A DNA stretch of 64,000 bases from Bacteroidetes bacterium MedPE-SWsnd-G2. GTDB lineage: Bacteria; Bacteroidota; Bacteroidia; Flavobacteriales; Flavobacteriaceae. Positions within the stretch are counted from its first letter, which is position 1; each line of letters opens with the position of its first letter. Position numbers and translations under genes: made by a program. The notes beneath the pieces were generated by a model. The model was not told the DNA's origin, searched no databases, and was given only the letters and a program-made list of their open reading frames with translations. The stretch lies in NCBI GenBank assembly GCA_001874335.1, contig MPDE01000003.1, positions 124,001-188,000 of the forward strand, written 5' to 3'. Shown piece by piece: positions 1 to 64,000 of this stretch.

Positions 1-36
1 AGATATTGATAGAGAGGTGTTTTTGTCTTATATAAA

Positions 37-600
37 TTAAACTTCAGAATATCTAAAACAACTGGTTTCATGGTCGTTGACCATTCCCGTAGCTTGCATA
101 TGCGCATATACTACAGTCGAGCCCACAAATTTGAATCCGCGTTTTTTTAAGTCCTTACTAATTCCGTCACTTAGAGGCGTATTTGCCGGAGCTTCTTTAT
201 AAGAATTAATCGTGTTTTTTATGGGAATATCATTTACAAATCCCCAGATGTATGTGCTAAAGCTACCAAACTCTTTTTGAATTGCCATAAAAGCTTTTGC
301 ATTATTAATAGTAGCTTTTATTTTTAATTTGTTTCTTATTATTCCTGCGTCATTCCTTAGGGATTCTTCCTTTTTAGCATCGTAATTGGCAATTTTTTTA
401 TAATCAAATCCGTCAAAGGCTGTTCTGAAATTCTCACGTTTTCTAAGAACAGTAATCCAACTTAATCCAGCTTGAAAAGTTTCTAAAGTTAGAAACTCAA
501 ATAGGGTAGCATCATCCTTTATAGGTACACCCCATTCGTTATCGTGATACGCTTCATATAACGGGTCACCTAGACACCAACCACATCTTTGTTTCTCCAT
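37..600 (-). CDS. tag: DNA-3-methyladenine glycosylase I
   Basis: Base-excision repair enzyme that removes 3-methyladenine from alkylated DNA. The 187-residue length fits the Tag family. The N-terminal CGWC segment with the following H-D-N-E-W-G, and the C-terminal NDHETSCF, carry the Cys/His residues that hold structural zinc in E. coli Tag. The AGLSWITVLRKRENF block (about residues 44-58) is the conserved base-pocket region. It starts at an ATG and has no close partner: the next gene is divergent, about 160 bp away. Family assignment is firm; activity is inferred from homology. Confidence 0.95.
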   Translation of the reverse strand: MEKQRCGWCLGDPLYEAYHDNEWGVPIKDDATLFEFLTLETFQAGLSWITVLRKRENFRTAFDGFDYKKIANYDAKKEESLRNDAGIIRNKLKIKATINNAKAFMAIQKEFGSFSTYIWGFVNDIPIKNTINSYKEAPANTPLSDGISKDLKKRGFKFVGSTVVYAHMQATGMVNDHETSCFRYSEV

Positions 601-761
601 GCTGAAATTTTTAATTCCTAAGTATAGTAAATTATTATATCCTTATAAATAATAGTAATTAGATGTAAAGTAAGGAATTATGTATTAATCTACTAATGTA
701 ACATCTGTTACCAGAATTTTAAAATGGGAATAGTAAATTTGATTAATTTAAAACGATATTC

Positions 762-1370
762 ATGCTTAGTGAAGTAGTACAAAAAGAAGTGATTTTAGAG
801 AGTTTGAACAAGAGTCAAACTTACGATGAATATAGAGCTATGGTAAAAACATTAGCTGCTGAAAAAGGAACAACTGGAGCAGACAAATCTGAAGCATTGG
901 TAAATTATACCGCCTTAAATGACAGACGTATGAAGCGTTGGGATAAAACGGTGAAGGTTTCAGATGAAATCAAGTCCAAAACGGAAGCTTATGAAGGCCG
1001 TGCTACTTGGTTAGTGCTAACTGAGAGTTGGTGTGGTGATGCGGCGCATATTATGCCAGTTATAAATAAAGTAGCACAATTAAATTCTAACATAGATTTT
1101 AAGGTGGTACTTAGAGATGAGAATGATGAGTTAATGAATGCATTTTTGACCAATGGAGGAAAATCCATTCCGAAGTTAATAATGATAGATTCTGATACTC
1201 ATGATGTGATTGCTGATTTTGGTCCTCGGCCTCAAAAAGCAACACAATTAGTTGAAGATTATAAGGCTGAACATGGTAAATTAACTCCCGAGTTTAAAGA
1301 AGATTTACAGCTTTGGTATAATAAAGATAAAGGACAGAGCACCTTAGAAGATTTAATGCAGTTGCTCTAA
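762..1370 (+). CDS. Thioredoxin-fold protein with WCGD in place of CxxC
   Basis: A 202-residue cytoplasmic protein with a thioredoxin-like fold: a strand (TWLVLTES) leads into W-C-G-D-A-A-H at about residues 90-96, and later SIPKLIMID gives the cis-Pro region. Only the first active-site cysteine (Cys91) is present; position 94 is Ala, so a classical dithiol exchange is not expected. No signal peptide is visible. It converges on the TonB-like gene with a 4-bp overlap. Similar single-Cys thioredoxin-family proteins are common in Flavobacteriaceae, but the substrate is unknown. Fold call is confident; function is not. Confidence 0.75.
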   Translation: MLSEVVQKEVILESLNKSQTYDEYRAMVKTLAAEKGTTGADKSEALVNYTALNDRRMKRWDKTVKVSDEIKSKTEAYEGRATWLVLTESWCGDAAHIMPVINKVAQLNSNIDFKVVLRDENDELMNAFLTNGGKSIPKLIMIDSDTHDVIADFGPRPQKATQLVEDYKAEHGKLTPEFKEDLQLWYNKDKGQSTLEDLMQLL

Positions 1371-2098
1371 GTTTTTCCTTTAAAGTAAAATGTAATAGAC
1401 CCTATCTGTGATTTGGTTGTGCTTGATGCATCAAATAATACGTTTTTAGCGTACGAAAGCGCATGGTCTATTAAACATTGATTTTTTGTGGTGGAGGCAT
1501 TGTTAACGTAAGTTTCAATGACTTCACCTTTTTCATTTACAGAGATATTTATTATAATTTTACCTGAAGTTTCACAGAGGTAAATAGGGGTGTCATAGTT
1601 GAGCAGAGTTCTGTCTTTTAGAGAATAGGTGAATGAGCTATTTGAATTTTTTGTTTCAGAATGTGGTTTGTTTTTGTGTTTGTTTAAAACATCATTTATG
1701 GCATCAAAATCCTTTTTTTCTTTTTTGCTAACAGCGTAATCACTGGCTTTTCGCGCTGTGTATTTACCTTCGTAATCTTCTGCTTGAGATTCTGATTCTT
1801 CAGTGGTTTCAGGTGATGTAGTTTTGACTTCGTCTTTAACAGTCCTAAAATTTTTCATCAAATCTTCAAACTCGTGATCTTCATTAAAGGCTTTATTGGT
1901 TTCTGACAAAGAAGCGTTTCTATCAAATAATGGCTCCTTTTCTTCTAAAACGTCTTCAAGTTCTGGTTCAATAAGAAAGTAGCTTTCGGCAATAAATTCT
2001 GATTGCTTAGTAATATGAATACTAAACAGACTCAGAATAATTATTCCGGTGAGTAGAAAAGTAATTAGAAAGGCCTTATAGCGTTCTATGAATTGCAA
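1367..2098 (-). CDS. TonB-like membrane-anchored protein
   Basis: A 243-residue protein with one N-terminal transmembrane segment (about residues 10-27) after a short basic stretch. A long charged, low-complexity linker follows (about 35-150), then a C-terminal domain of about 75 residues (GKIIINISVNEKGEV...YFKGKT) resembling the TonB C-terminal fold. This layout is that of an energy-transducer TonB-like protein spanning the periplasm. No ExbB/ExbD genes are nearby. The start is a TTG (2096-2098); no in-frame ATG precedes the membrane segment. Its 3' end overlaps the convergent thioredoxin-like gene by 4 bp. Which receptor it would serve cannot be read from the sequence. Confidence 0.55.
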   Translation of the reverse strand: MQFIERYKAFLITFLLTGIIILSLFSIHITKQSEFIAESYFLIEPELEDVLEEKEPLFDRNASLSETNKAFNEDHEFEDLMKNFRTVKDEVKTTSPETTEESESQAEDYEGKYTARKASDYAVSKKEKKDFDAINDVLNKHKNKPHSETKNSNSSFTYSLKDRTLLNYDTPIYLCETSGKIIINISVNEKGEVIETYVNNASTTKNQCLIDHALSYAKNVLFDASSTTKSQIGSITFYFKGKT

Positions 2099-2142
2099 AA
2101 TAGAGTTTTACGTTTAGTTTAATATACGTAAAAAAGGCAAGT

Positions 2143-2835
2143 TTAGTTGTTAAGTGTATGTATAAAGTCTTCAGGAGAAATAGCATCATCAACATTAAAG
2201 TCTCCAATTTTGGTTCGTCTTAATGCCGATAAGTGTGCGCCGTTATGAAGTGCTTTTCCAAAATCACTGGCAAGGGTACGAATGTAAGTGCCTTTGCTGC
2301 AAACCACTCTAAAGTTGATATTATTACCATTAATAGATGTGATTTCAAAGGCGTTAATGGTTACTACTCGAGACGGAATGTCTACACTTTCTCCAGCTCT
2401 GGCAAACTCATAAAGGCGTTTACCATCTTTTTTAATTGCTGAAAATACAGGTGGATATTGGGTAATATCGCCTATAAATTTTTGAGTTGTATTGTGAATG
2501 TCGTCTTCGGTAATATGTGAGGTTTCAAAAGTTTGGTCAATCTCTGTTTCTAAATCAAATGAGGGAGTTGTGCTTCCCAAAACAATGGTACCAGTATATT
2601 CCTTTATTTGACCTTGAAACGTGTTTATTTGCTTGGTCATTTTTCCGGTGCAAATAATGAGTAAGCCTGTTGCAAGCGGATCTAATGTACCAGCATGTCC
2701 AACCTTTATCTTTTTAATTTTAAACGCTTGACGAATTTCCCATCGTAATTTGTTTACAGCCTGAAAAGAGGTCCAATTGAGAGGTTTGTCAATGAGTAAA
2801 ACTTGTCCTGAAAGGTAATCTTCTTTTGATTTCAT
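2143..2835 (-). CDS. truB: tRNA pseudouridine(55) synthase
   Basis: Converts U55 of the tRNA T-loop to pseudouridine. The hallmark GHAGTLDPLATG motif with the catalytic Asp lies near residues 47-58, and the KxGxL-type N-terminus (LLIDKPLNWTSF) is typical. The later CSKGTYIRTLASDFG segment is also conserved in TruB. At 230 residues it is the short bacterial form with a minimal C-terminal PUA region. It lies 3 bp downstream of uppP on the same strand, the last gene of the ftsX-DUF3098-uppP-truB group. Confidence 0.96.
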   Translation of the reverse strand: MKSKEDYLSGQVLLIDKPLNWTSFQAVNKLRWEIRQAFKIKKIKVGHAGTLDPLATGLLIICTGKMTKQINTFQGQIKEYTGTIVLGSTTPSFDLETEIDQTFETSHITEDDIHNTTQKFIGDITQYPPVFSAIKKDGKRLYEFARAGESVDIPSRVVTINAFEITSINGNNINFRVVCSKGTYIRTLASDFGKALHNGAHLSALRRTKIGDFNVDDAISPEDFIHTLNN

Positions 2836-2838
2836 AAT

Positions 2839-3633
2839 TTAACTAAAAATGGCAAATGCAATGGCAATACAACCTACAATTAGACAGTAATAGGCAAAAT
2901 AAGATAGTTTGCTTTTACGCACCAAACTAATCATCCAAGTACAGGCCACGAGCCCAGAAACAAACGCAGCTATAAACCCGACGCTTAAGGCCATAGTATT
3001 AGAACCCTCAAAATTCAAATTACCACTAAATAAATCCTTAGCAATTTTCCCGAAGATTAATGGGACAACCATTAAAAAGCTAAATCTTGCAGCTTTGGTT
3101 TTATCGTTTCCTAATAATACCGATGTGGATATGGTTGCTCCAGATCTTGAAATACCAGGTAACATGGCAATGGCTTGAGATACACCAATTATTAATGCAT
3201 CTTTAAATGACACCGATTTGTTCGTGTCTTTAGCTTTGTCTGCTAAAATTAAAAGGGCAGCTGTGACAATTAACATACAGCCAACAAGCAATATATTACC
3301 ATTAAACAAAGCTTCTAATTGTTCTTCAAAAAACAAGCCTACGATAACCGCAGGAATCATAGAAAGCGCAATTTTAGCAACAAATTGCAAATCGTCATTC
3401 CATTCAAATTTTAGGGCACCTTTAATAAGTAGATAAATATCTTTTCTAAAAACAACCATAGTACTAAGTGCTGTTGCAAAGTGAAGTACAACGGTAAATA
3501 ATAAACTTTCTTCAGGGATAGACTGGTCACCAAGAATGGCTTTACCAAGTTCTAAATGGCCACTTGAGGATACAGGTAGAAATTCTGTTAAACCTTGTAT
3601 AATCCCAAGAATGGCACTATCAATTACATTCAT
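2839..3633 (-). CDS. uppP: Undecaprenyl-diphosphatase
   Basis: Integral-membrane phosphatase that recycles undecaprenyl diphosphate for peptidoglycan and polysaccharide synthesis. The two family motifs are visible: GLTEFLPVSSSGHL at residues about 14-27 and LPGISRSGAT at about 158-167, with the conserved Glu, Ser, His and Arg. Seven to eight hydrophobic helices and a 264-residue length fit BacA/UppP. The ATG start lies 8 bp after the DUF3098 gene and the stop is 3 bp before truB, so the genes are probably co-transcribed. Confidence 0.96.
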   Translation of the reverse strand: MNVIDSAILGIIQGLTEFLPVSSSGHLELGKAILGDQSIPEESLLFTVVLHFATALSTMVVFRKDIYLLIKGALKFEWNDDLQFVAKIALSMIPAVIVGLFFEEQLEALFNGNILLVGCMLIVTAALLILADKAKDTNKSVSFKDALIIGVSQAIAMLPGISRSGATISTSVLLGNDKTKAARFSFLMVVPLIFGKIAKDLFSGNLNFEGSNTMALSVGFIAAFVSGLVACTWMISLVRKSKLSYFAYYCLIVGCIAIAFAIFS

Positions 3634-3640
3634 TTATATT

Positions 3641-3889
3641 CTATTTCTTATTGGGGTTTAGTAAAATGGCATAAATTTGAATGCCAAATCCTATCAATAC
3701 AAGGGTAGGTGCTAATCTAATTCTTCTAAAATTAAATATCTCTGGGTTAAAAACATTAGGGTCATCGCTTCCTCCACCTGACATTAAAATAAAGCCAATG
3801 GCAATAAATGCAAGACCTATAAACATAAACTTATAGTTTCTCTTTCCGAAAATAAACTGACTTTTATTTTTATTGTTTTGTTCTCCCAT
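3641..3889 (-). CDS. DUF3098 small membrane protein
   Basis: An 82-residue protein with two transmembrane segments (about residues 21-37 and 60-76) separated by a loop containing GGGSDDPNVFNPEIFNFRR, the recognisable core of DUF3098. It sits between ftsX and uppP on the same strand, the usual flavobacterial position, which hints at a role in envelope growth or division. No catalytic motif is seen and the function is unknown. Confidence 0.85.
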   Translation of the reverse strand: MGEQNNKNKSQFIFGKRNYKFMFIGLAFIAIGFILMSGGGSDDPNVFNPEIFNFRRIRLAPTLVLIGFGIQIYAILLNPNKK

Positions 3890-4069
3890 AGTTAAAATAA
3901 TTCTGCGATAATTATATGATTGTCAATCGTTAATTGAGCCAAAGCTCTGATGTTTCAACCTAAAAATTAGCTAAATGCAAAGTAACGGTTTTATTTAATA
4001 CCAATTTGTTAACTTCAGTAAAAAACGAAGCTTGAGTTTGGTCATTATTTTCTAAATATTCTTTGCTTT

Positions 4070-4954
4070 TTAATAGTAAAGTTGATCTGTTTTTAAGTTT
4101 AAAAATCGTTGAGTAGCGATAAATGTGCTTCCCCAAGTAATTAAAATTCCTATAATGAAAACACCTGCAAACAGGGCTCCTAATTTTATAGGTTGTTGGA
4201 TGAGTTCTAATTCTGGGAAGGTTTGATTCACATAATATAACAACGCTGCCATTCCTGCCATTGCAATTAGGGCTCCGATAACACCTAACTGTACATTTTT
4301 TAAAAGAAATGGTCGTCTAATAAAGCGCTTTGTAGCACCAACCATTTGCATGGTTTTAATGATAAAACGTTTTGAATAAACCGCTAATCGTATCGAGCTA
4401 TTAATTAAAAGCACTGCAATTAAGGTAAATAATCCACTTATAATTAAAACCCAATAGCTTATTTTCTTGACGTTGTTATTCATAAGTTCAACAAGGTCGT
4501 TGTCGTATTTAATTTCTTCAATAAACTTTTTGTTAGCCAATTCTTCGCTAATGCCATCTAAAGTTTCATTAGTAACATAGTCTGCTTTCAAGTAAACATC
4601 AATAGAGTTTTGTAGTGGATTATACCCCACAAAATCCATAAAGTCTTCACCCGTTTCTGCTTTTAGCAATTCGGCTGCTTCTTCTTTGGAGACATAGTTT
4701 GTTGATTTGGCATATTCTGCCATTGCTAAGCTTTTTTGAAGTTGTTTGATTTCAACATCTTTGGCAGTATCATTTAAATAGATGGTAACCACTACCTGCT
4801 CCTTAAAATGATCGGCAACTTTTTTAGCATTTAGTACAAGCATTCCCAAACTTCCTAATAGAAATAAGACTAAAGCAATACTTATAACTACAGAGAAATA
4901 GGAAGAAATTAGTTTACGGTTTTGGTACTTGTCAAAAGAAGAACTCATAGGCAT
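4070..4954 (-). CDS. ftsX: Cell division protein FtsX
   Basis: Permease-like partner of the FtsE ATPase that couples division to peptidoglycan hydrolase activation. It has four membrane helices: one N-terminal (about 20-43), a periplasmic domain (about 45-165), then three C-terminal ones (about 168-190, 220-240, 262-285). The basic region between helices 2 and 3 contains the conserved KTMQMVGATKRFIRRPF block. The start could be the ATG at 4954 or the one two codons later (4948), which gives the more usual MSSSF N-terminus. ftsE is not in the window, as is common in Bacteroidota. Confidence 0.93.
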   Translation of the reverse strand: MPMSSSFDKYQNRKLISSYFSVVISIALVLFLLGSLGMLVLNAKKVADHFKEQVVVTIYLNDTAKDVEIKQLQKSLAMAEYAKSTNYVSKEEAAELLKAETGEDFMDFVGYNPLQNSIDVYLKADYVTNETLDGISEELANKKFIEEIKYDNDLVELMNNNVKKISYWVLIISGLFTLIAVLLINSSIRLAVYSKRFIIKTMQMVGATKRFIRRPFLLKNVQLGVIGALIAMAGMAALLYYVNQTFPELELIQQPIKLGALFAGVFIIGILITWGSTFIATQRFLNLKTDQLYY

Positions 4955-5024
4955 TTTATGTTACGTTGGTAAAAATAAAAAAGAATTCTATTTCACTTGG
5001 GTTTACAACGTTTAAACTTCTACT

Positions 5025-5807
5025 TTATTTAATAGTTTTATTAATTGCCTTTAAAATTTTGGCTTCTTGAGCCTTGGCAAATTTGTATCCCATTTCAAAA
5101 GCTTTGTCTATGGCCTTTGTATCTAAGGCTCCAATTGTTTTAACCTCCGATGGCGCAAACACATAATCACAGTTTTTAAATTTTTCAATATCATTAAAAT
5201 CCATACCAATATGATAGGCACGATACAACAGTTTGATTGAAGATGTAATATCACTGTTTTGAATGGGAGCAACCGGATTTACAAAACTTCCTAAAATAAC
5301 ATCGCAGTGGTTTTCAAGGGGCTCCACAGGAAAGTTGTTTAAAATTCCTCCATCGCAATACAAATTGTTGTTTATTTCTACTGGAGAAAATACAGGAGGT
5401 ATGGCACAGGAGGCAATGAGAGGTCTAATAAGTTGGCCTGAGTTAAAGAAATCTAATTGACCACTTGTAAGATTTGTGGCTGCAACGGTTACAGGGAGAA
5501 TAAGGGTTTTAAAATCATCCTCCGGGAAATACTTTTCAAAAAACGAAACAAACTTCTCGCTATCCATAAAGCCTGGTTTGGCTCTGGTGTACATCGAGAG
5601 TTTTAATAAGGGAGTTGTTTTAAAAAAGGTTAAAATGGTATCTAAATCATAACCTTTGGCGTAAAAAGCCGCTACCATTGCTCCGGCACTTGTACCAGCA
5701 ATATGAGTTGGTTTAATGTTGTTTTCAAGTAGTACTTTTAAAAAGCCGACGTGAGCTATAGCCTTAACGCCACCTCCAGAAAGAACTAACCCTATTTTTG
5801 CCGCCAT
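5025..5807 (-). CDS. Patatin-like phospholipase
   Basis: A 260-residue cytoplasmic serine hydrolase of the patatin/RssA group. The oxyanion-hole motif SGGGVKA lies at residues about 10-16, the nucleophile elbow GTSAG at about 39-43, and the catalytic Asp in CDGGILNNFPV at about 150-160. All parts of the Ser-Asp dyad are present, so lipid acyl-hydrolase activity is expected; the physiological lipid is unknown. It has no signal peptide. It lies upstream of ftsX on the same strand with a 70-bp gap, so co-transcription is possible but unproven. Confidence 0.9.
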   Translation of the reverse strand: MAAKIGLVLSGGGVKAIAHVGFLKVLLENNIKPTHIAGTSAGAMVAAFYAKGYDLDTILTFFKTTPLLKLSMYTRAKPGFMDSEKFVSFFEKYFPEDDFKTLILPVTVAATNLTSGQLDFFNSGQLIRPLIASCAIPPVFSPVEINNNLYCDGGILNNFPVEPLENHCDVILGSFVNPVAPIQNSDITSSIKLLYRAYHIGMDFNDIEKFKNCDYVFAPSEVKTIGALDTKAIDKAFEMGYKFAKAQEAKILKAINKTIK

Positions 5808-5915
5808 TTTCTAACAAATTTTGAGCGTTTTTAATTTTTATTATACCCTAAACTTACGCTTTAGAATTTTGTTTTTAAAACGTAACTTCGCATTTTAAAA
5901 ATATTGACTTGCAAT

Positions 5916-8900
5916 ATGATATATAAATTCAATGAAATTGAAGCCAAATGGCAAAATTTCTGGGCAGAGAACCAAACATTTAGAGCTGAAAATAATTCTG
6001 AAAAACCTAAGTACTATGTATTAGATATGTTTCCTTATCCTTCTGGAGCAGGTTTACATGTTGGGCACCCTCTGGGGTATATCGCTTCAGATATATATGC
6101 ACGTTACAAAAGACATAAAGGGTTTAATGTTTTGCATCCGCAAGGTTATGATAGTTTTGGTTTACCGGCAGAGCAATATGCTATTCAAACTGGCCAACAT
6201 CCTGCAGTTACTACAGAGACAAACATAAAAACCTATAGAAGACAATTAGATCAGATTGGGTTTTCATTTGATTGGAGTAGAGAAGTGCGCACTAGTAATC
6301 CTGAGTATTACAAGTGGACACAATGGATTTTTATTCAATTGTTTGAGTCATGGTATAATTTAGATTCTGATAAGGCCGAAAGTATTTCAACCTTAGTAGC
6401 CTTGTTTGAAGCAGAAGGAAATTCTAAAGTCAACGCGGTTTGCGATGATGCGGTTTCGCAGTTTACGGCTGAGGAATGGAATGCCTTAGATGAAAAACAA
6501 CAACAAGAAGTGTTGTTACAATATAGATTAACCTATTTGGCAGAAACAGAAGTAAACTGGTGCCCAGCATTAGGTACAGTTTTAGCCAATGACGAAATTG
6601 TAAACGGTGTTTCTGAGCGTGGTGGTCACCCGGTAGTAAGAAAGAAAATGACACAATGGAGTATGCGTATTTCTGCATATGCCGAGCGATTGCTTCAAGG
6701 CCTTAATACTATTGATTGGACAGATGCTTTAAAGGAAAGTCAGCGAAATTGGATTGGTAAATCTGAAGGCGCAAGTGTAACTTTTAATGTTGAAGGTCAC
6801 GATGCCGTTATAGATGTCTTTACGACAAGACCTGATACTATTTTTGGTGTGAGTTTTATGACCTTGGCTCCAGAGCATGATCTGGTCATGCAAATTACAA
6901 CTGAAGATCAAAAAGCAGATGTTGAAGCTTATATTCAAGCAACAGCAAAACGAAGCGAACGTGATAGAATGGCCGATGTAAAAACCATTTCTGGAGTGTT
7001 TACTGGTGCCTATGCACAACATCCATTTTCTAAAGAGCCTATCCCAATTTGGATTGGGGATTATGTGTTAGCAGGTTACGGTACTGGAGCTGTAATGGCT
7101 GTGCCTTGTGGAGATCAACGAGATTACGATTTTGCGAAACATTTTGATATTAATATTCCTAACATTTTTGAAGGCGTAGATATTAGTGAAGCCGCTTTTG
7201 CTGATAAGGCGACAACTGTTATTGCTAATAGCGATTTCTTAAACGGGTTAAACTATAAAAAAGCAACCAAACGTGCCATTTACGAGTTAGAGCAAATTGG
7301 CCAAGGAGAAGGGAAAACAAATTACCGATTAAGGGATGCTGTATTTTCACGTCAACGTTATTGGGGAGAACCATTCCCAGTGTATTATGTGAACGGCATG
7401 CCTAAAATGATAGATGCACAACATTTGCCTATCCAATTGCCTGAAGTTGAAAAATATTTACCAACCGAAACCGGAGAGCCGCCTTTAGGAAACGCTTCTG
7501 TTTGGGCTTGGAATACTGAAACTAACCAGGTGGTTGCCAATGAAAACATTGATAACCAAACGGTGTTTCCTTTAGAGTTAAATACAATGCCGGGTTGGGC
7601 AGGAAGTTCTTGGTATTTTAATCGCTATATGGATGCGCATAACACTGGAGCGTTTGCGAGTCAAGAGGCATTAAACTACTGGAAAGAAGTAGATTTATAT
7701 ATTGGAGGTAGCGAGCATGCCACAGGGCATTTATTATATGCGCGTTTCTGGCAAAAATTCTTGTTTGATAGAGGCGTAGTTCCAGTTGATGAATTTGCTA
7801 AAAAGCTGATTAATCAAGGGATGATTTTGGGAACAAGTGCTTTTGTACATAGAGTTGCTTCAGTAAATGTACATTCGAAGAATGTTCAGGTTAAAAATCC
7901 AGGAAAAGGATTTACGCCTTTGGCCGATAAATTTATAAAATCAATTAAAATAAATAAGCAACTGTTTTTTACTAACTCAATGTTGAATTTGAAGAGGTAT
8001 TGTGATTCCAAAGGAGTATCTAAAGAGGCGACATTGAGAGATTTCGATATTCAGGAAGAATACTCAAATCTAATAAAGAACTCTATAGAGCCTTTTGTAA
8101 GTTCTGAAGATCTTGATTTTTTAGATACTCTTAAATATGCTTTAGTATTAGGGTCTACTTCACCAATTCATGCAGATGTGTCTTTTGTAAATTCGTCAGA
8201 TGAATTAGACATGGAAGCCTTTAAAAATTGGAGAGCCGAATATAAAGACGCGGTATTTGTAACCGAGGAGAATGAGGTTTATAAAGTTGGCCGCGAAGTC
8301 GAAAAAATGTCTAAGTCTAAATACAATGTTGTAAATCCGGATAATATTTGTGCAGAATACGGTGCTGATAGCTTACGTCTTTACGAAATGTTCTTGGGAC
8401 CTTTAGAGCAAGCAAAACCTTGGAATACTGCTGGTATTACTGGTGTTCATGGGTTTTTAAAGAAACTTTGGAAACTGTACATGACCGAAAACGGTTGTGC
8501 TGTTACCGATGCAGAGCCTACTAAAGACAACTTAAAAACCTTGCATAAAACCATTAAAAAGGTAGAAGAAGATATCGATAATTTTTCTTTCAATACGTCG
8601 GTGTCAACATTTATGATTGCAGTTAATGAGTTGACGGCTCAAAAATGTAAAAGCAAGGCTATTTTAGAGCCATTATTAGTATTATTATCGCCTTATGCGC
8701 CGCATATTTGTGAAGAGCTGCATAGCCAATTGGGATATGATTCTTCAATTTCAACTAAAGCATTTCCTGTATTTGAGGCAAGTCATTTGGTAGAAAGCAG
8801 TAAAAACTATCCTATTTCATTTAATGGTAAGATGAGGTTTACTTTAGAGCTGCCGTTAGATATGAGTAAGGATGATATTGAAGCTGCTGTTATGGCTCAT

Positions 8901-8984
8901 GAAAAAACCCAAGCTCAACTTCAAGGACGCACACCTAAAAAGGTGATTGTTGTGCCGGGAAAAATTATAAATATTGTAGGATAA
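5916..8984 (+). CDS. leuS: Leucyl-tRNA synthetase with a lineage insertion
   Basis: Charges tRNA-Leu. The class I signatures HVGH (residues 48-51) and KMSKS (about 797-801) are both intact, with an editing (CP1) domain between them containing the TTRPDTIFG motif. I place the start at the ATG at 5916: the in-frame TTG at 5904 would add only four residues and lies next to a probable -7 box (TAACTTCG, 5883-5890). The protein is 1022 residues. About 100 residues (roughly 648-748, nt 7858-8160) between MILGTSAF and PIHADVSFVN are much longer than I recall for this stretch in related LeuRS. The reading frame stays open. Confidence 0.97.
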   Translation: MIYKFNEIEAKWQNFWAENQTFRAENNSEKPKYYVLDMFPYPSGAGLHVGHPLGYIASDIYARYKRHKGFNVLHPQGYDSFGLPAEQYAIQTGQHPAVTTETNIKTYRRQLDQIGFSFDWSREVRTSNPEYYKWTQWIFIQLFESWYNLDSDKAESISTLVALFEAEGNSKVNAVCDDAVSQFTAEEWNALDEKQQQEVLLQYRLTYLAETEVNWCPALGTVLANDEIVNGVSERGGHPVVRKKMTQWSMRISAYAERLLQGLNTIDWTDALKESQRNWIGKSEGASVTFNVEGHDAVIDVFTTRPDTIFGVSFMTLAPEHDLVMQITTEDQKADVEAYIQATAKRSERDRMADVKTISGVFTGAYAQHPFSKEPIPIWIGDYVLAGYGTGAVMAVPCGDQRDYDFAKHFDINIPNIFEGVDISEAAFADKATTVIANSDFLNGLNYKKATKRAIYELEQIGQGEGKTNYRLRDAVFSRQRYWGEPFPVYYVNGMPKMIDAQHLPIQLPEVEKYLPTETGEPPLGNASVWAWNTETNQVVANENIDNQTVFPLELNTMPGWAGSSWYFNRYMDAHNTGAFASQEALNYWKEVDLYIGGSEHATGHLLYARFWQKFLFDRGVVPVDEFAKKLINQGMILGTSAFVHRVASVNVHSKNVQVKNPGKGFTPLADKFIKSIKINKQLFFTNSMLNLKRYCDSKGVSKEATLRDFDIQEEYSNLIKNSIEPFVSSEDLDFLDTLKYALVLGSTSPIHADVSFVNSSDELDMEAFKNWRAEYKDAVFVTEENEVYKVGREVEKMSKSKYNVVNPDNICAEYGADSLRLYEMFLGPLEQAKPWNTAGITGVHGFLKKLWKLYMTENGCAVTDAEPTKDNLKTLHKTIKKVEEDIDNFSFNTSVSTFMIAVNELTAQKCKSKAILEPLLVLLSPYAPHICEELHSQLGYDSSISTKAFPVFEASHLVESSKNYPISFNGKMRFTLELPLDMSKDDIEAAVMAHEKTQAQLQGRTPKKVIVVPGKIINIVG

Positions 8985-8986
8985 GC

Positions 8987-9517
8987 ATGGGTAGATTACT
9001 TTTCTTTTTGGTTTTAATTGTGTTTTCGATGCAATTTGGCTATGCCCAGGAGCAAGACAAACAGTTTCCGAAAGATTATGTTGGTATCTACAAAGGCGAT
9101 TTAAAAATACACTCCGCCCGCGGTATTGAAACCGTGGGTATGGAGTTTCATTTAGAAGCATTAGATGTTGATGGTAATTATGCCTACCAGATTGTTTATA
9201 TCCAAGATGGGAAAAGGCAAGAACGTCGTTATAATTTAATAACCATAAATGCTAAAACAGGAGAGTATCTCATTGATGAAAACAATGGTATACTTTTAAA
9301 CGCGACCTTCATGGGCGGTAGTTTACATTCGATGTTTGAAGTGCAAGGGACTTACCTTACGACTACAGAAACGTTTTTTGACGACGCCATGGAATTTAAG
9401 ATTACGGTTTCAAGAGCTTCAGATGTTAGTAAATCTGAGACAGAAGGCGACCAGAGTATTACTGTTTTAAGTTATCCCGTTTCTTCAGTACATAAAGCCC
9501 GATTGGTAAAGCAATAA
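8987..9517 (+). CDS. Secreted protein of unknown function
   Basis: A 176-residue protein with a clear N-terminal signal peptide (MGRLLFFLVLIVFSMQFGYAQ, cleavage probably after YAQ at about residue 20). The mature part is beta-rich and contains YVGIYKGDLKIHSARG and several strand-like segments. No catalytic motif or lipobox is seen. The ATG is 2 bp after the leuS stop, so it is probably translated from the leuS transcript. The fold could be lipocalin-like, but I do not recognise the family. Confidence 0.75.
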   Translation: MGRLLFFLVLIVFSMQFGYAQEQDKQFPKDYVGIYKGDLKIHSARGIETVGMEFHLEALDVDGNYAYQIVYIQDGKRQERRYNLITINAKTGEYLIDENNGILLNATFMGGSLHSMFEVQGTYLTTTETFFDDAMEFKITVSRASDVSKSETEGDQSITVLSYPVSSVHKARLVKQ

Positions 9518-9520
9518 CTG

Positions 9521-9556
9521 CCAAATCTTCAGTAAAAAACCTCGTTTTAGATTTGG
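9521..9556 (+). terminator. Weak hairpin after the leuS unit
   Basis: CCAAATCT (9521-9528) pairs with AGATTTGG (9549-9556) across a 20-base loop, followed by the T-rich stretch TCTTATTTTT. The loop is large and the T-run is interrupted, so this is a weak terminator candidate. Confidence 0.35.
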
Positions 9557-9559
9557 TCT

Positions 9560-9567
9560 TATTTTTG
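9560..9567 (+). promoter_or_regulatory. -7 element TATTTTTG before the metallopeptidase gene
   Basis: TATTTTTG matches the Bacteroidota -7 consensus TAnnTTTG and lies 31 bp before the ATG at 9599. No TTTG is seen at the preferred 19-bp spacing upstream, so only half the promoter is supported. Confidence 0.4.
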
Positions 9568-9598
9568 CTAAATTATAAGTCAATTTAAAGATTAAACG

Positions 9599-10294
9599 AT
9601 GGGAGGATATTATTTACTTATAGGTGCCATTGCTTTGGTAAGTTGGCTTGTGAGTAACAAGTTAAAACAGAAGTTTAAAACCTATTCAAAAATTCACTTG
9701 CGCAACGGCATGAGCGGTGCTGAAATCGCTGAGAAAATGTTAGCTGATAATGGCATTAGAGATGTAAAGGTCATTTCTACACGAGGACAACTCACAGATC
9801 ATTATAACCCGAGAAATAAAACGGTTAATTTAAGCGAGTCGGTGTATTCACAACGAAATGCTGCGGCAGCTGCTGTAGCGGCTCATGAATGTGGTCATGC
9901 TGTACAACATGCTCAGGCCTACTCTTGGCTAACAATGCGCTCTCAATTAGTGCCTGTTGTAAGTGTAACATCAGGAATGTCTCAATGGTTGGTGATTGGA
10001 GGTTTAATTTTAGGAGCGGCTTCAGAAACCGGAATAGGATATTATGTTGCCATTGCTGGATTGGTAATGATGGCAATAGCAACCTTATTTAGTTTTATAA
10101 CCTTGCCTGTAGAATATGATGCAAGTAACAGAGCTTTGGCTTGGTTGAAAGGAAAAAACATGGTGTCTCAGCAAGAGTATGCTGGAGCAGAAGATGCCTT
10201 AAAATGGGCTGCAAGAACATATTTGGTTTCTGCCTTAGGTGCCTTGGCTTCACTATTGTATTGGGGCATGCAAGTCTTGGGAAATAGAGACTAA
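9599..10294 (+). CDS. Membrane zinc metallopeptidase (YugP family)
   Basis: A 231-residue membrane protease of the neutral zinc metallopeptidase family (YugP-like). The zinc-binding HECGH motif is at residues 96-100, and a C-terminal EYDASNRAL segment supplies the expected third ligand (Glu/Asp). There is an N-terminal helix (about 3-20) and two to three helices between residues about 115 and 225. It is monocistronic: a promoter element precedes it and a good terminator follows. Substrate is unknown. Confidence 0.9.
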   Translation: MGGYYLLIGAIALVSWLVSNKLKQKFKTYSKIHLRNGMSGAEIAEKMLADNGIRDVKVISTRGQLTDHYNPRNKTVNLSESVYSQRNAAAAAVAAHECGHAVQHAQAYSWLTMRSQLVPVVSVTSGMSQWLVIGGLILGAASETGIGYYVAIAGLVMMAIATLFSFITLPVEYDASNRALAWLKGKNMVSQQEYAGAEDALKWAARTYLVSALGALASLLYWGMQVLGNRD

Positions 10295-10312
10295 ATTAAT
10301 TAAGATATATTC

Positions 10313-10352
10313 AATCCGAATTTCGCTATAACAGCTACAATTCGGATTTTTT
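10313..10352 (+). terminator. Intrinsic terminator of the metallopeptidase gene
   Basis: AATCCGAATT (10313-10322) pairs perfectly with AATTCGGATT (10339-10348) and runs into a stretch of eight T residues. Confidence 0.8.
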
Positions 10353-10394
10353 TTATACATTCACAAACTGTAAGAAATAACTACAAAACTATAT

Positions 10395-11099
10395 ATGGAA
10401 AACTCAGTAGATAAAAAGTTGATGGTAAGTGAATTAGATGATGCTAAGCGCGTTGCCTTTTACAAGAACACATATGCACACGTTGCTGGCGGTGTCTTAG
10501 TTTTTATTCTTTTTGAATATTTACTATTACAAAGTGAAGCAGTAATTGAATTTACTTTATCAATGTTAGATGGGTATAAATGGTTAATCATGTTAGGCGG
10601 ATTTATGTTTATTACTAATTATGCTGAAAAAATGACCCTAAAATCTCCAGATATTAAAACACAATACTTGGCGTATGGATTATACATTTTAGCTGAAGCT
10701 TTTATTTTCGTGCCCTTATTATATTTGGCAATTTTTTACACCGACGGGAGTTTTGAAATGTTAAAACAAGCGGCAATTGTGACCTTGTCTTTGTTTACGG
10801 GTTTATCGGCAATTGTATTTATTACTAAAAAGGATTTTTCATTTTTAAAGTCGGCATTAACCATCGGTTTTTTTATAGCCTTAGGCTTAATTATCGGTGG
10901 TAGTCTATTTGGTTTTACAATGGGATTATGGTTTTCGGTTGCTATGTGTGTATTAGCAGGAGGGTCTATATTATACCAAACATCCAATTTGGTACATAAA
11001 TATTCTGAAGACCAATATGTGCCAGCGGCTTTAGGTTTGTTTGCTTCGTTGATGTTATTGTTCTGGTATGTTATCCAAATTTTTATGTCGAGAGATTAA
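10395..11099 (+). CDS. Bax inhibitor-1/YccA family membrane protein
   Basis: A 234-residue protein with seven predicted transmembrane helices starting at about residue 28, after a short charged N-terminus. The helix arrangement and the YKNTYAHVAGGVLVFILFE opening match the Bax inhibitor-1/YccA (TMBIM) family, members of which act as pH-sensitive calcium leak channels or FtsH regulators. No neighbour suggests a specific partner. It ends just before a strong bidirectional terminator shared with the response-regulator gene. Confidence 0.88.
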   Translation: MENSVDKKLMVSELDDAKRVAFYKNTYAHVAGGVLVFILFEYLLLQSEAVIEFTLSMLDGYKWLIMLGGFMFITNYAEKMTLKSPDIKTQYLAYGLYILAEAFIFVPLLYLAIFYTDGSFEMLKQAAIVTLSLFTGLSAIVFITKKDFSFLKSALTIGFFIALGLIIGGSLFGFTMGLWFSVAMCVLAGGSILYQTSNLVHKYSEDQYVPAALGLFASLMLLFWYVIQIFMSRD

Positions 11100-11120
11100 T
11101 ACAAAAATAGATTATAAAAA

Positions 11121-11157
11121 AACAGCCCTTAGTAAATTACTAAGGGCTGTTTTTTTA
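11121..11157. terminator. Bidirectional terminator between convergent genes
   Basis: AACAGCCCTTAGT (11121-11133) pairs with ACTAAGGGCTGTT (11139-11151) over a 5-base loop, with A residues before and T residues after, so it can stop transcription from both sides. Confidence 0.9.
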
Positions 11158-11841
11158 TTCTAAAGCATCTTGGTCTAAGGACACTAACTTATGTTGCAAA
11201 GCGTAAATAACTAATCCTGCTACATTTTTAGAATCGGTTTTTGCTAGCAGATTATTTCTATGACCTTCGACGGTTCTTGGAGAAATAAATAATTTGTCTG
11301 CAATTTCGTTTGTTGTAAACTGTTTGCAAATTAAACCTAAAACTTCCTTTTCTCGTTTTGTAAAATAACTGTCATCAAAGGATGATTTTTTGTTCTTGTC
11401 TTCGGGATTTAATAAGCCTTCATGGATAAATTTTAGTACCTGAGCATCGTAAAAGAACCCTTTTTTATAAACTTCTTTAATGGTGGTAATCATAAGTGAT
11501 GGCGTACTGTTTTTTGCTAAATAGGCTACAGCTCCAATGGAAATCATATTTACAATAAAAGGCTTGCTAAAGTAGCTTGTTAAAGCAATGATTTTGGTAT
11601 TTGGAAATTCTTTTCTTATAATTTTAGTCGCCTCAACACCATTTAACTCTGGCATTTTTAAATCTGTTATAATGATTTCTGGGGGATCTTGAGTGGTTCT
11701 TAATTTATCAATAAGGTCTTGACCATTTTCAGCGTCAAAAACTATTTCTAAATCGTCATCTCTTTTTAATAAGCTAATGAGTCCCTGTCTAAATAATAGC
11801 TCGTCATCAGCTAATGCTATTCTAATTTTATCAGTGTTCAT
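11155..11841 (-). CDS. NarL/FixJ-family response regulator
   Basis: DNA-binding response regulator of 228 residues. The receiver domain (about 5-125) has the acidic pair Asp12/Asp13 and phosphoacceptor Asp60 (IIITDLKMPE). The C-terminal LuxR-type helix-turn-helix (about 155-220) shows FTKREKEVLGLICKQFTTNEIADKLFISPRTVEGHRNNLL. It overlaps the 3' end of the upstream histidine kinase by 11 bp, the usual arrangement for a cognate pair. The regulon cannot be told from the window. Confidence 0.93.
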   Translation of the reverse strand: MNTDKIRIALADDELLFRQGLISLLKRDDDLEIVFDAENGQDLIDKLRTTQDPPEIIITDLKMPELNGVEATKIIRKEFPNTKIIALTSYFSKPFIVNMISIGAVAYLAKNSTPSLMITTIKEVYKKGFFYDAQVLKFIHEGLLNPEDKNKKSSFDDSYFTKREKEVLGLICKQFTTNEIADKLFISPRTVEGHRNNLLAKTDSKNVAGLVIYALQHKLVSLDQDALE

Positions 11842-12634
11842 TTTTAGATGTAATTGTAAAGGAACTTCCTTTGTTAATCGTGCTTTTTACTGTCAAATCA
11901 CCTTCAAGTATTTCAACTCTACTGTTAATGTTTTGCATTCCAATACCCGGCTTCTTTTTTACTTCATTTGGATTAAATCCAACGCCATTGTCACTGTAAT
12001 TTAGGACAAATCCGTGAGTGTTTTTTTCTAACGAAAAGTTTAATAGGGTAGCCTTTCCGTGTCTTATAGAATTGTTTATTAATTCTTGGGCAATTCTAAA
12101 AACATGCAACTCTTGATCTTTAGAAAGATAATTAATTTGGTCTATGTTGCTTTCAATCTTAACTTTTTTACTTTTTGTAAACTCATCGAAAAGCTCTTCT
12201 AAGGCGACCTTTAGTCCAAATTTATCTAGAACTGGCGGCATAAGGTCATGCGCTATTTTTCTTGAGCTTTCTATAGTATTGGTTGTTATTTCTAAGATGT
12301 GATTAAGAGATTCTTTTTGTTCAGGAATAGTATTGCTGTCATCAATAAGCATATGTGTAGTAAGACTTACTACATTTAGCTTGGCACTGATGGCATCATG
12401 AAGATCTTGAGAAATCCTTAAACGCTCTTCTTCTTGAACTCTAATCGTGTTTTGCAGAATTTTCTGTTGATGCGATAACATCATATTGTATTTTTCTCTG
12501 TCCTTTTCTACAATTTTCTTTCTTGAAAAGTAAAAGAATAGAAACAGACCTATGGTCAGTAAAAGGATAAAAATTATACCAAATACAAGCGCTAGGATAA
12601 TTTCTTTCTGACCAGCAATGAGCTCTTCTTCCAT
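11831..12634 (-). CDS. HisKA_3-type sensor histidine kinase
   Basis: Membrane-anchored kinase with one N-terminal transmembrane helix (about residues 12-36), a short coiled linker, a HisKA_3 dimerisation domain with His79 in RISQDLHDAISAKL, and an HATPase domain (about 165-267) with N and G boxes (ELINNSIRHG, DNGVGFN, GIGMQNI). I choose the ATG at 12634, giving 267 residues; an upstream ATG (12688) would extend deep into the preceding gene. The chosen start still overlaps that gene by 43 bp. It has no sensory domain of its own and may sense through the 12592-13236 membrane protein. Confidence 0.88.
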   Translation of the reverse strand: MEEELIAGQKEIILALVFGIIFILLLTIGLFLFFYFSRKKIVEKDREKYNMMLSHQQKILQNTIRVQEEERLRISQDLHDAISAKLNVVSLTTHMLIDDSNTIPEQKESLNHILEITTNTIESSRKIAHDLMPPVLDKFGLKVALEELFDEFTKSKKVKIESNIDQINYLSKDQELHVFRIAQELINNSIRHGKATLLNFSLEKNTHGFVLNYSDNGVGFNPNEVKKKPGIGMQNINSRVEILEGDLTVKSTINKGSSFTITSKNEH

Positions 12635-13236
12635 TCTATTAATATTAGTGATAAATAAACGACATACAGTACCTTGTTTAAGGTCCAAATATGTTTAATT
12701 AAGCCTGGTTCAACCCCAGACAAATAGTCGCCCAGAATAAATATAAGCGTGCTGGAACTAATGTAAATTAAGACAGCAACATTTATGTACATATATTTTC
12801 CTGGTGATGCCAGTGAGTTGTATAAATGAATTATAGCGTACAACACCAGCGGGGTATTAGTTAAAAATATTTCTAAAGTGTTAAAGGAGAAGTATCTTTC
12901 AGGTTGAATGGTATATTGAATGAGTAAGGCTGAAATCACAATTACACCAATAAAGTTTACAAGCTTTTTTTGATTATCCCTAAAAAGCTGTTTGTAAAAT
13001 AAAGAAAGCAAGACAAACTGAGAGATAAAATAATAGTGAGAAAGAAAAAGATTGGGTAACTCGTACACCGCTAATGCAAACATTATAATAAATATGATGC
13101 AGCTAACTACTAAATAAAGTGTAAATAGTTTAAAAGATTTAGGACTGTCTTTTCTCAAGCTATATACATATAAGATGCAGTTAACGATGATTAAAGCAAG
13201 TCCTAAATAGTCAAAAATTTTATCAAATAATTGCAT
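12592..13236 (-). CDS. Multi-pass membrane protein upstream of a histidine kinase
   Basis: A 214-residue protein with about seven hydrophobic helices and few polar loops. I do not recognise a named family. Its stop codon lies inside the histidine kinase gene and the stretches are translated in different frames, so the two are probably translationally coupled. The kinase has only a single membrane helix and no sensor domain, so this protein is a reasonable candidate for the sensory or ligand-binding partner. That role is inferred from position only. Confidence 0.7.
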   Translation of the reverse strand: MQLFDKIFDYLGLALIIVNCILYVYSLRKDSPKSFKLFTLYLVVSCIIFIIMFALAVYELPNLFLSHYYFISQFVLLSLFYKQLFRDNQKKLVNFIGVIVISALLIQYTIQPERYFSFNTLEIFLTNTPLVLYAIIHLYNSLASPGKYMYINVAVLIYISSSTLIFILGDYLSGVEPGLIKHIWTLNKVLYVVYLSLILIEWKKSSLLVRKKLS

Positions 13237-13244
13237 TGATGGTT

Positions 13245-13646
13245 TTAATCGTGAAACAATGGGCTGTCTCTGTTACACTCATTTGGGCATGGTTTTGTGA
13301 AGTCAAAAACTCCGCTACCATAAAGTCTTCTTCCACCAGGTGGATTCGCTCCATTTTCGCAGATGTCAACATATTCACTTCCATCCTTAAATGTGGCAAC
13401 AATTAAAAGTTTTTCATCCTCTGCCTTTTGCGAGTCTTTTACGCCTACATAAGCACGAACAGATTCGTCAGGATTTACCGTACTAATTCTGCCATTAACT
13501 ATTTCTAAATCGACGCCAGACTCATTGATACAAGCCAAGATATCATTAATAGGAATTAAAAAAGCTTTGGCAAAATTAGGGTTGTGTGTTTGCCAGTTTT
13601 TAGTAAGATCTTGGGCATCTTTAATTGGAATGGTTGGTGTACTCAT
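13245..13646 (-). CDS. Conserved hypothetical protein, Cys-rich C-terminus
   Basis: A 133-residue soluble protein without signal peptide or membrane helix. The C-terminal third holds four cysteines (CENG..., CPNEC) and a Gly/Pro-rich ENGANPPGGRRLYG stretch. The N-terminal part reads as a small alpha/beta domain (ISTVNPDESVRAYVGV). It lies 8 bp before the multi-pass membrane protein on the same strand and is probably the first gene of that two-component operon. I do not recognise a function. Confidence 0.7.
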   Translation of the reverse strand: MSTPTIPIKDAQDLTKNWQTHNPNFAKAFLIPINDILACINESGVDLEIVNGRISTVNPDESVRAYVGVKDSQKAEDEKLLIVATFKDGSEYVDICENGANPPGGRRLYGSGVFDFTKPCPNECNRDSPLFHD

Positions 13647-13769
13647 AATAATATAGTTTTTGTATTCCTTATAAAAGTAAGAAAATTATTAGTAAAACTG
13701 TTGATTTTCAGAAGGTTTAGGGTGGATTCGGGTAGAAATACGTGAGTTAAATTATATGTACATTGATTA

Positions 13770-14240
13770 TCAAATTTTTATTTGACGCTCAATTTGTTGA
13801 TCCAACGATATAAAAGTTTCTGTTCTTGAAACACCGGTAATAGATTGAATTTTATGGTTTAATAAGTGCATTAAATGCGAGTTGTCTTTGCATAAAATCT
13901 TAATAAAAACACTCCAGTCTCCTGTGGTGTAATGGCACTCAATAACTTCCGGGATTTTCTTTAATTGTTTTACAGCATCTGGGTTACTAACAGCTTTTTC
14001 TAAATAAATACCAACAAAAGCCATGGTGGTATATCCTAAAACTTTTGGGTTGATAATAAATTTAGAACCAGAAATTAATTTTGATTTTTCCAGTTTGCGT
14101 AAGCGTTGGTGAATGGCAGCACCAGAAATCCCAACTTGTCTTGCGATTTCAAGAATAGGAGTTCTGGCATCTTCCATTAATGCACGTAAAATCTTTTTAT
14201 CGATTCCGTCTATTTGAATGTTTTGATTTACAACCTTCAT
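13770..14240 (-). CDS. Lrp/AsnC-family transcriptional regulator
   Basis: A 156-residue amino-acid-responsive regulator. The N-terminal helix-turn-helix (about residues 12-60) reads IDKKILRALMEDARTPILEIARQVGISGAAIHQRLRKLE. The RAM (AsnC ligand-binding) domain follows (about 70-150). It lies 56 bp downstream of a saccharopine-dehydrogenase-like gene on the same strand, so lysine or a related amino acid is a plausible effector, though this is inference from context. Confidence 0.92.
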   Translation of the reverse strand: MKVVNQNIQIDGIDKKILRALMEDARTPILEIARQVGISGAAIHQRLRKLEKSKLISGSKFIINPKVLGYTTMAFVGIYLEKAVSNPDAVKQLKKIPEVIECHYTTGDWSVFIKILCKDNSHLMHLLNHKIQSITGVSRTETFISLDQQIERQIKI

Positions 14241-14296
14241 ATTAAAAGTGTAGTTAAATAAGAATATAAATATACACTTCTTGTTTTAATTTATAA

Positions 14297-15661
14297 CTAA
14301 ACGTTTAATGGGTTATAACCTAAGTATGGTACCTCTTTTTCAGTGAATTTAATACCGTAATCTTTTAATTCTTCTAAAATCGGATTATAAACTTCTGGCG
14401 TAATTGGTATTTGTACTCCAGGTGTTGTGATTTTTTTGTTTAGAATAGCTAAGGTAGCAATGGCAACAGGTAGGCCAACTGTTTTAGCCATGGCTGTATA
14501 GGTTTGATCTTCACCTAATGTAACCATAGTTGAGTCTATTTGGTGGTTTTCTCCATTTAACTCATAACCAAATTTATGATACATTACAATCATGTCTTTG
14601 TCTTCATGATTTAGGCTCCATTTGTCTTCCAGTATCTTTTGAAGAATTTGAGCCGGAGTAGCTTTGTCTAAACCAACTTTTTTGTCAGCGTTAAATAAAT
14701 CTAATTCTAGTAATTTATCCCAAACAATATCATCTTGATCAATTTTTAGAGCATGTCTTAGTTTTAGCTCGACTGAGTCTGTTGGACTGTAAGGTAAAAA
14801 TGCGTTAATAAAATCGCGATAGCTCATGTTTGCACTATCATCAATTTCATAACTATCATCGGTTAATCCTAATTGAACAAAAATATTCCAAGCTCTACTA
14901 AAACCAATACGTCTCATGGTTCCACGATAAAGTGTTTTTACATTATCAAGACCATATACACTTTGATATTTTAAAGAATCTCTATTGGCATAGCCTTCAA
15001 ATTGGCCATAACCTGCGATGTCAAAAAACTCTGTTCTTCTAAATAATCTGTTGTATGGTATGTATTTATAGGTACCTTCTTGAAGGAATTTAGCAGCGCC
15101 ACCTTGACCAGCAACTACAACATTTCTTGGATTCCAAGTGAATTTGTAATTCCATAGGTTATTATCACTTTCAGGAGCAACAAGTCCTCCGGTAAATGAT
15201 TCGAATAAAATTATTTTACCACCTTTAGATCTAATGCCGTCTATGATTTGCATAGCACTCATATGATCTATTCCTGGATCAACCCCAATTTCATTCATAA
15301 ATACCAGTCCATTAGCTTTGGCTTCAACATCAAGCGCTTGCATTTCCTCGCTCACATAGGATGCTGTAACTAAATGTTTCCTGAATCTAATACAGTCTTT
15401 GGCCACCTCGGTGTGGAAACGCGCCGGTAACATAGAAACCACAATATCTACATCTTTTATGGCTTCAACATAAGAGGCACGATCGAAAACATCTAAAGTT
15501 ATTGCAGAAGCGTTTTTGTGGCTACGTATTAATTTTTTGGCATGGTTTATATCGATATCACCAATAGTGATATGTAAATTTTCAGAAACTGATTTGTCTA
15601 ATAGATATTTTATTAAATAAGATGTGGATTTTCCGGATCCTATGACGAGTATTTTTCGCAT
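14297..15661 (-). CDS. Saccharopine dehydrogenase family protein
   Basis: A 454-residue NAD(P)-dependent oxidoreductase. The Rossmann motif is at the N-terminus (MRKILVIGSGKSTSYLIKYL, GxGxxx-type), and the body matches the saccharopine reductase/dehydrogenase family, including the MNEIGVDPGIDHM segment. I start at the ATG at 15661; the longer frame from 15682 adds seven unconserved residues. Such enzymes act in lysine degradation or synthesis through saccharopine; the exact reaction is not proven. The downstream Lrp regulator supports an amino-acid role. Confidence 0.88.
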   Translation of the reverse strand: MRKILVIGSGKSTSYLIKYLLDKSVSENLHITIGDIDINHAKKLIRSHKNASAITLDVFDRASYVEAIKDVDIVVSMLPARFHTEVAKDCIRFRKHLVTASYVSEEMQALDVEAKANGLVFMNEIGVDPGIDHMSAMQIIDGIRSKGGKIILFESFTGGLVAPESDNNLWNYKFTWNPRNVVVAGQGGAAKFLQEGTYKYIPYNRLFRRTEFFDIAGYGQFEGYANRDSLKYQSVYGLDNVKTLYRGTMRRIGFSRAWNIFVQLGLTDDSYEIDDSANMSYRDFINAFLPYSPTDSVELKLRHALKIDQDDIVWDKLLELDLFNADKKVGLDKATPAQILQKILEDKWSLNHEDKDMIVMYHKFGYELNGENHQIDSTMVTLGEDQTYTAMAKTVGLPVAIATLAILNKKITTPGVQIPITPEVYNPILEELKDYGIKFTEKEVPYLGYNPLNV

Positions 15662-15732
15662 TATTGTGTTAGTTGAGTACATTTGTTGTGGCGAATGTAA
15701 TAAATCAATTTGTTTTTTAATTCAAAAATGTA

Positions 15733-16125
15733 ATGGAACGAAAAATATTCATTGCTGGCGCGAGCTTTTGTGTGTTGTCAGTTGTTTTAGGAGCCTTTGG
15801 AGCACATGCTTTAAAGGCATCACTTTCAGAAGCCTCTCTTCAAACTTTTGAAACTGGTGTTAGGTATCAAATGTACCACGGTTTATTACTGTTAATTCTC
15901 GGGATGTTGCCTTTATTAAACTTAAAAACTAAAAAACTTGCAGCCATTTTAGTAGGTGTTGGTGTCGTTCTATTTTCGGGTTCGATTTACCTTTTGGCAA
16001 CAAATAGTATGACTAATTTTGATTTTAAAACCATTGGTTTCATTACGCCAATAGGCGGAACAGTCTTGATTTTTGCTTGGTTAATAATTATAAAAGGTTT
16101 TGTTAAAAAGATTGATAATAATTAA
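15733..16125 (+). CDS. DUF423 membrane protein
   Basis: A 130-residue protein with four transmembrane helices. The N-terminal GASFCVLSVVLGAFGAHALK and MYHGLLLLILGM are hallmarks of the DUF423/TMEM256 family. Function is unknown. It is transcribed divergently from the saccharopine-dehydrogenase-like gene, with about 70 bp between their starts, and precedes pckA by 64 bp, a gap that holds a promoter candidate. Confidence 0.9.
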   Translation: MERKIFIAGASFCVLSVVLGAFGAHALKASLSEASLQTFETGVRYQMYHGLLLLILGMLPLLNLKTKKLAAILVGVGVVLFSGSIYLLATNSMTNFDFKTIGFITPIGGTVLIFAWLIIIKGFVKKIDNN

Positions 16126-16157
16126 CACTATTTAGAAGGTGTTTTTAGAATATTGTT

Positions 16158-16165
16158 TAGTTTTG
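16158..16165 (+). promoter_or_regulatory. -7 element TAGTTTTG before pckA
   Basis: TAGTTTTG matches TAnnTTTG and lies 24 bp before the pckA ATG, giving a short leader. A TTTAG (16131-16135) upstream is only a weak -33 match. Confidence 0.45.
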
Positions 16166-16189
16166 CTCAACTAAACAATTTAATATAAT

Positions 16190-17797
16190 ATGGCTAATTA
16201 TGCTCAAGCTACGAAATCGATTTCGTTAGAAAATTATGGCATTAAAAATGCAGATGTTAAGTATCAATTAACTCCAGATGAGTTACATGATTTGGCGATT
16301 GCTAAAGGACAAGGTGTTGAAGCGTCCTCAGGTGCAATTGCTGTAAACACTGGTGAATTCACTGGTAGATCCCCAAAAGATAGATTTATAGTAAAAGACG
16401 ATATCACTGCCCAAAAAGTATGGTGGGGTGATATAAATATTCCTTTTGAATCTGATAAGTTTGATGCCCTTTATAACAAGGTTGTAGATTACCTTTCAGA
16501 AAAAGAGGTGTTTGTAAGAGATAGTTATGCTTGTGCAGATTCTAATTACAACTTAAATATTCGTGTTGTAAATGAGTACCCTTGGAGTAATCAATTTGCA
16601 AGTAATATGTTTTTGCGTCCTACTGAAGCTCAATTGGAAGATTTTGATCCAGAATGGTTGGTGGTAAATGCACCAGGTTTTATGGCAGATCCAGAAGTTG
16701 ATGGGACAAGACAACATAACTTCGCGATTTTAAATTTTACTAAAAAAATTGCTCTTATTGGTGGAACAGGTTATACTGGTGAAATTAAAAAAGGAATTTT
16801 CTCAGCTCTAAACTTTATTCTTCCTGTATTCAAAAACACTTTACCAATGCATTGTAGTGCTAATGTTGGGGAAGATGGTGATACAGCTATTTTCTTTGGT
16901 TTATCTGGTACTGGTAAAACTACTTTATCGGCTGATCCAAATAGAAAACTAATTGGAGATGACGAGCACGGTTGGACAAATGAAAATACAGTGTTTAACT
17001 TTGAAGGTGGATGTTATGCTAAAGTAATTGATCTTACCGAAAAGAACGAACCAGAAATATTCCATGCGATTAAGAGAGGAGCTATCCTTGAAAATGTTAT
17101 CATGGATGCTGATGGTAATGTAGATTTCGAAAACACTTCAATAACACAAAATACTCGTGTTAGTTATCCAATTGACCACATTGAAAATATTCAAGTACCT
17201 TCAATAGGACAGAATCCTAAAAACATATTTTTCTTAACTGCTGATGCTTTTGGTGTTTTACCTCCAGTGTCTAAATTAACTCCTGGTCAAGCAGCATATC
17301 ACTTTATTTCAGGATATACGGCAAAGGTTGCAGGGACTGAAGCAGGAATTAACGAGCCTTTACCTAGTTTCTCAGCCTGTTTTGGAGCGCCTTTCATGCC
17401 TTTGCACCCAACAGCTTATGCAGAGATGTTAAGTGAGAAGATGAAAGCCTCTGGTGTGAATGTGTGGTTGATAAACACAGGTTGGACTGGTGGTCCTTAC
17501 GGTGTTGGTTCTCGTATGAAATTAAAATATACAAGAGCAATGATTACTGCAGCTATGACTGGTGAATTGGAAGCAATCAACGCTGATCAATTTGCTACAC
17601 ACCCAATATTCGGTGTTCAAATGCCTGTTGAGTGTCCTAATGTGCCTTCAGAAGTGCTTAACCCAATTAACACTTGGCAAGATAAAGATGCTTATAATGC
17701 TAAGGCAACTGTATTAGCTAATTCATTCAAAGAAAACTTCAAACAATTTGAAGAATTTGCAAATGATGAAATTATGGCGGGTGCACCTAAAATTTAG
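16190..17797 (+). CDS. pckA: Phosphoenolpyruvate carboxykinase (ATP)
   Basis: Interconverts oxaloacetate and phosphoenolpyruvate with ATP, the gluconeogenic entry step. At 535 residues it has the family's usual length. Clear signatures are the substrate segment TGRSPKDRFIV (about residue 54), the P-loop GLSGTGKTTLSADP (about 240-253) and GDDEHGW just after it, which contributes metal and nucleotide ligands. It has its own -7 element and a perfect terminator, so it is probably monocistronic. Confidence 0.98.
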   Translation: MANYAQATKSISLENYGIKNADVKYQLTPDELHDLAIAKGQGVEASSGAIAVNTGEFTGRSPKDRFIVKDDITAQKVWWGDINIPFESDKFDALYNKVVDYLSEKEVFVRDSYACADSNYNLNIRVVNEYPWSNQFASNMFLRPTEAQLEDFDPEWLVVNAPGFMADPEVDGTRQHNFAILNFTKKIALIGGTGYTGEIKKGIFSALNFILPVFKNTLPMHCSANVGEDGDTAIFFGLSGTGKTTLSADPNRKLIGDDEHGWTNENTVFNFEGGCYAKVIDLTEKNEPEIFHAIKRGAILENVIMDADGNVDFENTSITQNTRVSYPIDHIENIQVPSIGQNPKNIFFLTADAFGVLPPVSKLTPGQAAYHFISGYTAKVAGTEAGINEPLPSFSACFGAPFMPLHPTAYAEMLSEKMKASGVNVWLINTGWTGGPYGVGSRMKLKYTRAMITAAMTGELEAINADQFATHPIFGVQMPVECPNVPSEVLNPINTWQDKDAYNAKATVLANSFKENFKQFEEFANDEIMAGAPKI

Positions 17798-17820
17798 TAA
17801 GCCCCATTGATATAAAAAGA

Positions 17821-17852
17821 AAAAGCGATTTGAATTTCAAATCGCTTTTTTT
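17821..17852. terminator. Bidirectional terminator between pckA and hemD
   Basis: AGCGATTTGA (17824-17833) pairs with TCAAATCGCT (17837-17846) over a 3-base loop, with A residues before and a T-run after. It sits between convergent genes. Confidence 0.9.
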
Positions 17853-17872
17853 ATGGTATAAAAACAAAGAAA

Positions 17873-18622
17873 TTATTTTCCTTTGTTCGCTTGTTCAATG
17901 TATTTCTCCAGTGCCATTGTCATTGATGGTGTTTCTGGAGTCGGTGCAGCTATATCAACACGCAATCCGTGTGCTTCTACTGCTTTAATAGTCGTATTAC
18001 CAAATACTGCAATACGGGTGTCATTTTGTTTAAACTCTGGGAAATTATGAAATAATGACTCAATTCCTGAAGGGCTGAAGAATACTAAAACATCGTAGTA
18101 TACATTTGCCAAATCAGATAAATCACTAATTACGGTTTTGTAAAAAACGGCTTCTTTCCATTCAATATTCAAGTTGTTTAAAGTCTCCCTTACTAACGGC
18201 TTTAATTTGTCGGTAGTGGGTAGTAGAAAAGTTTCGTCCTTATATTTTTTGATAAGAGGAGCTAAATCTGCAAACATACGTTTACCAACGTAAATTTTAC
18301 GCTTTCTGTAAACAACATATTTTTGAAGATAATAGGCAACCGCCTCAGATTGGCAAAAATACTTTAAAGTATCTGGTACTTTAAATCGCATTTCATCTGC
18401 CACTCTAAAAAAATGATCTACTGAGTTTCTACTTGTTAAAATGATTGCAGTAAATTGACTTAAATCAACTTTTTGTTGTCTAATATCTTTTGCAGCAACA
18501 CCTTCAACATGAATAAAAGGTCTAAAATCAATTTTTACCTTTTTTTTCTCTTGTAGATCAAAGTAGGGCGAATTTTCTATTTTAGGTTCTGGTTGAGACA
18601 CTAAAATTGTTTTCACTTTCAT
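17873..18622 (-). CDS. hemD: Uroporphyrinogen-III synthase
   Basis: Closes the linear hydroxymethylbilane to uroporphyrinogen III in heme synthesis. The 249-residue protein shows the loose HemD pattern: FTAIILTSRNSVDHFF (about 55-70), a conserved YKT region (about 160) and DVLVFFSPSGIESLF (about 178-192). Sequence conservation in this family is low, but these segments and the downstream position after a DUF4271 gene are typical for Bacteroidota. The DUF4271 gene precedes it by 24 bp, so the two probably form one transcript. Confidence 0.88.
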   Translation of the reverse strand: MKVKTILVSQPEPKIENSPYFDLQEKKKVKIDFRPFIHVEGVAAKDIRQQKVDLSQFTAIILTSRNSVDHFFRVADEMRFKVPDTLKYFCQSEAVAYYLQKYVVYRKRKIYVGKRMFADLAPLIKKYKDETFLLPTTDKLKPLVRETLNNLNIEWKEAVFYKTVISDLSDLANVYYDVLVFFSPSGIESLFHNFPEFKQNDTRIAVFGNTTIKAVEAHGLRVDIAAPTPETPSMTMALEKYIEQANKGK

Positions 18623-18646
18623 AGGACTATGGGTATCGTTTTACGC

Positions 18647-19294
18647 TTAATTATTCGAAATATACTTATATAATAAAATATATGGTGCTATTTCAAGTGC
18701 GCAAAGATATAAAATAAAATAGAAAAAATGGGAGATTATAAGGTTTTGATTACTACGTAGTATTCTAATAAATCCTAATAGGTTAATTATCAGTACTGGT
18801 ACAAGTAGGTATAATATTGACTCGGTTGTCGGATGAATACTATAAAGCAGTAAGGCGTTTATCGGGATTAATAGTAGGCCTCCAAAGTTTTTGTAGCTGG
18901 ATTTTTGAAAAATATAGCGTTCAATGATTTCGTCAATTTCAAAAATGCTCGACAATAATCTTTCTATCATAACCTTTACTATAAAAATGGCTGCAATACC
19001 AAAAATAATTTTAGATATTAAAACCCATTCAAATAATGCTTCTGGGTGTAAGCATTTATAACAAAGAAATGAAGTAATAGAGATGCCTAAAACAAGGTTT
19101 ATAAATAATAAGGACTCAAAACCATCTATAAATTTTTGATCTCTCGTGTAAATATTTAGATATTTTGAATTGGTAAGAAGGCCAATAAAATCAGAAAAGC
19201 GAACTGCAAAAAGAAATTTAGATAGTACGACACAGCTCAATCCAATTAGCAATAGGATTGTAAATATATCGTTAGAAAATATCTCGCGTAGCAT
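18647..19294 (-). CDS. DUF4271 membrane protein
   Basis: About 215 residues with six to seven transmembrane helices, ending in the conserved FFYFILYLCALEIAPYILLYK. I choose the ATG at 19294 because DUF4271 proteins open with a short SNDW/F-type stretch (here REIFSNDIFTILLLI) directly before the first helix; an earlier ATG at 19399 would add 35 residues reaching toward the divergent promoter. It lies immediately before hemD, as in many Flavobacteriaceae. Function is unknown. Confidence 0.85.
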   Translation of the reverse strand: MLREIFSNDIFTILLLIGLSCVVLSKFLFAVRFSDFIGLLTNSKYLNIYTRDQKFIDGFESLLFINLVLGISITSFLCYKCLHPEALFEWVLISKIIFGIAAIFIVKVMIERLLSSIFEIDEIIERYIFQKSSYKNFGGLLLIPINALLLYSIHPTTESILYLLVPVLIINLLGFIRILRSNQNLIISHFFYFILYLCALEIAPYILLYKYISNN

Positions 19295-19411
19295 GGCTGT
19301 AAAATTATAATAAATTTCACCTTTAGTTAAATGTTCTTTAAAAATTTTAATATTACTGAATGAATCTCTAATTATGTGATATTCTTGATTAATTATCACT
19401 TAAAAATAACT

Positions 19412-19419
19412 TACTTTTG
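19412..19419 (+). promoter_or_regulatory. -7 element TACTTTTG before the glycosyltransferase gene
   Basis: TACTTTTG is an exact TAnnTTTG match 15 bp before the ATG at 19435. It overlaps an upstream in-frame TTG (19417), which argues that the TTG is not the start. No good -33 is seen at 19 bp. Confidence 0.5.
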
Positions 19420-19434
19420 CTAAAATTTGAATTG

Positions 19435-20163
19435 ATGAAGGACGCTATTGTCATCATTCCTACATATAACGAGATTGAGAATATTGAGGCCATTATTTTG
19501 GCGGTTTTCGCTCAAGAGAAACAGTTTGATATTCTTGTGGTTGATGATAATTCGCCAGATCAAACGGCAAGTATTGTAAAATCGTTACAGTCGCAATTTC
19601 CTGAAAATTTATTTTTGTTAGAACGTGAAGAAAAAACGGGTTTAGGTTCTGCTTATATTGCCGGTTTTAAATGGTGTTTAGAACGGGATTACAGCTATAT
19701 TTTTGAAATGGACGCCGATTTTTCTCATGATCCAAAAGATTTGGAAAGATTATATCATGCCTGTGCGATCGATGATGCCGATTTGGCTATAGGTTCGAGA
19801 TATGTAAAGGGTGTTAATGTGGTGAATTGGCCAATGAGCCGAGTATTACTGTCATTTGGAGCGTCAATTTATGTGCGTCTAATTACCAGAATGAATATTC
19901 ACGATACAACAGCAGGATTTGTTTGTTACAAGCGTGAGGTGTTAGAAGCAATTAATCTTGAGCGTATAAAATTTGTGGGCTATGCATTTCAGATAGAAAT
20001 GAAGTTCAAAGCTTACTTGAAGAAATTTAAAATAGTTGAAGTTCCAGTTATTTTTACTGATAGAGCCAACGGAAAATCTAAAATGAGTAGCGGAATTATT
20101 TCTGAAGCCATTTTTGGAGTTATCAGTTTAAAACTTGGAAGTTTGTTTAAAAGACATAATTAA
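19435..20163 (+). CDS. Polyprenol monophosphomannose synthase-like GT2
   Basis: A 242-residue glycosyltransferase of family 2 resembling dolichol-phosphate mannosyltransferase (DPM1 type). It has [13 protein letters not shown] at the N-terminus, DDNSPD (about 38-43), and the catalytic DADFSHDP (about 93-100). It lacks membrane helices, as in soluble DPM1. It probably moves a sugar from a nucleotide donor to polyprenyl phosphate. The start is the ATG at 19435 because the TTG 18 bp upstream lies in the promoter. The pyrC ATG begins 1 bp after its stop. Confidence 0.9.
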
Positions 20164-20164
20164 A

Positions 20165-21511
20165 ATGGGGACAAAAAGTGTATTAATAAAACACGCCAAA
20201 ATTGTAAATGAAGGCGAAGTATTTGAAGGAGATATCCTTATTGAAGATGAAATTATAGTAGATATTGCACCGTCAATAAGTGTAAAATCTGCAGATGTAG
20301 TAGTAATTGACGCTGAAGGGAATTATGTGATGCCTGGTGTAATTGATGATCAGGTGCATTTTAGAGAACCTGGATTAACACATAAGGCAGATATCGGTAC
20401 GGAATCGAGAGCGGCGGTAGCTGGTGGGATTACCTCATTTATTGAAATGCCAAATACCAATCCGCAATCCACTACTATAGATTTGTTGGAAGAGAAATTT
20501 GCAATAGCCAAAGAAACTTCACATGCCAATTATTCTTTTATGTTTGGCGGAACAAACGATAACCTTGATGAGATTTTAAAAGTGGATCCTAAAAATGTGG
20601 CTGCTTTAAAACTGTTTCTTGGGTCTTCAACAGGAAATATGCTAGTTGATAATCCTGAGGTATTAGAGGAGATTTTTAGTAAAACTAATTTACTAATTGC
20701 GGTGCATTGTGAGGATGAAGGTACTATTAGAACTAATATGGAAGCTCATCTTGAAAAATATGGTGAGGATATTCCAATTGAGTGTCACCCTATCATTAGA
20801 AGTGAAGAAGCTTGTTATTTATCGTCGTCAAGAGCTATTGAGCTTGCAAAGAAAACGGGAGCGAGATTGCATGTGTTTCACTTGTCTACAGGAAAAGAGA
20901 CTAATTTATTCTCAAATAAAATTCCGTTAAAAGATAAAAAGATCACGGCCGAGGTTTGTGTGCATCATTTGTGGTTTAGCGATGCTGATTATAAGAAGAA
21001 AGGTACTCATATCAAATGGAATCCAGCGGTGAAAACAGCCAGTGATAGAGACCAATTATGGAAAGCTCTATTAGATGATAGAATTGATGTAATTGCTACA
21101 GACCATGCGCCACATACATTAGAAGAAAAAAGTAATGTATATACTAAGGCGCCTTCTGGAGGCCCACTTGTACAGCATGCCTTAGTGGCTATGTTAGAGG
21201 CTTTTCATCAAGGTAAAATTACTGTAGAAAAGATTGTTGAAAAAATGTGTCACAATCCTGCAATTCTATTTCAAGTTGAAAAACGTGGATATATTAGAAA
21301 AGGATATTTTGCAGATTTAGTAATTGTCGATGTCAATAATCCTTGGACTGTAAATAAAGACAATATTTTATATAAATGTGGGTGGTCTCCTTTTGAAGGT
21401 ACAACATTCAAATCGAGAATTTCTCATACCTTAGTTAACGGTACAGTAGTTTATAATAACTTTAAAGTAAAAGACGTTAAGGTTTCTAAACGATTAACTT
21501 TTGATCGATGA
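20165..21511 (+). CDS. pyrC: Dihydroorotase (class I)
   Basis: Cyclises carbamoyl aspartate to dihydroorotate in pyrimidine synthesis. The 448-residue amidohydrolase has [13 protein letters not shown] near residues 58-70, EMPNTNP and IATDHAPHT later. The first metal His of the usual D-x-H-x-H is Gln63 here, with His65 kept. From memory this change is common in Bacteroidota homologues, so it may be a lineage feature rather than a defect. The ATG at 20165 follows the glycosyltransferase stop by 1 bp; an upstream frame reaching into that gene is not needed. Its end overlaps the DUF4296 gene by ATGA. Confidence 0.92.
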
Positions 21512-22050
21512 ATCGAATTCTAATTTTAATAGGTTTTGTGTTTTTGGCAGTAAGTTGCGATAAGGTAGAGCGTCCAGCAAAGCCAGAAAACTTATTGTCT
21601 ACAGCCCAAATGAGCAATATTTATTACGATATTTTTGTGATGAATGGAGCAAAAGGAGTGAACAAAAAACATCTGGAAGAAAAAGGTGTAAATCCCTATG
21701 AGTTTGTATTTGATAAACACAATACAGACAGTTTACAGTTTTTTAGTAGTAATGATTATTATGCTTTTGATATAGAAACCTATAATAATCTTCTTCTTGA
21801 TGTGAAATTAAGATTAGAGAAAGAAAAGGAAGAATTTAATGGCCTTTATAAGGAAGAAGAACGTTTAAAAGATTCTATAAGAGAAGTTAAGAGAAAGAAA
21901 AGAGATTCTCTAAAAAGAAAACCTTCTAATAGTTTACTGAAGAATAAAATTAAGCCGATTAACAATAAAAAAGACTCAGAAAAGGTGTCAATAAAGCGTG
22001 ATAGCTCAGCGCCATCTCAAAAGAAAAGTCGGCTAAAAGAAAAAAATTAA
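21508..22050 (+). CDS. DUF4296 lipoprotein
   Basis: A 180-residue lipoprotein with signal peptide and lipobox (FLAVSC, Cys17). The N-terminal DUF4296 domain (about 20-110) opens with [14 protein letters not shown]. The C-terminal third is lysine-, arginine- and serine-rich and probably disordered. It overlaps pyrC by four bases (ATGA), so the genes are translationally coupled. Function is unknown; the pyrC-DUF4296 neighbourhood is common in Flavobacteriaceae. It converges on the epimerase gene with a 4-bp overlap. Confidence 0.88.
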
Positions 22051-23060
22051 GCTATATCATCACGGTAAAAGTTTGCCGTGATGTTTAGGCTTTCTTCCAT
22101 AGGTTTAAACTCGTAACCAATGGTGTCTATGATTTTTTGAGAAGAATAAAGCGTTTTAGTTTGAGCTGTTTTTGCTAATTGTTTTGACAATTTTCTACGC
22201 TTTCCAGTAATTTTATGATTAAGCCAGTCTAATCGCCATCCTATGTTTAGTAGTTTTGAAGTTGCTTCTTTAGTTGCCGTAGGAACATTCAAAATTTTTG
22301 CTGTTTTATCGAGAAAGGTTTTAAAGCTTAAATTTTCTGAAACCAAAATAAATCGCTCCCCATTTACGTCACTTTCTGTGAGTTGAATCATGGGGTTAAC
22401 AACATCCCAAACATCCACATAGGCGGTAGTGCCATGAGTAAAATATTTAAATCCGTTGTCCACCTTTTTTATAAGATTACCGCTGCCGTATTTCCAAAAC
22501 CCTGGGCCGATTATTACCCCAGGATTTACGATAACTACTTTTAAGCCTTCTTGATACCCTCTCCAAACTTCAATTTCGGCACCATATTTTGTAATGGCAT
22601 AAACGCTATTATCTTCTTCGTTATTCCAATACGTGCTTTCGTCAATAAGTTTATTTGGATCTTGATGGTGGCCAATAGCGGCAATCGAGCTAACATAACA
22701 AATTTTATTTACGCCATGAGCAATACATCTATTTACAATATTAGCAGTACCATTAATATTAGCTTGTCTTAATTGATGGTATTTATTCGGTTCAAAAGAT
22801 ACTAGAGCAGCACAATGGTAAACAACAGTCACATCATTAAAAGCTTCATCTAATGTTGATGTATCTGTGATATCTCCTTTTACCCAAGTGATGGCATTAA
22901 ATAACTCTTCACTGTTCTTGGTGTAATAAGAAAACACATGTTTTACAGCTTTGAACGTTGATTCAGATCTATATAGGGCTTTAACCTTATTGTTTTTATT
23001 CACCAATTGGTATAATAAATGAGAGCCTACCAAGCCTGTACCTCCTGTAACTAATATCAT
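22047..23060 (-). CDS. NAD-dependent epimerase/dehydratase (extended SDR)
   Basis: A 337-residue extended short-chain dehydrogenase. The Rossmann motif GGTGLVGSHLL is at residues 5-15, and the catalytic Ser (YVSSIAAIG) and YxxxK (YAITK) are at about 120-165. The shape matches NAD-dependent epimerase/dehydratase or dihydroflavonol-reductase-like enzymes; the substrate is not clear. It is transcribed divergently from tyrS. Confidence 0.9.
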   Translation of the reverse strand: MILVTGGTGLVGSHLLYQLVNKNNKVKALYRSESTFKAVKHVFSYYTKNSEELFNAITWVKGDITDTSTLDEAFNDVTVVYHCAALVSFEPNKYHQLRQANINGTANIVNRCIAHGVNKICYVSSIAAIGHHQDPNKLIDESTYWNNEEDNSVYAITKYGAEIEVWRGYQEGLKVVIVNPGVIIGPGFWKYGSGNLIKKVDNGFKYFTHGTTAYVDVWDVVNPMIQLTESDVNGERFILVSENLSFKTFLDKTAKILNVPTATKEATSKLLNIGWRLDWLNHKITGKRRKLSKQLAKTAQTKTLYSSQKIIDTIGYEFKPMEESLNITANFYRDDIA

Positions 23061-23113
23061 AGAACTAAAATAAAGAATTATTGATAAAGGGATTAAAATT
23101 CTTCTTTGATTTT

Positions 23114-23121
23114 TATCTTTG
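23114..23121 (+). promoter_or_regulatory. -7 element TATCTTTG before tyrS
   Basis: TATCTTTG matches TAnnTTTG and lies 25 bp before the tyrS ATG. No TTTG lies 19 bp further upstream. It is identical to the -7 boxes of the small-RNA modules at 58-59 kb. Confidence 0.45.
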
Positions 23122-23146
23122 TGTCTTCAAAATTTAATTTAAAATT

Positions 23147-24451
23147 ATGGCAAATAAATTTGTTGAAGAATTACGATGGAGAGGTATGTTACACGATATC
23201 ATGCCAGGAACTGATGAGCAATTAGACAAAGAAATGACTACTGCGTATATTGGGTTTGATCCAACTTCAGATTCATTGCATATTGGTAGTTTAGTGCCTA
23301 TAATTTTGTTGGTGCATTTAGAAAAAGCAGGTCACAAGCCAATTGCTTTAGTTGGTGGTGCTACCGGAATGATTGGAGATCCTTCAGGAAAGAGTGATGA
23401 AAGAAATTTGTTAGATGAAGCGACTCTTAATCACAATGTCAATGGTATTAAAAATGTATTGTCACGATTCTTAGATTTTAATTCGGATGCAGCTAATGCG
23501 CCAGTTCTTGTTAATAATTACGACTGGATGAAAACTTTTTCATTTATAGATTTTGCAAGAGATGTAGGGAAACGTATTACTGTAAATTATATGATGGCTA
23601 AAGACTCGGTTAAAAAACGTTTGTCTGGTGAAACTGGAGTCGGGATGTCTTTTACAGAGTTTACATATCAGCTTATTCAAGGTTATGATTTTTACCATTT
23701 ATATTCTACAATGGGATGTAAATTACAAATGGGAGGAAGTGACCAATGGGGTAATATTACAACGGGTACCGAATTGGTAAGACGTATGAATGTTGGAGAA
23801 GAAGCAAAAGCGTTTGCAATGACATGCCCATTAATCACAAAAGCCGATGGCTCAAAGTTTGGAAAAAGTGAAGGTGGAAATGTTTGGTTAGATGCTGATA
23901 AAACATCTGTATTTAAATTCTACCAGTTTTGGTTAAATACCACAGATGAAGATGCTGAAAAGTATATTAAAATCTTTACGTTTTTGGAGCAATCTGAAAT
24001 TGAAGAATTGATTACAAAGCATAAAGAAATGCCTCATATGAGATTACTTCAAAAAAGGTTAGCTAAAGAAGTGACTAGTTTTGTGCACTCTGAAGAAGCC
24101 TTTGTAACGGCTGAAAAAGCTTCTAATGTTTTGTTTAGCAAAAATTTTAAAGAAGATATTCAATCTATAGATGAGAAAATGTTTTTAGAAGTTTTTGAAG
24201 GTGTGCCTCAAGCAAATATTGAAAAGGGAGAGTTTGCGGAAGGATTAGATATGATTGCGGCGCTTTCGGCTAAAACAGGCTTCCTTAATTCAAATGGAGA
24301 AGCAAGACGAGCTTTAAAAGAAAACTCTATATCAGTAAACAAAGTAAAGGTTAAAGATGATTATATGTTGTCTGAATCCGATTTAATACACGGTAAGTAT
24401 ATTATTTTAAACAAGGGAAAACGTAATACCTATATTATTAAAATAGCATAA
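23147..24451 (+). CDS. tyrS: Tyrosyl-tRNA synthetase
   Basis: Charges tRNA-Tyr. The 434-residue class I enzyme has the HIGH-like HIGS ([10 protein letters not shown], about residues 46-55) and a KMSKS-like KFGKS (about 244-248). A C-terminal S4 RNA-binding domain (about 365-430) contains [19 protein letters not shown]. It has its own -7 element and a GC-rich terminator, so it is probably monocistronic. Confidence 0.97.
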
Positions 24452-24457
24452 AAATGG

Positions 24458-24494
24458 AAATCGCCCGGGCCTAACCTCCGGGCGATTTTAATTT
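24458..24494 (+). terminator. tyrS terminator
   Basis: AAATCGCCCGG (24458-24468) pairs with CCGGGCGATTT (24478-24488) over a 9-base loop, followed by a short T-rich stretch. This is an unusually GC-rich stem for the region. Confidence 0.8.
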
Positions 24495-24584
24495 AACCAA
24501 CAAACTAAAAAATAGTTTTCTTTTTCATAGCTTTTTAGAGCTACAAATTCAGTTGGAGTGGGTTTTATTTACTTACAACCCGAT

Positions 24585-25565
24585 TTAAAAAACCATAAGG
24601 TTGCAGCCTCTAATATCTGAATTATCAAATCGACCTAATACTTCAAAACTTCCATCCCTGTAAACTTTGCCTAAATCTTGTGTCGCGATAAATGCGCAAG
24701 AGTTTATGTTGGCCAAATCAATAATATTTATTCCGCCGCTTTTACCAAATTGTTGGATGCTAAGCGCATCTTCGGGGTCTCTGGTTAAGATCTTCATCCA
24801 TGGCGGACACTCAAAAACACCATCGCCTTTTGAATAACCTTGACTTAAAAGTTCGGTCATACCATATTCTGAATGGATGTGTTTTACACCAAATCCCTTT
24901 CTCAAAATGTCATGCAATTCGGCTCTAATAAGTTCTTTGCGCTTTCCTTTCATGCCACCAGTTTCCATAACGGTGGTGTGTTTTAAATTAAACTGCTGCT
25001 TTTCAATAAGGTCTAACAATGCAAATGAAACGCCAAGAAGCAAAGTTTTTTGCCCTTGTTGTTCCAGTTTATTAATGGTTTCAATTAAGGCATCGAGGTT
25101 GTTGAGGTAAAAGCCACTGTCTTTATGGTTTGATTTTTTAATTAAATCCTCAGCCATATAAATTAAGGATGAACCACTACGTTCTAAATAAGATGGTAGT
25201 AATGCCAAAACAGCATAATCTTCAATGTTGCCATAAAACTCAGTAAATCCCTTGTTGTAACTTTTTTCATAAACAGCAAGATCTGTTACATAATGTTTGC
25301 TCGTTACACTTCCAGTAGTACCGGAACTTGAAAATATAATTTCTGGTGTTTCCTTTTGGTTATAGACCTCGTGTGATTTAAAAAATTGTATAGGAATAAA
25401 TGGTATGTCTTTTATCTGTTTAACATCACTTGGATGCTTGTAAAGTAGATCGCAAAAAGAACGATAAACCTTATTTGTTTGAAATTGGTAATTGAAGACC
25501 TCAAGAGCCTTAGCCTCTAATTCTACTTCGGTTTGTATTTCAAATATATTTTCAGGTATTACCAT
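24585..25565 (-). CDS. LuxE-like acyl-protein synthetase/acyltransferase
   Basis: A 326-residue protein of the LuxE (acyl-protein synthetase) group, adenylate-forming-like. The recognisable parts are the phosphate-loop-like IFSSSGTTGSVTSKH (about residues 81-95), YLERSGSSLIYM, and SEYGMTELLSQGYS (about 234-247) with the conserved Glu. Such proteins activate or transfer acyl groups. In Bacteroidota it is often a stand-alone gene of unknown substrate. No lux genes are nearby. Confidence 0.82.
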   Translation of the reverse strand: MVIPENIFEIQTEVELEAKALEVFNYQFQTNKVYRSFCDLLYKHPSDVKQIKDIPFIPIQFFKSHEVYNQKETPEIIFSSSGTTGSVTSKHYVTDLAVYEKSYNKGFTEFYGNIEDYAVLALLPSYLERSGSSLIYMAEDLIKKSNHKDSGFYLNNLDALIETINKLEQQGQKTLLLGVSFALLDLIEKQQFNLKHTTVMETGGMKGKRKELIRAELHDILRKGFGVKHIHSEYGMTELLSQGYSKGDGVFECPPWMKILTRDPEDALSIQQFGKSGGINIIDLANINSCAFIATQDLGKVYRDGSFEVLGRFDNSDIRGCNLMVF

Positions 25566-25598
25566 CTCTAAAATTAAGTAGCAAAAATATTAAAAATA

Positions 25599-25625
25599 AA
25601 AAGCGCTACATGAAGTAGCGCTTTT
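25599..25625 (-). terminator. Terminator of the T9SS cargo gene
   Basis: AAAAGCGCTAC (25599-25609) pairs with GTAGCGCTTTT (25615-25625). Read on the minus strand it is followed by TTTTTATTTTT, so it terminates the gene ending at 25648. Confidence 0.85.
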
Positions 25626-25647
25626 AAAATTTTATTTAAAAAGGATA

Positions 25648-27414
25648 TTACTTAATCACTAATTTTTTAGTAATTGAGTTCCCATCTTGTTCAACTTTTA
25701 AGATATAGATACCACTGTTGATATTTGAAAGTGAAATAGTATTGTTAGTTGTATTCGCATCTTTAACTAATTTTCCAAGGATATCAAAAATTTGAACTGA
25801 CATCATTGAAGCAGAGTTAGATTTGATGTTTACATAGCCTAAACTCGTTGGGTTAGGATATACCGAAAATTGAGTAGCCGTTACAGCGTTAACACTTAGA
25901 GTTAAGTCAGACATTGATCTCACGTAAATTTGAGCTGTACCGTTAAATTCTCCCGCAACACCGGCAACTAAAGGTAATTCGGTAGAAGGAATTACAGTGT
26001 CAATGTAATCAGCTCCAAAAAACTCAGTTCTTTTAACTAAGGTGTTCGTTCCGTCAGTTAAATCGTAGTTACTACCAGTTGAAAATGTAGCAACACCATC
26101 ACCATCTACAAAAGTAACATTGGCAACTTGAATTAACTCAGACTCATAATCATCAGGGTTTGCATTCAACTCAGCAATTGTAACTAATTGTGGCGAGACC
26201 ATTGCATTGCCATTAAGAGTTGCAGAATCTGCAGTTGGAATGAATCTTAAAACACCATTACTAATTAAAGTTGTTCCTTGTAATCCAGAGATATTGTCAC
26301 CTTCAGAGTACGTTGTTAAAACATCGTCAGCATCATAAATTAATACACCAGCAATGTTAGAATCTTGAATCCAGTGTCTGTTTTGGTAACCATCAGTATG
26401 AGTTACTGTAACACCGCCTGAAATTGTATAATAACCACCAGCGCCGTTAGTTTCTACATCTGCTCTTAAAGCAGCGATATCAGCAACGGTTGTTCCTGAT
26501 GCTACACTAAAAGTAATTGTTTGATTTACAGCAGGTGCTATAGGAGTATGAGAATCATCAACTAACTCCATATAAACAGTATACGTTTCACCATCAGTAA
26601 CTGGAATTACAACATCATCTAAATCGTATTTCATGGGTTGCATTACAGTGTTTAGTTGCCAGTGAATATGACCATCTCCCATTCCAGGATTTGCAACAAC
26701 AAAGTTTTGGGTGATTACAGACATAGTAACTTCAGTCGTACCTGGAGCAAATTCGGCACCATCAGAAGGTGCTGTAATAGCCAATACAGGATTTGTTGAA
26801 CCAGTAGTCGAGTATGTGCCTACTCCTCCAACTTCAGTTTCAACATTAACCGTACCGCCACTACATATTCCTAAACCATCTAGAGTGTTAGCCCCACCAA
26901 ATGTCCAGTTAGCTTCAATAAAAGCGCCATCAGGACCTGTACCATCAACTCTTTTTGCATAAGAATCTAAATATTCCCAAGTAGAACCAGAGCCATCAGT
27001 ATCAGAAACTCCAAATTGATCAACTACAGAAAGATCTGAGTTTAAAATTAAACGAATACGATCATCACCATTAATATTAACAGTATTAGATTCAAGAGTT
27101 GTACCTGCATCAATAGTTGGGAAGTCTGAAGCAATGCCATCAGCGCTTCCACCAGTTGTGATGTATACAAAGCCATCTGTAACTGTACCTAATGCAGATA
27201 GATCTTGAGTGTTTCCAAAATCCCCTGTATTTGCATTGGTTTGATTTTGAATAGAATATAGAGCAAAATCAACAGCTCCATCAGCATAAATTTCAACTAC
27301 TTTAGGATTTCCACCTGAACAAGGGCCGTCAACAACCATTGTAATAATTGGAGATTGTCCATAAGAAACAATGCTTATTAAAAATAAAAATGTTAGAATG
27401 TAAAGTTTTTTCAT
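25648..27414 (-). CDS. Secreted multidomain protein with T9SS type A sorting tail
   Basis: A 588-residue exported protein. A signal peptide (residues 1-19, ending SYG-Q) is followed by a lamin-tail-like domain (about 22-180: PCSGGNPKVVEIYADGA...). Then come an Ig-like linker (about 205-305), a DUF5689/OB-fold-like domain (about 310-510), and a C-terminal type A sorting domain (about 515-588) with FSVYPNPTSLG and LVIK at the end. Cargo of this design is secreted by the type IX system and often released or surface-bound. No catalytic nuclease motif is seen, so it may be structural or binding. Confidence 0.85.
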   Translation of the reverse strand: MKKLYILTFLFLISIVSYGQSPIITMVVDGPCSGGNPKVVEIYADGAVDFALYSIQNQTNANTGDFGNTQDLSALGTVTDGFVYITTGGSADGIASDFPTIDAGTTLESNTVNINGDDRIRLILNSDLSVVDQFGVSDTDGSGSTWEYLDSYAKRVDGTGPDGAFIEANWTFGGANTLDGLGICSGGTVNVETEVGGVGTYSTTGSTNPVLAITAPSDGAEFAPGTTEVTMSVITQNFVVANPGMGDGHIHWQLNTVMQPMKYDLDDVVIPVTDGETYTVYMELVDDSHTPIAPAVNQTITFSVASGTTVADIAALRADVETNGAGGYYTISGGVTVTHTDGYQNRHWIQDSNIAGVLIYDADDVLTTYSEGDNISGLQGTTLISNGVLRFIPTADSATLNGNAMVSPQLVTIAELNANPDDYESELIQVANVTFVDGDGVATFSTGSNYDLTDGTNTLVKRTEFFGADYIDTVIPSTELPLVAGVAGEFNGTAQIYVRSMSDLTLSVNAVTATQFSVYPNPTSLGYVNIKSNSASMMSVQIFDILGKLVKDANTTNNTISLSNINSGIYILKVEQDGNSITKKLVIK

Positions 27415-27638
27415 AATTTGATAAGTGTAAATTGAATCTCAAAGATACATAATATTGTTAAAGATTTGTAATACAGGTACATACTTTACAGAAAAGTAAT
27501 ATTGCCGCTTTAGGTAGTAAAGAGAACTATATATAGTGTATGAATTAATTTTAAACTATAGAAATTGGTTGAACCTCTTCTAATAGTTAATAAAATATAG
27601 TTTAAAGGTTACGCAAAAGTTAACAAATAGACCACAGG

Positions 27639-27668
27639 TTTGAATGTGTGCATTATATTTTATATTTA
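27639..27668 (+). promoter_or_regulatory. Promoter of the PhoB-type two-component pair
   Basis: TTTG (27639-27642) lies 18 bp before TATATTTA (27661-27668), close to the TTTG-N19-TAnnTTTG pattern, and 18 bp before the ATG at 27687. Confidence 0.45.
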
Positions 27669-27686
27669 CACTAATTATAAAACAAC

Positions 27687-28373
27687 ATGAAAAAAAACGA
27701 CATTAAAATATTATTAGTAGATGATGAGCCAGATATCCTAGAAATTGTTGGGTACAATTTAAAATCTGAGGGATATCAAGTGTTTACCGCATCAAATGGG
27801 GCTGAAGGGGTTAAACAAGCTAAAAAAGAAAAGCCACAACTAATAATATTGGATGTTATGATGCCAGAAATGGACGGCATAGAAGCCTGCGAGTTGATTC
27901 GAGCTAATCCAGATTTAGACAATTCTATTATTACTTTCTTGACGGCGAGAGGTGAAGATTATTCTCAATTGGCTGGATTTGATGCTGGTGCTGATGATTA
28001 TATTACAAAGCCTGTAAAACCTAAAGTTTTAGTTAGTAAGGTGAATGCGTTATTGAGACGTTTAAAAAATGAATCTGATGGAGAGGGCAACATAATTAAA
28101 ATTGGAGATTTAGAAATAAATAGAGACGAATATAAAATTGTTCAAAACGGCAATGAATTGGTATTACCACGAAAGGAGTTTGAACTTTTATCCCTTTTAG
28201 CTACAAAACCTGGAAAGGTGTTTAAAAGAGAGGAAATTCTTGACAAGGTATGGGGGAATGAAGTAGTTGTAGGAGGAAGAACCATTGATGTTCACATCAG
28301 AAAACTGAGAGAAAAAATTGGCGACGATTCTTTTAAAACAGTTAAGGGTGTTGGGTATAAGTTTGTAGATTAA
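27687..28373 (+). CDS. OmpR/PhoB-family response regulator
   Basis: A 228-residue DNA-binding regulator: receiver domain (about 5-122) with Asp12/Asp13 and phosphoacceptor Asp56 (LIILDVMMPEMDG), Lys in the ITKPVKP loop, and a C-terminal winged helix (about 132-228) with ILDKVWGNEVVVGGRTIDVHIRKLREKIG. It is coupled to the following kinase through a 1-base TAATG overlap. The target genes are unknown. Confidence 0.95.
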   Translation: MKKNDIKILLVDDEPDILEIVGYNLKSEGYQVFTASNGAEGVKQAKKEKPQLIILDVMMPEMDGIEACELIRANPDLDNSIITFLTARGEDYSQLAGFDAGADDYITKPVKPKVLVSKVNALLRRLKNESDGEGNIIKIGDLEINRDEYKIVQNGNELVLPRKEFELLSLLATKPGKVFKREEILDKVWGNEVVVGGRTIDVHIRKLREKIGDDSFKTVKGVGYKFVD

Positions 28374-29416
28374 TGCAAGGCCAAGTAAAAAAATCATTTA
28401 AGTTTTCAAATAAAACTTCACTTTATTTAACCCTCATATTTACATTAGTGTTTGGGGTGTTTATGCATTTGGTTAATGCCTTTAATATTTTTGTCCTTAT
28501 TGGATTTGCTCTAATTATTTATTTTGTGGCTTTTGCAGTCATACAATATAGGGTTGAGCGGTTTATCTACAGGCGTGTTAAGCAAATTTATGAAGAGCTT
28601 ACCTTATTACAATCAAAGACCTTAAGAAGTCAACCTATCACTACCGATATGGGGACATTGGCAAATGAAATTAGTGAATATGCCAAGAATAGAAAGTTAG
28701 AATTAGAATCCTTAAAAATTAGGGAGGAGTACAGAAAGGAGTTTATAGGTAATGTTTCTCACGAATTAAAAACCCCCCTTTTTACTGTTCAAGGGTATAT
28801 TTTAACTTTGTTAGAAGGCGCTATGAATGACAAGGATATTAGGGAAAAATATTTAAAACGCGCTGAGAAAGGAGTTGATCGGCTCATATATATTGTTCAG
28901 GATTTAGATATGATTACTAAACTTGAATATGGAGATTTAAGTTTAGAAATTGAACGGTTTGATATCGTAGACCTAATAAAATCGATGTTTGAGTTGTTTG
29001 AAATGAAAGCGGCTAAAAAGCAAATCACTCTTACTTTGGATACTGAGTATCCAAGCCCTATTTACGTAGAAGCAGATAAAGAACGCATCCAACAAGTACT
29101 AACCAATCTTATAGTGAATTCTATTAAATATGGAAGAACACAAGGTACGACTGAGATTAGTATTGAAAACTTGATTAAAAACAAGGTAATTGTTAGGGTT
29201 ACCGACAATGGTGAAGGTATAGCTCAGGAGCATATACCAAGATTGTTTGAGCGTTTTTATAGGGTTGATAAAAGTGGTTCTCGTAAAGAAGGAGGATCAG
29301 GGTTAGGGCTTTCAATTGTCAAACACATTATTGAGGCGCATAGCGAAAAAATTTACGTAGAAAGCGAATTAAATGTAGGAAGTGAATTCTCATTTACCTT
29401 AGAAAAGGCCGAATAA
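28373..29416 (+). CDS. PhoR-type sensor histidine kinase
   Basis: A 347-residue kinase with two N-terminal membrane helices (about 19-38 and 43-62) separated by a very short loop, so it lacks an extracellular sensor domain. A HisKA domain carries His130 in NVSHELKTPLF, and the HATPase domain (about 230-345) has the N box (NLIVNSIKYG), DNGEGI and GLGLSIV. It is the cognate kinase of the upstream PhoB-like regulator. Its 3' end overlaps the convergent glycosyltransferase gene by 18 bp. Confidence 0.94.
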   Translation: MQGQVKKSFKFSNKTSLYLTLIFTLVFGVFMHLVNAFNIFVLIGFALIIYFVAFAVIQYRVERFIYRRVKQIYEELTLLQSKTLRSQPITTDMGTLANEISEYAKNRKLELESLKIREEYRKEFIGNVSHELKTPLFTVQGYILTLLEGAMNDKDIREKYLKRAEKGVDRLIYIVQDLDMITKLEYGDLSLEIERFDIVDLIKSMFELFEMKAAKKQITLTLDTEYPSPIYVEADKERIQQVLTNLIVNSIKYGRTQGTTEISIENLIKNKVIVRVTDNGEGIAQEHIPRLFERFYRVDKSGSRKEGGSGLGLSIVKHIIEAHSEKIYVESELNVGSEFSFTLEKAE

Positions 29417-30451
29417 ATCTTTTATTGGTTCATGAGGTTTATCATGTTTAAACCCTGTATAATTAGAATTTAAGCTCAAGTCTTCAAGTTTAAACTCTTT
29501 TTGAGTTCTATAATCTGCAATTTTCAATTCTTTTAATCTTTGAGCCAAGTATTCTTGTTCAAACTGTCCCGGAGTCGGAATAAAAAACGCGTTCTTGCCT
29601 AACCTTGATAAATCCATTATGGTTGAATAGCCCGATCTTGAAATAATAAGCTCAGAACTGTTTATGGCGGATTCTAACTCGGCAGAATCCATGTAATTAT
29701 GAATGGTTAAATTGCCTATTTGCTGTACTTTTTTTTGTGACTCTACAACACCTCTTACCAAAAGTACTTTTTCCTCTGTTTTTGAAAACTCTGCTCTCAA
29801 TTTGGTTTCTAGTAAACTGCGTTGTGGCTCGGGACCAGACAATAAAAGCAAATATTGATAGATTTTGTCACGGTTCTTGGGCGTTAATCGCGTTAAAGGA
29901 CCAATGTGTTTGGTAGGGATTACATAATCGGTACAGTGTCCAAGTTTTCCGCTTAAAGACGGTTCGTTCAAGAAATCTGGGACCCAACATTCATCAAATT
30001 TTTTAATTACTTTTTCATGAATTTTAGTACTAAGCCAGGTTGTACTTCCGCTCAAAACATTAATTTGATGAGTTATGTAAATTGAAGGCACATGGTTTAA
30101 GTAAACACCAAATCTGTTGTCAGAAATAATTCCTGAAAAGTGATGTTTGTCGTGTAATTTTTTAACCGCCTCTTGTTCTTTTTTAATAGTTTTTATAAGT
30201 GGAAAGGCTTGGTTTAAAATCTTACTTCTAAATTTTTTCCCATTTTCAGGATAAGTAATGTTATAGCTGGGAAGTGTTTCAAAAGGTAAGGAGCTAAACT
30301 CCTTTTTTAACAATTCTAAGGCAGGACCATCACTAGCAATTACAGGTTGAAACCCTGATTTTATGAGCGCAGTAATCAACGGGATACATCTCGAAGCATG
30401 ACCTAATCCCCAATTTAATGGAGCTATTAAAATTCGTTTTTTGAAATTCAT
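29399..30451 (-). CDS. Glycosyltransferase of the MJ1255/VC2487 type
   Basis: A 350-residue GT-B-like protein. The N-terminal RILIAPLNWGLGHASRC and the C-terminal SRSGYSTIMDLSRLGKNAFFIPTPGQFEQEYLA are hallmarks of UDP-glycosyltransferases related to MurG and the MJ1255/VC2487 family. The ATG at 30451 is preferred; an upstream TTG adds only three residues. The acceptor is unknown. It is transcribed divergently from trmB and converges on the histidine kinase gene with an 18-bp overlap. Confidence 0.85.
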   Translation of the reverse strand: MNFKKRILIAPLNWGLGHASRCIPLITALIKSGFQPVIASDGPALELLKKEFSSLPFETLPSYNITYPENGKKFRSKILNQAFPLIKTIKKEQEAVKKLHDKHHFSGIISDNRFGVYLNHVPSIYITHQINVLSGSTTWLSTKIHEKVIKKFDECWVPDFLNEPSLSGKLGHCTDYVIPTKHIGPLTRLTPKNRDKIYQYLLLLSGPEPQRSLLETKLRAEFSKTEEKVLLVRGVVESQKKVQQIGNLTIHNYMDSAELESAINSSELIISRSGYSTIMDLSRLGKNAFFIPTPGQFEQEYLAQRLKELKIADYRTQKEFKLEDLSLNSNYTGFKHDKPHEPIKDLFGLF

Positions 30452-30508
30452 AAAAAACAAAGATAAAGCTAATTTGTTTCCTTAATTTTGCCCAAATAAT
30501 TATTTGTA

Positions 30509-31189
30509 GTGGGAAGTAAAAATAAATTAAAACGCTTTCGTGAAAACGAATCTTTTGCTAACGTATTTCAACCAACCAGAGAAGAATTGGTTGATGCCGA
30601 ATTTGAATTAAAAGGACAATGGCGATCTAAAGTATTTAAAAATGACAAACCATTAGTCTTGGAGTTAGGCTGTGGTAAAGGCGAATATTCTGTAGGTCTA
30701 GCTAAAAAATATCCAAACAAAAATTTTGTAGGGATTGATATTAAGGGAGCAAGATTTTGGAGAGGAGCTAAAACAGCTATTGAAGAAAATATAGAGAATG
30801 TAGCGTTTTTAAGAACTCAAATTGAATTAATTGAATATGCTTTTGGTGAAGAAGAAGTTGATGAAATTTGGATTACATTTCCTGATCCGCAAATAAAATA
30901 CAAGCGTACAAAACATAGAATGACAAATTCTGAGTTTTTAGCCAAATACAAAAAAATATTAAAGCCTGACGGACTTGTAAACCTTAAAACGGATAGTGAG
31001 TTTATGCATGGGTACACATTAGGATTACTGCATGGTGCTGGTCATGAGGTGCTTTACGCTAATCATAATGTTTATAAGCAAGAAGGTAGTCCTGAGGAGG
31101 TTACAAGTATTCAAACCTTTTATGAGTCTCAATATTTATTAGAAGACAAACCAATTACGTATATTCAGTTCAAAATAAAAGATTCTTGA
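30509..31189 (+). CDS. trmB: tRNA (guanine-N7)-methyltransferase
   Basis: Methylates G46 in the tRNA variable loop with SAM. The 226-residue protein has the motif LELGCGKGEYSVGLA (about 50-64) and the signature ITFPDPQIKYKRTKHRM (about 122-138) of TrmB. The start is a GTG (30509-30511); no in-frame ATG lies before the SAM motif. The LysE-like transporter gene begins at a TTG overlapping the stop. Confidence 0.95.
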   Translation: MGSKNKLKRFRENESFANVFQPTREELVDAEFELKGQWRSKVFKNDKPLVLELGCGKGEYSVGLAKKYPNKNFVGIDIKGARFWRGAKTAIEENIENVAFLRTQIELIEYAFGEEEVDEIWITFPDPQIKYKRTKHRMTNSEFLAKYKKILKPDGLVNLKTDSEFMHGYTLGLLHGAGHEVLYANHNVYKQEGSPEEVTSIQTFYESQYLLEDKPITYIQFKIKDS

Positions 31190-31815
31190 ACATAACTATT
31201 GTTTTTTTTATTGGGTTGGTAATAGGAATGATTGGGGTTATTCCGCCAGGGTTGTTAAATATGACAGCCGCAAAAATTAGTCTTAAGGATGGTTATAACA
31301 GAGGAGTTATATTCTCTGTGGGTGTTTGTGTAGTAGTTATTGCCCAAACTTACATTGCTATGGTTTTGGGTGAATATCTTACGCTTCATCCAGGTGTTGT
31401 GGAGATTTTACAACGCGTAGCCTTAGTACTTTTTGTATTAATTACAATTTACTTTTTGGTTATTGCAAATAAAAACGAGACGCCTAAAATAAACCCAAAA
31501 ATAAGTTCTATCCATAGCCGATTTTTTCAAGGGATGTTCATGTCTGCTTTAAATATGTTTCCGATCCCGTTTCATGCTTACATGACGGTAACCTTATCGT
31601 CTTGGGGTTGGTTAAATTTTGAGCCATCAAGTATTGCGTCTTATGTTGCGGGTGTGGCATCGGGTACATTTGCTATGCTCTATGTTTATATTTTCTTTTT
31701 TGACAAAATAAAGGGAAAGGCACTTACTTCTCAAAAGAATATGAACCTCATAATAGGGGGAATTACAGGTGTCATTTCATTAATTACTTTTATCAATATT
31801 TTAAAAGATTTGTAA
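31186..31815 (+). CDS. LysE-family transporter
   Basis: A 209-residue protein with six hydrophobic helices. The N-terminal GMIGVIPPGLLNMTAAKISLKDG matches the LysE/RhtB amino-acid exporter family. Its TTG start overlaps the trmB stop codon (TTGA), suggesting coupled translation. The amino acid exported cannot be inferred. It lies 3 bp before the MGMT-like gene. Confidence 0.85.
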   Translation: MNITIVFFIGLVIGMIGVIPPGLLNMTAAKISLKDGYNRGVIFSVGVCVVVIAQTYIAMVLGEYLTLHPGVVEILQRVALVLFVLITIYFLVIANKNETPKINPKISSIHSRFFQGMFMSALNMFPIPFHAYMTVTLSSWGWLNFEPSSIASYVAGVASGTFAMLYVYIFFFDKIKGKALTSQKNMNLIIGGITGVISLITFINILKDL

Positions 31816-31818
31816 GCC

Positions 31819-32151
31819 ATGAAACCTGAAACACTTTCTTTTTTTGATAAGGTATATGAGGTGGCAAAACAGATTCCTGAAGGTCGAGTTACAAGTTATG
31901 GTGCAATTGCTAAATATTTAGCAGCCCCTCGAAGTGCTCGCATGGTTGGGTATGCGATGAATGCATCTCATTTAAGAGATGATATTCCTGCTCACCGTGT
32001 GGTCAATAGAAAAGGATTACTAACTGGTAAATTTCATTTTGAAGGCACAAATGTAATGCAACAATTGTTAGAAAATGAAGGTGTGATAGTGGTTGAAAAC
32101 CAAATTCAAAATTTCTCCTCCTACTTCTGGGATCCTTCAGAAGCATTATAA
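31819..32151 (+). CDS. Alkyltransferase-like (ATL) protein, MGMT family
   Basis: A 110-residue protein with the C-terminal domain fold of O6-alkylguanine transferase (VPEGRVTSYGAIAKYLAAPRSARMVGYAM). The active-site PCHR is replaced by PAHR: Ala58 stands where the acceptor Cys should be. It therefore cannot transfer alkyl groups to itself. Known ATL proteins with such substitutions bind O6-alkylguanine and hand the lesion to nucleotide-excision repair; that role is likely here but not shown. Confidence 0.88.
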   Translation: MKPETLSFFDKVYEVAKQIPEGRVTSYGAIAKYLAAPRSARMVGYAMNASHLRDDIPAHRVVNRKGLLTGKFHFEGTNVMQQLLENEGVIVVENQIQNFSSYFWDPSEAL

Positions 32152-32242
32152 GCTAAACACGCTAAATACCACGATATAGTTTATGGTGATATGGGCATAT
32201 ATCATTTCAATATATAGTATTCAAAAATTAAAGTATTCGCAG

Positions 32243-32250
32243 TATATTTG
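32243..32250 (+). promoter_or_regulatory. -7 element TATATTTG before the Mrp gene
   Basis: TATATTTG matches TAnnTTTG and lies about 78 bp before the ATG at 32328. No clear TTTG is seen at 19 bp. Confidence 0.4.
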
Positions 32251-32327
32251 CACTTTAGAACTGGTCTAAATTAATGCACTTATTTTGAGCATTTTTATAA
32301 CGATTTAGAAAGTAGATTTTAACTAAT

Positions 32328-33470
32328 ATGGAAGAGATAAAACTAAACAAGCAAGATATATATAAAGCATTAGAGTCAATCACAGTGCCAGGTGAAGGTA
32401 AGAACATGATTGAAAGTGGTGCCGTGACTAATGTTATGACTTTTGGTGATGAGGTAATTGTTGATATTACGATAACTAATCGAAGTTTACAGGCTAAAAA
32501 AAGAACGGAAGTCGATATTATGAAAACCATTCACGAAATGGTTTATGCTAAGGCTAAAATAAAGGTGAATGTTAAGGTGAATGCACCAGCAAAACCATTA
32601 AACGAGATAAAAGGAAAAGCAATTCCTGGTATTAAAAATATAATTGCTGTGGCATCTGGTAAAGGTGGAGTAGGGAAGTCTACAGTAACATCAAACTTGG
32701 CGGTTACCTTGGCAAAAATGGGATTCAATGTTGGTATTTTAGATGCTGATATTTACGGACCTTCTGTTCCCATTATGTTTGATGTTGAAAATGACAAGCC
32801 TTTAGCAGTAAATATTGATGGTAAATCTAAAATGAAGCCTGTTGAGAGTTATGGCGTAAAAGTATTATCTATTGGCTTTTTTACAAAGCCTGATCAGGCG
32901 GTAGTTTGGAGAGGTCCTATGGCAGCCAAAGCACTAAATCAAATGATTTTTGATGCACATTGGGGAGAATTAGATTTTATGCTTATTGATTTACCTCCAG
33001 GAACAGGAGATATTCATTTAAGTATTATGCAATCTTTACCAATTACAGGTTCTGTTGTCGTGAGTACACCGCAAAAAGTAGCATTGGCAGATGCAAAAAA
33101 AGGAGTGGCTATGTTTCAACAAGACAGCATAAATGTTCCTGTTTTGGGAATTGTTGAAAATATGGCATATTTTACACCAGAGGAGTTACCTGAAAATAAA
33201 TATTATATTTTTGGTGAAGCTGGAGCAAAAAACTTAGCTGAAGATTTAGACGTTCCGTTTTTAGGTGAAATTCCAATTGTGCAAAGCGTTAGAGAAGCGG
33301 GAGATGTAGGAAGACCAGCAGCATTGCAATCAGATACACCTATTGAAGAAGCTTTTAAAGAAATTACAAGAGAAGTTGTGCAACAAGTGGTAAAAAGAAA
33401 TAGCGATTTACCACCAACAGAAGCAATTAAAATTACAACTATGGCAGGATGTTCTGCTGTTAAAAAATAA
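32328..33470 (+). CDS. Mrp/NBP35-type iron-sulfur carrier ATPase
   Basis: A 380-residue P-loop protein of the Mrp/ApbC/NBP35 family, which carries Fe-S clusters to apoproteins. An N-terminal DUF59/MIP18-like domain (about 1-90) precedes the deviant Walker A motif ASGKGGVGKSTV (about 108-119) and the long ATPase region with DADIYGPSVP and LIDLPPGTGDIHL. The canonical CxxC near the C-terminus of some family members is not seen. It sits 3 bp before a NifU-domain gene, which supports the Fe-S role. Confidence 0.92.
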   Translation: MEEIKLNKQDIYKALESITVPGEGKNMIESGAVTNVMTFGDEVIVDITITNRSLQAKKRTEVDIMKTIHEMVYAKAKIKVNVKVNAPAKPLNEIKGKAIPGIKNIIAVASGKGGVGKSTVTSNLAVTLAKMGFNVGILDADIYGPSVPIMFDVENDKPLAVNIDGKSKMKPVESYGVKVLSIGFFTKPDQAVVWRGPMAAKALNQMIFDAHWGELDFMLIDLPPGTGDIHLSIMQSLPITGSVVVSTPQKVALADAKKGVAMFQQDSINVPVLGIVENMAYFTPEELPENKYYIFGEAGAKNLAEDLDVPFLGEIPIVQSVREAGDVGRPAALQSDTPIEEAFKEITREVVQQVVKRNSDLPPTEAIKITTMAGCSAVKK

Positions 33471-33473
33471 GTA

Positions 33474-33716
33474 ATGGCATCAAAGGAGTTAGAGCAAAAT
33501 GTTGAAAAAGCATTAGACGAAATCAGACCATTTTTACAAAGTGATGGTGGAGATATCTCGTTATTATCTATTGAAGATGATAAGTTAGTTAGAGTTAAGT
33601 TGTTGGGTGCTTGCGTTGGTTGTAGTGTTAACCAAATGACTTTAAAGTCTGGCGTTGAAATGACAATTAAAAAATACGCCCCACAAATTGAGCAAGTAAT
33701 AAATGTTCAAGAGTGA
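33474..33716 (+). CDS. NifU C-terminal domain (Nfu) iron-sulfur scaffold
   Basis: An 80-residue protein that is entirely one NifU-like C-terminal domain. The cluster-binding CVGC lies in LLGACVGCSVNQMTLKSGVE (about residues 45-64). Such Nfu proteins carry a labile cluster between dimer subunits. It follows the Mrp gene by 3 bp, so the two probably work together in Fe-S transfer. Confidence 0.93.
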   Translation: MASKELEQNVEKALDEIRPFLQSDGGDISLLSIEDDKLVRVKLLGACVGCSVNQMTLKSGVEMTIKKYAPQIEQVINVQE

Positions 33717-33782
33717 TTTGTGACATTAGTCACGTTTTAAGTTGATTATACACTGTATTTTTGAATTACCAATTAGAATTTT

Positions 33783-34844
33783 ATGATTAAAACAGATATC
33801 CTAATTATTGGAGCAGGACCTACTGGATTGTTCACCGTTTTCGAAGCTGGTTTGTTAAAACTAAAATGTCATTTAATTGATGCTTTGCCGCAACCTGGTG
33901 GTCAGTGCTCAGAGATATATCCTAAAAAGCCAATTTATGATATTCCTGGTTTTCCAGAAATATTGGCAGGAGATTTAACCAAAAACTTAATGGAGCAATG
34001 CAAGCAGTTTGAACCTGGATTTACATTGGGAGAACGTGCAGAAACAATTGACAAGCAAGAGGATGGTTCTTTTATAGTGACAACTAATAAAGGTACCAAA
34101 CATCATGCACCTGTTGTAGCTATTGCCGGTGGTTTAGGTAGTTTTGAACCAAGAAAACCATTGATTGAAAATATAGGGAGCTTTGAAGATAAGGGAGTAG
34201 CTTACTTTATAAAAGATCCAGAAGTTTACAGAGATAAAAGAGTGGTGATTTCTGGAGGAGGAGATTCTGCTTTAGATTGGAGTATTTTCTTAGCAGATGT
34301 AGCTTCAGAAGTGACTTTAATCCACAGAAGAAATGAATTTAGAGGTGCTTTGGATTCTGTTGAAAAGGTTCAAGAATTGAAGGAGCAAGGAAAAATTAAT
34401 TTAATCACCCCTGCCGAGGTAATTAATATCGTTGGTCATGGTAAGGTTGAAGGTGTTGTGGTTTCTCAATCGCAACATATCGAAAAGGAGTTTGTAGTTG
34501 AAGCAGATCATTTTATTCCTCTTTTTGGCCTGTCACCAAAATTAGGTCCCATAGCTAATTGGGGCTTAGAGATAGAGAAAAATGCCATTAAAGTGAATAA
34601 TGCACTAGATTACCAAACTAATATTCCTGGTATTTTTGCCATTGGTGATGTAAATACTTATCCGGGTAAATTGAAGCTAATTCTTTGTGGTTTTCACGAA
34701 GCTACTTTAATGTGTCAAGCGGCATATCAAATTATTAACCCAGGTAAACGATATGTGCTTAAATATACTACAGTTAGTGGCATAGATGGGTTTGATGGTA
34801 CGAGGAAAGAAGCGCCAAAAGCAGTTGTGAAGGCGATTAATTAA
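33783..34844 (+). CDS. Ferredoxin-NADP reductase-type FAD oxidoreductase
   Basis: A 353-residue thioredoxin-reductase-like flavoprotein. FAD motif GAGPTGLFTVFE (about residues 9-20), a second dinucleotide site GGGDSALDWS (about 158-167) and the C-terminal GIFAIGDVNTYPG (about 280-292) are present. It lacks a CxxC redox pair, which distinguishes it from thioredoxin reductase and points to the ferredoxin/flavodoxin-NADP reductase (YumC) type. The 2Fe-2S ferredoxin gene follows 39 bp later, so the two are probably redox partners. Confidence 0.9.
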   Translation: MIKTDILIIGAGPTGLFTVFEAGLLKLKCHLIDALPQPGGQCSEIYPKKPIYDIPGFPEILAGDLTKNLMEQCKQFEPGFTLGERAETIDKQEDGSFIVTTNKGTKHHAPVVAIAGGLGSFEPRKPLIENIGSFEDKGVAYFIKDPEVYRDKRVVISGGGDSALDWSIFLADVASEVTLIHRRNEFRGALDSVEKVQELKEQGKINLITPAEVINIVGHGKVEGVVVSQSQHIEKEFVVEADHFIPLFGLSPKLGPIANWGLEIEKNAIKVNNALDYQTNIPGIFAIGDVNTYPGKLKLILCGFHEATLMCQAAYQIINPGKRYVLKYTTVSGIDGFDGTRKEAPKAVVKAIN

Positions 34845-34883
34845 TTGAAGTCATTGTATATTTAGTTCAAGAACCACAAGAGC

Positions 34884-35219
34884 ATGGAAGAACAAGATGT
34901 AAAAATACAAATTACCGATAGAGATGGTGTTTCTCATGAAGTGTTAGCGCCAACAGATATGGCTATGAATATTATGGAGGTTGTTCGTTCTTATGAGCTT
35001 GCTCCTGAAGGCACAATTGGTGTTTGTGGCGGAATGGCGATGTGTGCGTCTTGTCAATGTTATGTCAATTCTGATCATGAACTCCCAGAAAAATTAGACG
35101 ATGAGGAAGCTATGCTTTCTGAAGCGTTTTACGTTAAAGATAATAGCCGATTAGGATGTCAAATTCAAATTACTCCGGAGTTAGAAGGTCTTAAAATAGA
35201 ATTGGCTCCAGAAAGTTAA
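34884..35219 (+). CDS. 2Fe-2S ferredoxin
   Basis: A 111-residue adrenodoxin-type 2Fe-2S ferredoxin. The ligand pattern C-x5-C-x2-C is seen in CGGMAMCASC (about 48-57), and the fourth Cys is in SRLGCQI (about 95). It probably receives electrons from the upstream reductase. It converges with the metallophosphoesterase gene, with a 4-bp 3' overlap. Confidence 0.94.
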   Translation: MEEQDVKIQITDRDGVSHEVLAPTDMAMNIMEVVRSYELAPEGTIGVCGGMAMCASCQCYVNSDHELPEKLDDEEAMLSEAFYVKDNSRLGCQIQITPELEGLKIELAPES

Positions 35220-36115
35220 TTCTGTTGATAGTCATTTAAGGATCGTGGTCCAACCAAAAGGGTTCTTACAATTTGAAGAATACCATCCGACCGTGTTTCA
35301 ATATGCCATTTTATTAAGCTAATTGAGTTGTTTTCAATTTCTATTCCAGTTATACTTCTCGGGTGAACACAACTCCCATCATTAAAAAAAGGGGTCTTAT
35401 TTGGTTCTGAAAATCGAGGTCTATGCGTATGACCTACAACAGTTATTAAATTGTTATTGGCTTTAATCCATTTTTTAATTCGTCGTTCTACCTTAATAAG
35501 TTCTTTGTAGTTTTTAGCAGGACTTGTAGGATCGGCGATTCCAATTACATTTAAGGGTTTCCATAAAATTTGAACAAGAAATCTACTCCATTTCCAAAAG
35601 ACATAGTTCCACCAATCAGCTTGATGACCATGGGTTAGAAAGAGTTCTTGTCCGCTTTCTTCATGTATTAAGACAATGGCTTCATGATATTCGAGGTTTT
35701 TGTAAAGCGGAACTTTAGCGTCAATCTTTTTATCGTAATAAGTAGATAAATGGCGATTTACATAATTTTTATTTCTGTATACCATGTCATGATTACCCCA
35801 AATCATATGTAATCTATCTTGCTCATGAAATTGCTCTAAAAGTAAAAAGATGTCTTTATGCGCATCTAATATGGATGAAAATTTAGAGTTTTCCCATAGC
35901 TCATCACCGTCACCTAACTCGCAGTAGCTAAATCCTTTTTTAAAATAATCTTTTAAGGCGTGATAATAGATGTTTCTGTTCTTAGCAAAGTCGTCGGCAA
36001 TACTATTGTCGCCTCTGTGACAATCACTAAATAGAATAAACTTACTATCAGAATTGAAAGCAACCCGATGTGCTGTTTTGTAAGCGTGATCTAATCTTTT
36101 TTTTGTGGAAAACAT
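35216..36115 (-). CDS. Calcineurin-like metallophosphoesterase
   Basis: A 299-residue protein with the dinuclear metallophosphoesterase pattern: SDCHRGDN (about 30-37), GDGDELWE, GNHD (about 105-108), THGHQADWW (about 160-168) and VVGHTHRPRF (about 228-237). No signal peptide is visible. The substrate is unknown; it could act on a nucleotide or lipid intermediate. It is separated from the acyl-CoA dehydrogenase gene by a terminator. Confidence 0.9.
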   Translation of the reverse strand: MFSTKKRLDHAYKTAHRVAFNSDSKFILFSDCHRGDNSIADDFAKNRNIYYHALKDYFKKGFSYCELGDGDELWENSKFSSILDAHKDIFLLLEQFHEQDRLHMIWGNHDMVYRNKNYVNRHLSTYYDKKIDAKVPLYKNLEYHEAIVLIHEESGQELFLTHGHQADWWNYVFWKWSRFLVQILWKPLNVIGIADPTSPAKNYKELIKVERRIKKWIKANNNLITVVGHTHRPRFSEPNKTPFFNDGSCVHPRSITGIEIENNSISLIKWHIETRSDGILQIVRTLLVGPRSLNDYQQN

Positions 36116-36189
36116 ACGTAAATGTAGCTATTCCTTTTTTAAGATAAAATCTTGATTGATTAGTTGTTAGGTGAGAATCTTGAAAAAGA

Positions 36190-36221
36190 AAAGAGTCATA
36201 AAAATTAATTTATGACTCTTT
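36190..36221 (-). terminator. Terminator of the acyl-CoA dehydrogenase gene
   Basis: AAAGAGTCATAAA (36190-36202) pairs with TTTATGACTCTTT (36209-36221). It lies just downstream of the gene ending at 36239 on the minus strand. Confidence 0.85.
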
Positions 36222-36238
36222 AAAATTATGAGTATAGA

Positions 36239-37417
36239 TTATTTAAAAGCGTTAAGCCCTGTAATATCTAATCCAGTTATTAGTAAGTGAATGTCATGAG
36301 TACCTTCGTAAGTAATTACACTTTCAAGGTTCATAGAATGACGCATGATAGAATACTCTCCTGTTATTCCCATTCCGCCTAACATTTGTCTTGCTTCACG
36401 TGCTATGTTTATAGCCATATCTACATTGTTTCTTTTTGCCATTGAAATTTGTGCAGAAGTTGCTTTACCGTCATTACGTAAAACACCTAAACGCCAAGTA
36501 AGCAACTGTGCTTTTGTAATTTCAGTTATCATTTCAGCTAATTTCTTCTGTTGTAATTGAAATTGACCAATTGGTTTTCCAAATTGAAGACGTTCCTTAC
36601 TATATCTCAATGCTGTGTCGTAGCAATCCATTGCTGCTCCAATTGCTCCCCAAGCAATTCCAAATCGAGCAGAATCTAAGCAACCAAGCGGTGCTCCTAA
36701 TCCAGATTTGTTTGGTAATAAGTTTTCCTTCGGTACTTTAACATTGTCAAAAATAAGTTCTCCCGTAGCACTTGCCCTTAAAGACCATTTGTTGTGCGTT
36801 TCAGGAGTTGAAAAACCTTCCATACCACGTTCAACAATTAAACCATGTATTCTTCCTTCTTCATTTTTAGCCCAAACAACAGCTACTTGAGCGAAGGGCG
36901 CGTTAGAAATCCACATTTTTGCTCCATTTAGCAAATAGTGGTCTCCCATGTCTTTGAAGTTTGTCACCATTCCGCTAGGGTTACTTCCATGGTCAGGTTC
37001 TGTTAATCCAAAACAACCCATCCATTCTCCGCTTGCTAATTTTGGAAGGTATTTTTTGCGTTGTTCTTCGCTTCCATATTTCCAGATAGGGTACATTACT
37101 AAAGACGATTGTACAGAAGCAGTACTTCTAACACCAGAATCACCTCTTTCAATTTCTTGCATAATTAAACCGTATGAAATTTGGTCTAACCCAGCACCAC
37201 CATATTCTTCAGGAATATATGGTCCAAATGCACCAATTTCTGCCAATCCATTTACAATTTGAGTCGGGAATTCGGCTTTTTGAGCGTAATCTTCAATAAT
37301 TGGTGAAACATCTCTTTTTACCCATTCTCTGGCTGCATCACGTACTAATTTGTGTTCTTCTGTTAATAGCTCGTCAAGGTTAAAATAATCTGGAGCTTCA
37401 AATAAATCTGGTTTCAT
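36239..37417 (-). CDS. Glutaryl-CoA dehydrogenase-type acyl-CoA dehydrogenase
   Basis: A 392-residue flavoprotein. FAD-binding segments MGCFGLTEPDHGSNPSG and WISNAPFAQVAVVWAK and the catalytic Glu in TYEGTHDIHLLITG (about residue 370) fit the acyl-CoA dehydrogenase family; TYEGTHDIH and the length are typical of glutaryl-CoA dehydrogenase (decarboxylating). It would act in lysine/tryptophan degradation. The gene is monocistronic, with a terminator just downstream. Confidence 0.88.
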   Translation of the reverse strand: MKPDLFEAPDYFNLDELLTEEHKLVRDAAREWVKRDVSPIIEDYAQKAEFPTQIVNGLAEIGAFGPYIPEEYGGAGLDQISYGLIMQEIERGDSGVRSTASVQSSLVMYPIWKYGSEEQRKKYLPKLASGEWMGCFGLTEPDHGSNPSGMVTNFKDMGDHYLLNGAKMWISNAPFAQVAVVWAKNEEGRIHGLIVERGMEGFSTPETHNKWSLRASATGELIFDNVKVPKENLLPNKSGLGAPLGCLDSARFGIAWGAIGAAMDCYDTALRYSKERLQFGKPIGQFQLQQKKLAEMITEITKAQLLTWRLGVLRNDGKATSAQISMAKRNNVDMAINIAREARQMLGGMGITGEYSIMRHSMNLESVITYEGTHDIHLLITGLDITGLNAFK

Positions 37418-37556
37418 TAAGGATAGTTTTTATGTGGTTTATAAAAAATAGTGAAGGATTAAGCTGCTTTATTATCATAATCACAGTTTTTATCACCCTT
37501 TTTTATTAAAGCGTCATTTTTTAAGTCCCCAAATTTAACCAATCAATTACAATTGA

Positions 37557-38270
37557 TTACATTTTTAAATAAAAATTTTTAACCAAATTTATGTAGTCTT
37601 CAGTGTATTGATGTCTTGATGTTTCGATAATTAATTCCGATTCAGATAGCTTTTCTTCCTGAAATGAAAATTCAATAAAACTTCTTTTAATTTCGGCAGT
37701 TGGGCTGCCTTTAACACGCATGATGCTGTTTGGAGTTAATCCATATTGTTGTCCGAGGCTTATCAGTTTGTCTTCTTCCTTAAACGGAATGACAACAGCA
37801 AATTTTCCAGTATCGGAAAGCAAGTTGGCAACGGCGTACATGAGATGCTCAAATGGCATAGCATCAGAAAACCTGGCTGTGTCTCTCTGCTCGTTATTAG
37901 ATTTAAAATCTTCGGTATAGAATGGTGGGTTGGATACAATTAAATCGTATTGATCGTCAATTTCTTCAACAAACTCTAATAATGAGGCATGGTAACAAAA
38001 TAATCGATCTCCCCATGGTGCTTTTTCAAAATTAGAAACACATTGTTCGTAAGCTTCAGTGTCAATTTCTAATCCGTCAATTACTTCGGCTTGGGATCTT
38101 TGTGCCAGCATTAAAGCAATAACACCTGTTCCTGCTCCAATATCTAAAATAGATTGCGGCTCGTGAGATACGCGGCTCCATGCGCCTAGTAATACGCCGT
38201 CAGTACCAATTTTCATGGCACAACGGTCTTGGTCTACACTAAATTCCTTAAACTTAAATTGTTTTGCCAT
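37557..38270 (-). CDS. trmN6: tRNA1(Val) adenine-N6 methyltransferase
   Basis: A 237-residue SAM-dependent methyltransferase that modifies A37 of tRNA1-Val in the E. coli homologue (YfiC/TrmN6). The SAM loop is ILDIGAGTGVIALMLAQR (about 41-58) and the N6-adenine catalytic motif is NPPF (about 119-122). The N-terminal FKEFSVDQDRCAMKIGTDGVLLGAW is typical of this family. It starts 7 bp after the rimM stop on the same strand. Confidence 0.9.
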   Translation of the reverse strand: MAKQFKFKEFSVDQDRCAMKIGTDGVLLGAWSRVSHEPQSILDIGAGTGVIALMLAQRSQAEVIDGLEIDTEAYEQCVSNFEKAPWGDRLFCYHASLLEFVEEIDDQYDLIVSNPPFYTEDFKSNNEQRDTARFSDAMPFEHLMYAVANLLSDTGKFAVVIPFKEEDKLISLGQQYGLTPNSIMRVKGSPTAEIKRSFIEFSFQEEKLSESELIIETSRHQYTEDYINLVKNFYLKM

Positions 38271-38276
38271 GAGTGA

Positions 38277-38801
38277 TTATAAGTATAAATCTATTAAGCC
38301 TTCGGGAGTATTTACATAAATAGACTTTTGGTCGCGATCTAAGTGATCAATGAATTCGTCATTCATCGGAATTAATATTTCGACACCATCTTTTTCGATT
38401 TCAAAAAGCGCTTGGGCTGTAAAGTCGTTGATTCCTGTTATGATACCAACTTCACCATAATTATTGTCTATAACTTTAAAGCCTATAACTTCATGGAAAT
38501 AAAATTTATTACCATCTAACTTTGGAAGTAATTCTAATGGAAGATAAATGTCGGTCTTTAAAAGAGAGTCTGCATCTGCTTCAGATTCTACATCTTCAAA
38601 CCTTACACGTAGTAATTCAGATTTATGAAGTTGAGATTCTGATATGAAAAACGGAACAAGATTTCCGCGTAATTCTATAAATACAGCATCTAAATTGTCG
38701 TAAAGTTCGGGTTGGTCTGTGTCAAGCTTAATAAGCAACTCGCCTTTAAAGCTATATTTTTTTACAATTTTACCTAGGTAAAAACAATCCTTTTTGTTCA
38801 T
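38277..38801 (-). CDS. rimM: 16S rRNA processing protein
   Basis: A 174-residue 30S maturation factor that binds S19 near the 16S 3' domain. The N-terminal RimM domain opens with FYLGKIVKKYSFKGELLIKLDTDQPE (about 7-32), and the PRC-barrel C-terminal part includes YFHEVIGFKVID. It follows rpsP on the same strand with an attenuator-like hairpin between them, the common order in bacteria. Confidence 0.95.
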   Translation of the reverse strand: MNKKDCFYLGKIVKKYSFKGELLIKLDTDQPELYDNLDAVFIELRGNLVPFFISESQLHKSELLRVRFEDVESEADADSLLKTDIYLPLELLPKLDGNKFYFHEVIGFKVIDNNYGEVGIITGINDFTAQALFEIEKDGVEILIPMNDEFIDHLDRDQKSIYVNTPEGLIDLYL

Positions 38802-38818
38802 AACGATTTAAAATAAAA

Positions 38819-38844
38819 AAACCCGGCAGTAAACTGCCAGGTTT
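38819..38844 (-). terminator. Terminator/attenuator between rpsP and rimM
   Basis: AAACC and GGCAGT (38819-38830) pair with ACTGCC and GGTTT (38833-38844), with one mismatch. On the minus strand it is followed by a long T-run, so part of the rpsP transcripts probably end here before rimM. Confidence 0.8.
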
Positions 38845-38865
38845 AAAAGTATAAAAACATTTGTT

Positions 38866-39411
38866 TTATTCTTCTTCTGTAGTTGCTTCTTCAGCCTCTT
38901 CAGATGCAGCTTCTTCTGCAGCTTTTTCAGCAGCAGCAGCTTCCGCTTCTGCAGCAGCTAAAACCTCAGCAGCAGCAGCTTCACGCTTAGCGTTAACTTC
39001 TTTTTCTGCTTCTAATGCTTTATTCTTAGCTTCTTCTTCAGCTTTAGATAAACCATCTTTTTTAGCTTCAACTTTTCCAGCTTTTTCTTCTAACCAAGCA
39101 GCAAATTTAGCTTCTGCTTGCTCTTCTGTTAAAGCTCCTTTTCTAACACCACCTGCAAGGTGATTTTTTAATAAAGCTCCTTTGTAAGACAAAATTGCTT
39201 TTGCCGTATCAGTAGGTTGCGCTCCATTTTGTAACCATTTTACAGCGCCATCAACATCTAATTCGATTGTTGCTGGGTTGATGTTTGGATTGTACATACC
39301 TAATTTTTCTAAGTATTTACCATCTCTTTTTGAGCGAGCATCTGCCGCTACGATCCAGTAATAAGGTTTTCCTTTTTTACCGTGTCTTTGTAATCTAATT
39401 TTAACTGACAT
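38866..39411 (-). CDS. rpsP: 30S ribosomal protein S16 with acidic tail
   Basis: Small-subunit ribosomal protein. The N-terminal 80 residues are standard S16 (MSVKIRLQRHGKKGKPYYWIVAAD). A further 100 residues form an Ala/Glu/Lys-rich extension, about residues 100-181. From memory such tails are common in Bacteroidota S16 and are probably flexible. It leads the rpsP-rimM-trmN6 group. Confidence 0.97.
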   Translation of the reverse strand: MSVKIRLQRHGKKGKPYYWIVAADARSKRDGKYLEKLGMYNPNINPATIELDVDGAVKWLQNGAQPTDTAKAILSYKGALLKNHLAGGVRKGALTEEQAEAKFAAWLEEKAGKVEAKKDGLSKAEEEAKNKALEAEKEVNAKREAAAAEVLAAAEAEAAAAEKAAEEAASEEAEEATTEEE

Positions 39412-39637
39412 AAAAATTAATTAGTGAGGTTCTCGACCTCTATTATTAATAAGTCTGCAAATGTACGATATTTTTTTTATTCGTAACATTTTTATATGTA
39501 TAGAGATTATTTCAATAATTATTATACTTTTGGCAATCTTATAGCGTTTTAAGTGTGGTTTTAATAGTGTTTTATGCCATTAGCTCTCATTTGTCGCAAT
39601 AAGTCTAACTGTTATAGTCAATTAAATAATAATTTAC

Positions 39638-40915
39638 ATGAAACGAATAGCCCTTTTTCTTGTAGCTCTAGTTACTTTGGTGAGTTGTGGGGATGAAATT
39701 GAATTTAATACGCCTGCTTTGCAAGCGAATAAAGAATACGATTTCTGGAAAGCTAAATACTTTAGTGCTAGTATTAACGATAGTGGATATTTAACTATTT
39801 CTGGTGGCAACGCTGCCGAAACTGTAGCCTTAACTGTACCAACAGTTTTAGAAGGAACTTATGTTTTTGGAGATGTTAACTCAATGGAGGCTCGTTTTGA
39901 AAATGCTCAAGGAACCGTTTTTAGTACTAATAATAGACCTGCATCTTCAGTATCTATTTACCCAGAATATGGAGAGATCGTTATAGAATCTATTGACTAT
40001 GTGAATGCTTCTTTTACCGGTACATTTCACTTTTTAGCTTTTAATGAAGCTGGAAATAACTCAATTGGGTTTAATGAAGGTGTGTTTTATCAAATTCCTT
40101 TAACATCTGGAAGTTTCCCTAGTGCAGTTTACACTTGTGATGATGCTATTGCTAATACTCAAAATGTCTTAGCGAACTTGGCTCTTGTAGATATGAGTGA
40201 TAGTGATGCTTACGAAGTAGCGTGTAACACCTATGTAGCGGCTTTAGAAAATCAGAAAAACTATTGTGGTGATGTAGATGGTGCAATTCAAGATATTATT
40301 GATGGGTTAAACAATTGTCAGTTGCCATGTGAGCAAGCTGAGATTAATAGAGCTGCAGCTCAAATTGAGTTTGAAAACGCATCTATAGGAAACTATACGG
40401 AACGTTGTGCAAACTATTTATTTTATTTAACCGAACAAATGGAGTTCTGTGGTGATGAAGACGGATCGATTCAAATTATTATTGATGCGTTGAATTGTGC
40501 AGATGATGATAATGATGGAATTCCGACTATTTATGAAGACTTTAATGGTGACGGCGATATAACTAACGATGATATTGATGCAGATGGTATCCCAAATTAT
40601 TTAGATAATGATGATGATGGTGATGGCGTTTTGACAGCTGACGAACAATTAGATATAGACGGAAACCCGATTGATTCTGATGGTGATGGTGATGTCGATT
40701 TCTTAGATAATGACGATGACGGCGATGGTATTCTTTCTATGTATGAAACTGGAAATACTGATGGAGATACTTTAGATGATTATTTAGATGCAGACGACGA
40801 CGACGACGGTATATTAACCAGTGCAGAAAACGCCGATCCTAACGGAGATGGTGATCCTGCAGATGCTATCGATACTGATGCAGACGGTATTCCTGATTAT
40901 TTAGATGACATGTAA
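39638..40915 (+). CDS. Lipoprotein with duplicated Cys module and Asp-rich repeats
   Basis: A 425-residue lipoprotein (signal peptide, lipobox LVSC, Cys17). Residues about 20-165 form a beta-rich domain. Two copies of a 60-70-residue module follow (about 166-230 and 231-285), each with paired cysteines and ending in [19 protein letters not shown] or [18 protein letters not shown]. The last 140 residues are calcium-binding-type DxDxDG repeats (thrombospondin type 3-like) ending in PDYLDDM. It has no T9SS tail, so surface attachment would rely on the lipid anchor. The duplicated Cys module is not a family I recognise. Confidence 0.8.
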
Positions 40916-40938
40916 TATATACTTTAAAATACATTTAA

Positions 40939-40969
40939 AAAAAGCAACCTAAACAAGGTTGCTTTTTTT
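40939..40969 (+). terminator. Terminator of the Asp-rich lipoprotein gene
   Basis: AAAAAGCAACCT (40939-40950) pairs perfectly with AGGTTGCTTTTT (40956-40967) over a 5-base loop, ending in a T-run. Confidence 0.9.
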
Positions 40970-40984
40970 GTTTATAATTGTTCG

Positions 40985-40992
40985 TAACTTTG
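40985..40992 (+). promoter_or_regulatory. -7 element TAACTTTG before dnaE
   Basis: TAACTTTG is an exact TAnnTTTG match about 62 bp before the dnaE ATG. The nearest upstream TTTG is only 14 bp away. Confidence 0.45.
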
Positions 40993-41053
40993 CAAAATGT
41001 CAGTCTTAATTTTTGTTATTTTTAACTGACTTATTCTTCGATAAAACACCTAT

Positions 41054-44000
41054 ATGTACTTAATATTCGATACCGAAACTACGGGATTACCAAAACGTTG
41101 GGATGCACCAATTACCGATGTAGAAAACTGGCCAAGATGTATTCAAATTGCATGGCAGTTGCATGATGATATGGGTAATGTTGTAGAGCATCAAGATTAT
41201 TTGGTGACTCCAGATGGGTTTAATATTCCGTATGATGCAGAGAAGATCCACGGCATTTCAACAGAGTTGGCAGCTGAGCAAGGAATTTCAATTATTGAGG
41301 TATTAGAGAAATTTAATAAAGCCTTAAGTCAAACCAAATTTGTTGTTGGGCAAAATGTAAAGTTTGATTTAAATATAATGGGAGCCGAATTTGAAAGGCT
41401 TCAAATGGAGAATATATTACAGGATTTACCTGTATTGGATACCTGTACAGAGCATACCGCAAATTTGTGTAAAATCCCTGGTGGTAGAGGGGGAAGATTT
41501 AAACTGCCGACATTAACAGAGCTTCATGAGTTTTTGTTTAATGCTCCTTTCGCAGAAGCGCATAATGCAACAGCCGATGTTGAGGCTACAACCAGATGTT
41601 TTTTAGAACTTATCAGGTTACAGCAATTTACTAAGGAACAGTTGGATGTTGAACCGGATTATTTTACAAACTTCAAGTCAAAAAATCCTGCAACAATCCA
41701 GTTAATTGGATTGAAACATATTAATCTGAAACGCGAAAGTGCTAAGATTAATGAGCGATTGCAAAAGGCGCAACAGAGTGATGTTTCAACTATTGATAGA
41801 GATGCAAATATTGCTCAGTTAAATGACGTTGAATACGCACATTTACATAACCATTCTCAGTTTTCGGTATTACAATCTACTATAAACATTAAGGCTTTAG
41901 TTAGCGTTGCTGCAAAACGAAACCAGAATGCAGTTGCTATAACCGATCATGCAAATATGATGGGTGCATTTCATTTTGTAAATGCAATTAGTGGTCATAA
42001 TAAAGGGGTTAAAGCACGAAACGAGGAGGCAATTGAGAGAGGGGAGGAGCCAAAAGAAAAAGAGATAAAGCCAATTGTTGGTTGTGAGTTTTTTGTATGT
42101 GAAAACCATTTAGATAAAACCAGAAAGGATAATGGATATCAAATTGTTTTGCTCGCAAAAAACAAAAATGGATACCACAACTTGGCAAAATTGTCATCCC
42201 ATGCTTTCACAGATGGGTTTTACTATGTGCCTCGAATAGATAAAAAATTAATAGAACAATATAAAGAAGATGTGATTGTGCTAACCGGAAACTTATACGG
42301 TGAAGTACCATCAAAAGTATTAAATGTAGGCGAATCTCAGGCTGAAGAAGCTTTAGTTTGGTGGAAATCTCAATTTGGAGAAGATCTCTACATCGAGTTA
42401 ATGCGACACAATCAAGAAGATGAAAATCGTGTAAATAAAGTACTAATTGAATTTTCAAAAAAGCATAATGTAAAATGTGTTGCCACTAATAACACCTATT
42501 ATGCCGATAAATCTGATGCTAATGCACATGATATCTTATTATGTGTAAAAGATGGAGAAAAACAATCCACACCTATAGGCCGAGGAAGAGGCTATAGATA
42601 CGGGATGCCAAACCAAGAGTATTATTTTAAGTCGTCAGACGAAATGAAATCTTTGTTTGCTGATTTCCCTGAAGCTATTATTAATGTTGAAGAAGTTGTT
42701 GGAAAAATAGAACCCTTTGTATTAGCAAGGGATGTTTTATTACCAAAATTCGATATACCTGAGCAGTTCATGCACGCCGAAGATGAGGTTGATGGAGGAA
42801 AAAGAGGTGAAAATGCCTTTTTAAAACACATCACCTACGAAGGAGCTAAAATTAGGTATGGCGAGATTACTGAAGAAATAAAAGAGCGTCTTGATTTTGA
42901 GTTAGACGTAATTGAAAAAACAGGTTACCCAGGTTATTTTCTAATTGTAGAAGATTTTATTAGGGAAGCCCGGAAAATGGATGTCTCAGTGGGGCCAGGT
43001 CGTGGATCTGCGGCAGGGTCGGTAGTTGCCTTCTGTTTGTGGATTACTAATATCGATCCCATGAAGTACAATTTACTTTTTGAGCGTTTCTTGAATCCGG
43101 ATCGTGTAAGTATGCCCGATATTGATATTGATTTTGATGATGAAGGGCGTGGTCGAGTTATGGATTATGTAATTGAAAAGTATGGTGCGAATCAAGTAGC
43201 TCAAATTATTACTTACGGTACCATGGCTGCAAAATCTTCAATTAGAGATACAGCAAGGGTGTTAGATCTGCCATTATTTGATGCCGATAGGATAGCTAAG
43301 CTAATCCCAAATATGTCTAAGTTAAATAAGATTTTTGGATTAGATGAAAAAGGATTAAAAGAAAAGTTTAGATCAGAGGAATTAGAGAAAGTTAATGAGC
43401 TAATTGCTATAAGTGAAGGTAAGGGATTAGAAGCCGAAACCTTGAATCTTGCCAGGTCTTTAGAAGGTTCGGTTAGGAATACAGGGATACACGCCTGCGG
43501 TGTAATTATTACGCCAGATGATATTACAAAGTTTGTCCCCGTTTCTCTCGCAAAAGATTCTGATTTATATGTAACTCAGTTTGATAACTCGGTAGTAGAA
43601 TCGGCAGGGTTGCTAAAAATGGATTTCTTAGGGTTGAAAACATTAACCCTAATTAAGGATACGGTTAAAATTGTTAAAGCTAAGCATGATATTGATCTCG
43701 ACCCAGAGAATTTTCCTTTGGATGATGTAAAGACCTATGAACTCTTTCAAAGAGGTGAAACGGTAGGGGTGTTTCAATATGAATCTCCAGGGATGCAAAA
43801 GCACATGAAGGATTTAAAACCTACGGTGTTTGATGATTTGATTGCAATGAATGCCCTGTACCGTCCAGGTCCAATGGAATATATACCAAGTTTTATTAGA
43901 AGAAAGCACGGTGATGAAGAGATAGAGTACGATTTACCAGCCATGGAAGAGTACTTGAAGGAGACGTATGGTATTACGGTTTATCAAGAGCAGGTAATGC

Positions 44001-45439
44001 TATTGTCGCAAAAACTGGCAGATTTTACAAAAGGTGAAGCCGATGTTTTGCGTAAAGCAATGGGTAAGAAGCAGATTGCAGTACTTGATAAAATGAAGCC
44101 TAAGTTTATTGATCAGGCTGGTGCAAAAGGTCACGACAAAAAGAAGCTCGAGAAAATTTGGAAAGACTGGGAAGCCTTTGCAAGTTATGCCTTTAATAAA
44201 TCGCACTCCACATGTTATGCGTGGATTGCCTATCAAACGGCTTATTTAAAAGCGCATTACCCGGCAGAATATATGGCGGCAGTACTGTCTAATAATATGA
44301 ACGATATTAAGCAGGTTACCTTTTTTATGGAAGAGTGTAAGCGCATGAAACTTAATGTTCTTGGGCCGGATGTAAACGAGTCGTATTACAAATTTTCTGT
44401 AAACCAAGATAACGCCGTTAGGTTCGGTATGGGGGCCATTAAAGGCGTTGGGCATGGCGCCGTGATGACCATTGTAAATAACAGGAAAAAAGAAGGGCAT
44501 TTTAAATCAATATTTGATTTGTCAAAACGTATTGATTTAAGAGCTGCTAATAAAAAAGCGTTTGAAAACTTAGCGCTTGCTGGAGGATTTGATTGCTTTT
44601 CTGATACACATAGATCTCAATATTTTCACGATGAAGGTGATGGAATTACTTTTTTAGAGAAGGCCATAAAATACGGACATAAACATCAGGAAAATGAGAA
44701 TTCTGCTCAAGTTAGTTTGTTTGGAGCTTCGAGTGAAGTTCAAATAGCAGAGCCAATTGTACCACCATGCGAAGAGTGGGGTACAATGGAGAAATTGTCA
44801 AGGGAAAGAGAAGTTGTCGGAATTTATATTTCTGGACATCCATTAGATGATTTTAGAGTTGAAATGAAAAACTTCTGTAATGCAGATGTGGCTTGTTTTT
44901 CTAATCTCGAACACTATGTAAACAGAGATTTAACCTTTGGAGGTGTGGTGACTACAGTAATTCATCGTGTGAGTAAGCAAGGAAAAGGCTGGGGGATGTT
45001 TACTGTTGAAGATTATAATAGTAGCCATGAATTCAGAATCTTTGGGGAAGATTACTTAAAGTTTAGACACTTTTTTGTTGAAAATTCATTTGTACATGTC
45101 AAGGCATTTGTTCGCGAAGGCTGGGTAAATAAAGATACTGGCAAGAAAAGTGAGCCGAGAATTCAGTTTAATGGATTTCAATTGCTTCATGATGTGATGG
45201 ATCAATATGCAAGGAAAATTTCAATTCAATTAGATATAAGAGATTTGAAAGAAGGTAAAATTAGAAAAATGCAACACCTATTTAAAATCCATGAAGGAAG
45301 TAAGATTCTCAATTTTGAGGTGTTTGATAACGACGAAAGAATCAAAATAGAAATGTTGAGTAGAAAGCAGAAAGTAAATATAACAAATGAGCTTCTAAAT
45401 GCTTTAAGGGAAGAAGATTTGATGTATAAGTTGAATTAA
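41054..45439 (+). CDS. dnaE: DNA polymerase III alpha subunit with N-terminal exonuclease
   Basis: Replicative polymerase of 1461 residues. An N-terminal DnaQ-like 3'-5' exonuclease (about 1-180) shows FDTETTG and HNATADVEATT, so proofreading is fused to synthesis. A PHP domain follows (about 265-: YAHLHNHSQFSVLQ, AITDHANMMGAFHF). The polymerase core contains PGRGSAAGSVVAFCL and the catalytic PDIDIDFDDEGRGRV. C-terminal helix-hairpin-helix and OB-fold regions follow. The fused exonuclease is, from memory, normal for Bacteroidota. It is monocistronic, with its own -7 element. Confidence 0.96.
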   Translation: MYLIFDTETTGLPKRWDAPITDVENWPRCIQIAWQLHDDMGNVVEHQDYLVTPDGFNIPYDAEKIHGISTELAAEQGISIIEVLEKFNKALSQTKFVVGQNVKFDLNIMGAEFERLQMENILQDLPVLDTCTEHTANLCKIPGGRGGRFKLPTLTELHEFLFNAPFAEAHNATADVEATTRCFLELIRLQQFTKEQLDVEPDYFTNFKSKNPATIQLIGLKHINLKRESAKINERLQKAQQSDVSTIDRDANIAQLNDVEYAHLHNHSQFSVLQSTINIKALVSVAAKRNQNAVAITDHANMMGAFHFVNAISGHNKGVKARNEEAIERGEEPKEKEIKPIVGCEFFVCENHLDKTRKDNGYQIVLLAKNKNGYHNLAKLSSHAFTDGFYYVPRIDKKLIEQYKEDVIVLTGNLYGEVPSKVLNVGESQAEEALVWWKSQFGEDLYIELMRHNQEDENRVNKVLIEFSKKHNVKCVATNNTYYADKSDANAHDILLCVKDGEKQSTPIGRGRGYRYGMPNQEYYFKSSDEMKSLFADFPEAIINVEEVVGKIEPFVLARDVLLPKFDIPEQFMHAEDEVDGGKRGENAFLKHITYEGAKIRYGEITEEIKERLDFELDVIEKTGYPGYFLIVEDFIREARKMDVSVGPGRGSAAGSVVAFCLWITNIDPMKYNLLFERFLNPDRVSMPDIDIDFDDEGRGRVMDYVIEKYGANQVAQIITYGTMAAKSSIRDTARVLDLPLFDADRIAKLIPNMSKLNKIFGLDEKGLKEKFRSEELEKVNELIAISEGKGLEAETLNLARSLEGSVRNTGIHACGVIITPDDITKFVPVSLAKDSDLYVTQFDNSVVESAGLLKMDFLGLKTLTLIKDTVKIVKAKHDIDLDPENFPLDDVKTYELFQRGETVGVFQYESPGMQKHMKDLKPTVFDDLIAMNALYRPGPMEYIPSFIRRKHGDEEIEYDLPAMEEYLKETYGITVYQEQVMLLSQKLADFTKGEADVLRKAMGKKQIAVLDKMKPKFIDQAGAKGHDKKKLEKIWKDWEAFASYAFNKSHSTCYAWIAYQTAYLKAHYPAEYMAAVLSNNMNDIKQVTFFMEECKRMKLNVLGPDVNESYYKFSVNQDNAVRFGMGAIKGVGHGAVMTIVNNRKKEGHFKSIFDLSKRIDLRAANKKAFENLALAGGFDCFSDTHRSQYFHDEGDGITFLEKAIKYGHKHQENENSAQVSLFGASSEVQIAEPIVPPCEEWGTMEKLSREREVVGIYISGHPLDDFRVEMKNFCNADVACFSNLEHYVNRDLTFGGVVTTVIHRVSKQGKGWGMFTVEDYNSSHEFRIFGEDYLKFRHFFVENSFVHVKAFVREGWVNKDTGKKSEPRIQFNGFQLLHDVMDQYARKISIQLDIRDLKEGKIRKMQHLFKIHEGSKILNFEVFDNDERIKIEMLSRKQKVNITNELLNALREEDLMYKLN

Positions 45440-45518
45440 TTCGGAAGGTATTTATACTGTCAATTTAGGCATAAATAAAACAAATTGTCAGTCTGTAAGC
45501 TTTGGAATAAATTTTGAC

Positions 45519-45526
45519 TAAGTTTG
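45519..45526 (+). promoter_or_regulatory. -7 element TAAGTTTG before trxA
   Basis: TAAGTTTG matches TAnnTTTG and lies about 40 bp before the trxA ATG. A TTTG at 45501-45504 is closer than the preferred spacing. Confidence 0.45.
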
Positions 45527-45565
45527 CATAACAATTAGAATTAAACATATAATAAAAATAATATT

Positions 45566-45883
45566 ATGGCATTAGAAATAACTGACGCGACGTTCGAAGA
45601 AACAGTATTAAAAAGCGACAAGCCTGTAGTAGTTGATTTTTGGGCTGCTTGGTGTGGGCCTTGTAGAATGGTAGGGCCAATCATTGATCAAATTGGTGAA
45701 GAGTATGATGGAAAAGCTGTAGTAGGAAAGGTAGATGTAGATGCTAACCAAGAATTTGCTGCAAAATATGGCGTTCGTAATATTCCAACGGTATTGGTTT
45801 TTCAAAACGGAGAAGTTGTAGGAAGACAAGTTGGTGTAGCTCCAAAAAATGCTTATACTGATGCAATCGATTCGCTTTTATAA
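45566..45883 (+). CDS. trxA: Thioredoxin
   Basis: A 105-residue cytoplasmic thioredoxin with the canonical WCGPC active site (Cys30, Cys33) and the cis-Pro segment RNIPTVLVF (about 72-80). It has its own -7 element and a strong terminator, so it is expressed alone. The short length and lack of signal peptide fit the general cytosolic disulfide reductase. Confidence 0.97.
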   Translation: MALEITDATFEETVLKSDKPVVVDFWAAWCGPCRMVGPIIDQIGEEYDGKAVVGKVDVDANQEFAAKYGVRNIPTVLVFQNGEVVGRQVGVAPKNAYTDAIDSLL

Positions 45884-45904
45884 TCGATTACTTTAAAGAA
45901 TTTT

Positions 45905-45936
45905 AAAAAGGTTTGCTAATACGGCAAACCTTTTTT
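45905..45936 (+). terminator. trxA terminator
   Basis: AAAAAGGTTTGC (45905-45916) pairs perfectly with GCAAACCTTTTT (45924-45935) over a 7-base loop. Confidence 0.9.
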
Positions 45937-45949
45937 AGTTTAGACTGCT

Positions 45950-46879
45950 ATGGATGTAAAAAGCGAATTAAATAAAACGGGAGGATTTAAGAATCTTGAG
46001 TTACTAGCTAAACAGGTAGTAGAAGGGTTTATTGCTGGAATGCATAAAAGTCCGTTTCATGGGTTTTCTGCCGAATTCGCTGAGCATAAAATTTATAATC
46101 AAGGGGAAAGTACAAGGCATATTGATTGGAAACTATTTGCCAAAACCGATAAGCTTTATACTAAACGCTTTGATGAGGAAACCAATTTAAGGTGTCATTT
46201 GATTATTGACAATAGTAGTTCTATGCATTACCCTGCAAAGCCGTCGTATACTATTGATAATTTGAATAAAATTTCATTTTCGGTATTGGCAGCAGCTGCT
46301 TTGATGAAAATGCTTAAAAAGCAGCGAGACGCAGTTGGTTTAAGTGTGTATAGCGATAATTACGAGTATTATGCTCCAGAAAAAGGGAGTGAACGTCATC
46401 ATCAAATGCTATATGATCAATTAAATTCAATTTTAAAGCAACCAAAGGTAGATAGTAATACAAAAACCTATACCTATTTACATCAAATAGCAGAAAACAT
46501 ACATCGGCGTTCACTTATATTTTTGTTTACCGATATGTTTCAAACAGACGTTAACGATAAGGCGCTTTTTGATGCGTTAAGGCATTTAAAACATAACAAG
46601 CATGAAGTTGTCGTGTTTCATGTTTTAGACAAATCAAAAGAGGTAAATTTTGATTTTGATAATGCACCAAGAAAGTTTATTGATGTCGAAACTAAAGAGG
46701 TTATAAATGTTTATCCCGAAACTATAAAAGAAAATTATAAAGCGGCAGTGACAACTTATATCTCTGAGTTGAGAAATAAATGCGGACAGTATAAAATAAA
46801 ATATGTAGAAGTTGATATAAACTCTTCTTTTGATAAAGTACTGACTACCTTTATGGTAGAGCGACATAAGTTTAGTTAG
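45950..46879 (+). CDS. DUF58 domain protein
   Basis: A 309-residue protein with the DUF58 signature: YNQGESTRHIDWKLFAKTDKLYTKRFDEETN (about 45-80) and a von Willebrand A-like LIIDNSSSMHY (about 84-94). DUF58 proteins usually work with MoxR ATPases, but no moxR gene is in the window. Here the gene stands between the trxA terminator and tRNA-Asp. Its function is unknown; it may act as a chaperone-like partner in envelope assembly. Confidence 0.88.
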   Translation: MDVKSELNKTGGFKNLELLAKQVVEGFIAGMHKSPFHGFSAEFAEHKIYNQGESTRHIDWKLFAKTDKLYTKRFDEETNLRCHLIIDNSSSMHYPAKPSYTIDNLNKISFSVLAAAALMKMLKKQRDAVGLSVYSDNYEYYAPEKGSERHHQMLYDQLNSILKQPKVDSNTKTYTYLHQIAENIHRRSLIFLFTDMFQTDVNDKALFDALRHLKHNKHEVVVFHVLDKSKEVNFDFDNAPRKFIDVETKEVINVYPETIKENYKAAVTTYISELRNKCGQYKIKYVEVDINSSFDKVLTTFMVERHKFS

Positions 46880-46911
46880 CTAATTTTTTTTAAATATTTT
46901 TCTAAAAAATG

Positions 46912-46942
46912 TTTGGGAAATCAAAAATGGGGTGTATATTTG
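46912..46942 (+). promoter_or_regulatory. tRNA-Asp promoter TTTG-N19-TATATTTG
   Basis: TTTG (46912-46915) lies exactly 19 bp before TATATTTG (46935-46942), a full match to the Bacteroidota housekeeping promoter, and 18 bp before the tRNA. It is the best promoter match in the window. Confidence 0.85.
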
Positions 46943-46960
46943 CAACCGCAATAACGCAAC

Positions 46961-47034
46961 GGTTTGGTAGTTCAGTTGGTTAGAATACCTGCCTGTCACG
47001 CAGGGGGTCGCGGGTTCGAGTCCCGTCCAGACCG
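46961..47034 (+). tRNA. tRNA-Asp (GTC)
   Basis: A 74-base cloverleaf. The acceptor arm GGTTTGG pairs with CCAGACC (47027-47033) with one G-U pair, and the discriminator is G47034. The anticodon stem CCTGC/GCAGG encloses loop CTGTCAC with anticodon GTC at 46995-46997, and the T arm is GCGGG-TTCGAGT-CCCGT with one G-U pair. The 3' CCA is not encoded. Confidence 0.97.
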
Positions 47035-47045
47035 CAAGATTGCCT

Positions 47046-47075
47046 AAAAGCTTCAACTGAGTTGGAGCTTTTTTT
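47046..47075 (+). terminator. tRNA-Asp terminator
   Basis: AAAAGCTTCAAC (47046-47057) pairs with GTTGGAGCTTTT (47061-47072) with one G-U pair, followed by a T-run, 12 bases after the tRNA. Confidence 0.88.
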
Positions 47076-47499
47076 GGCGCAAAGATTTAGTTGTGTTGTT
47101 TGATAGACTTAATTGTTTATCAATGGTTTAGTAGTTAAACCGATGGAAAGCTTTCCTTTTTTCTTTTTTTGAAAATTGGGATGCTTTTTTGTTTTATAGT
47201 AATTTGTGCTACTAAATTATTAGAAGTTTCTATAATCTTCCCATAAGTACTATTTCAGAAGTGTGAAAATGTTACAATTTAATCTTAAAACATTGTTAAT
47301 CAGTTTGGTGTAATGTGGTGGGGTAAAAAGGAGGATATTGTGTTAATATTGCTGTCAATTCGATTATGTTAAAGTTTTATGTCAAAACACTATTTTTGTG
47401 TATTTCATCGATAATTTAAGATGTTTTAACCGAAAAAAAGCAGTAACTTGCACCTGATAAATAAGATATTAAGCCCTAATTCTTACTAAATTTATTGAA
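47076..47499 (+). other. Leader region of the EPS-like operon, no gene seen
   Basis: About 420 AT-rich bases without a convincing reading frame. Near its 3' end is a block shared with 55.4 kb: TGTTTTAAC (47422-47430), AGCAGT (47439-47444) and AAGCCCTAA (47471-47479). TAACTTG follows AGCAG and may serve as a -7 element. The first gene starts at TTG 47500. Nothing else is recognised here. Confidence 0.5.
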
Positions 47500-47871
47500 T
47501 TGAAAACACCAACAGACTACACTTTTATAAGCTTAACAGGTTTAAGAGAGGATACCTTTGGAGATGAAGAAATATTTATGGCAATTGTCCAACTGTTTCA
47601 GGAATCTATAGATGAGTTTTTGGAGATTTTAGAAAAGTGTTGGCCAGAGAAACAATGGGAAGAATTGTATCAAGCAACCCATAAAATCAAACCTAACATT
47701 ACGATGTTTGGAATTTCTAGCTTAGAGCAAGAGATTCTGAATTTAGAATCTTTGTTTTCAAGTCAAGGCAACCCAAAAGATATAAATGATCTTGTTGAGA
47801 AGTGTCAATCTATTTTAACTCAAGTAAAATTGGAATTAGAGGCAGAATTAAATAATAAGCCTCATGAGTAA
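47500..47871 (+). CDS. Hpt phosphotransfer protein
   Basis: A 123-residue stand-alone histidine phosphotransfer domain. The phosphate-accepting His61 lies in YQATHKIKPNITMFG, matching the HxxK pattern of Hpt helical bundles. It has no membrane segment. The start is a TTG at 47500. It overlaps the following CheY-like regulator by 8 bp and heads the envelope-polymer operon. It likely relays phosphate from a kinase encoded elsewhere to the downstream receiver or another regulator. Confidence 0.85.
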   Translation: MKTPTDYTFISLTGLREDTFGDEEIFMAIVQLFQESIDEFLEILEKCWPEKQWEELYQATHKIKPNITMFGISSLEQEILNLESLFSSQGNPKDINDLVEKCQSILTQVKLELEAELNNKPHE

Positions 47872-48229
47872 ACATAAAATTGTTTTGGCAGAAGACAACT
47901 CGACATTGTCTCTTTTGTTGAAATTTAGATTGGAGCGAGAAGGCTACCAATTATTTCTTGCCGAAGATGGTAATCAAGCTATCGATTTAATTCAAGATGA
48001 AAAACCAGATTTAGTCTTAACGGATGTAATGATGCCGTATAAGAGTGGCTTAGAAGTTATCAGTCATATTAGAAATAAATTGGAGAAAGAAACACCTGTA
48101 ATTGTGTTTTCTTCAGCTGGTCAGGAAGAAATGGTGCTAAAAGCATTTAGTTTAGGCGCAAATGATTTTATGGGAAAACCCTTTAGTCCAAATGAGTTGG
48201 TTATTCGAGTTAATAGGTTGTTAAACTAA
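47864..48229 (+). CDS. CheY-like single-domain response regulator
   Basis: A 121-residue receiver domain with no output domain. Acidic pair Glu10/Asp11, phosphoacceptor Asp54 (LVLTDVMMPYKSG), Ser (VFSSA) and Lys (GKPFSPNEL) are all in place. The preceding Hpt gene overlaps it by 8 bp, so the two probably form a phosphorelay that acts by protein contact rather than DNA binding, for example on the membrane HEAT protein or the glycosyltransferase of the same operon. Confidence 0.92.
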   Translation: MSKHKIVLAEDNSTLSLLLKFRLEREGYQLFLAEDGNQAIDLIQDEKPDLVLTDVMMPYKSGLEVISHIRNKLEKETPVIVFSSAGQEEMVLKAFSLGANDFMGKPFSPNELVIRVNRLLN

Positions 48230-48256
48230 TTGAATTTTGTTTTAAACCTATAGTTT

Positions 48257-49360
48257 ATGGTAGCCGTATTTAGCAGGTTTTATTCTCCAGAAGAATTTCC
48301 GTTTCTGATATACCTTACTTGGGTAACAAGTTTTGTATTATTCGTTTCGTTTGTTGTGCTGTCTACCTATTTAATCAAATTAAGAAAGGCTTTAAGGCGA
48401 AAAGAAAAGGAGCGCAAGGATTGTAAACTGTCTTATGAGCCATTCATTATTGAGTATTTGTACTCTAGTGAAGACCCAAAGGTTTTAACGGAGCGACAAC
48501 ACGAAATTATTGAAACTCTAAAACCTAAAATTCAATCGGCATCACAGCGTAAGGTGATTATTTCCATTTTGTATAATTTAATGAATGAGGTTTCTGGCGA
48601 GATGGCCGAATCTATAAAATTGTTCTACTATAAAACGGGATTAATAGAATATGGTGTTGCTAAGCTTCAGAATAAAAACTGGTATGTAATAGCAAAAGGA
48701 ATTGGAGAATTAACTAGGTTTAATATTAAGGAAGTGCATCAGCAAGTTGAGCCTTTTGTAAATCATGAGCGGAAAGAAGTGCGCAGTGAGGCACATATGT
48801 ATATGGTTAACTTGTTCCACTTTGAAGGTTTGACCTTTTTAGATAATTTGGATGTGCCATTATCAGAATGGAACCAAATTCAATTGTTAGAAGTTCTTCA
48901 GAAAATTGACAATCAAAGTATTTGTGATATAAAGCCATGGCTAAATTCAAAAAATGATACAGTAGTCATATTCGCCTTAAAATTGGCTGAGATTTATAAT
49001 CAATATGAGGTAAATACCACCTTGTTAGGGTTATTAAATCACCCCAATAAAAATATTAGGATAGCGGTTATTGATGCTTTAACCCATTTATACGGTATTG
49101 AAGCCGTAGAAAAACTGAAAGCTAATTTTAATAATCTAAGTGTAGAAGAGCAAATTAGTTTTTTCCAGATGTTAGAAAAATTGGTTATGCCAACAGACGA
49201 GCCTTTTGTTGAGGCTCATTTGTTTCATAAAAATTTTGACATTCAATTGTTGGCTTTAAAAATTCTGAAGTCCATTAACATCGATAAGTATTTTGAATTT
49301 TCGGGATTGCCTGCTCATAAAAAGAGTCAAGCCATGTTAAAATTAACACCAACTAATTGA
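48257..49360 (+). CDS. Membrane-anchored HEAT-repeat protein
   Basis: A 367-residue protein with one N-terminal transmembrane helix (about residues 16-39), a basic linker (LRKALRRKEKERKD) and a helical-repeat body (about 70-360). HEAT-like motifs include KNWYVIAKGIGELTRFN, NKNIRIAVIDALTHLYG and FDIQLLALKILKSI. It sits between the phosphorelay genes and the glycosyltransferase and may act as a scaffold or regulatory partner of the synthase. That role is inferred from gene order. Confidence 0.82.
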   Translation: MVAVFSRFYSPEEFPFLIYLTWVTSFVLFVSFVVLSTYLIKLRKALRRKEKERKDCKLSYEPFIIEYLYSSEDPKVLTERQHEIIETLKPKIQSASQRKVIISILYNLMNEVSGEMAESIKLFYYKTGLIEYGVAKLQNKNWYVIAKGIGELTRFNIKEVHQQVEPFVNHERKEVRSEAHMYMVNLFHFEGLTFLDNLDVPLSEWNQIQLLEVLQKIDNQSICDIKPWLNSKNDTVVIFALKLAEIYNQYEVNTTLLGLLNHPNKNIRIAVIDALTHLYGIEAVEKLKANFNNLSVEEQISFFQMLEKLVMPTDEPFVEAHLFHKNFDIQLLALKILKSINIDKYFEFSGLPAHKKSQAMLKLTPTN

Positions 49361-49367
49361 TGTTATT

Positions 49368-50801
49368 ATGGATTGGTTGACGACAATAATCAAAATATTT
49401 CACTGGCTGTTTTTTGCATATTCCTTTGCGGCTATCGCGTCATATATTGTATTGTCATTTATATCTGCTAAAGAAACCATAGAGTATTTGAAGCGTAATA
49501 GTTTTGTGCATTACAAAGATATTCTGTCTTCATCAATGTCTCCTTCAATTACCATAATTGCCCCTGCTTACAATGAGAGTTTAAATATTATTGAAAATGT
49601 AAGATCGCTATTATCTAATCATTATGTCAATTATAACGTAATAATTGTCAATGATGGTAGTAGTGATGATAGTTTAGAAAAACTGATTGAGGCTTATGAT
49701 TTGGTTTTGGATGAACATGTATACAATGAAAAAATAAAGACACAGTCATTAAGAGCGGGAATTTTTAAATCAAAAAATCCAGCTTTTGAAAAACTACTTG
49801 TTGTTGATAAGGAAAATGGAGGAAAGGCCGATGCTCTTAATATGGGGCTAAATATTAGCAATAGTAATTATGTGGCTTGCATTGATGTTGATTGTCTTTT
49901 ATTAGAGAACGCTCTTCAAAAGATGATTAAGCCGTTTTTAGAGGATACTGACGGAAAGGTGATTGCAGCGGGTGGTGTGATAAGAATTGCAAATGCATGT
50001 AAAATTAAACAAGGTAAATTGATAGATGTGAATTTGCCTAAAAACCTTCTGGTACAAGCTCAAATTTTGGAATATATTCGTGCTTTTTTATTAGGCCGGA
50101 TGGCATGGAGTCGCCTAAATGGTTTGCTTGTGATTTCTGGTGCCTTCGGGATTTTTGATAAAGAAACGGCAATTGCAGTGGGAGGTTATGATACCAATAC
50201 TGTAGGGGAGGATATGGAGATTATTGTGAGGATGAGACGATATATGGAAGAGCAAAACAAAAAGTATAAGGTGTCTTATATCCCTGATCCACTCTGTTGG
50301 ACTGAAGCTCCCGATAATTACAAAAGTTTTATTTCCCAAAGAAATAGATGGACTCGAGGAACCATAGAAACCTTAAAAAAGCATAGAAAAATAGGGTTTA
50401 ATCCTAATTATGGCTCCTTTGGAATGCTGAGTTACCCTTATTGGTTAGTGTTTGAAAGATTAGCACCAATTATTGAGGTAGTAGGTATAATTTACTTCGT
50501 GATATTAGTAATTCTTGAGGTTGTAATATGGAAATATGCTTTGGCCTTTTTGTTATTGGCATATTTGTTTTCTGTTGTGTTTTCTATAATTGCTATTTAT
50601 TCCGAAGAGCTTACTTATCACCAATATAAAAAGAAGGGCACTGGGTATAAACTGATTTTGTTAAGTATACTTGAGCCATTCATTTTACATCCCTTTGTGT
50701 TGTACGCAGCAATAAAGGGAAACTATGATTATTATTTTAATAAGACCCTTAAGTGGGGAAAGATAGAACGAAAAGGATTAGCAACTGATAATGAAGATTA
50801 A
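49368..50801 (+). CDS. Processive family 2 glycosyltransferase (PgaC/BcsA-like)
   Basis: A 477-residue membrane synthase. One N-terminal helix (about 8-30) is followed by the GT-A domain with SITIIAPAYNESLNI, NDGSSDDS, the DVDC metal site, GED and the QRNRWTRG (QxxRW) motif of processive beta-glycosyltransferases. Three C-terminal helices follow (about 360-455). This pattern matches poly-N-acetylglucosamine, hyaluronan or cellulose synthases. The polymer cannot be deduced. It lies 7 bp downstream of the HEAT protein gene and 2 bp before the sulfatase-fold gene. Confidence 0.92.
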   Translation: MDWLTTIIKIFHWLFFAYSFAAIASYIVLSFISAKETIEYLKRNSFVHYKDILSSSMSPSITIIAPAYNESLNIIENVRSLLSNHYVNYNVIIVNDGSSDDSLEKLIEAYDLVLDEHVYNEKIKTQSLRAGIFKSKNPAFEKLLVVDKENGGKADALNMGLNISNSNYVACIDVDCLLLENALQKMIKPFLEDTDGKVIAAGGVIRIANACKIKQGKLIDVNLPKNLLVQAQILEYIRAFLLGRMAWSRLNGLLVISGAFGIFDKETAIAVGGYDTNTVGEDMEIIVRMRRYMEEQNKKYKVSYIPDPLCWTEAPDNYKSFISQRNRWTRGTIETLKKHRKIGFNPNYGSFGMLSYPYWLVFERLAPIIEVVGIIYFVILVILEVVIWKYALAFLLLAYLFSVVFSIIAIYSEELTYHQYKKKGTGYKLILLSILEPFILHPFVLYAAIKGNYDYYFNKTLKWGKIERKGLATDNED

Positions 50802-50803
50802 AT

Positions 50804-53239
50804 ATGGATAAAATGAAGTTGATGTCTTGGATTAAAAAATCGGGAGATTACCTTAAAATGGTACTAGCTCTAATATTTACGTTTTGGTTATTAACCGCTT
50901 ATGAGTGCTATGCAGTAAACTGGGTTGATAATTCGTTTACACATTTAATATCTACTTTTATTACTAAGTGTATTAATGATTTTTGGGCTGCAATTGTCAT
51001 TGGAATCTTGGTGTTTCCGTTTTATCGTGGCTTAGAATTAATATCTCAAAAAGCCGCTGCTTGGGTGGTTCATATTTTGTTCACGTTGATAGTTTTAGGG
51101 GAATATGCATTGGTAAAATATAGTTTAACAACCCTGGTAAATCTTGGGGCTGATATTCTAGGTTACTCATTTAACGATATGTTTAGCACTGTAGCAGTTT
51201 CAGAGTCTATTTCAATATTGTATTTCTTGCCATTTGTAATTTGTCCTTTGGTTTATTTTTCTCTGTTTTTGCTTTTAAAACATAAGCTTAAAAGTTGGCC
51301 CAACCCATCAATTCTTATAATTGTATTTTGTTGTTTGTTAGTTGGAAAATTAGTGATTGAAAATGTTGCTGATAGTGCGTCTGAAAACAAATTAGTGTAT
51401 TTTTTTAGTGATATAGTCAAGTACAAGTTAGATAGCCAATCTATTTCAGATTCTCAAAATTTAAATCGATTAGATTATCCGCTGCTCCGAGATTCAAAAT
51501 CCATTACAGATGTATTAACGCCGTATTTAAAACCCGGTGAGAAAAAGCCCAATATTGTAGTTATTGTTGTTGAAGGCTTGGGTAGTGAATATGTTGCTGG
51601 AAATAATTACTCCGGTTTCATGCCGTATTTAGATTCACTAATAGATAAATCATTGTATTGGGAGAATTTTGTTAGCACTACGGGGCGTTCGTTTGGAATT
51701 CTTCCATCGTTGTTTGGGTCGCTGCCATATGGAGAAAAGGGATTCTTAGAGTTGGTAGATGTGCCTTCGCATTTAACTTTAATGAGTGTATTAAAGTTAA
51801 ACAATTATAAAACCAATTATATCTCGGGAGGACCATCTCAATTTGATAGAAAAGTGAATTTCTTAGAATTTAATCAGGTTGATAATATTATCGATGAGAA
51901 CTTGTATGATGATTCTTTTACTAAAACAGAAAGTAATGATGGGGGCTTCACTTGGGGGTATCCTGACAGTGAAATATTTAGAATGGCACTGTCTCAAATG
52001 GATGATTATAGTAAGCCTAGGCTTGACGTTATTATGACTCTTTCAAACCATGAGCCTTTCCAATATCCAGATAAAGATAATTATATAAAAGAGGTTGAGA
52101 AAAGCATTGAGAATTCTCAAAAACCTGAAAATGTAAGGGCGCAATTAAGGCATCATACAGATATATTGGGTTGTCTAAAATTCACAGACAACTCCCTTAG
52201 GGTATTTATGAATACATACCAGGCGACTAAAGATTTTGATAATACCATTTTTGTAATAACAGGAGACCACAGATTGATTCCAATGGCACAAAAGGATAAG
52301 TTGTGTCGTTTTCATGTGCCATTTTTAATTTATAGTCCAAATTTGAATTCCGCTCAAAAGTTCAAAGGCTTGGCTTCACATTGGGATGTAACGCCAAGTT
52401 TATTAAAGTATTTAAGCGTTAACTACTCGTTTAATCCAATTGATAAAGTGGCTTGGATGGGTGCAGGTTTAGATGTGTCTAAAACATTTAGAAATAGAAA
52501 TGCGATCCCATTAATGCGCTATAAGGGGAGTTTGAACGATATGATCTATAAAGATTATTTCTATTCTGATGGCGATTTATTTCAGATTAAAGACAATTTT
52601 GAAACGTATAAAGTGTCTAATTCTGAAGTGAAAAAACAAATTGAAGATACACTCTTTGCATTTAAATCGATGAATGCTTATGTCACACAAAACAAAAAAA
52701 TATTTCCAGATTCATTAAATATCTACATAACCCCAAAAAAGAAATTCACCGAGCAACAGTTAAATCAAATAGCTGTTTATTCTGAAGGAAAAACGTATGA
52801 TGATTTACTTTTAGTGGCGCGCGATTTATCTCATAATAAAGAATTTGACAAAGCAATTTTGTTATGTGATTATATTTTAAATGAATATCCAAATTATACT
52901 GATGCAATAGTGCTTAAAGGGCGCAGCTATGCTTGGCAAGGAGAGTATGCCCTTGCAGAACCTTGTTTTAATGAGGCGCAGAAAAGGTCACCGTTTTATG
53001 ATGACTCTTACATGGCGATTTTAGATATGTATTGGTGGTCAGGGCAGGAAAATAAAAGTGAATCTATTTATAAAAAAGCAGTGATGAATAAAGTAGGGAA
53101 TCCAGACGTGGCTTTTAAAATGGCAAAAGCTTATGGAAGGATAAATAGGCCTGAGGATGCCGTAAAAGTTATAGATAGTCTACTGTATTTATACCCGAAT
53201 AACTCAGAGTATAAAACCCTTAAAAAATCAATAAAGTAA
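50804..53239 (+). CDS. LtaS-like sulfatase-fold transferase with C-terminal TPRs
   Basis: An 811-residue protein. Five N-terminal membrane helices (about 18-200) are followed by an extracytoplasmic alkaline-phosphatase/sulfatase domain (about 245-600). It shows NIVVIVVEGLGSEY, a probable Thr nucleophile in STTGRSFGILPSL (Thr292/293), LSNHEPF and the metal site TGDHRLIP. C-terminal TPRs follow (about 660-805). The catalytic part resembles lipoteichoic-acid synthase and phosphoethanolamine or phosphoglycerol transferases. The TPR tail is unusual for LtaS. In this operon it could decorate the glycosyltransferase product. Confidence 0.85.
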   Translation: MDKMKLMSWIKKSGDYLKMVLALIFTFWLLTAYECYAVNWVDNSFTHLISTFITKCINDFWAAIVIGILVFPFYRGLELISQKAAAWVVHILFTLIVLGEYALVKYSLTTLVNLGADILGYSFNDMFSTVAVSESISILYFLPFVICPLVYFSLFLLLKHKLKSWPNPSILIIVFCCLLVGKLVIENVADSASENKLVYFFSDIVKYKLDSQSISDSQNLNRLDYPLLRDSKSITDVLTPYLKPGEKKPNIVVIVVEGLGSEYVAGNNYSGFMPYLDSLIDKSLYWENFVSTTGRSFGILPSLFGSLPYGEKGFLELVDVPSHLTLMSVLKLNNYKTNYISGGPSQFDRKVNFLEFNQVDNIIDENLYDDSFTKTESNDGGFTWGYPDSEIFRMALSQMDDYSKPRLDVIMTLSNHEPFQYPDKDNYIKEVEKSIENSQKPENVRAQLRHHTDILGCLKFTDNSLRVFMNTYQATKDFDNTIFVITGDHRLIPMAQKDKLCRFHVPFLIYSPNLNSAQKFKGLASHWDVTPSLLKYLSVNYSFNPIDKVAWMGAGLDVSKTFRNRNAIPLMRYKGSLNDMIYKDYFYSDGDLFQIKDNFETYKVSNSEVKKQIEDTLFAFKSMNAYVTQNKKIFPDSLNIYITPKKKFTEQQLNQIAVYSEGKTYDDLLLVARDLSHNKEFDKAILLCDYILNEYPNYTDAIVLKGRSYAWQGEYALAEPCFNEAQKRSPFYDDSYMAILDMYWWSGQENKSESIYKKAVMNKVGNPDVAFKMAKAYGRINRPEDAVKVIDSLLYLYPNNSEYKTLKKSIK

Positions 53240-54504
53240 TGGAGGGATTTTTGAAATTAACATTATTTGGTTTTCTAATGGTGGGTATAGCATTTTCAAC
53301 AAATGCACAAGACTCTGCTTACAATGGTAATCCTGACACTTCATTTGAAGTAGCGAGGCAATTAGCATTTAATTCCGAGAGGGAGAAAGCTCAAGACACC
53401 TTGCTTAATATTTTGACTAAATATCCCGATTATCATGATATAAGGTCTTTTTTAGCTTCTACTTATTCTTGGGATGGAGCCTATGACAAAGCAAAAAAAG
53501 AATTCAATTATATTCTAAAAAAGCAACCAAAAAGGCATGATGCTTGGGTTGGGATTATAAAAAACGAGCTATGGAGTGATTCGCCTTATTCTGCTTTAGA
53601 ACTCGCAAAAAAGGCATTGGAGATTTATCCAGAAAATCATGAATTGATATATTTAAAGGCGTCTGCTCAGGATAAAATGGGGAGAAAGGAAGAGGCTTTG
53701 TATACTTTGAAAGCAGTAATAGACAAGGGTAAAGCAGATGAAAAGTTTGCCAAATACTATTCCAGTTTGTCAGTTGAAATGAGCAAAAATAAAGTAGGGC
53801 TAAAAGCAGCTGTAGATGTTTATAGTGATTTGTATGACCCTATGCAATATTACCAATTAAAGTATGTAAGATTGACCAAATTTGGTGGTATTCATGCTAA
53901 ATTGAATGTGAGCCATCGGTTTAGTGAAACGGGAGCTCAATTTGAAGTAGATATTTATCCCAGAATTGCCAAAGGATTATATGCCTACGGAAATTTTGGG
54001 TGGTCAAATTCATTCTTATATCCTAAGCTAAGGTATGGGGTGGAGTTGTATAAATCACTGCCGTGGTCTTTAGAAGCTTCTTTAGGTATGAGAGGGTTAA
54101 AATTTAGTTCTACTACCAATATTTATACTGGAGCAATAGGATGGTATTTTGGGAATAATTATCTTGTATTTAGAACATACGTGACACCAGGTGATCCAGG
54201 TGCGAGTAAGTCGGGAGCCCTAAGTTTTAGGAAGTATAGAGCCGATGCTGATAATTATTTTTCAGTACAGGCAGGAATGGGTTTTTCACCAGATAATTAT
54301 ACCTACGATTTTGATGGAGTCCAAAACGAAATTGTCGAACTAAAATCTCAAAAAGTTAATTTTGGCTATTACTTTTCATCAAAAAATAATAAAAACGCGT
54401 GGGGAATAAACGGTGGTGTTATGCATCAAGAAAGCAGTTTTGAGCCAGGGGAGTATTTCTGGATTTACTCAATGACCCTTTCGTGGCAATTATTATTTAA
54501 ATAA
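53239..54504 (+). CDS. TPR-YaiO outer-membrane beta-barrel protein
   Basis: A 421-residue exported protein. After a signal peptide (about 1-23, ending STNAQ) comes a TPR region (about 30-180) and a YaiO-type outer-membrane beta-barrel (about 190-421), with alternating aromatic strands and a C-terminal SMTLSWQLLFK. TPR plus barrel recalls the outer-membrane part of synthase-dependent polysaccharide exporters. Its start overlaps the previous stop by one base (TAATG). It is the best candidate for the export pore or a pore-associated protein of the operon. Confidence 0.87.
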   Translation: MEGFLKLTLFGFLMVGIAFSTNAQDSAYNGNPDTSFEVARQLAFNSEREKAQDTLLNILTKYPDYHDIRSFLASTYSWDGAYDKAKKEFNYILKKQPKRHDAWVGIIKNELWSDSPYSALELAKKALEIYPENHELIYLKASAQDKMGRKEEALYTLKAVIDKGKADEKFAKYYSSLSVEMSKNKVGLKAAVDVYSDLYDPMQYYQLKYVRLTKFGGIHAKLNVSHRFSETGAQFEVDIYPRIAKGLYAYGNFGWSNSFLYPKLRYGVELYKSLPWSLEASLGMRGLKFSSTTNIYTGAIGWYFGNNYLVFRTYVTPGDPGASKSGALSFRKYRADADNYFSVQAGMGFSPDNYTYDFDGVQNEIVELKSQKVNFGYYFSSKNNKNAWGINGGVMHQESSFEPGEYFWIYSMTLSWQLLFK

Positions 54505-54535
54505 AATAACTTACAGGACATATATTTATATTACA

Positions 54536-55108
54536 ATGAATCAAAAATTAAAAACATCAATAGCTTTTGCTCGAAATCTCTTTGTTACCGGTGCAATTTC
54601 TGAAACCAGTAGAGCAGTAGAAGTAGATATTTGCAAAAACATCCCCAAAGAAGGGAGTCCGGTAATTGTTGAATTTGGTATGGGGCATGGTAATATTACC
54701 AGGCAGATATTAGAAAGCTTACCTCCCAAAGGTAAAATTTATGCTTTTGAAGTAAAATCAAGCTTTTGTGAGGTTGTAAGAGAGGCTATAAAGGATGAAA
54801 GACTAATTATAGTTAATGATGGGGCGGAAACTATCAGTCAACATGTTGAAGGACCAATTCATGCCGTGATTTCCTCAATACCGTTTTCTTTTTTTGGCAA
54901 AGAGAAGGGGGAGAAAATAATTCAAGATTCTTATGATTTGCTGGAGAAGGATCATTTCTTTAGTCAAGTGCTTTATACTAAGCATAATTTTAAAAAGTTT
55001 CAACGTGTTTTCGAAGATTGTAAAATGACTTCTAATAAGAATATGTTTACCGAATATATATACCATTGCAAGAAATTAAAATCCACCCACATGGTGAACT
55101 GTGAATAA
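54536..55108 (+). CDS. Class I methyltransferase, phospholipid N-methyltransferase-like
   Basis: A 190-residue SAM-dependent methyltransferase. The SAM loop VIVEFGMGHGNITRQIL lies at about 42-58, and AISSIPFSFF takes the place of the NPPY-like segment. The overall pattern resembles the PmtA/rRNA dimethyladenosine-like group often annotated as phospholipid N-methyltransferase. It ends the envelope operon, 31 bp after the YaiO-like gene, and is followed by a terminator. A lipid or polymer substrate is plausible, but neither is shown. Confidence 0.72.
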   Translation: MNQKLKTSIAFARNLFVTGAISETSRAVEVDICKNIPKEGSPVIVEFGMGHGNITRQILESLPPKGKIYAFEVKSSFCEVVREAIKDERLIIVNDGAETISQHVEGPIHAVISSIPFSFFGKEKGEKIIQDSYDLLEKDHFFSQVLYTKHNFKKFQRVFEDCKMTSNKNMFTEYIYHCKKLKSTHMVNCE

Positions 55109-55138
55109 ATTAGACTAAGCGTAGTTTTTTGATATTTT

Positions 55139-55174
55139 AAAAAGCTCTCACCATTAAAATGGCGAGAGCTTTTT
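55139..55174 (+). terminator. Terminator of the EPS-like operon
   Basis: AAAAAGCTCTCACCAT (from 55139) pairs with ATGGCGAGAGCTTTTT, with one A-C mismatch, and leads into a T-run. It ends the seven-gene transcript. Confidence 0.9.
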
Positions 55175-55176
55175 TG

Positions 55177-55754
55177 TTTTTATGAATTTAAGTCAAAATG
55201 TTTTGCGTAAAAGGAGTCAAGTGTTTGGTTATTAAAGCTATATGTATACAGGTGATTTAATGATTAGAATAGGTGTCTTATTAGATTAATAATCAATTTG
55301 TTAAGTGATTTTTTTGGCGATTTTTCTTTTTAAAAAATTATAAATTCAGACCAAATCGTGTAGTTTGTCGATAAAATAGTGCGTTTTGACGTTTTTTTTG
55401 TATCTATTCGCTGTTTTAACATATTTTAGCAGTGTTAATAAGCCCTAAATTTTTCTTGTTAACAACATTAATTATCCATTTTACTATTTAGGAGTCATTT
55501 CGACTTCAAAACTATTCTCTCAAAGTTTCGTACGCTATTGGGTTTTTTTATGCTCAATATTTTTAATCCATTTTACTAAATAGACATTTATCCGGTGTCA
55601 GCTACTCCTCAAAATTAAAGTGCATATAGCATTTAGGTGCTTTATATTAATAATCCATTCCTCCCTCCTCAATCATTGGTTTGATTGTGACAACACGTTA
55701 TTATAGACCAATTATAAACGATTATTAAAATAGTATAACCCTAAATTTAACATA
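55177..55754 (+). other. Long non-coding region before the small lipoprotein gene
   Basis: About 580 bases without a coding frame. It contains the block TGTTTTAAC (55412-55420), AGCAGT (55428-55433) and AAGCCCTAA (55440-55448), shared with the region upstream of the EPS-like operon. It also has a 13-bp direct repeat ATCCATTTTACTA (55474-55486 and 55566-55578) and a CTCCCTCCTC stretch (about 55661-55670). It may hold the promoter and long leader of the small lipoprotein gene, or an RNA. Confidence 0.5.
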
Positions 55755-55913
55755 ATGAAAACTTTAAAACTTACTTTATCTGCAATCTTATTATTAACTA
55801 TGTTCACTGCTTGTACTCAACAAGATTTAGATGAAGATACGAACACCCTGCAAACTGAATTTAATCAGCCAACTGATAGCTTTACAGGTGGAGGAGTTGA
55901 TGAGACAGAATAA
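55755..55913 (+). CDS. Small lipoprotein (52 aa) preceding a TPR histidine kinase
   Basis: A short gene encoding 52 residues. An N-terminal signal peptide (MKTLKLTLSAILLLTMFTAC) ends in a lipobox-like FTAC with Cys20. The mature part of 33 residues is acidic and polar (TQQDLDEDTNTLQTEF... TGGGVDETE). It is preceded by ACCCTAAATTTAACATA and followed by its own terminator, so it is a separate transcript. No similar family is recognised. It lies just upstream of the TPR sensor kinase, so it may be sensed by it; that is inference. Confidence 0.7.
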   Translation: MKTLKLTLSAILLLTMFTACTQQDLDEDTNTLQTEFNQPTDSFTGGGVDETE

Positions 55914-55941
55914 TCAAAATTAATATTTTTACATATATGAA

Positions 55942-55970
55942 AGCTTCTTAAATATTAAGGAGCTTTTTTT
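55942..55970 (+). terminator. Terminator of the small lipoprotein gene
   Basis: AGCTTCTTAA (55942-55951) pairs with TTAAGGAGCT (55955-55964) with one G-U pair over a 3-base loop, followed by a T-run. Confidence 0.85.
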
Positions 55971-55997
55971 GTATTAAAAATTGTCAAAAATTATGGA

Positions 55998-56005
55998 TAC
56001 ATTTG
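55998..56005 (+). promoter_or_regulatory. -7 element TACATTTG before the TPR kinase
   Basis: TACATTTG matches TAnnTTTG and lies 20 bp before the TTG start at 56026. Upstream TTTG elements are not at the ideal spacing. Confidence 0.4.
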
Positions 56006-56025
56006 AGTATAAATATTTTTGAGCA

Positions 56026-58056
56026 TTGTCAAAGTCTATTACACTTATTCTCTTTTGTTTATGTCTTCAATTTCATGAAAATGGTTATGGACAAAAATTA
56101 AAAAAAGAGGATAGCTTATCCTTCTATCTAAGTTACTTAGGTAATAACAATACATATACTTTAAAACAGCAGAGTGGTTTTGCTAGTAAAGCGAACCAAA
56201 TAGCTGCAGCCTCCGGCTCCGATTCCTTGAATATTGATGTTAAATTGAAACTATCGGAGTTTTATGAATCTAATGCGGATTCTTTGGGTAAAGAATTTAG
56301 AGCTATAAATTTTGACAACATCCCTTTGGCCAAACGAAAGAAAGACACCCTGTCTCTAGCTAAAATTTACTTCAATTTAGGAGATTATTATAAAAAATCA
56401 GGTGTAAGTGATTCGGCTTATATTAATTATTATGAAAGCGAAAAGTTATATCAATCCCTGAAAAAGAAGTATGAACTTTCAATTGTTTTATTGAATTTGG
56501 CGGTAATCCAAAAAAACGAGAAAGACTTTTTAGGATCTGAAATAACTTCTGTTGAAGGGCTTAAATTACTTGAAAGTTTAGTAGAAAATAATAATATCAG
56601 AAAATACAAGTCTTTTTTTTATAATAATTTAGGCTTGGTGTTTAGTCATTTAGAAGAATTTGATGAAGCTATAAAATACCATAATTTAGCCTTGGGTGTT
56701 AAGCGTAAAATGACAGGTAATACTACAAGAACTATTAATAACTCTAAGAATAACTTGGCTTTGAGTTATAAAATGGCTGGGAAATATGAAGTTGCAATAG
56801 ATATTTATTCTGAAATTTTAGAAGATAAAAACTTAAAACTTAAAAGACCTGATTTTTACGCCTTGGTTTTGGATAACTACGCTAATGCGCTTTACCTCAC
56901 CAATAATTACTCTCAATTACCAGAATTGTATTTAGAAGCTCTGCATATTTGTGAGGAAAAGAAATACGAGTACAACTCTATTATTATCAATCAACATTTG
57001 GCTGAGTTTTACCACGGGAAGAAAGAAAAAGACTCGGCACTGCATTACGCCTATAAGGCAAAGAATATTTCTGAAAAATATCACAATGATGATTTGTTAA
57101 ACTCTTTGTTTTTATTAGCTAAAATTGATGACGAGCATAAAGCTGTGGAGCATTATAACGCTTACATAAAGCTGAGTGATAGTCTCCAGAAAAACGAAAG
57201 ATTAATTCGTAATAAATTCACGCGAATTGAATATGAAACTACCAAAATTGAAGCCGAGAATGAACGAATAACCAAAGAGCGTTTATATCTCGTCTTGTTA
57301 TTAATTGTGCTTGGGGTAATCTCATTATTTGTATATATAATAATTATGCAGCGTACAAAAAACAGAGAGCTGCAATTTGTACAAACACAGCAAGAGAATA
57401 ATGAGGAAATTTATAACCTGATGCTATCCCAACAAGATACGATTGATGAGGCTAGAGCGAACGAAAAAATTAGAATTTCCGAAGAGCTTCATGATGGTAT
57501 TTTGGGACGTTTGTTTGGGACGCGTTTAAGTTTAGATAGTTTGAATTTTTCAGAAGGAAAAGAAGCTGTAAAAAATAGAATAACCTATATCAATGAACTG
57601 AAAAATATAGAGCAAGATATTAGGAAAATATCTCATGATTTAAACACCGATTTTGTTTCAGGTTCAGGTTTTATGGATATCGTATCTGAGATGATTGATA
57701 AGCAGTCGCAAGCATATGGCTACAAGGTTGAGTTTTATCATACCGATGATATTCATTGGGATGAAGTGCCAAATAAAACTAAAATTAACATGTTTAGGAT
57801 ATTGCAAGAATTGATGCAAAATATTTACAAACATGCCGAAGCTAGCCTTGTGAAAATTAGCATTGAACTAAAAAATAATGTAATTTGCCTATGTGTAATT
57901 GATGACGGTGTTGGATTTGAAATTTCCAGAAGCAAGAAAGGAATAGGTATAAAAAACATAACTTCTCGTGTAGAACAAATTGACGCCCAATTACAATTAC
58001 ACTCCCAAATCGGTAAAGGAACTGAAATTAAAATAATGGTTCCATATAGAAAATAA
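56026..58056 (+). CDS. TPR-containing HisKA_3 sensor histidine kinase
   Basis: A 676-residue kinase starting at TTG 56026. The signal peptide (about 1-22, ending GYG-Q) leads into a periplasmic TPR region (about 100-390), with repeats such as YFNLGDYYKKSGVSDSAYINYYESEKLY and YNNLGLVFSHLEEFDEAIKYHNLAL. A single membrane helix follows (about 423-443), then a coiled linker. The HisKA_3 domain carries His489 in RISEELHDGILGRL, and the HATPase domain (about 585-675) has ELMQNIYKHA, DDGVGFE and GIGIKNI. The cognate regulator begins 4 bp later. The ligand is unknown; the preceding small lipoprotein is one candidate. Confidence 0.93.
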   Translation: MSKSITLILFCLCLQFHENGYGQKLKKEDSLSFYLSYLGNNNTYTLKQQSGFASKANQIAAASGSDSLNIDVKLKLSEFYESNADSLGKEFRAINFDNIPLAKRKKDTLSLAKIYFNLGDYYKKSGVSDSAYINYYESEKLYQSLKKKYELSIVLLNLAVIQKNEKDFLGSEITSVEGLKLLESLVENNNIRKYKSFFYNNLGLVFSHLEEFDEAIKYHNLALGVKRKMTGNTTRTINNSKNNLALSYKMAGKYEVAIDIYSEILEDKNLKLKRPDFYALVLDNYANALYLTNNYSQLPELYLEALHICEEKKYEYNSIIINQHLAEFYHGKKEKDSALHYAYKAKNISEKYHNDDLLNSLFLLAKIDDEHKAVEHYNAYIKLSDSLQKNERLIRNKFTRIEYETTKIEAENERITKERLYLVLLLIVLGVISLFVYIIIMQRTKNRELQFVQTQQENNEEIYNLMLSQQDTIDEARANEKIRISEELHDGILGRLFGTRLSLDSLNFSEGKEAVKNRITYINELKNIEQDIRKISHDLNTDFVSGSGFMDIVSEMIDKQSQAYGYKVEFYHTDDIHWDEVPNKTKINMFRILQELMQNIYKHAEASLVKISIELKNNVICLCVIDDGVGFEISRSKKGIGIKNITSRVEQIDAQLQLHSQIGKGTEIKIMVPYRK

Positions 58057-58060
58057 TATT

Positions 58061-58732
58061 ATGAGTGAAGTAATTAAAATACTAATGGTTGATGATCACC
58101 CCATGATCATAGAAGGGTATCAAAATACGCTGTTAGCAACCAAGCACGACGATCAAGACCTACAAATAGAAACGGCTAATAATTGCGATACAGCAAATCA
58201 ATTAATTAGAAAAGCAGGAAGAACAGAAGCCTATGATGTTTGCTTTTTTGATATTAGTTTGCCAGCCTCCCAAGATGGGAGTATAGCCTCTGGTGAAGAT
58301 TTAGCTATTATTGCTCGAGAAGAGTTACCCAATGCTAAAATCATTATCCTAACCATGTTTAATGAATCCTATAGGATTCATAATATTATAAAGTCGATAA
58401 ACCCAGATGGGTTTTTGATTAAAAGTGATTTAACTTCAAGTGAATTGGCTGAAGCTTTTCAGCAAATATTAAAATCTCCACCGTATTACAGTAGTACGGT
58501 TAATAATTATCTTAAAAAATCGATTACATCAGATATTTATATTGACGATATAAATAGAAAAATACTCCATTTGCTTTCTCAAGGTATAAAAACTAGGAGT
58601 TTAAAAGAATATATCGATTTATCTATGAGTGCAATAGAAAAGCGCAAAAAACATATGAAATTGTTGTTTTCGGTCACTGATGGTAAGGACGAATCTCTAC
58701 TTAATGAAGCGAGACAGAAAGGGTTTTTGTAG
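58061..58732 (+). CDS. Response regulator with divergent NarL-like DNA-binding domain
   Basis: A 223-residue regulator. The receiver (about 5-140) has Asp11/Asp12, phosphoacceptor Asp64 (CFFDISLPAS), Thr (IILTM) and Lys (FLIKSD). The C-terminal helical region reads DINRKILHLLSQGIKTRSLKEYIDLSMSAIEKRKKHMKLLFSV (about 165-208), a degenerate LuxR-type helix-turn-helix. It is the cognate partner of the TPR kinase 4 bp upstream. The three downstream modules, each with paired inverted repeats in front of a -7 box, are the most likely targets; this is inferred from position. Confidence 0.9.
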   Translation: MSEVIKILMVDDHPMIIEGYQNTLLATKHDDQDLQIETANNCDTANQLIRKAGRTEAYDVCFFDISLPASQDGSIASGEDLAIIAREELPNAKIIILTMFNESYRIHNIIKSINPDGFLIKSDLTSSELAEAFQQILKSPPYYSSTVNNYLKKSITSDIYIDDINRKILHLLSQGIKTRSLKEYIDLSMSAIEKRKKHMKLLFSVTDGKDESLLNEARQKGFL

Positions 58733-58801
58733 ATTAATGTGTTAAAGTTTACGGGTTTTACGGTATGAGTATGCCTCTGGATGTCTTAATACTGTTGAGT
58801 A

Positions 58802-58840
58802 TTACGGTTTTTCCGCATCAGGTTTACGGTTTTTCCGTAA
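58802..58840 (+). promoter_or_regulatory. Paired inverted-repeat operator, module 1
   Basis: Site A is TTACGG-TTTTT-CCGCAT (58802-58818); site B is TTACGG-TTTTT-CCGTAA (58824-58840), a perfect 6+6 palindrome. Centres are 22 bp apart. The usual -33 TTTG is absent (AACC at 58839-58842), and site B abuts that position. Confidence 0.75.
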
Positions 58841-58861
58841 CCATTTCTTAATTGTGAAGTA

Positions 58862-58869
58862 TATCTTTG
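58862..58869 (+). promoter_or_regulatory. -7 element TATCTTTG, module 1
   Basis: Exact TAnnTTTG match, 21 bp after operator B. Transcription probably starts near 58874. Confidence 0.7.
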
Positions 58870-58873
58870 AGAT

Positions 58874-58988
58874 GTCAACAAATTAATTAATCCCTCCCTT
58901 AGGAGATTTCGTTGAATTAATAGCTAAAAAGTAACAAGCCTAATTATAATTACATGCACGTGATTATTATTAGGCTTAGTTTTATTTT
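58874..58988 (+). ncRNA. Predicted small RNA, copy 1
   Basis: About 115 nt. The 5' hairpin is closed by UCAAC (58875-58879) with GUUGA (58911-58915), extended by AAAU/AUUU with a bulged C. It holds CCCUCCC (58892-58898), which can also pair locally as CUCC/GGAG. After a linker with AAUUAAUAGCUAAAAAG comes the terminator stem (58936-58953 with 58960-58977, one mismatch), loop AUGCAC, then a T-rich tail. The start is inferred from the -7 box. Confidence 0.7.
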
Positions 58989-59066
58989 AGGCACTTCTCT
59001 ATTTGAAAAAAAACTATCTTTTTAACTTCTTTGATTTTCGTTCAAACCTGCTATGAATGCTGTGTT

Positions 59067-59105
59067 TTGCGGTTTTTCCACATTAAGTTTGTGGTTTTTC
59101 CGCAG
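59067..59105 (+). promoter_or_regulatory. Paired inverted-repeat operator, module 2
   Basis: Site A is TTGCGG-TTTTT-CCACAT (59067-59083); site B is TTGTGG-TTTTT-CCGCAG (59089-59105). Centres are 22 bp apart. No -33 TTTG is present at 19 bp from the -7 element. Confidence 0.72.
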
Positions 59106-59126
59106 CTATTTTAGGTTTAAAGCACA

Positions 59127-59134
59127 TATCTTTG
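59127..59134 (+). promoter_or_regulatory. -7 element TATCTTTG, module 2
   Basis: Exact TAnnTTTG match, 21 bp after operator B, as in copies 1 and 3. Confidence 0.7.
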
Positions 59135-59138
59135 AAGT

Positions 59139-59270
59139 GTCAACAAGTCAAATAAGAATTAATTAATCCAAATAATAATCTCCCAATTTAGACCGGTTGA
59201 ATTAATAGCTAAAAAGAACAAACCGAATAGTAAATCTTGTGCAAAAGATTACTATTCGGTTTTGTTTTTT
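59139..59270 (+). ncRNA. Predicted small RNA, copy 2
   Basis: About 132 nt. The 5' hairpin is closed by UCAAC (59140-59144) with GUUGA (59196-59200), continuing through GUC/GAC and AAAU/AUUU. It holds CUCCC (59180-59184). The linker AAUUAAUAGCUAAAAAG matches copy 1. The terminator stem (59220-59238 with 59245-59262) has 14 perfect pairs, a bulged A and 4 more pairs; its loop is GUGCAA, followed by TTTTTT. Confidence 0.7.
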
Positions 59271-59370
59271 AAAAGCTTTCGTGAATGAGGTGTGAAATAA
59301 TAAAATTTCAAAAATAAACACCTAAATCCCAACTTTTATAAACGTGTTAAGCCTTTGTGAGTACTGTGTT

Positions 59371-59409
59371 TTGTGGTTTTTCCGCAACAAGTTTGTGGTT
59401 TTTCCGCAA
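59371..59409 (+). promoter_or_regulatory. Paired inverted-repeat operator, module 3
   Basis: Both sites are TTGTGG-TTTTT-CCGCAA (59371-59387 and 59393-59409), with centres 22 bp apart. No -33 TTTG is present. Confidence 0.75.
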
Positions 59410-59430
59410 CAATTTTATCATTAAAGCATA

Positions 59431-59438
59431 TATCTTTG
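59431..59438 (+). promoter_or_regulatory. -7 element TATCTTTG, module 3
   Basis: Exact TAnnTTTG match, 21 bp after operator B. Confidence 0.7.
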
Positions 59439-59442
59439 AAGT

Positions 59443-59541
59443 GTCAACGAAACATTTTATCCCTCTAAAATATCGTTGTATATATAGCTAAAAGTACAAA
59501 CCCGAAAAACTAGTGCATGAGTTTTTCGGGTTTTGTATTTT
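59443..59541 (+). ncRNA. Predicted small RNA, copy 3
   Basis: About 99 nt, the shortest copy. The 5' hairpin is CAACG (59445-59449) with CGUUG (59474-59478) and an inner stem AUUUUA/UAAAAU around loop UCCCUC (59460-59465). The linker UAUAGCUAAAAG is conserved. The terminator stem AAACCCGAAAAACT (59498-59511) pairs perfectly with 59520-59533; its loop AGUGCAUG contains UGCA. Confidence 0.7.
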
Positions 59542-59628
59542 ATAGTACTATAAAACTAAGCTTTACAAGATATAAAAGGGTGAATTAAATCTAAAAAAAT
59601 TGTAAATTTCCGTACTATAAGATTTTAA

Positions 59629-60105
59629 ATGAAGGTATTATTTCTTTTGGCGTGTTTGTTTTGCTTATCCTCATGCAATTATTTTGATAAAAAGAAAGTG
59701 TACTCAGAAGATTTACTAGAGGAGGAATTAAGGACTTTTAATTGGAATGAGGTAGATGAGTATCCCCTCTTTAAAAGTTGCGATCAAAAGGCTGTAAAGC
59801 AAGTAAAAAAGCAATGTTTTGAAACTACCCTTCGCAACCACTTAAGTAATCGATTTTCAAATTATAATATTGTTGTTTCTGAAGATGTATCTGATACCAT
59901 TGTTTTGAAATTACTTATTGATAAGTATGGTAGTTTATCTATTACTGATATAAAATGTAAACCGACTACTCGGGATCAAATCAATGCTATAGATAGTTTG
60001 TTAGTTGAAAGCGTTAAGGGATTGCCGGAAATATATCCAGCAATAAAAAGAAGTCAAGAGGTTTCAACCTTATTTCATTTACCAGTTTATCTTGAGATCA
60101 GGTAA
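59629..60105 (+). CDS. Lipoprotein of unknown function
   Basis: A 158-residue lipoprotein with lipobox CLSSC (Cys16). The mature part starts NYFDKKKVYSEDLLEEELRTFNWNEVDEYPLFKSCD, and a C-terminal region (about 65-158: LRNHLSNRFSNYNIVVSEDVSDTIVLKLLIDKYGSLSI) resembles a TonB C-terminal-like alpha/beta domain. No partner is obvious. It begins after the small-RNA modules and converges with the beta-barrel-like gene 2 bp away. Confidence 0.75.
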   Translation: MKVLFLLACLFCLSSCNYFDKKKVYSEDLLEEELRTFNWNEVDEYPLFKSCDQKAVKQVKKQCFETTLRNHLSNRFSNYNIVVSEDVSDTIVLKLLIDKYGSLSITDIKCKPTTRDQINAIDSLLVESVKGLPEIYPAIKRSQEVSTLFHLPVYLEIR

Positions 60106-60107
60106 TC

Positions 60108-60986
60108 TTATAACTTAAACTTATACCCTAAATTTAAATTTACAGGAAAGTTGCCTTGATTGTCGAAAAACAAAGCGAACAATTCATTATAGCCTAGAGT
60201 AATATAGCCTTTCTCGCCAACTTTAAAATCGGCACCTATACCAAATATCATTGGCACATCAAATGAAGATTCGCTTTTGTGATTGGTGATTAACTCACTA
60301 TTCTCATTCAAATAAACTTCAGTCGAGCTACTAAAATTAACAGTTGCTAATTTTAAATTCCCATAGAGATTAAATTTAGATCCGTTTATAAATTTGAAGC
60401 GGTAGGCTAAAGCAATTTCAAAGGTTTGATAGTCTAATTTGTCAGCTTCAAAGGTTTGTTTCAGTTGTAAAAATCCAGAATGCCTTGAAGTGTCGTAGTT
60501 CTCACTAACCTCTAATTCGGCACCTAAGGTAGGTGCAAAGCTATTTTCAGGGTTTTCTACAAAAGGGCTATTAGTTGCTCCAGCAAAAACGCCTAAATTA
60601 TAATGTAGTTTTCTTTTTGAGTTTTCGGGAGAGTAGGTTGCATCTACGATGGCGTTATACTCCTTGAAAAATTCGGCTAAAGCAAACAACGTGAATTTTA
60701 AATTGTTGACAGATACCCCAGAACCTTCTGTAAGGGTTGCTAAGGTTGCTTTAAATTCTTCTTGAAATCCATTATCTGTTTTTGTGTTCAGTAATTCAGA
60801 TATATTATTGTCAGAAGTTTTTACAAAATAGCGATACTCATTATTTGTTGTTGTCCAAAGTAAATCTAAAGCACCACTAATCTCTTCGGTTAATGTTAGA
60901 TTTTCATTTTTAACCTCATAAGATTTTTGAGCAAAATTAGTCGTGAAACACAGTAAAAAAAATAGGAGTAAAGCTTCTTTTTTCAT
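60108..60986 (-). CDS. Secreted beta-barrel-like protein
   Basis: A 292-residue exported protein. The signal peptide (about 1-19, ending TNFAQ) is followed by a mostly alpha-helical N-terminal half (about 25-120) and a beta-rich C-terminal half (about 125-292) ending in NLGYKFKL with aromatic alternation, typical of an outer-membrane barrel. No named family is recognised. It lies 54 bp after the GT2 gene on the same strand and may share its transcript. Confidence 0.7.
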   Translation of the reverse strand: MKKEALLLFFLLCFTTNFAQKSYEVKNENLTLTEEISGALDLLWTTTNNEYRYFVKTSDNNISELLNTKTDNGFQEEFKATLATLTEGSGVSVNNLKFTLFALAEFFKEYNAIVDATYSPENSKRKLHYNLGVFAGATNSPFVENPENSFAPTLGAELEVSENYDTSRHSGFLQLKQTFEADKLDYQTFEIALAYRFKFINGSKFNLYGNLKLATVNFSSSTEVYLNENSELITNHKSESSFDVPMIFGIGADFKVGEKGYITLGYNELFALFFDNQGNFPVNLNLGYKFKL

Positions 60987-61040
60987 TTTGTTAGGATATG
61001 GTATTTAGGTCATTGGACGGTTGAAATATACAACAAAAAA

Positions 61041-62162
61041 CTAGGTTTTAAAGTTTCTTCCTTTCCATTTATAGGTCATGAAAAGGGATATTGATGCTAC
61101 AACAGTTACAAAAATAGGATAGAGCAAACTACACCACATATAGTGTTTCAATGTGGCTTTGGCTTTAAAAAATATAGCCGTTTTGTGCAAAAGGTATAAA
61201 TCGATGCTCCACTTTAAAAGAAACACCTGGAAAAATAAGGCGAATGAAGATTGTTCGGTTAGAGCCAAAACTAAAGCCATAACTACCGTTGCATTCATCA
61301 AGAAAACGGTTAAACCTATAAATTTAGGAACCCAATAGTTGTATTTGCTTGTTTTTGAGGCCCATCTTAAACGCTGATTGATTAATTCGCTAACTGTTGC
61401 TTGAGCATTGGTTTTAACAATGGCGTGTTCATATTTTAGATATACTGCAGACGCTGTGTTAACCGCCTTTTGAAGCATGAATATATCATCTCCGCTGGCT
61501 ATATTTTCATTGCCAGAAAATCCGTTAACGTTTGTAAACCAAGATTTTCTATATCCCATATTAGCACCATTACATAAAAAGGGTTGACCAATACCAAACC
61601 CACCAATAGTCACACCTTGTAAGCTGAGAAAATCTAATTCTTGAAACACATTTAGCAATTCTGGTTTACTCATATATTGTACGGGACCGGCAATTAAATT
61701 TGAGTCGGTTTTTTGGATGCATTCATCAAAGCATTCTAACCAGTTTTCTGGTAGAATACAATCTGCATCCGTGGTTAAAATCCAATCAAAATTTGCGATA
61801 GAAATTGCGGTTTGAATGGCGTCTTTTTTAGGCGAATTAGTTTTCCGTTCATTTGAAATGACTTTTAAATCTAATTCGGGGTGAGTTGAGCTAAACATAG
61901 ATACGATGCTTTGCCACCCGTCAGAAGATTCATCATCTATAAGTATTATTTCAAATTGTTTATTTGGGTAATGCCAATTAGAAATGCTTTTTAGGAGTTC
62001 TGGTAAATTTTGAGCTTCATTTCTAAAAGGGATGACAATAGAAAAGGTAGATGTGGGTGTTAATCCTTTTAATTGATTTGGTTTTACAGCATCAAAGCCT
62101 ATGCTCAATTTAAAAACGAGAATAAGGTAAACTAAAGTTGTTGCTAAGAGTAAAACGGTTAT
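61041..62162 (-). CDS. Family 2 glycosyltransferase with unusual start
   Basis: GT2 enzyme with STFSIVIPFRNEAQNLPELL, IDDESSD, TTDADC and the QxxRW-type QRLRWASK, plus C-terminal membrane helices. The first ATG/GTG/TTG is a TTG at 62108, but the open frame continues upstream and encodes a hydrophobic segment (ITVLLLATTLVYLILVFK) that matches the N-terminal helix usual in this family. I therefore extend to ATA 62162, which overlaps the upstream TAA as ATAA. The true start may be ATA, a nearby ATC, or the TTG at 62108. The adjacent flippase-like gene suggests a lipid-linked sugar role. Confidence 0.78.
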   Translation of the reverse strand: MTVLLLATTLVYLILVFKLSIGFDAVKPNQLKGLTPTSTFSIVIPFRNEAQNLPELLKSISNWHYPNKQFEIILIDDESSDGWQSIVSMFSSTHPELDLKVISNERKTNSPKKDAIQTAISIANFDWILTTDADCILPENWLECFDECIQKTDSNLIAGPVQYMSKPELLNVFQELDFLSLQGVTIGGFGIGQPFLCNGANMGYRKSWFTNVNGFSGNENIASGDDIFMLQKAVNTASAVYLKYEHAIVKTNAQATVSELINQRLRWASKTSKYNYWVPKFIGLTVFLMNATVVMALVLALTEQSSFALFFQVFLLKWSIDLYLLHKTAIFFKAKATLKHYMWCSLLYPIFVTVVASISLFMTYKWKGRNFKT

Positions 62163-63133
62163 GATAGAGATTCTTTATTATGGAGTTTAAAATTTAGTAC
62201 AAAAACGCTTCCTATTATGCTTGGTATAACATAATTTAAAACCCACATGAGCATTATAATAGATAGTGTAGTTAATTCATCTACACCGATTACTGAAAAC
62301 AAGAAAACAGCTAAGCTACCTTTCACAACTACTTCTAAAAGTACTATTGATGGAATTATAGATGAGAAAAAATACATTGATGAAATTGCTACCATTGCTT
62401 CAAAATACCCTTTTTCAGTTTCAAATATCCGCAGTAAATAGTAAAACTGAAATGTAAAGCAGGCATATTTTAGAAAAGCCATTAAAAAGGTTTTCTGAAC
62501 AATTGGTTTAGGTAAACTCGTAAAAAAACGAATGAGAGTTTTAAGAGAGTAGCCTTTTACTTTTATGTCATTTTGTTTTAAGTAAAAATACAAACCACCA
62601 ATAATAACCAAGGCAATAACAGAAAAAACTATAATATTTTCATGTTTTAACTCTACACGATTTAATCTGGCAAATGCTAAAGTTCCTAAAACGCCAAAAA
62701 TTGTAGTCATACTCATTTGGGCAAAATGACCTAATCCATTTAGCTTAATTATTGAGCCTCTATCTTCCGAAGGATAATTTATAGCTTTAGCTCCATATTC
62801 TCCAACTCTATTTGGAGTTAGTAAAGAAGCCGTCATTGATCCTAAGCATTCTGCAAAGGCCTTTTTAAAAGGAATAGGCTTTAGATAAGAGACTAAATTC
62901 TGCCATTTTAAAATTTCAAAAGTCCAGTTTAAAACACTTAATGAAATGATTATTAAAATATGCTTTGTAGAGAATACGTTATTCGTTTTTAGCAATTGCA
63001 AAAACGCATTAAAATCTAAGTCTTCATTGTTAACAATTCTATTGTACATAAAATAAAAAGCACCAAGCACAATGCCTATTTTTACAAGCACAAAAAAGAA
63101 ATGTTTAGTTTTGTGTGAACTGGTTGAAGCCAT
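62159..63133 (-). CDS. LPG synthase transmembrane-domain (flippase-like) protein
   Basis: A 324-residue protein with about eight membrane helices matching the lysylphosphatidylglycerol synthase transmembrane (UPF0104/AglD-like) family: LNWTFEILKWQNLVSYLKPIPFKKAFAECLGSMTASLLTPNRVGEYGAKA (about 67-116). These proteins are thought to flip or bind lipid-linked substrates. It has no LPG synthase catalytic domain. Its stop overlaps the presumed start of the GT2 gene, so they probably act in one pathway. Confidence 0.85.
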   Translation of the reverse strand: MASTSSHKTKHFFFVLVKIGIVLGAFYFMYNRIVNNEDLDFNAFLQLLKTNNVFSTKHILIIISLSVLNWTFEILKWQNLVSYLKPIPFKKAFAECLGSMTASLLTPNRVGEYGAKAINYPSEDRGSIIKLNGLGHFAQMSMTTIFGVLGTLAFARLNRVELKHENIIVFSVIALVIIGGLYFYLKQNDIKVKGYSLKTLIRFFTSLPKPIVQKTFLMAFLKYACFTFQFYYLLRIFETEKGYFEAMVAISSMYFFSSIIPSIVLLEVVVKGSLAVFLFSVIGVDELTTLSIIMLMWVLNYVIPSIIGSVFVLNFKLHNKESLS

Positions 63134-63209
63134 TTTTTAGTTTCAAGTAAAATTGGATTAAAAGCAATACTAAATTGTAATATAACGTACAAATTAACAA
63201 TTATATACC

Positions 63210-63848
63210 ATGCCTTCAAAAAAATCAATTAGAATTACATACCTGCTGTTCCTATTCGTTTTTATAACTTCCTTACAAAGTTTTGGACAGCGTGATACGA
63301 GTATTTTAAAAGCGCAACTGGCTTTAGGTGTAAATATGCCATCTTCATCAGGTTTTGTTGAAGGTTTTGAATCTAAAGGTGTAAACTTTCCAACTGTAAA
63401 TTTAGGGTTGCAATATATGTTTAAGCAACAATTAGGTGTGAAATTGGATTACGGTTATAATAAAATTAAAAGCAGCGATGAATCTCTTGATTTTGAAGTT
63501 AATTACTCAAGAATTAATGCGCAGTTTGTGTATGATGCTACTTCTGATTTAAGGTTTTTACCGTCCCATATTGGGTTGGTAGCGCATTTAGGTCCTGGGT
63601 ATTCATTCTCAAAGCCTTTAAATGTTTACGGGAATAACGATACTTCATTTTTTAATTCAATTGTTGGATTAGAATTGCATTATGCCGTACAAGAACGCAT
63701 GTCGTTTTATTTAGATACGGCTTATATTTTTGCTTTTAGCGATAATTTTGATCCCACTACCTCAGGTAATGGATCTTTTAATGGAGATATGTTAACTATT
63801 ACTTTGGGAATTTCATTCTCTCTTAGTGGATGTCAAACGTGTAATTAA
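63210..63848 (+). CDS. Outer-membrane beta-barrel protein
   Basis: A 212-residue exported protein. The signal peptide (about 1-27, ending SFGQ) is followed by a beta-rich domain with alternating strands (AQLALGVNMPSSSGFVEGF, VNLGLQYMFKQQLGVKLDYGYNKI) similar to OmpA-like or porin-family small barrels. Its C-terminus ends CQTCN rather than in a terminal aromatic residue. It is transcribed divergently from the flippase-like gene; its stop abuts the ruvC ATG. Confidence 0.75.
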   Translation: MPSKKSIRITYLLFLFVFITSLQSFGQRDTSILKAQLALGVNMPSSSGFVEGFESKGVNFPTVNLGLQYMFKQQLGVKLDYGYNKIKSSDESLDFEVNYSRINAQFVYDATSDLRFLPSHIGLVAHLGPGYSFSKPLNVYGNNDTSFFNSIVGLELHYAVQERMSFYLDTAYIFAFSDNFDPTTSGNGSFNGDMLTITLGISFSLSGCQTCN

Positions 63849-64000
63849 ATGAGTAAAGAGAAAATTATATTAGGTATTGATCCCGGGACAACAATTATGG
63901 GATTTGGTTTGATAAAGGTCGTAGGGAAAACGATGAGTTTTGTTCAGATGAATGAATTGAACTTAAAAAAATACGACGATCATTATTTAAAATTGAAACT
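63849..64000 (+). CDS. ruvC: Crossover junction endodeoxyribonuclease (partial)
   Basis: The first 50 residues are present; the gene runs off the window. MSKEKIILGIDPGTTIMGFGLIKV contains the catalytic Asp of the DPGT motif at the N-terminus of RuvC, the Holliday-junction resolvase. It starts directly after the stop of the barrel gene. Confidence 0.92.
   Translation, partial: MSKEKIILGIDPGTTIMGFGLIKVVGKTMSFVQMNELNLKKYDDHYLKLK

Follow-up and report, generated by a model that had tools for sequence, protein, structure and literature searches.

Three repeated modules lie next to the genes for a two-component system in the window, as we call the whole stretch of 64,000 nucleotides analyzed here. 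The best explanation of the data as a whole, which we consider likely to be correct, is that they are sibling small RNA (sRNA) genes, activated by this two-component system, whose products act in trans by base-pairing. Transcription, binding of the response regulator (RR), activation, base-pairing and targets are inferred, while the anatomy of the modules, their conservation, their linkage to the system, the covariation of their terminators and the uniqueness of their operators are established.

The two-component system

The two protein genes of the system are found upstream of the modules:

56026..58056, + strand: TPR-type sensor histidine kinase (HisKA_3/HATPase_c), start codon uncertain; open reading frame with Pfam matches to TPR_12, HATPase_c and, weakly, HisKA_3
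58061..58732, + strand: NarL/RcsB/VraR-type response regulator; Pfam match to Response_reg, profile and fold matches

The regulator consists of a receiver and a C-terminal helical DNA-binding domain. Its profile aligns with full-length RcsB, VraR and NarL, its AlphaFold model (pLDDT 90) is matched by Foldseek to RcsB, LiaR and NarL, and residues D11, D12, D64 and K121 are invariant in 31 homologues. The phospho-acceptor Asp, the switch Lys and the C-terminal helix-turn-helix expected of a NarL/RcsB-type regulator are all present. No Pfam model scores on the C-terminal helix-turn-helix, which we have assigned by means of the profile and fold matches.

Anatomy of the three modules

According to exact matches in the window, the modules span 58803-59545. 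They share the same layout: after an operator pair come TATCTTTG, GTCAAC and a hairpin at the 5' end, then a linker, AATAGC(T)AAAA, and the terminator. The operators are based on exact matches in the window and on a genome-wide search, and the predicted sRNAs are based on folds and covariance-model matches.

58803-58817 and 58825-58839, + strand: operator pair, module 1
58862..58869, + strand: -7 box of module 1, TATCTTTG, Bacteroidetes-type (TAnnTTTG), exact match; same position in relatives
58874..58989, + strand: predicted sRNA 1, with a 5' hairpin TCAAC..GTTGA and a C-rich segment, ATCCCTCCC (58890-58898)
58919-58929, + strand: linker of sRNA 1
58936-58977, + strand: terminator stem of sRNA 1, followed by a T-run
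59068-59082 and 59090-59104, + strand: operator pair, module 2
59127..59134, + strand: -7 box of module 2, TATCTTTG, exact match
59139..59270, + strand: predicted sRNA 2, with the most diverged core (TTAATCCAAATAATAATCTCCC)
59204-59214, + strand: linker of sRNA 2
59212-59270, + strand: terminator of sRNA 2
59372-59386 and 59394-59408, + strand: operator pair, module 3
59431..59438, + strand: -7 box of module 3, TATCTTTG, exact match
59443..59541, + strand: predicted sRNA 3 (terminator end about 59541)
59459-59465, + strand: C-rich ATCCCTC of sRNA 3, in an open hairpin loop
59483-59493, + strand: linker of sRNA 3, which reads TATAGCTAAAA

The initial annotation had described three modules of the same layout in a stretch without protein genes. 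The exact matches, fixed spacings and hairpins confirm that the repeats are real, and no open reading frame of at least 60 amino acids is present in 58733-59628. It had also given an identical distance from operator to -7 box in all three; this is correct, but the gap between the second operator and TATCTTTG is 22 bp (3/3 modules), not 21 bp. The palindromes have 15 bp, with the form TRYGGTTTTTCCRYA, and their starts are 22 bp apart in 3/3 modules. The gap between TATCTTTG and GTCAAC is 4 bp, also in 3/3. GTCAAC starts at 58874, 59139 and 59443, followed in every module by a variable core, GTTGA or GTTGT, (A/T)ATAGCTAAAA and a hairpin with a T-run. The layout is not due to chance, since the module strings do not occur again in the 64 kb window and the operator pair is found nowhere else in the genome.

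When folded as single-strand RNAs of 115, 131 and 99 nt, the three sequences beat all their dinucleotide shuffles, with z values of -5.0, -6.5 and -6.7. Covariance models detect sRNAs 1, 2 and 3 with E values of 7.9e-7, 1.3e-4 and 2.9e-7 (model from 39 RNAs) and of 2.0e-8, 9.7e-7 and 8.5e-8 (two-clade model); these models were short-calibrated and the values are rough. No RNA data are available, so that actual transcription of the modules is an inference.

Conservation beside the response regulator

As relatives we have taken the best 80 RR matches in named genomes, with 73-85% identity. They come from Winogradskyella, Psychroserpens, Mangrovimonas, Meridianimaribacter, Gaetbulibacter, Ichthyenterobacterium and other genera. 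A kinase homologue is found upstream of the RR in 80/80 of these loci, and a palindrome pair with the 22-bp spacing is located 20-117 bp after it, also in 80/80. Nearly all have a TAnnTTTG/A-like box at the same offset after the palindromes. Directly downstream of the orthologous RR, a homologous RNA is present in 80/80, for example GUCAACAAGAAUUAAUUAAUCCCUCUUAAGUAAUUGUUGAGUUAAUAGCAAGAA plus a terminator.

These loci were chosen by RR similarity, so the last figure is conditional on the RR. A survey of 299 unselected genomes of the family is not. A covariance model was built from the RNAs of 39 relatives and run over these genomes, the RR protein was searched in the same set, and both results were joined by position. 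At E<=1e-4, 78 of the 80 RNA matches have an RR orthologue upstream of them on their own strand, at a median distance of 154 bp; the two strong matches without an adjacent RR are in genomes G292 and G285. Conversely, 82 of the 85 RRs with at least 60% identity have the RNA. As for the other three, in G015 the contig ends inside the RR, in G211 (locus L377) a diverged module can be recognized by eye, and in G096 there is none. Several RRs at 54-60% identity have diverged modules which retain AATAGCA. According to the initial annotation, a lack of conservation next to homologous kinase/regulator pairs would have refuted its proposal of three sRNA genes beside a two-component system. The conservation found, in 80/80 relatives and in 78/80 survey matches, strongly supports that proposal, transcription being inferred. 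The kinase-regulator-sRNA cassette is present in roughly one quarter to one third of the sampled family genomes.

A second model, built from the RNAs of both clades described below, gives no convincing match outside the family in an order sample and in a class sample of 295 genomes. In the order sample, all strong matches belong to family members in which the RNA had been found before; in the class sample, only the window's own genome is matched. Some weak covariance-model matches (G188, G202, G252 and G182:3421976, E from 7e-4 to 2e-3) look spurious, since they have neither operators nor RR. A separate observation is locus L376/L177 (G306:C3:43216-44440), which has two sRNA copies and an RR with in-frame stops (two TGA, one TAA); this is either a decaying system or the result of assembly errors.

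The copy number is almost always one in the 80 relatives. Only L110 has two copies, and the window has three. The three copies in the window are monophyletic (support 97/97) and the two copies in L110 form another clade (97/97), so they correspond to independent local amplifications. The array in the window is, as inferred from these clades and copy numbers, a lineage-specific triplication of a putative sRNA which is normally single-copy. Three diverged copies within one lineage amount to a natural experiment on the duplication of sRNAs.

The next gene in 75/80 relatives is a convergent membrane-protein gene on the opposite strand. In the window (59545-59628) this gene is missing after the array, which is directly followed by a lipoprotein-like open reading frame (59629-60105); the latter is located further downstream in 20 relatives.

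RNA structure

In 43 diverse members, 95.6% of the cells pair as in the named structure. The same set shows compensatory changes at 9/10 pairs of the terminator helix, and the covariation score of the whole structure is 0.471, versus 0.213 when shuffled and at most 0.13 when slid. Covariation in the 5' helix is weak because this helix is nearly invariant in the alignment; one diverged RR-adjacent member, L377, has a compensated 5' helix (UCAAU/AUUGA). The core AUCC, GUUG and AUAGC is invariant across the family. UCCCU is retained in most members and is interrupted in copy 2 of the window. In 118 members, the median unpaired probability is 0.97 for CCCU and 0.98 for AUAGC, both being open in almost all members, while the closing GUUG is paired.

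In a second clade, whose RRs have about 65% identity, AUAGCA is retained together with the UUAAUCCCUC loop and the UUGUUGA helix. Members of this clade often have just one palindrome, in the proximal position; in L159, the example we have counted, this palindrome lies 22 bp before the -7 box. In this clade (L159-L192, for example L165, sRNA at 1881-1988) the terminator loop AGGUGAGAGAC is conserved and its stem covaries. Together with the adjoining GG, the loop reads GGAGGUGA, the complement of the 3' end of 16S rRNA, UCACCUCC. It is possible that this loop is a second functional site.

Operator uniqueness and proposed mechanism

We have searched eight genomes for the operator pair, allowing up to three mismatches. 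It is found only at the sRNA promoter in 8/8, with no control matches. The genome of the window (3.03 Mb) has three pairs, all of them in the array, also without control matches. Given this uniqueness, the RNA is probably what the two-component system mainly, or even exclusively, controls directly. This suggests a system that would work mainly or only through the RNA; the pairing of RR and operator is deduced from linkage and uniqueness, without binding data. Further regulator sites with a single palindrome could still exist elsewhere. For example, a lone perfect palindrome, TACGGTTTTTCCGTA, is found at position 1043 of L374 (G000:C5:35542), between two open reading frames, with no second site and no sRNA, and is possibly one such site.

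The modules are free-standing noncoding units, as required of sRNAs controlled by a two-component system: they have a promoter-like box at a fixed distance, a covarying terminator and no open reading frame, although their transcription is inferred. In the mechanism we propose, the TPR sensor kinase would phosphorylate the NarL-type RR, and two RR dimers would probably bind the two palindromes, separated by about two helical turns, on the same face of the DNA. Once bound, the RR would bring RNA polymerase to a promoter that has a TAnnTTTG box but no -33 box that can be recognised. The predicted RNA, of about 100-130 nt, would start at about GUCAAC. A hairpin closed by UCAACA/UGUUGA would expose the C-rich loop, followed by a single-stranded AAUAGC linker, and transcription would end at the intrinsic terminator. 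Most likely, the RNA would base-pair in trans with mRNAs through the C-rich loop, the AUAGC linker or both.

The ribosomes of Bacteroidia do not recognise Shine-Dalgarno sequences (PMC9976891), so the usual block of translation by a C-rich loop cannot simply be assumed. For the same reason, silencing or activation may take place in some way other than masking of Shine-Dalgarno sequences. A more specific proposal is that the whole two-component system is dedicated to one sRNA, with the C-rich loop and the AAUAGC linker acting other than by masking of the LhrC/RsaE type; we entertain this idea without quite favouring it.

Target searches

Simple seed-complement searches in 8-12 genomes have not revealed any conserved mRNA target close to a start codon. 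The perfect complement GAGGGATTAAT was searched in 12 genomes; besides the sRNA gene there are only scattered sites, and no gene recurs by inspection. The pattern GAGGGATT-N(1-14)-ATG has 120 matches in eight genomes, versus 57 for the control. We have inspected 100 of these places: where the frame downstream is open, the site almost always falls within a longer coding frame, so that a codon effect probably accounts for the excess. Recurrence is limited to two orthologous pairs, and in both the sites are internal. The complement of the second-clade terminator loop, TCTCTCACCT, shows no clear excess over the control and no shared gene.

Alternative explanations

The RNAs might mainly titrate an RNA-binding protein, as RsmY and RsmZ do with RsmA under GacA, instead of base-pairing. 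The logic would match that of GacA (PMC4866733), with a NarL-type RR whose only recognisable promoters are at sRNAs; the invariant unpaired AAUAGC could be a protein site, and several copies would increase capacity. On the other hand, there is no CsrA/RsmA gene: PF02599 is absent from the genome, while the controls E. coli, B. subtilis and T. maritima are positive, which makes the Csr-sponge version unlikely. Each RNA has one copy of each motif, in contrast to the repeated motifs of a sponge, and most relatives have a single gene. Titration in general seems to us an unlikely explanation.

The operators are the most regular part of the modules and occur only here, as would be the case if the palindromes served as decoys for the RR, or for autoregulation at the DNA level, with an incidental RNA sequence. 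A DNA decoy, however, has no need for an invariant RNA core (AUCC, GUUG, AUAGC) or for compensatory changes in the terminator, and we find this very improbable. We give slightly less credit still to the modules being leaders or attenuators of the downstream gene at 59629-60105 and not free sRNAs. This gene is on the same strand and the terminators end about 90 bp upstream of it, but the RNA is still conserved in the 75/80 relatives where the next gene is a different one, convergent and encoded on the opposite strand. Moreover, a single leader would have no use for three strong terminators in a row. Finally, short independent units with a promoter-like box and a terminator could also be mRNAs for tiny peptides, which can practically be discarded: an ATG-to-stop frame of at least 15 codons is present in only 1/118 members, and any ATG in the first 60 nt in only 20/118.

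Comparison with known systems

Sibling sRNA genes activated by the two-component system remain our preferred reading, and systems of this kind are known in other bacteria. At gathering threshold, the matches to Rfam 15 are limited to a tRNA and an S16 leader for the window and to tRNAs for 11 relatives. The S16-Flavobacteria ribosomal protein leader (RF03138) is at 39416-39450 on the - strand, well above threshold. The initial annotation had singled out the Flavo-1 motif (RF01705) for comparison. This comparison is negative: neither the window nor the 11 relatives contain a match at gathering threshold, and there is none even at E<=10 in 58700-59660. What Rfam does return at E<=10, weakly, are plant microRNAs, MicC and trpB, all of them terminator look-alikes. 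Flavo-1 is also found in Flavobacteria and its function is also unknown, but this RNA has a fixed promoter, unlike Flavo-1. In the sections of the F. psychrophilum transcriptome study that we could consult, Flavo-1 matches are indistinctly sense or antisense to transcribed regions; Rfp sRNAs are reported as well, with no mention of such a cassette in those sections (PMC9723704). A literature search, with subscription papers mostly outside its scope, has not found any description of this RNA.

LhrC1-5, activated by LisRK in Listeria monocytogenes, are multicopy sibling sRNAs with UCCC exposed in a loop (PMC4132741). Such exposure is also found here (CCCU, median 0.97 unpaired in 118 members), and LhrC copies, like those in the window, differ in and around the C-rich segments. 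With Rfam, the region gives no match to LhrC even at E<=10. In contrast to LhrC, this RNA has an unrelated sequence, belongs to an unrelated phylum, is stably linked to its RR, is usually single-copy, has one C-rich site and is found in a phylum whose ribosomes do not use Shine-Dalgarno sequences.

In Streptococcus, CiaR of the CiaRH system activates the related csRNAs through operator promoters (PMC3091779). They are a related set activated by an RR, as we infer for the copies here, and they are able to pair with translation initiation regions. CiaR recognizes a direct repeat, TTTAAG-N5-TTTAAG, at 15 S. pneumoniae promoters including those of protein genes; here the operator consists of two palindromes with a 22-bp spacing, and the search has given no further pair of sites. 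LhrC and csRNAs are described as acting on Shine-Dalgarno or translation initiation regions. The ribosomes of Bacteroidia do not recognise Shine-Dalgarno sequences (PMC9976891), which leaves undecided how this RNA would act.

GacA is a NarL-type response regulator. In Pseudomonas, the sRNAs RsmY and RsmZ are its sole direct targets (PMC4866733). They titrate RsmA, of the CsrA family, whereas here there is no CsrA in the genome and no repeated protein-binding motif. In the same phylum, FopS and GibS of Bacteroides thetaiotaomicron form a paralogous family of multicopy base-pairing sRNAs acting near start codons (PMC11697453), and the copies in the window are paralogous as well. Unlike these, they are dispersed, have about 65-70 nt, canonical sigma-ABfr promoters and another sequence, and no cognate two-component system has been reported.

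The Flavobacteriaceae are abundant marine bacteria whose regulatory RNAs are hardly characterised. A cassette that has a single arrangement of operators and a single RNA core is a clean, testable system for sRNA action without Shine-Dalgarno pairing. In summary, we file this RNA as a new sRNA family within the known kind of two-component-controlled sRNAs: it would work like LhrC/LisRK, csRNA/CiaRH or RsmYZ/GacA and belongs to none of them.
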